In this document: positions 1-12,143 of the stretch, piece by piece
Layout: the number at the start of each line of letters is the position of its first letter
How positions within the stretch are numbered: position 1 is the stretch's first letter
Assembly (NCBI GenBank): GCA_002350065.1
Contig: DEDQ01000040.1
Coordinates: 1-12,143, forward strand
Length of the DNA stretch: 12,143 nt
Direction: 5' to 3'
DNA from: Ruminococcus flavefaciens
Lineage (GTDB): Bacteria > Bacillota > Clostridia > Oscillospirales > Ruminococcaceae
The notes under the pieces: generated by a model
The model's input: the letters and a program-made list of their open reading frames with translations, nothing else
What the model was told of the DNA's origin: nothing
Databases searched by the model: none
Position numbers and translations under genes: made by a program

Positions 1-1347
1 ACCGGCCGCTGCTGCGCTGACAACGTTCTCGCAAGCAATCCCGGCGCTGAATTCTGGGGCTCAAGGCCTGCAAATTCGCTCTACAATGCGGCAGGTCAGA
101 AGATTGGCTCGAAAGTTCCTGCGATGAACTTCCTCATCTACTGGGACGGCGACCTCGAACGCGAAATTCTCAACGATATCTACATCGATGAGATGTCATC
201 AACTACCGATATACATAATATCCTCAAGGCTACTGGATGCGCTTCAAACAATGGCACAAAGGCTGTTCCGTGCTGCACCGCCGATCTCTTCGGCGACTGG
301 CGCGAGGAGCTCATTCTCCGCACAGAGGACAACTCCAAGCTCCGTATCTGGTGTACAAATACCGAAACCAAGTACCGTCTGACTACTCTCATGCACGATA
401 TGCAGTACCGTATGCAGTGCGGCTGTCAGCAGAGCTCATACAATCAGCCTCCGCATCCGAGCTTCTATCTCGGCACAGAGGCTCAGCTCCCCGCAAGACC
501 CAACATCAAGCTCAACAACACTCCTCCCGAGCCGATAAGCGGCAAATACATCAAGAACCTCAACGTCCTTGACAGAGAAAATATGCTCGCATGGCAGCTC
601 TCAAAGTCCTCCGACATCGGCTCTCTCATCTACGGCGACAGAGACTTCACCTATACCGAGCTCCCTGAATCCCTCAGAGGCAAGGAAGCTATCATGACTG
701 CCTGCAACTCCAAGAATACATTCGCCGACCTCGCTGAGTTCACTGCAAGCGAAAACATCGACGTTTTCGTCCTCGTCGATACAAGAGTCGAGGACGCCGG
801 AAACGTTCCCGCATGGCTCAGCAGCTACGAGAAAACTTCCATGACTGCCGCTTCCAGCAACGAAGTCAGATTCAGCGTCTACAAAAAGACCTTCAACGGC
901 GGCGAGAAGGTAGAGCTCGGTCAGAACGGAATGAACGGCAACTGCATCAACTATACCGTATTCGTTGACTCTGTACCAGTTGCAACAACAACAACAACCA
1001 CAACTACGACAACTACCACGACTACCACTACAACGACGACTACTACCACAACAGTAACAACAACATCTACAACTACTTCTGAAACGACCACAACTGAAAC
1101 TACTACTACCTCAACTGCCGATAAGGTACTCCTCGGTGATGCCAATGAAGACAAAAGCGTAACCGTTGCCGATGCTGTAACTATCCTTCAGTACCTCGGA
1201 AACCGCGACAAGTATGCTCTCTCCGAGACCGGCAAAAAGAACGCTGACTGCTTCAATCCCGGTGACGGAATTACCGGTATGGACGCTCTCGCTATACAGA
1301 AGCTCGACGCCGGACTTATTACGTCCCTTCCCGAGCTCAGCCAATAA
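1..1347 (+). CDS. Rhamnogalacturonan lyase (PL11) with C-terminal dockerin, 5' end missing
   Basis: This is the 3' part of a secreted PL11-type lyase that cleaves the rhamnogalacturonan I backbone of pectin by beta-elimination. The frame is open from base 1, so the first ATG at 124 is internal and the true start lies upstream. PL11 hallmarks include NFLIYWDGDLEREIL (about 127-171), SNNGTKAVPC, ADLFGDWREELILRTED and YNQPPHPSFYLG (ending near 474). A second domain (about 535-975; DRDFTYTELP, TACNSK, PAWLSSYEKT, FNGG..ELGQNG) matches a beta-rich accessory module seen C-terminal to other secreted pectinases. Then come a Thr linker (985-1116) and a type I dockerin (about 1123-1330). Its first calcium loop, DANEDKSVTVAD, is canonical. 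The second (1246-1284) has one extra residue, as in some R. flavefaciens dockerins. The dockerin implies attachment to a cohesin-bearing scaffoldin on the cell surface. Family assignment is from recognised motifs. The catalytic residues were not identified. Confidence 0.9.
   Translation, partial: TGRCCADNVLASNPGAEFWGSRPANSLYNAAGQKIGSKVPAMNFLIYWDGDLEREILNDIYIDEMSSTTDIHNILKATGCASNNGTKAVPCCTADLFGDWREELILRTEDNSKLRIWCTNTETKYRLTTLMHDMQYRMQCGCQQSSYNQPPHPSFYLGTEAQLPARPNIKLNNTPPEPISGKYIKNLNVLDRENMLAWQLSKSSDIGSLIYGDRDFTYTELPESLRGKEAIMTACNSKNTFADLAEFTASENIDVFVLVDTRVEDAGNVPAWLSSYEKTSMTAASSNEVRFSVYKKTFNGGEKVELGQNGMNGNCINYTVFVDSVPVATTTTTTTTTTTTTTTTTTTTTTTVTTTSTTTSETTTTETTTTSTADKVLLGDANEDKSVTVADAVTILQYLGNRDKYALSETGKKNADCFNPGDGITGMDALAIQKLDAGLITSLPELSQ
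985..1116 (+). repeat. Poly-threonine linker coding tract
   Basis: Twenty-three consecutive Thr codons (985-1053) are followed by V, then Thr blocks broken by S and E up to about 1116. All four Thr codons (ACA, ACC, ACG, ACT) are mixed without a fixed period above 3. The protein is homopolymeric but the DNA is not a perfect microsatellite. It encodes the flexible, probably O-glycosylated, extracellular spacer between the lyase modules and the dockerin. Confidence 0.9.
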
Positions 1348-1356
1348 GTTTATTTG

Positions 1357-1387
1357 TCCCGACTGCATTTGCAGTCGGGATTTTTTT
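1357..1387 (+). terminator. Rho-independent terminator of the lyase gene
   Basis: A perfect 10-bp stem (TCCCGACTGC, loop ATTT, GCAGTCGGGA) is followed at once by seven T's. It starts 10 bases after the lyase stop codon and separates that gene from the DGC promoter at 1422. Confidence 0.95.
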
Positions 1388-1421
1388 ATCTAAAAAGCAG
1401 CTGCCGTTAACATAATATATA

Positions 1422-1450
1422 TTGATTTTTTCTCTTTAAAATGGTATAAT
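1422..1450 (+). promoter_or_regulatory. Sigma-A-type promoter of the DGC-SBP operon
   Basis: TTGATT (1422-1427), a 17-base spacer and TATAAT (1445-1450) form a near-consensus housekeeping promoter. Transcription would start near 1457 and leave a leader of about 55 bases before the ATG at 1513. The RBS AAAGGAG sits at about 1501-1507. I see no riboswitch-like fold in this short leader. Confidence 0.8.
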
Positions 1451-1512
1451 GTATATAAATTAATCTTTTAGTGTATATTACAGGAAAATTCTACAGATAA
1501 AAGGAGAAAAAA

Positions 1513-3024
1513 ATGTCTAAAGGGGATAATAGTATTGCAAGCCCGCAAAAGGTCAACCGTCAGTTGTTCTCAATGGTCATTGGCTATGCGGTGATAATCG
1601 TTATCGTTATACTCACTGTTACTAATCTCGCTATTAAAAAGACCGATAACGTGCTTCAGGACAAGGTCGTTTCAATGTCGTCGTCACTCGATGTGCAGAT
1701 GAAACTAAATATGAACAGCTACCTCGCCCGTATGGAATCTCTCGGAACTATCGCCTTCAGCGAGGAGAAAACTTATACTTACGACGCTACTGACCCAAAC
1801 AACGACGAGTACGAAGCTCTCAATACTGAAAAGGCTATCACAGAGAAGCTCTACAGTCTTTGCATTATGGAGAATTTCGTCGATTACGGTATCGTCTACA
1901 GAAATAACCGCACCGTAGGAAAAATATCAAACGGCACATCTTCACTATTCGGTGACCGTATGTTTGAGGAGCTGAGCACCATGATAACCCGTCAGAGAAC
2001 TAACGACGGCTGGTGCGCAGGTTATCAGGACAATTTCAAAAGGATTTACTACGTAAAGCGTGTCCACGACAACGCTCTTCTTGTGCTGTCCTTCTACACA
2101 AGCGAGCTCGAATCCGTATTTGACAACCCCGAGACCCTGGACGATATGGATATCCGCCTTGTAAACAAGGATTACAATATCCTCTATTCCTCAAGAAAAG
2201 AAGAATCCGGAAAACCTCTGCCCACACCTATCCTCGAACGTGTAAAGGGTAAGACCTCGGCTTCTGTTATGGACGACAATTATCTCGTTTCAGTAAGCTC
2301 TTGCGGCGAGGAATGGTACATAATATGCTCTATCCCGACTGATATCATTCTCAGGGAAAAGAATGACATGAGCCTCTTTATCTTCATGGTAGGAGCTATA
2401 GCCGCTATCGTTGCGATGCTTATGTGCGCCGTTTTCTCAATAAAGATGACCGAGCCGGTAAAACAGGCTGTCGCTTTTCTCAATACAAGAGCTACCAACG
2501 ACCAGCTCACTGGCATTCTCAACAAACAGGCATTCAGCGAATCCTCGGCAAGGCTCATCACCTCGGCTTCGGACGGAGCTGAGCACGCAATGATACTCCT
2601 CGACCTTGACAACTTCAAGGGTATCAACGATTCTCTAGGTCATGCATACGGCGATAAAGTCCTTGCTAAGACTGGAAGTATCCTCCGTGCGGAATTCTCA
2701 AACGAGGACTTCATCGGCAGAGTCGGCGGAGACGAGTTCTGTGTTCTCGTGAACAGTATCCCTTCCGGCAATGAAACTGATTATAAGGACTTCATCATCA
2801 GCAAATGTCAGTCGCTTTGCCGGACCTTCGGCGAAAACTACACCGGCGAGGACGGCACCTACAAGGTCTCGGTAAGTATAGGTGTTGCAATGTTCCCTTC
2901 GGACGGCAAGACATTTGAGGCTCTGTTTTCGGCTGCGGACAAGGCTCTCTACAAATCCAAGCATAAAGGCAAGGATACCTATTCATTCTACGAAAATGAT
3001 GATACGGAGGTGGCTGACAAATGA
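1513..3024 (+). CDS. Membrane sensor diguanylate cyclase (GGDEF)
   Basis: The product is predicted to condense two GTP into the second messenger c-di-GMP. TM helix 1 (residues about 20-42) and TM helix 2 (about 287-309) flank an extracytoplasmic region of about 240 residues that resembles a dCache-type sensor. The cytoplasmic GGDEF domain follows directly (about 327-495) without an obvious HAMP. Catalytic features are intact: DLDNFK with metal ligand D364, substrate residues N372 and D381, and GGDEF at 405-409. The RxxD inhibitory I-site, expected five residues before the signature, reads SNED (396-399). Arg is replaced by Ser, so product feedback at that site is probably absent. There is no EAL or HD-GYP domain. 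The stop codon overlaps the start of the sugar-binding protein gene, which suggests coupled expression and a shared function. The start is set by the AAAGGAG motif upstream. Confidence 0.93.
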   Translation: MSKGDNSIASPQKVNRQLFSMVIGYAVIIVIVILTVTNLAIKKTDNVLQDKVVSMSSSLDVQMKLNMNSYLARMESLGTIAFSEEKTYTYDATDPNNDEYEALNTEKAITEKLYSLCIMENFVDYGIVYRNNRTVGKISNGTSSLFGDRMFEELSTMITRQRTNDGWCAGYQDNFKRIYYVKRVHDNALLVLSFYTSELESVFDNPETLDDMDIRLVNKDYNILYSSRKEESGKPLPTPILERVKGKTSASVMDDNYLVSVSSCGEEWYIICSIPTDIILREKNDMSLFIFMVGAIAAIVAMLMCAVFSIKMTEPVKQAVAFLNTRATNDQLTGILNKQAFSESSARLITSASDGAEHAMILLDLDNFKGINDSLGHAYGDKVLAKTGSILRAEFSNEDFIGRVGGDEFCVLVNSIPSGNETDYKDFIISKCQSLCRTFGENYTGEDGTYKVSVSIGVAMFPSDGKTFEALFSAADKALYKSKHKGKDTYSFYENDDTEVADK

Positions 3025-4286
3025 AAACCTTCAGCAGAATAGCCGCCTCAGCGGCTGCGCTCGCCCTTATCCTCGAATGTGGCTGCGGGCATAAACAGAT
3101 CGTAACATCTCAGCACGAACAGACCGAGATAACTCTCTCGTGGTGGGGCAACGACAGCAGAAACGAGTACACTCTCGAGGCTGTTGAGCTCTTCAAGCAG
3201 CAGCACCCCGATATAAAGGTGAAATGCAGCTATTCGGAATGGTCAGGATATGAGGCAAGAAGCCGAATTCGCATGATATCCGATACCGAGGCTGACGTTA
3301 TGCAGATAAATGTCGGCTGGCTGGGTCAGTTCTCGGCTGACGGCACGGGTTACTATGACCTCAGCAAGGTCTCGGATTACGTGGACCTCTCCAGCTTCCC
3401 CGACGAAATCCTAAGCTACGGCACAAGAAACGGCATCCTCAACGCTGTCCCTATCGCTATGAACGCCGAAACTGTATACATAAACAAGTCCATTTTCGAG
3501 GAGCACGGACTTGAAGTCCCCGTCACATGGGACGCTCTGTTCAAGAGTGCAGACGTGCTCAGCAAGGATAATATCTATCCCCTCTCCGGAGCTTCAAAGG
3601 CTATCTGGCTCTACTGCATCACCTACACCGAACAGAAAAACGGCAAAACTATCCTCGATGATAAGGGAAATTTCGCCTTTACTGAAAAAGACTGGGAAAC
3701 TGCTGTCGATTTCTATATACGAATGGTCGATAAAAAGGTCATTCCGCAAATCGAGAACTTCAAGAAGGTCAACATCGAAAAAGGCGAATACGCCGGAGCT
3801 GTCGCATGGGTCAGCGATGCGATAAACTATTTCGACTCAACTCAGAAGAACGGCGATGAGGTCATTGCTGCGGACTATACCGCTTTCACTCCCGAAAGCA
3901 GCGGCACAGGCTGGTACGAAAAGCCCGCGACCCTCTACGCTATCAGCAAGAACACCGACCACCCGAAGGAAGCGGCTATTCTGCTCAATTTCCTGCTCAA
4001 CAGCAAGGATATGGCTCAGCTTCAGGGAGTCGAAAAGGGTATCCCCATAAGTCAGACAGCCCTGAATACCCTTGATAAAAAAGGTATGCTCAGCGGTTTG
4101 CAGTACGAAGCTTCAGAGATGATGAACTCGAATGATAAGCTCAGGGAAATGGACCCCGTTCTCGAAAATAACGACATTATCAACGATTTCTTCAGCACCT
4201 GCAACCTCGTGATGTACGACAAGGCTTCGCTCGAAGAGGCAGCCTCGGGATTCTATACCGCACTTAATGAGAAAAACCTCCAGTAA
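3021..4286 (+). CDS. Orphan family 1 extracellular sugar-binding protein
   Basis: This is an ABC-type solute-binding protein of the SBP_bac_1 (MalE-like) class. Family features are the N-terminal ITLSWWGNDSRNEYTLEAV (residues 37-55), FKQQHPDIKVK, MQINVGWLGQF (94-104), YINKSIFEEHGL..P.TWD (153-171), and a late segment typical of these proteins (KNTDHPKEAAILLNFLLNS). Its length of 421 aa is normal. A hydrophobic signal (residues 6-18) precedes C20 and C22, but E19 breaks the classical lipobox for both, so lipid attachment is uncertain. The ATG overlaps the DGC stop (ATGA), with GGAGGTGG at 3006-3013 inside the DGC gene. No transporter permease or ATPase is adjacent: the next gene is an unrelated phospholipase-like protein with its own promoter. 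Import function would need a distant permease. A sensory role with the DGC is the alternative. The ligand is unknown; plant-derived oligosaccharide is an inference. Confidence 0.88.
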   Translation: MKTFSRIAASAAALALILECGCGHKQIVTSQHEQTEITLSWWGNDSRNEYTLEAVELFKQQHPDIKVKCSYSEWSGYEARSRIRMISDTEADVMQINVGWLGQFSADGTGYYDLSKVSDYVDLSSFPDEILSYGTRNGILNAVPIAMNAETVYINKSIFEEHGLEVPVTWDALFKSADVLSKDNIYPLSGASKAIWLYCITYTEQKNGKTILDDKGNFAFTEKDWETAVDFYIRMVDKKVIPQIENFKKVNIEKGEYAGAVAWVSDAINYFDSTQKNGDEVIAADYTAFTPESSGTGWYEKPATLYAISKNTDHPKEAAILLNFLLNSKDMAQLQGVEKGIPISQTALNTLDKKGMLSGLQYEASEMMNSNDKLREMDPVLENNDIINDFFSTCNLVMYDKASLEEAASGFYTALNEKNLQ

Positions 4287-4302
4287 TAAACACGATGCGT
4301 AC

Positions 4303-4331
4303 TTGATTTTTCTCCCGATACGTGTTATCAT
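4303..4331 (+). promoter_or_regulatory. Promoter of the PLC-like gene
   Basis: TTGATT (4303-4308), a 17-base spacer and TATCAT (4326-4331) give transcription from about 4338. The near-identical octamers CGATGCGT (4293-4300) and CGATACGT (4316-4323) lie 23 bases apart, bracketing the -35 and abutting the -10, which would suit an operator. The gene is therefore probably transcribed apart from the DGC-SBP pair, although no terminator separates them and read-through is possible. Confidence 0.65.
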
Positions 4332-4375
4332 ATAAGTAAAACATTTCTGACCTCCAGTCATAGAAAGGAGCTGCT

Positions 4376-5416
4376 ATGAGCGCTTTAAGAGACTCTGCAA
4401 AACAACTGCGCGAAATGGCGAAAAAGTTTTTGTCCGAAAGGGATTCTGAACCTAAATGCGTTCACCGTACCCTGCTTCTCAGGTCACTTATAATCCTGAA
4501 AAATATATGTCCCGAAACAGAAGAGTTCTTCGCCCCTATCATGAAGAATCTCATGCCATACGCCAAACGCCCCGACAGAAAAGGTGACTACGAAAACGGT
4601 GCCGGCAGACATTACTACTGCGCACTCAGCCTCAGCGGCAGGGAGCTTCCGACTGTGAACACCTACTACCGCAACGGCATAAAAAGATATACCAAAAGCG
4701 CACGTACCATGTTCGAGGAGGACTACACCATGGCGCTGACTATGCAGCGCGCCGGATACATGGATATGTGCGGAAAATTCCTCGGCAGAGCCGTTCATAT
4801 GCTCTCGGATATGTGCTGCCTGCCGCATACAGCCTCTATGACCTATTACTCTTTCGGCAGAGGCTTCCACAAAGCTTATGAGGACCTCGCCGAAGCAATA
4901 TACCCTGAGCTCGTGCCCGAGCAGCTGCCGGATAAGCTCCCGGAGATATTCAAGTCACGCGAGAGCTTCGCAGATGACCTGAATAAGATAGTCCTCGAGA
5001 CGGCAGGAGGTCTAACTGCTGTACAGACCGCTCCGCTCGACGCTGTTAAGGAGCATCTCCTGCGGACTGAACGTATCGTTGCTGCACTGCTGCTCAGATT
5101 CTATGAGGACCTGACAACTCCCGAGAGAAAGGCTCATTTCATCACCAACGGCTCCGGCTGCAAGCTCCTGAAGGGAACAGCGCCCCTCACTATCAAAGTG
5201 ACCGGAAAGGGTATTTCTCTACACGGCGTGAACCCCTCACCTGATTCAAAGGTAAACGTTACAAACATGGTCTTCTACGCCGCTCACCGGCATAACGGAC
5301 TGTTCACGCTCTCTCCTGCCAAGGACAACGACGGAAGAGTGCTTGAAGTTTCCCACGGCAAGCTCGTTCTCAGGAAATTCGACCCGCTCCACAGCGAGCA
5401 GCTTTTCAGACTATAA
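4376..5416 (+). CDS. Zinc-dependent phospholipase C-like protein, no signal peptide
   Basis: The N-terminal two thirds match the alpha-helical zinc phospholipase C / alpha-toxin fold. Eight metal ligands occur with family spacing: H30, D67, H79, H141, D145, H151, H165 and E169. Gaps H141-D145-H151-H165-E169 (4, 6, 14, 4) equal B. cereus PLC H118-D122-H128-H142-E146. D67-H79 (12) equals C. perfringens alpha-toxin D56-H68. The match is from memory, not an alignment run. Known relatives are secreted and use the mature N-terminal Trp as a further zinc ligand. Here there is no signal peptide, and an in-frame TAG at 4361 with AAAGGAG at 4364-4370 fixes the ATG. The protein is thus predicted to be cytosolic or exported unconventionally. 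The C-terminal ~105 residues are beta-like and end in GRVLEVSHGKLVLRKFD..HSEQLFRL, faintly like a ricin-type beta-trefoil repeat. The substrate could be a phospholipid or another phosphoester. Confidence 0.8.
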   Translation: MSALRDSAKQLREMAKKFLSERDSEPKCVHRTLLLRSLIILKNICPETEEFFAPIMKNLMPYAKRPDRKGDYENGAGRHYYCALSLSGRELPTVNTYYRNGIKRYTKSARTMFEEDYTMALTMQRAGYMDMCGKFLGRAVHMLSDMCCLPHTASMTYYSFGRGFHKAYEDLAEAIYPELVPEQLPDKLPEIFKSRESFADDLNKIVLETAGGLTAVQTAPLDAVKEHLLRTERIVAALLLRFYEDLTTPERKAHFITNGSGCKLLKGTAPLTIKVTGKGISLHGVNPSPDSKVNVTNMVFYAAHRHNGLFTLSPAKDNDGRVLEVSHGKLVLRKFDPLHSEQLFRL

Positions 5417-5436
5417 AAATAATACACTCATAAACG

Positions 5437-5475
5437 AAAAGCCATAAAGAAATTTAAAATTTCTTTATGGCTTTT
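5437..5475. terminator. Bidirectional terminator between convergent genes
   Basis: A long inverted repeat, AAAAGCCATAAAGAAATTT (5437-5455) with its exact complement at 5457-5475, has A's on one flank and T's on the other. It ends the PLC-like gene on the plus strand and the GH3 operon, whose last stop codon is at 5550, on the minus strand. The stem is AT-rich but 17 or more bp long. Confidence 0.9.
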
Positions 5476-5549
5476 TCTAAGTGAAGAATGAATGATCGTT
5501 GTATCCGCTTCGCAAATATATTATAAACTTATCGCCGCGATGTGGCTTC

Positions 5550-7421
5550 TTATTGATATGTAAGACCTGTTCCGGCTTTGAACCAGCATTTGTCCGTGCC
5601 TATCTGGTCTGTCGAGCTGTACCACGGACTCGGGAGCTTGCCCTTGAAGTCAGAGCCTCCGCAGAGTACGTCAGCAATACCCTGTCCCTCCGAGCCAGGA
5701 AGGTAACACATAACAACGCTGTTCCACGAATCATAGTCGTCCTTGTCGATGATGACCTGTCTGCCGGCAACTATGCAGGTAACGACAGGCTTTCCAAGCT
5801 TTTCTACTTTCTTTATCGAGTTAAAATTGCCCGTGAGAGCCATTTCACCAAGAAGCGACATATCCTCGGAATCACCAAGCCACTCAGCATAGCTCTTTTC
5901 GCCTACTGCAAGGAGAACTACGTCCGCATCATCAGCATCGTCCTCATCTGTGAGGACCGTTATGCCGTACTCCTCTGCCTTCTGTCTGAAGCCTTCAAGA
6001 ATAGTTGTAACGCCCTCGATATCCTTTTCGGGGCTTGAGAGCCAGTCGACCGTCCAGCCGCCGCACTGCGCCTGAGCATTATCAGCCGCGGGACCTGTTA
6101 TATAAATCTTCGCGCCCTCCTTGAAAGGGAGTATATTATCGTCATTTTTAAGGAGGACAAGACTCTCCTCAACAAGCTGCTCCGCGACGTCACGGTATTC
6201 GTCAGAGCCTGTCTCGGTCTTGACAGTTTCAAGCTTCTCGCAGAACGGGTCATCAAATACTCCAGCATTCTGCTTCACGCGGATTATACGCGTAACTGCA
6301 TCGTCAATTCTGTCCTCTGATATCTTACCCTCTTCAACTGCGGATATGATTATCTTCTTTGCTTTTTCAAAGTCATCGACCTCCATGAGCATATCTATCC
6401 CCGCATTTACAGCATTGATGACCTGCTCTTCATAAGTCGAGCCAGAGGTGTTCTGAACGGAATTCCAGTCGCTGACTATGAATCCCTCGAATCCGTATTC
6501 TTCTTTGAGACGCTTGATATACTTGCCGTTTTCATGCATTTTCACGCCGTTGAGTGAAGAATGACTTATCATGATCGTCTGTGCTCCGGAATCTATCTGA
6601 GCCTTGTATACCTTCATCAGCTCTTCTATTTCAGCCTCTGAAAGAGAAGCGTCTCCGCGGTCGATAAGTCGTTTTGTATCAGAATCTTCACCTGTGCCGA
6701 ATCCGACATTTCCGTCAGCGATGAAATGCTTTGTGCAGGCGATAAGTCCGCCGTCGACAAGTCCCTTTGTATACGCCGTGCTCAGGTTCTTGATGATCTC
6801 GAGGTCAGAGCCGTAGCTCTCGTAGGTACGTCCCCAGCGAGGGTCAACGGACTGAGCAACGCAGGGAGCAAAGTTCCAGAGCATATGACAGAGCTTTGCC
6901 TCATCGGCTGTGATAAGTCCGGCCTGATACATGAGTGCCTCGTCGTTCGCGGCTCCGAGACCGATATTATGCGGGAAGATAACAGTTCCCGAGCAGTAAT
7001 TCACGCCGTGAACGTCGTCCTGACCGTAGATGAAAGGTATGCCGGCAGGAGAATCAACTGCGCTCTGCTGATAGCTCTTGATAGTCTCACGCCACTCCTC
7101 GGCGTTGTAATAGTCCTTCTGAGAGAGGATTCCGCCGTAATCGTAGAGCTCCATATCCTCCTCTGATACGGACCTGATCTGCGGGAGCACCATCTGAGCC
7201 GCTTTCTGCTCGAGAGTGAGCGAAGCTGTGACTTCATCGGGCTCTAACGAATTATAATACTGACACTTTGTGAGCGTAGGCTCGGTGCGCGGAAGTGTCG
7301 TTGAAGCGGCTGTGGTCGTTTCAGGCTTTGAAGAGCTCGCAGTTTCCTTTTGGCTTTCGCACGATGCAAGCGAGACAACAAGACCTAATGCAGCAATAAG
7401 AGCAATGGCTTTTGTTTTCAT
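5550..7421 (-). CDS. GH3 beta-glucosidase-type surface lipoprotein
   Basis: This is a retaining exo-acting glycoside hydrolase of family 3, 623 aa. An N-terminal signal with lipobox LASC (lipidated C21) and a Ser/Thr-rich spacer (residues 28-50) place it on the outer face of the membrane. The catalytic barrel shows GQDDVHGV (133-140), DPRWGRTYESYG (193-204), KHFIADG (231-237) and the nucleophile motif SDW with D318. The C-terminal sandwich domain has VGEKSYAEWLGD (506-517), the usual place of the acid/base, probably E508. KHFIADG instead of KHFPGHG, plus the second domain, argue for a beta-glucosidase/exoglucanase type rather than NagZ. It is the last gene of the minus operon, 24 bases after the SGNH gene, with AAAGGAG at 7430-7436. 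It probably releases terminal beta-glucosyl (or xylosyl) units at the surface. The exact sugar cannot be read from sequence. Confidence 0.92.
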   Translation of the reverse strand: MKTKAIALIAALGLVVSLASCESQKETASSSKPETTTAASTTLPRTEPTLTKCQYYNSLEPDEVTASLTLEQKAAQMVLPQIRSVSEEDMELYDYGGILSQKDYYNAEEWRETIKSYQQSAVDSPAGIPFIYGQDDVHGVNYCSGTVIFPHNIGLGAANDEALMYQAGLITADEAKLCHMLWNFAPCVAQSVDPRWGRTYESYGSDLEIIKNLSTAYTKGLVDGGLIACTKHFIADGNVGFGTGEDSDTKRLIDRGDASLSEAEIEELMKVYKAQIDSGAQTIMISHSSLNGVKMHENGKYIKRLKEEYGFEGFIVSDWNSVQNTSGSTYEEQVINAVNAGIDMLMEVDDFEKAKKIIISAVEEGKISEDRIDDAVTRIIRVKQNAGVFDDPFCEKLETVKTETGSDEYRDVAEQLVEESLVLLKNDDNILPFKEGAKIYITGPAADNAQAQCGGWTVDWLSSPEKDIEGVTTILEGFRQKAEEYGITVLTDEDDADDADVVLLAVGEKSYAEWLGDSEDMSLLGEMALTGNFNSIKKVEKLGKPVVTCIVAGRQVIIDKDDYDSWNSVVMCYLPGSEGQGIADVLCGGSDFKGKLPSPWYSSTDQIGTDKCWFKAGTGLTYQ

Positions 7422-7445
7422 GGTGATCTCTCCTTTCGGGGCAAA

Positions 7446-8423
7446 TCAATCAGTCGAAACGTGTTCGGTCTTTTCTGTGGAAGCTTCTGTTGCGGATTCG
7501 GACGAAGCCTCTGTAGAAGCAGCTGTCGCCGGAGCAGTAGTTTCCGGCTCGGGAACGGGAACGGTCTTTGTGCAGAGCCATTCACACCACTGAGTATAAT
7601 ACATCGCTACAGGGTGAACGCCATCGGAGGTATAGCCCTCGTTCAGAGCTCCGTGGTCGTCGTCGTAGAGCTCATTTATGTCGATATAGAATACGCGTTT
7701 ATCGTCCGCAAGAGTTGCTATCGCATTATTGAGCGAGTTTATCCCGCTGTTATTGATGACCTTGTCCTCGGCAGAAGCCGAAACGTGGAGGTTCGCCTGA
7801 AGGAAAACAAGAGCTTCCGGCTGCTTCTCCATGACCTTTTCAACAAGCGAACGATAGGCTCCGAGCGTGTACTCGAAATCGTTGCCGACTTCGTTGATAC
7901 CGAGCATTATATAGATCTTGCCGAATTTACCGTCGGTAAGGATATCGTCAAGCGATTTTCCTCCAACCTTGGCTTCGTCTATCCTGCACGCCGAGAATCC
8001 CGGCTCGCAGAAGAAGACTGAGTTTTTGAAGGTGCCGTATTCCTTTATGCCGACTGTTCGCGAGTCTCCGATAAAGAGCGCGTCATCAAAATATGACGGG
8101 TCGCTTGTGACGAAGAGCTCGGGCTGTTTTTTTGCTTCGGAATTGGTGGTATCTGCTGCGGTGGTCACGATCATCGGCTTGGGATTATCATCTGCCTCGG
8201 TCGTAATTATATCAACCGGACCCATTGTATGCTCCTGTACCTTGTCAATTACCGAGCTGTCGGCTGAGAGCCTGCCCTCGGTCTTTACCACGAGCGGCGG
8301 AGACTGTGTCTGCTTCTTAGCATCAGAGCTCGACTTCCATATCTGGTGAAAAATGAGCGGAGACGCTACAAAGCAGGTCGCAGCGAGAAGAACTGTGTAG
8401 GCGGACTGTTTGAATCTATTCAT
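7446..8423 (-). CDS. Membrane-anchored SGNH/GDSL hydrolase or O-acetyltransferase
   Basis: A single N-terminal hydrophobic segment (residues 8-26) anchors a disordered region (30-110) and an extracytoplasmic SGNH domain (about 112-285). Block I is FIGDSRTVG with nucleophile S121. Block II has oxyanion Gly in EPGFSA, block III is LGINEVGND with N177, and block V is SDGVHP with D267 and H270, so the catalytic set is complete. The C-terminus (287-325) is a low-complexity Pro/Glu then Thr/Ser/Ala/Glu tail. SGNH proteins paired with an MBOAT protein typically move acyl groups (as PatB or AlgX/AlgJ) or remove them. The MBOAT gene ends 16 bases upstream, and the RBS AAGGAG (8436-8441) overlaps its stop, so translation is probably linked. 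Role inferred: transfer of acetyl delivered by the MBOAT protein to an extracellular glycan. Acetyl-esterase activity is the alternative. Confidence 0.87.
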   Translation of the reverse strand: MNRFKQSAYTVLLAATCFVASPLIFHQIWKSSSDAKKQTQSPPLVVKTEGRLSADSSVIDKVQEHTMGPVDIITTEADDNPKPMIVTTAADTTNSEAKKQPELFVTSDPSYFDDALFIGDSRTVGIKEYGTFKNSVFFCEPGFSACRIDEAKVGGKSLDDILTDGKFGKIYIMLGINEVGNDFEYTLGAYRSLVEKVMEKQPEALVFLQANLHVSASAEDKVINNSGINSLNNAIATLADDKRVFYIDINELYDDDHGALNEGYTSDGVHPVAMYYTQWCEWLCTKTVPVPEPETTAPATAASTEASSESATEASTEKTEHVSTD

Positions 8424-8439
8424 AGTGAAGGTTTTCTCC

Positions 8440-9834
8440 TTAGAATCTGAAATACATGAAGGGGTCGTTCATTCCCTTGTAGATACAGTAAACTGAAAGC
8501 CAGAATACCGCGAGCAATACGAGCTTTATCGCTATCGTATCCTTTATCTTTTTATATATGCGCTCCGGAAGGTCAGTCGAGAAAACTGCTCCCGCGAGGA
8601 AGAATTTCCAGTATATGCCAAGATATTTGAGGTAATCGTGTTCGAGCACGGGGTAAGTCTGCTGAGGTATGAACGGGAGCAGACGGCAGAAGTAAACTCC
8701 GAGCTGGCTGATATCAGTAACGGCGAAAATCAGCCATGTCAGCGGTATCACAAACAGCATATAGAGGTGTCCGAGCACCTTGAAGCGCTCAAGGTATTTC
8801 CCGATAACGAAGCGTTCGAGCATAATAAGTGCAAACAGCACCATTCCCCAGATGATGAAATTCCAGCTTGCACCGTGCCATAAGCCTGTAAACGCCCAGA
8901 CGATGAAATAATTCCGTATCGTTTTCAGCTTGCCGCATCGGCTTCCTCCGAGCGGTATGTAGATATACTCCCTGAACCACATTCCGAGCGTCATATGCCA
9001 GCGGCGCCAGAATTCGCCCATAGTGAGCGACATATAGGGGTGATCGAAGTTTTTCGGGAGCTCAAATCCCATGATCTTTCCAAGTCCTATCGCCATGTAG
9101 GAGTATCCGCAGAAGTCGAAATAGAGCTGGAATGAATATGCTATGATGCCCATCCATGCGAGCGGAACTGATATGCTGTGGAATCCGATGTTGCCGATAT
9201 CGCTCCACAAGCCGCCTATCTGGTTAGCTATCAGGACTTTGAAGCCGAGTCCGATAGTGAAGGTCTTGAGTCCCTCCTCAATCATTGCCGCAGTATGCTT
9301 TCTGTGACGAAGCATACGCGAAACTATCCTGAATTTTACGATCGGTCCGGCGATGAGCTGCGGAAACATACTTATATATGCGCCGTAGCTGATGAAATTC
9401 GATTCAGCCCTTGCCCTGCGCCTGTAAACGTCTATGAGGTACGAGACGCTCTGGAAGGTGTAAAAGCTTATGCCTATCGGAAGGATAATGTCCTTTACAG
9501 GAAGATGCGCATGGAAGAGCGCGTTGATATTCTCGAACAGGAATCCGGTGTACTTGAAGAATATAAGCCACCAGAAATTGAAAACGATACCGACCGTAAG
9601 CCATAGCTTGCTCGCCTTGCGGAAATTATAAATAAACTCGCCGATTATGAAATTGAACAGGATAGTCAGGAGAAAAAGCAGGATATAAACAGGTCTGCTT
9701 ATTGCTCCGACGCTGTAGAAGATCACGCTTCCGGCGAAAATCGTTGCATTTTTATATTTTTTCGGAACAAGTCCGTATACCAGCATAAATGCAGGGAGGA
9801 ATATAAACAAAAATTCCAAGCTGCTGAATACCAT
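8440..9834 (-). CDS. MBOAT-family membrane O-acyltransferase (AlgI/PatA/DltB-like)
   Basis: This 464-aa polytopic membrane protein has many hydrophobic helices spread over its length. MBOAT signatures are clear: PIGISFYTFQSVSYLIDVYR (119-138), FPQLIAGPI (157-165), FDFCGYSYMAIG (239-250), FWRRWHMTLGMWFREYIYIPLGG (275-297) and TGLWHGASWNFIIWG (316-330) with the invariant His H320. The family moves acyl groups, usually acetyl from acetyl-CoA, across the membrane to an extracellular acceptor. It is the first gene of the minus operon, with AAAGGGTGG (9839-9847) just upstream of the ATG. Coupling to an SGNH protein fits polysaccharide or peptidoglycan O-acetylation. DltB is less likely because no dltA, dltC or dltD-like gene is present here. 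The target polymer is unknown. Confidence 0.94.
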   Translation of the reverse strand: MVFSSLEFLFIFLPAFMLVYGLVPKKYKNATIFAGSVIFYSVGAISRPVYILLFLLTILFNFIIGEFIYNFRKASKLWLTVGIVFNFWWLIFFKYTGFLFENINALFHAHLPVKDIILPIGISFYTFQSVSYLIDVYRRRARAESNFISYGAYISMFPQLIAGPIVKFRIVSRMLRHRKHTAAMIEEGLKTFTIGLGFKVLIANQIGGLWSDIGNIGFHSISVPLAWMGIIAYSFQLYFDFCGYSYMAIGLGKIMGFELPKNFDHPYMSLTMGEFWRRWHMTLGMWFREYIYIPLGGSRCGKLKTIRNYFIVWAFTGLWHGASWNFIIWGMVLFALIMLERFVIGKYLERFKVLGHLYMLFVIPLTWLIFAVTDISQLGVYFCRLLPFIPQQTYPVLEHDYLKYLGIYWKFFLAGAVFSTDLPERIYKKIKDTIAIKLVLLAVFWLSVYCIYKGMNDPFMYFRF

Positions 9835-9858
9835 TATACCACCCTTTTTGATTCTCTT

Positions 9859-9950
9859 TTATTCTACACGACGACTTTCTATTTTTGTTTTTATTTTTAA
9901 ACAAGTCGTAAAATAAGGACCTGAAACGTCCCTATATATTATTCTACACG
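9859..9950. repeat. 12-base direct repeat in the operon leader
   Basis: The dodecamer TTATTCTACACG occurs at 9859-9870 and again at 9939-9950, exactly 80 bases apart. The second copy contains the -10 element of the minus promoter. The first lies in the leader near the MBOAT RBS and has no good -35 partner. A repeated regulator site is possible. Confidence 0.6.
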
Positions 9951-9969
9951 CAAAAAAAGTAAATGTCAA
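9941..9969 (-). promoter_or_regulatory. Promoter of the MBOAT-SGNH-GH3 operon
   Basis: Read on the minus strand, TTGACA (9964-9969), a 17-base spacer and TAGAAT (9941-9946) form a strong housekeeping promoter. The predicted start near 9934 leaves a leader of about 100 bases. A short hairpin (GGAC/GTCC, 9917-9931, 7-base loop) would sit at the very 5' end of the RNA. Inverted 7-mers (9871-9877 and 9903-9909) could close a larger A-rich loop further down. Confidence 0.8.
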
Positions 9970-10060
9970 TATCTTTGTTTTTTTATAGCAAAATGTATTA
10001 TATAATATGTATATGTCTGTTTAAAACAGTGCAATATAATAATACTATTTTTTAACACTA

Positions 10061-10145
10061 TCTGCCCCTGCGGGATATGGTCAGTTCCTCTGACTATGTT
10101 TAATGCCCAAAAATTGCGCAGACGTTTTGTTATATTCTAACAAAG
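10061..10145. other. Foldable intergenic segment, possible structured RNA
   Basis: Nested pairings are visible: TCTGC (10061-10065) with GCAGA (10118-10122), GGG (10072-10074) with CCC (10106-10108), and an 8-bp hairpin ATGGTCAG/CTGACTAT (10077-10084, 10090-10097, one G-U pair). A separate perfect 7-bp hairpin, TTTGTTA/TAACAAA (10126-10132, 10138-10144), follows. This is the only GC-richer island in an AT-rich spacer of 468 bases (9835-10302) that holds no gene. A possible -10 TATAAT at 10001-10006 lacks a convincing -35. I do not recognise a known RNA family. The element could equally be regulator-binding DNA. Confidence 0.35.
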
Positions 10146-10159
10146 TTCAACTTTATGTA

Positions 10160-10188
10160 TTTACAAATACTGCAAAATATACTATAAT
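10160..10188 (+). promoter_or_regulatory. Promoter of the AraC-family regulator gene
   Basis: TTTACA (10160-10165), a 17-base spacer and TATAAT (10183-10188) predict a start near 10195 and a leader of about 108 bases. The inverted repeat at 10126-10144 ends just upstream of the -35, where an activator or autoregulator might bind. Confidence 0.75.
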
Positions 10189-10302
10189 ATTTATATAGGA
10201 TATGGGAAATCTTGTGTATATCTGCACGAATCACAAACACAAAATGCTTAGAGGCAATCAAAAAATAATACGATCAATCGCAATTTTCGGTGAGGGATAA
10301 TT

Positions 10303-11169
10303 ATGATCAAACATCTATCAGGTGACTACGAAACTGTAGAATACGACAGCAAACGCTCTGTTATGCTGTATGACAACGTCCAGACTGAGGCTTACCCCAC
10401 TCATTGGCACAAGGAAATAGAGATAATCATGCCGCTGAAAAACTACTATACCGTTGTTGTCGGCGAAACTGATTTCACTTTCAATGAGAACGAGGTTCTA
10501 ATCATACCTCCGGGAGAGCTCCACGGTATGCCGGCTATCCCCGGACGCAGACTCATTTTCCAGTGCGATAACGCTATACTCGGTGATCTTCCTGCTCTCG
10601 AGCCGCTCATGCGAAGCCTTAACGCTCCCCTGCTCATTACTCCCGAGTACAACAAGGAGCTTCAGGTGCTCGCGAAAAAGATCATGCTCGACATTTTCGA
10701 GCTCTACAGTGTCAAGAATGAGCTCTCGGACATCAAGATATACTCGCTGCTTTTACAGCTTCTTATAGCCGTCCGCGAGTATCACCTCGAGCAGAGCAAG
10801 AACTCGCTCGACTGCGACGATGGCAAAATTGACGAGTATACCGAGAAATTCAGCGTTGTTATGAAATACATAGACGCCAATTATATGTACGATATCTCGC
10901 TCGACCAGCTCGCAAACGTCGCCGGATACAGCAAGTATCACTTCTCACGCATCTTCAAGCAGTACAACTCTATGTCGTACCTTCAGTACATCAACGCACG
11001 CCGCACAAGAGCTGCTGAAAATCTCCTGCTTGACCCGAATATCCCCATAACAGAGGTAGCTATGCGCTCCGGCTTCAAGAGCCTTACTACCTTCAACAGA
11101 ATATTCAAGGAGATAAAACACTGCACTCCAACTGACTTCAAAAAGCTCTATTCCATGTCTATGCCATGA
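10303..11169 (+). CDS. AraC-family transcription regulator with cupin sensor domain
   Basis: This is a 288-aa DNA-binding regulator. The N-terminal cupin-like effector domain (about 20-90) carries HWHKEIEIIMP (H34, H36, E40) and IIPPGELHGM with H74, a layout that could bind a sugar or a metal. The C-terminal AraC/XylS domain (about 183-285) has two helix-turn-helix units: SLDQLANVAGYSKYHFSRIF (199-218) and ITEVAMRSGFKSLTTFNRIF (249-268), with the usual P-T-D-F-K ending. An RBS-like GGTGAGGG at 10289-10296 supports the start. It is transcribed divergently from the MBOAT-SGNH-GH3 operon across a shared spacer, a common layout for a local regulator of carbohydrate genes. The effector and targets are not deducible. 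Control of the divergent operon is inference. Confidence 0.94.
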   Translation: MIKHLSGDYETVEYDSKRSVMLYDNVQTEAYPTHWHKEIEIIMPLKNYYTVVVGETDFTFNENEVLIIPPGELHGMPAIPGRRLIFQCDNAILGDLPALEPLMRSLNAPLLITPEYNKELQVLAKKIMLDIFELYSVKNELSDIKIYSLLLQLLIAVREYHLEQSKNSLDCDDGKIDEYTEKFSVVMKYIDANYMYDISLDQLANVAGYSKYHFSRIFKQYNSMSYLQYINARRTRAAENLLLDPNIPITEVAMRSGFKSLTTFNRIFKEIKHCTPTDFKKLYSMSMP

Positions 11170-11175
11170 ATCAGC

Positions 11176-11208
11176 AAACTGCCGGATATTCATATCCGGC
11201 AGTTTTTG
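11176..11208 (+). terminator. Rho-independent terminator of the AraC-family gene
   Basis: AAACTGCCGGATA (11176-11188), loop TTCA and TATCCGGCAGTTT (11193-11205) form a 13-bp perfect stem running into T's. It lies seven bases after the stop codon. Confidence 0.93.
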
Positions 11209-11269
11209 TATCCGCATTGTCACGCAATGAAAAAATTTTCAAAAAACTATGGAAATTTTTTCCCGTTTG

Positions 11270-11278
11270 TGTTATAAT
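11270..11278 (+). promoter_or_regulatory. Extended -10 promoter of lgt
   Basis: TGTTATAAT (11270-11278) is a perfect extended -10 element. The -35 position (TGGAAA, 11250-11255) is poor, as is usual for extended -10 promoters. The predicted start near 11285 gives a leader of about 110 bases. Confidence 0.7.
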
Positions 11279-11292
11279 AATAATGTATTTAT

Positions 11293-11374
11293 CCTATTCG
11301 TGCGAATAGGCTGTATTTCCGCAGTTTTGCGGTCAATCATCTATTTTTCACCGCCAGCTCTTTTATAGGCGGTG
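11293..11374 (+). promoter_or_regulatory. Three-hairpin leader upstream of lgt
   Basis: Three perfect stems follow each other in the predicted leader. They are CCTATTCG/CGAATAGG (11293-11310), CCGCA/TGCGG (11319-11332, loop GTTT) and CACCGCC/GGCGGTG (11349-11374, 12-base loop). The third ends five bases before the RBS AAGGAAGG (11379-11386) and could affect ribosome access. None is followed directly by a T-run, so simple attenuation is not evident. No known riboswitch was recognised. Confidence 0.45.
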
Positions 11375-11394
11375 GCAGAAGGAAGGCGAATCAT

Positions 11395-12143
11395 ATGACA
11401 GAAACTTCTATGCTCGACAGATACGATATCCAATTCCCCGAGCTCGGCTGGAAGTTCCATATCAATCCGACCGCTTTTACGATATTCGGACTTGATATCC
11501 AATGGTACGGCATCATCATCACCCTCGGACTTATCCTCGCGATACTCTATGTTTTCCCGCGAATGAAAAGGTTCGGCATTGATTCCGACAGAGCCGTTGA
11601 CGCCGTTATCGGCGGTGTTATCGGAGGTATCGTCGGCGCAAGGCTCTACTACGTCCTGTTTAATCTCGATGACTACAAAAAAGGCTCCGTCGGCGAGACC
11701 CTGAAAGCTATGATCAATACTCGAAACGGCGGACTTGCCATATACGGCGGTCTTATAGGCGCGATACTGGTCGGGTTCATAATCTGTAAGATACGCAAGG
11801 TAAAGGTGCTCCCCATGCTCGATGTCACGGTTATCGGTTTCCTCATAGGTCAGGGAATCGGACGCTGGGGCAACTTCGTCAATCAGGAGGCTTTCGGTAC
11901 AAATACCGATTTCTTCCTCGGTATGACCGGCGGCACGATACAGCGCTCTATCAACAACTCCATGCAGATAGGCGGAGATATGTACGAGAGCGGACTTGAA
12001 ATGCTCTGGGACAAGCCCGTTCACCCCTGCTTCCTCTATGAATCAGTGTGGTGCCTGCTCGGATTCGCACTCCTCGCATTCTGGTCAAAACGCAGAAAGT
12101 ACGACGGACAGCTCACACTCATGTACATGGCATGGTACGGTCT
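11395..12143 (+). CDS. lgt: Prolipoprotein diacylglyceryl transferase, 3' end missing
   Basis: Lgt transfers diacylglycerol from phosphatidylglycerol to the lipobox Cys of prolipoproteins in the cytoplasmic membrane, the first step of lipoprotein maturation. The frame is open for 249 codons and runs off the window. Signatures are the N-terminal WYGIIITLGLILAI helix (37-50), GARLYYVLFN (81-90), RNGGLAIYGG (110-119), the Lgt motif GRWGNFVNQEAFG (156-168) with R157 equivalent to the essential E. coli R143, and HPCFLYES (210-217). An insertion of about 40 residues between the Lgt motif and HPxxLYE is common in Clostridia-type Lgt. The start is chosen at 11395 because AAGGAAGG lies eight bases upstream; an internal ATG at 11410 is less favoured. 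The enzyme would act on the GH3 lipoprotein in this window. The short antisense frame on the other strand is an artefact of this gene. Confidence 0.95.
   Translation, partial: MTETSMLDRYDIQFPELGWKFHINPTAFTIFGLDIQWYGIIITLGLILAILYVFPRMKRFGIDSDRAVDAVIGGVIGGIVGARLYYVLFNLDDYKKGSVGETLKAMINTRNGGLAIYGGLIGAILVGFIICKIRKVKVLPMLDVTVIGFLIGQGIGRWGNFVNQEAFGTNTDFFLGMTGGTIQRSINNSMQIGGDMYESGLEMLWDKPVHPCFLYESVWCLLGFALLAFWSKRRKYDGQLTLMYMAWYG

Follow-up and report, generated by a model that had tools for sequence, protein, structure and literature searches.

Two overlapping genes of Ruminococcus flavefaciens, one for a membrane diguanylate cyclase and one for a solute-binding protein (SBP), probably encode a single SBP-dependent receptor that reports pectin fragments by means of c-di-GMP. 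In fibre-degrading gut relatives of Ruminococcus, the order of a cyclase gene followed by the gene of a pectin-binder-like SBP, with no sugar-transporter genes, suggests a joint sensor for plant-wall sugars; by analogy, it may best be read as an SBP-dependent receptor that works like NspS-MbaA. The window analysed here is the whole of contig C28 (12,143 bases), at whose ends the visible neighbourhood stops, and the source MAG comprises 2.08 Mb and is 74% complete.

The cyclase gene (positions 1513–3024, plus strand) encodes 503 amino acids, arranged as a first transmembrane helix, a dCache-like outer domain, a second transmembrane helix and a GGDEF domain. The SBP gene (3021–4286, plus strand) encodes a 421-residue, lipoprotein-like orphan of the TogB type (SBP_bac_1, E = 7.1e-25). 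The 4-base ATGA stop/start overlap of GGDEF and SBP_bac_1 genes that the original prediction described is present at 3021–3024 (plus strand), and the Shine-Dalgarno sequence of the SBP, GGAGGTG (3006–3012, plus strand), lies inside the cyclase gene. A spacing of −4 is found in 67 of 123 non-redundant pairs of this kind and any overlap in 90 of them; both counts are upper estimates, since the rule for picking starts favoured ATGA. A single promoter had also been proposed for the pair. One sigma-70-like site lies upstream (1422–1450, plus strand; TTGATT-17-TATAAT, with TG before the −10 element), a consensus match only, at 10 of 12 positions; promoter-like sites in the window (8 found, 4.2 expected from shuffles) are hardly commoner than chance.

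The GGDEF domain (PF00990; residues 328–488, E = 3.5e-37; 2494–2976, plus strand) has an intact motif. The RxxD inhibitory site is absent from it, with SNED in its place, and an Arg is found at the corresponding position in 5 of 89 intact relatives. In the NCBIfam scan, the generic GGDEF domain model alone passed the cut-off. Two hydrophobic segments, read by eye at about residues 18–41 and 287–310, flank an extracytoplasmic domain of about 230 residues, in line with the two transmembrane helices and Cache-sized outer region that had been proposed. This sensor domain (residues 45–275; 1645–2337, plus strand) is the putative docking site for the SBP and is predicted to have a double Cache (dCache) fold. 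In the AlphaFold model of the cyclase (pLDDT 85.4, pTM 0.54), a long helix, two successive PAS-like halves and another long helix precede the GGDEF domain. At the level of sequence, 10 of 33 homologous sensors gave a weak dCache_1 match (best E = 0.002), no Cache family scored for the window sensor at E up to 5, and the sensor profile found dCache_1 chemoreceptors and YesM-type kinases as its next-nearest relatives beyond the family. When the entire cyclase model was used for a fold search, most rows were GGDEF structures, and the sole row pointing to Cache was the chemoreceptor model 9a69, at rank 42 of the best 50; because GGDEF thus swamped the matching to solved structures, the sensor fold is inferred. 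The genome contains 27 GGDEF matches in total. PilZ and MshEN receptors were not found in this 74%-complete MAG, and the search for c-di-GMP-I riboswitches gave 0 matches even in control genomes and so carries no information.

The nearest proteins to the SBP, both by sequence (31–32% identity to TogB) and by fold, are the oligogalacturonide-binding proteins TogB and ECA2210. The SBP is probably anchored as a lipoprotein on the outer face of the membrane. Downstream of the pair, the window encodes a 346-residue protein without a Pfam or NCBIfam family (4376–5416), with 75–77% identical counterparts after the pair in three other loci (L031, L160 and L162), and a GH3 enzyme (5550–7421). Further on, a GDSL esterase gene directly adjoins an MBOAT acyltransferase gene (7446–8423 and 8440–9834, minus strand), which we take to resemble a polysaccharide O-acetylation pair.

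Pairing of SBP and sensor is one-to-one across the genus. A search of 125 genus genomes yielded 80 paired-type SBP genes (E < 1e-100). A second SBP type, with 31–37% identity in the rows listed, is set off from them by a wide margin. The converse search with cyclase residues 1–318 yielded 80 sensor genes in 68 of the 125 genomes (one 20-bit match being excluded and two pieces in one genome, G018, being counted as one). Sensor and SBP occupy the identical 68 genomes, and the other 57 have neither. Adjacency holds for 77 of the 80 pairs; the three unmatched SBPs come from the same three genomes as the three unmatched sensors, SBP and sensor being on separate contigs. This two-way pairing (77/80) exceeds chance.

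The same arrangement was seen in the 160 stretches inspected, which comprise the window, 80 of 143 relatives kept from a related-locus search, and the 79 paired-type loci other than the window's; species overlap between the two sets. A further 20 loci were retrieved from the second-type matches listed. The sensor gene lies directly upstream of the SBP gene in 154 of the 160 stretches, including one (L168, from G018) in which a frameshift splits the sensor gene, and in the remaining 6 no more than about 1,010 bases lie between the SBP start and the end of the stretch. One Ruminococcus-type pair (L089) comes from a record titled Alistipes senegalensis, probably through a misbinned contig.

In a family sample of 396 genomes, sensor matches, weak ones included, were found in 58 genomes and 18 of 126 genera. 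Forty loci were retrieved from the 78 sensor matches listed, and in all 40 an SBP follows directly downstream; 20 of these have sensors that are merely 18–30% identical. One of the SBPs (L275) is broken in two, and another (L302) was located by tblastn. An order sample (394 genomes) contained no strong sensor match outside the family (best 39 bits), and a class sample (391 genomes) contained two, in G956 and G1152, which belong to two other families and have an SBP adjoining both sensors. The module is therefore mainly a family-level trait.

The absence of sugar permeases is equally regular. The original prediction had stated that no permease or ATPase gene lies nearby, and neither a permease nor an ABC ATPase was found among the eight window proteins scanned. 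Relatives set in ABC sugar operons would have argued against a signalling pair; of 163 pair loci (1.81 Mb in total; 155 are non-redundant and have a called SBP), 0 showed CUT1-type permeases, versus 20 of 20 retrieved loci of the second-type, paralogous SBP. The screen used profiles of both permeases that accompany the second-type SBP, so that it sees sugar-type (CUT1) permeases, and its outcome was identical with filtered open reading frames (ORFs) and with all six-frame ORFs. At six second-type loci, all 12 scanned permeases are BPD_transp_1 and all 6 scanned third genes are PF07470, a uronyl hydrolase family including GH88 that we take to cover GH105 as well. An amino-acid-type SBP_bac_3/permease gene, outside the reach of the CUT1 profiles, lies beside the pair in L032, and ABC_tran was seen in 3 of 113 scanned neighbour genes. 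The other SBP_bac_1 match of the MAG (contig C51 of G000; L029, L364) is a 981-residue frame with a long N-terminal region and permease-like genes after it.

The cyclase itself is less constant than the pairing. Among the 123 non-redundant pairs, GGDEF is present in 89, its motif is missing in 24 and the whole domain in 9, and the remaining pair is frameshifted; with family loci included (n = 157), there are 103 intact, 25 degenerate, 9 sensor-only, 1 frameshifted and 19 divergent pairs, and the motif is missing in all 20 retrieved divergent sensors. The proposed sugar-to-c-di-GMP module is hence supported for the window pair and does not extend to every relative, because 53 of the 157 are without the GGDEF motif or domain. 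A 99-row tree of SBPs was built from 36 of the 103 intact pairs, 15 of the 25 degenerate, all 9 sensor-only and 19 divergent ones, with 20 transporter-type SBPs. In this tree, paired SBPs stand apart from transporter SBPs (support 100/100), degenerate and sensor-only copies form one clade (100/100) with the sensor-only copies as one group (95/80) nested among the degenerate, and support for the divergent group is weak (91/70). Sensor and SBP therefore remain paired where the cyclase is lost.

Among examinable loci, an EAL gene on the strand of the pair and upstream of it was seen at 9 of the 84 intact and 9 of the 24 degenerate ones, and at none of the 7 sensor-only or 19 divergent ones; these counts, from the filtered ORF set, are lower bounds. 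In eight loci (L189, L190, L193, L205, L226, L228, L231 and L235) a same-strand GGDEF-EAL gene, Pfam-checked in L189 and L226, precedes the sensor gene, sometimes with a 4-base overlap, and may complete a three-gene c-di-GMP operon. All 12 genus genomes with two pairs have one intact and one degenerate GGDEF copy (e.g. L054/L076, L162/L217 and L166/L216), which hints at a division of labour or at hetero-oligomers. Tentatively, the pairs might belong to an undescribed, large receptor family of fibre-degrading Clostridia in which SBP and dCache-like sensor are conserved and the cyclase is expendable; we would sooner doubt than expect that this holds in full. It includes, under the same doubt, that intact copies would produce c-di-GMP on sensing pectin fragments, and that paralogues with a degenerate or deleted GGDEF domain would tune the intact receptor as catalytically silent partners or as ligand-gated decoys; alternatively, such paralogues might signal through an EAL phosphodiesterase encoded nearby.

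Where the GGDEF domain is intact, covariation of the SBP is stronger with the sensor than with that domain. Over the 103 intact pairs, distances for SBP and sensor correlate at 0.83, those for SBP and GGDEF at 0.56, and those for sensor and GGDEF at 0.52, the last being the lowest although both are on one chain. Column samples of equal length give 0.80, 0.55 and 0.50, respectively, and the bootstrap difference in intact pairs is 0.27 (0.18 to 0.36). Linkage explains a good part of this co-phylogeny, because in 23 degenerate pairs the correlation of the SBP with the GGDEF remnant (0.94) exceeds that with the sensor (0.88); the 19 divergent pairs give 0.85 for SBP-GGDEF and 0.91 for SBP-sensor. 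Column couplings at z > 4 in the intact set (effective sequence number 75) amount to 0.33% for SBP-sensor, 0.08% for SBP-GGDEF and 0.09% for sensor-GGDEF. The strongest of them concentrate on a few positions, mainly 78, 82, 190, 197 and 365 of the SBP and 81, 125 and 204–208 of the sensor, and may in part be a clade effect, perhaps marking one subclade. In intact pairs, 95% conservation is reached by 23% of SBP columns, 23% of outer-domain columns and 26% of GGDEF columns, so that the sensor (52 of 231 columns) is no better conserved than the GGDEF domain (42 of 164); the corresponding values for degenerate pairs are 37%, 32% and 4%. In the 12 two-pair genus genomes, true partners beat swapped ones in 11 cases and tied in 1.

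Pectin-related genes adjoin the pair in the window's own subclade. The window begins with the C-terminal part of a PL11 rhamnogalacturonan lyase gene (1–1347, plus strand; RGL11_C, E = 3.5e-57), which is cut by the contig start; the product has a Thr-rich linker and, read by eye, a dockerin-like tail, on which Pfam made no dockerin call. Behind the gene lies an intrinsic-terminator-like hairpin with a T run (1356–1381, plus strand; 11-bp stem with 7 G-C pairs), such sites in the window being hardly commoner than chance (4 found, 3.0 expected from shuffles). The lyase gene is probably a separate transcription unit from the cyclase/SBP pair. RGL11 also occurs in L162, and GH127-dockerin in L031. 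Among 223 adjacent genes, of which 113 were scanned first and then 57 of the other 110, the commonest families were EAL and GGDEF (10 of 113 each) in the first scan and VWA (7 of 57) in the second; GH127 in 2 genes and RGL11_C in 1 were the counts among the 25 commonest neighbour families listed per scan. On these counts, we rejected the idea that a pectin neighbourhood is conserved in general. What had been claimed about a neighbouring pectin lyase gene is consequently true of the window pair, as a probably separate unit and not as a trait of the family. The VWA genes encode proteins of about 780 residues beside divergent pairs (L273, L276, L277, L278, L280, L281 and L288); 6 of the 7 contain TSP3 repeats, and they are possible surface adhesins.

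In the proposed mechanism, the SBP would bind a pectin-derived oligosaccharide outside the membrane, the likeliest being an oligogalacturonide, saturated or 4,5-unsaturated, or a close uronide. The closed SBP would then dock on the membrane protein encoded next to it, at the dCache-like domain, and docking would change, upwards or downwards, the activity of the cytoplasmic GGDEF dimer. In this manner, c-di-GMP would signal the presence of pectin breakdown products, with attachment or surface enzymes as the supposed output. We know of no input signal for most c-di-GMP enzymes; the pair offers a defined candidate ligand class and a defined receptor for SBP-dependent control, together with a natural series of the output domain (intact, degenerate and deleted). 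If the reading is true, pectin breakdown would be tied to a decision on attachment or surface enzymes in a gut and rumen lineage.

Instead, the SBP might serve transport through a permease encoded at another site, in which case the overlap would merely co-express uptake and signalling. Its sister SBP lineage is a genuine ABC component, and the MAG has three CUT1-like permease pairs, one of which, at the end of C51, lacks a recognisable SBP gene over the 4.1 kb read (18,500–22,585). The other two, however, adjoin binding-protein-like genes of their own (in L029, and on C29, where L359 matches a cellobiose-binding protein at 4e-7). Moreover, the paired SBPs form a clade apart from transporter SBPs (100/100), are found in the genus only alongside the sensor, and covary with it in intact pairs, so that a distant dedicated permease is unlikely and transport as the role of the SBP improbable.

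Two further alternatives concern the ligand. dCache domains commonly bind ligands directly, and the one considered here could do so with a small ligand of its own, the SBP adding sensitivity as for CuaD; both modes are reported for that system in the excerpted text of PMC10384115. Yet every genus sensor has an SBP in the same genome, in 77 of 80 cases adjacent, and an independent Cache domain would not need one, which leaves direct binding with little likelihood. A more serious possibility, though still the lesser expectation, is that the SBP ligand is something other than pectin fragments, the likeness to TogB being ancestral and specificity having drifted between clades. An identity of 31–32% leaves room for this, divergent pairs adjoin VWA genes in 7 scanned loci, and pectin neighbours are not general; a different ligand would be compatible with an SBP-dependent receptor. 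The TogB-type fold and sequence of the window SBP favour pectin fragments for the receptor proposed here.

In the literature matches, judged by titles and the starts of abstracts, no description of this pair was found, and those on c-di-GMP with R. flavefaciens named no such receptor. LuxP-LuxQ and ChvE-VirA had been named as precedents; NspS-MbaA and CuaD-CuaSR are closer. In NspS-MbaA of Vibrio cholerae, a membrane c-di-GMP enzyme is under the control of a periplasmic binding protein; enzyme activity depends on whether this SBP holds its ligand, and the coding regions overlap (PMC8967002, in excerpt). This comparison is an analogy of mechanism, set by description rather than by sequence; a Sinorhizobium meliloti homologue of the system is among the literature matches listed. 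NspS-MbaA differs in its polyamine ligand, its output of GGDEF plus EAL, the SBP gene coming first and its Gram-negative host, whereas the present pair has the sensor gene first, a TogB-type, lipoprotein-like SBP and a GGDEF-only output. Activation of diguanylate cyclases and phosphodiesterases by an SBP is also the subject of a 2011 paper, as cited in PMC11113362. TogB and ECA2210, nearest to the window SBP in sequence and fold, differ from it in context: TogB is an ABC transporter component, and the window SBP an orphan gene tied to a signalling protein. The SBP-activated system of 2011 is presumably ScrB-ScrC of Vibrio parahaemolyticus; ScrB-ScrC differs from the present pair in being quorum-linked, GGDEF-EAL and proteobacterial. 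Among clostridia, the sugar SBP CuaD of Ruminiclostridium cellulolyticum is encoded beside, and binds, the membrane kinase CuaS, forming a three-component system for cellobiose, which CuaDSR and CuaSR both perceive (PMC10384115, in excerpt). XylFII-LytS, going by a cited title, is likewise a clostridial pair in which a sugar SBP binds the membrane sensor whose gene adjoins its own. Both CuaD-CuaSR and XylFII-LytS have a two-component (kinase) output and not c-di-GMP; set against the CuaD and NspS systems, the present pair has another ligand class, output, gene order and lineage.
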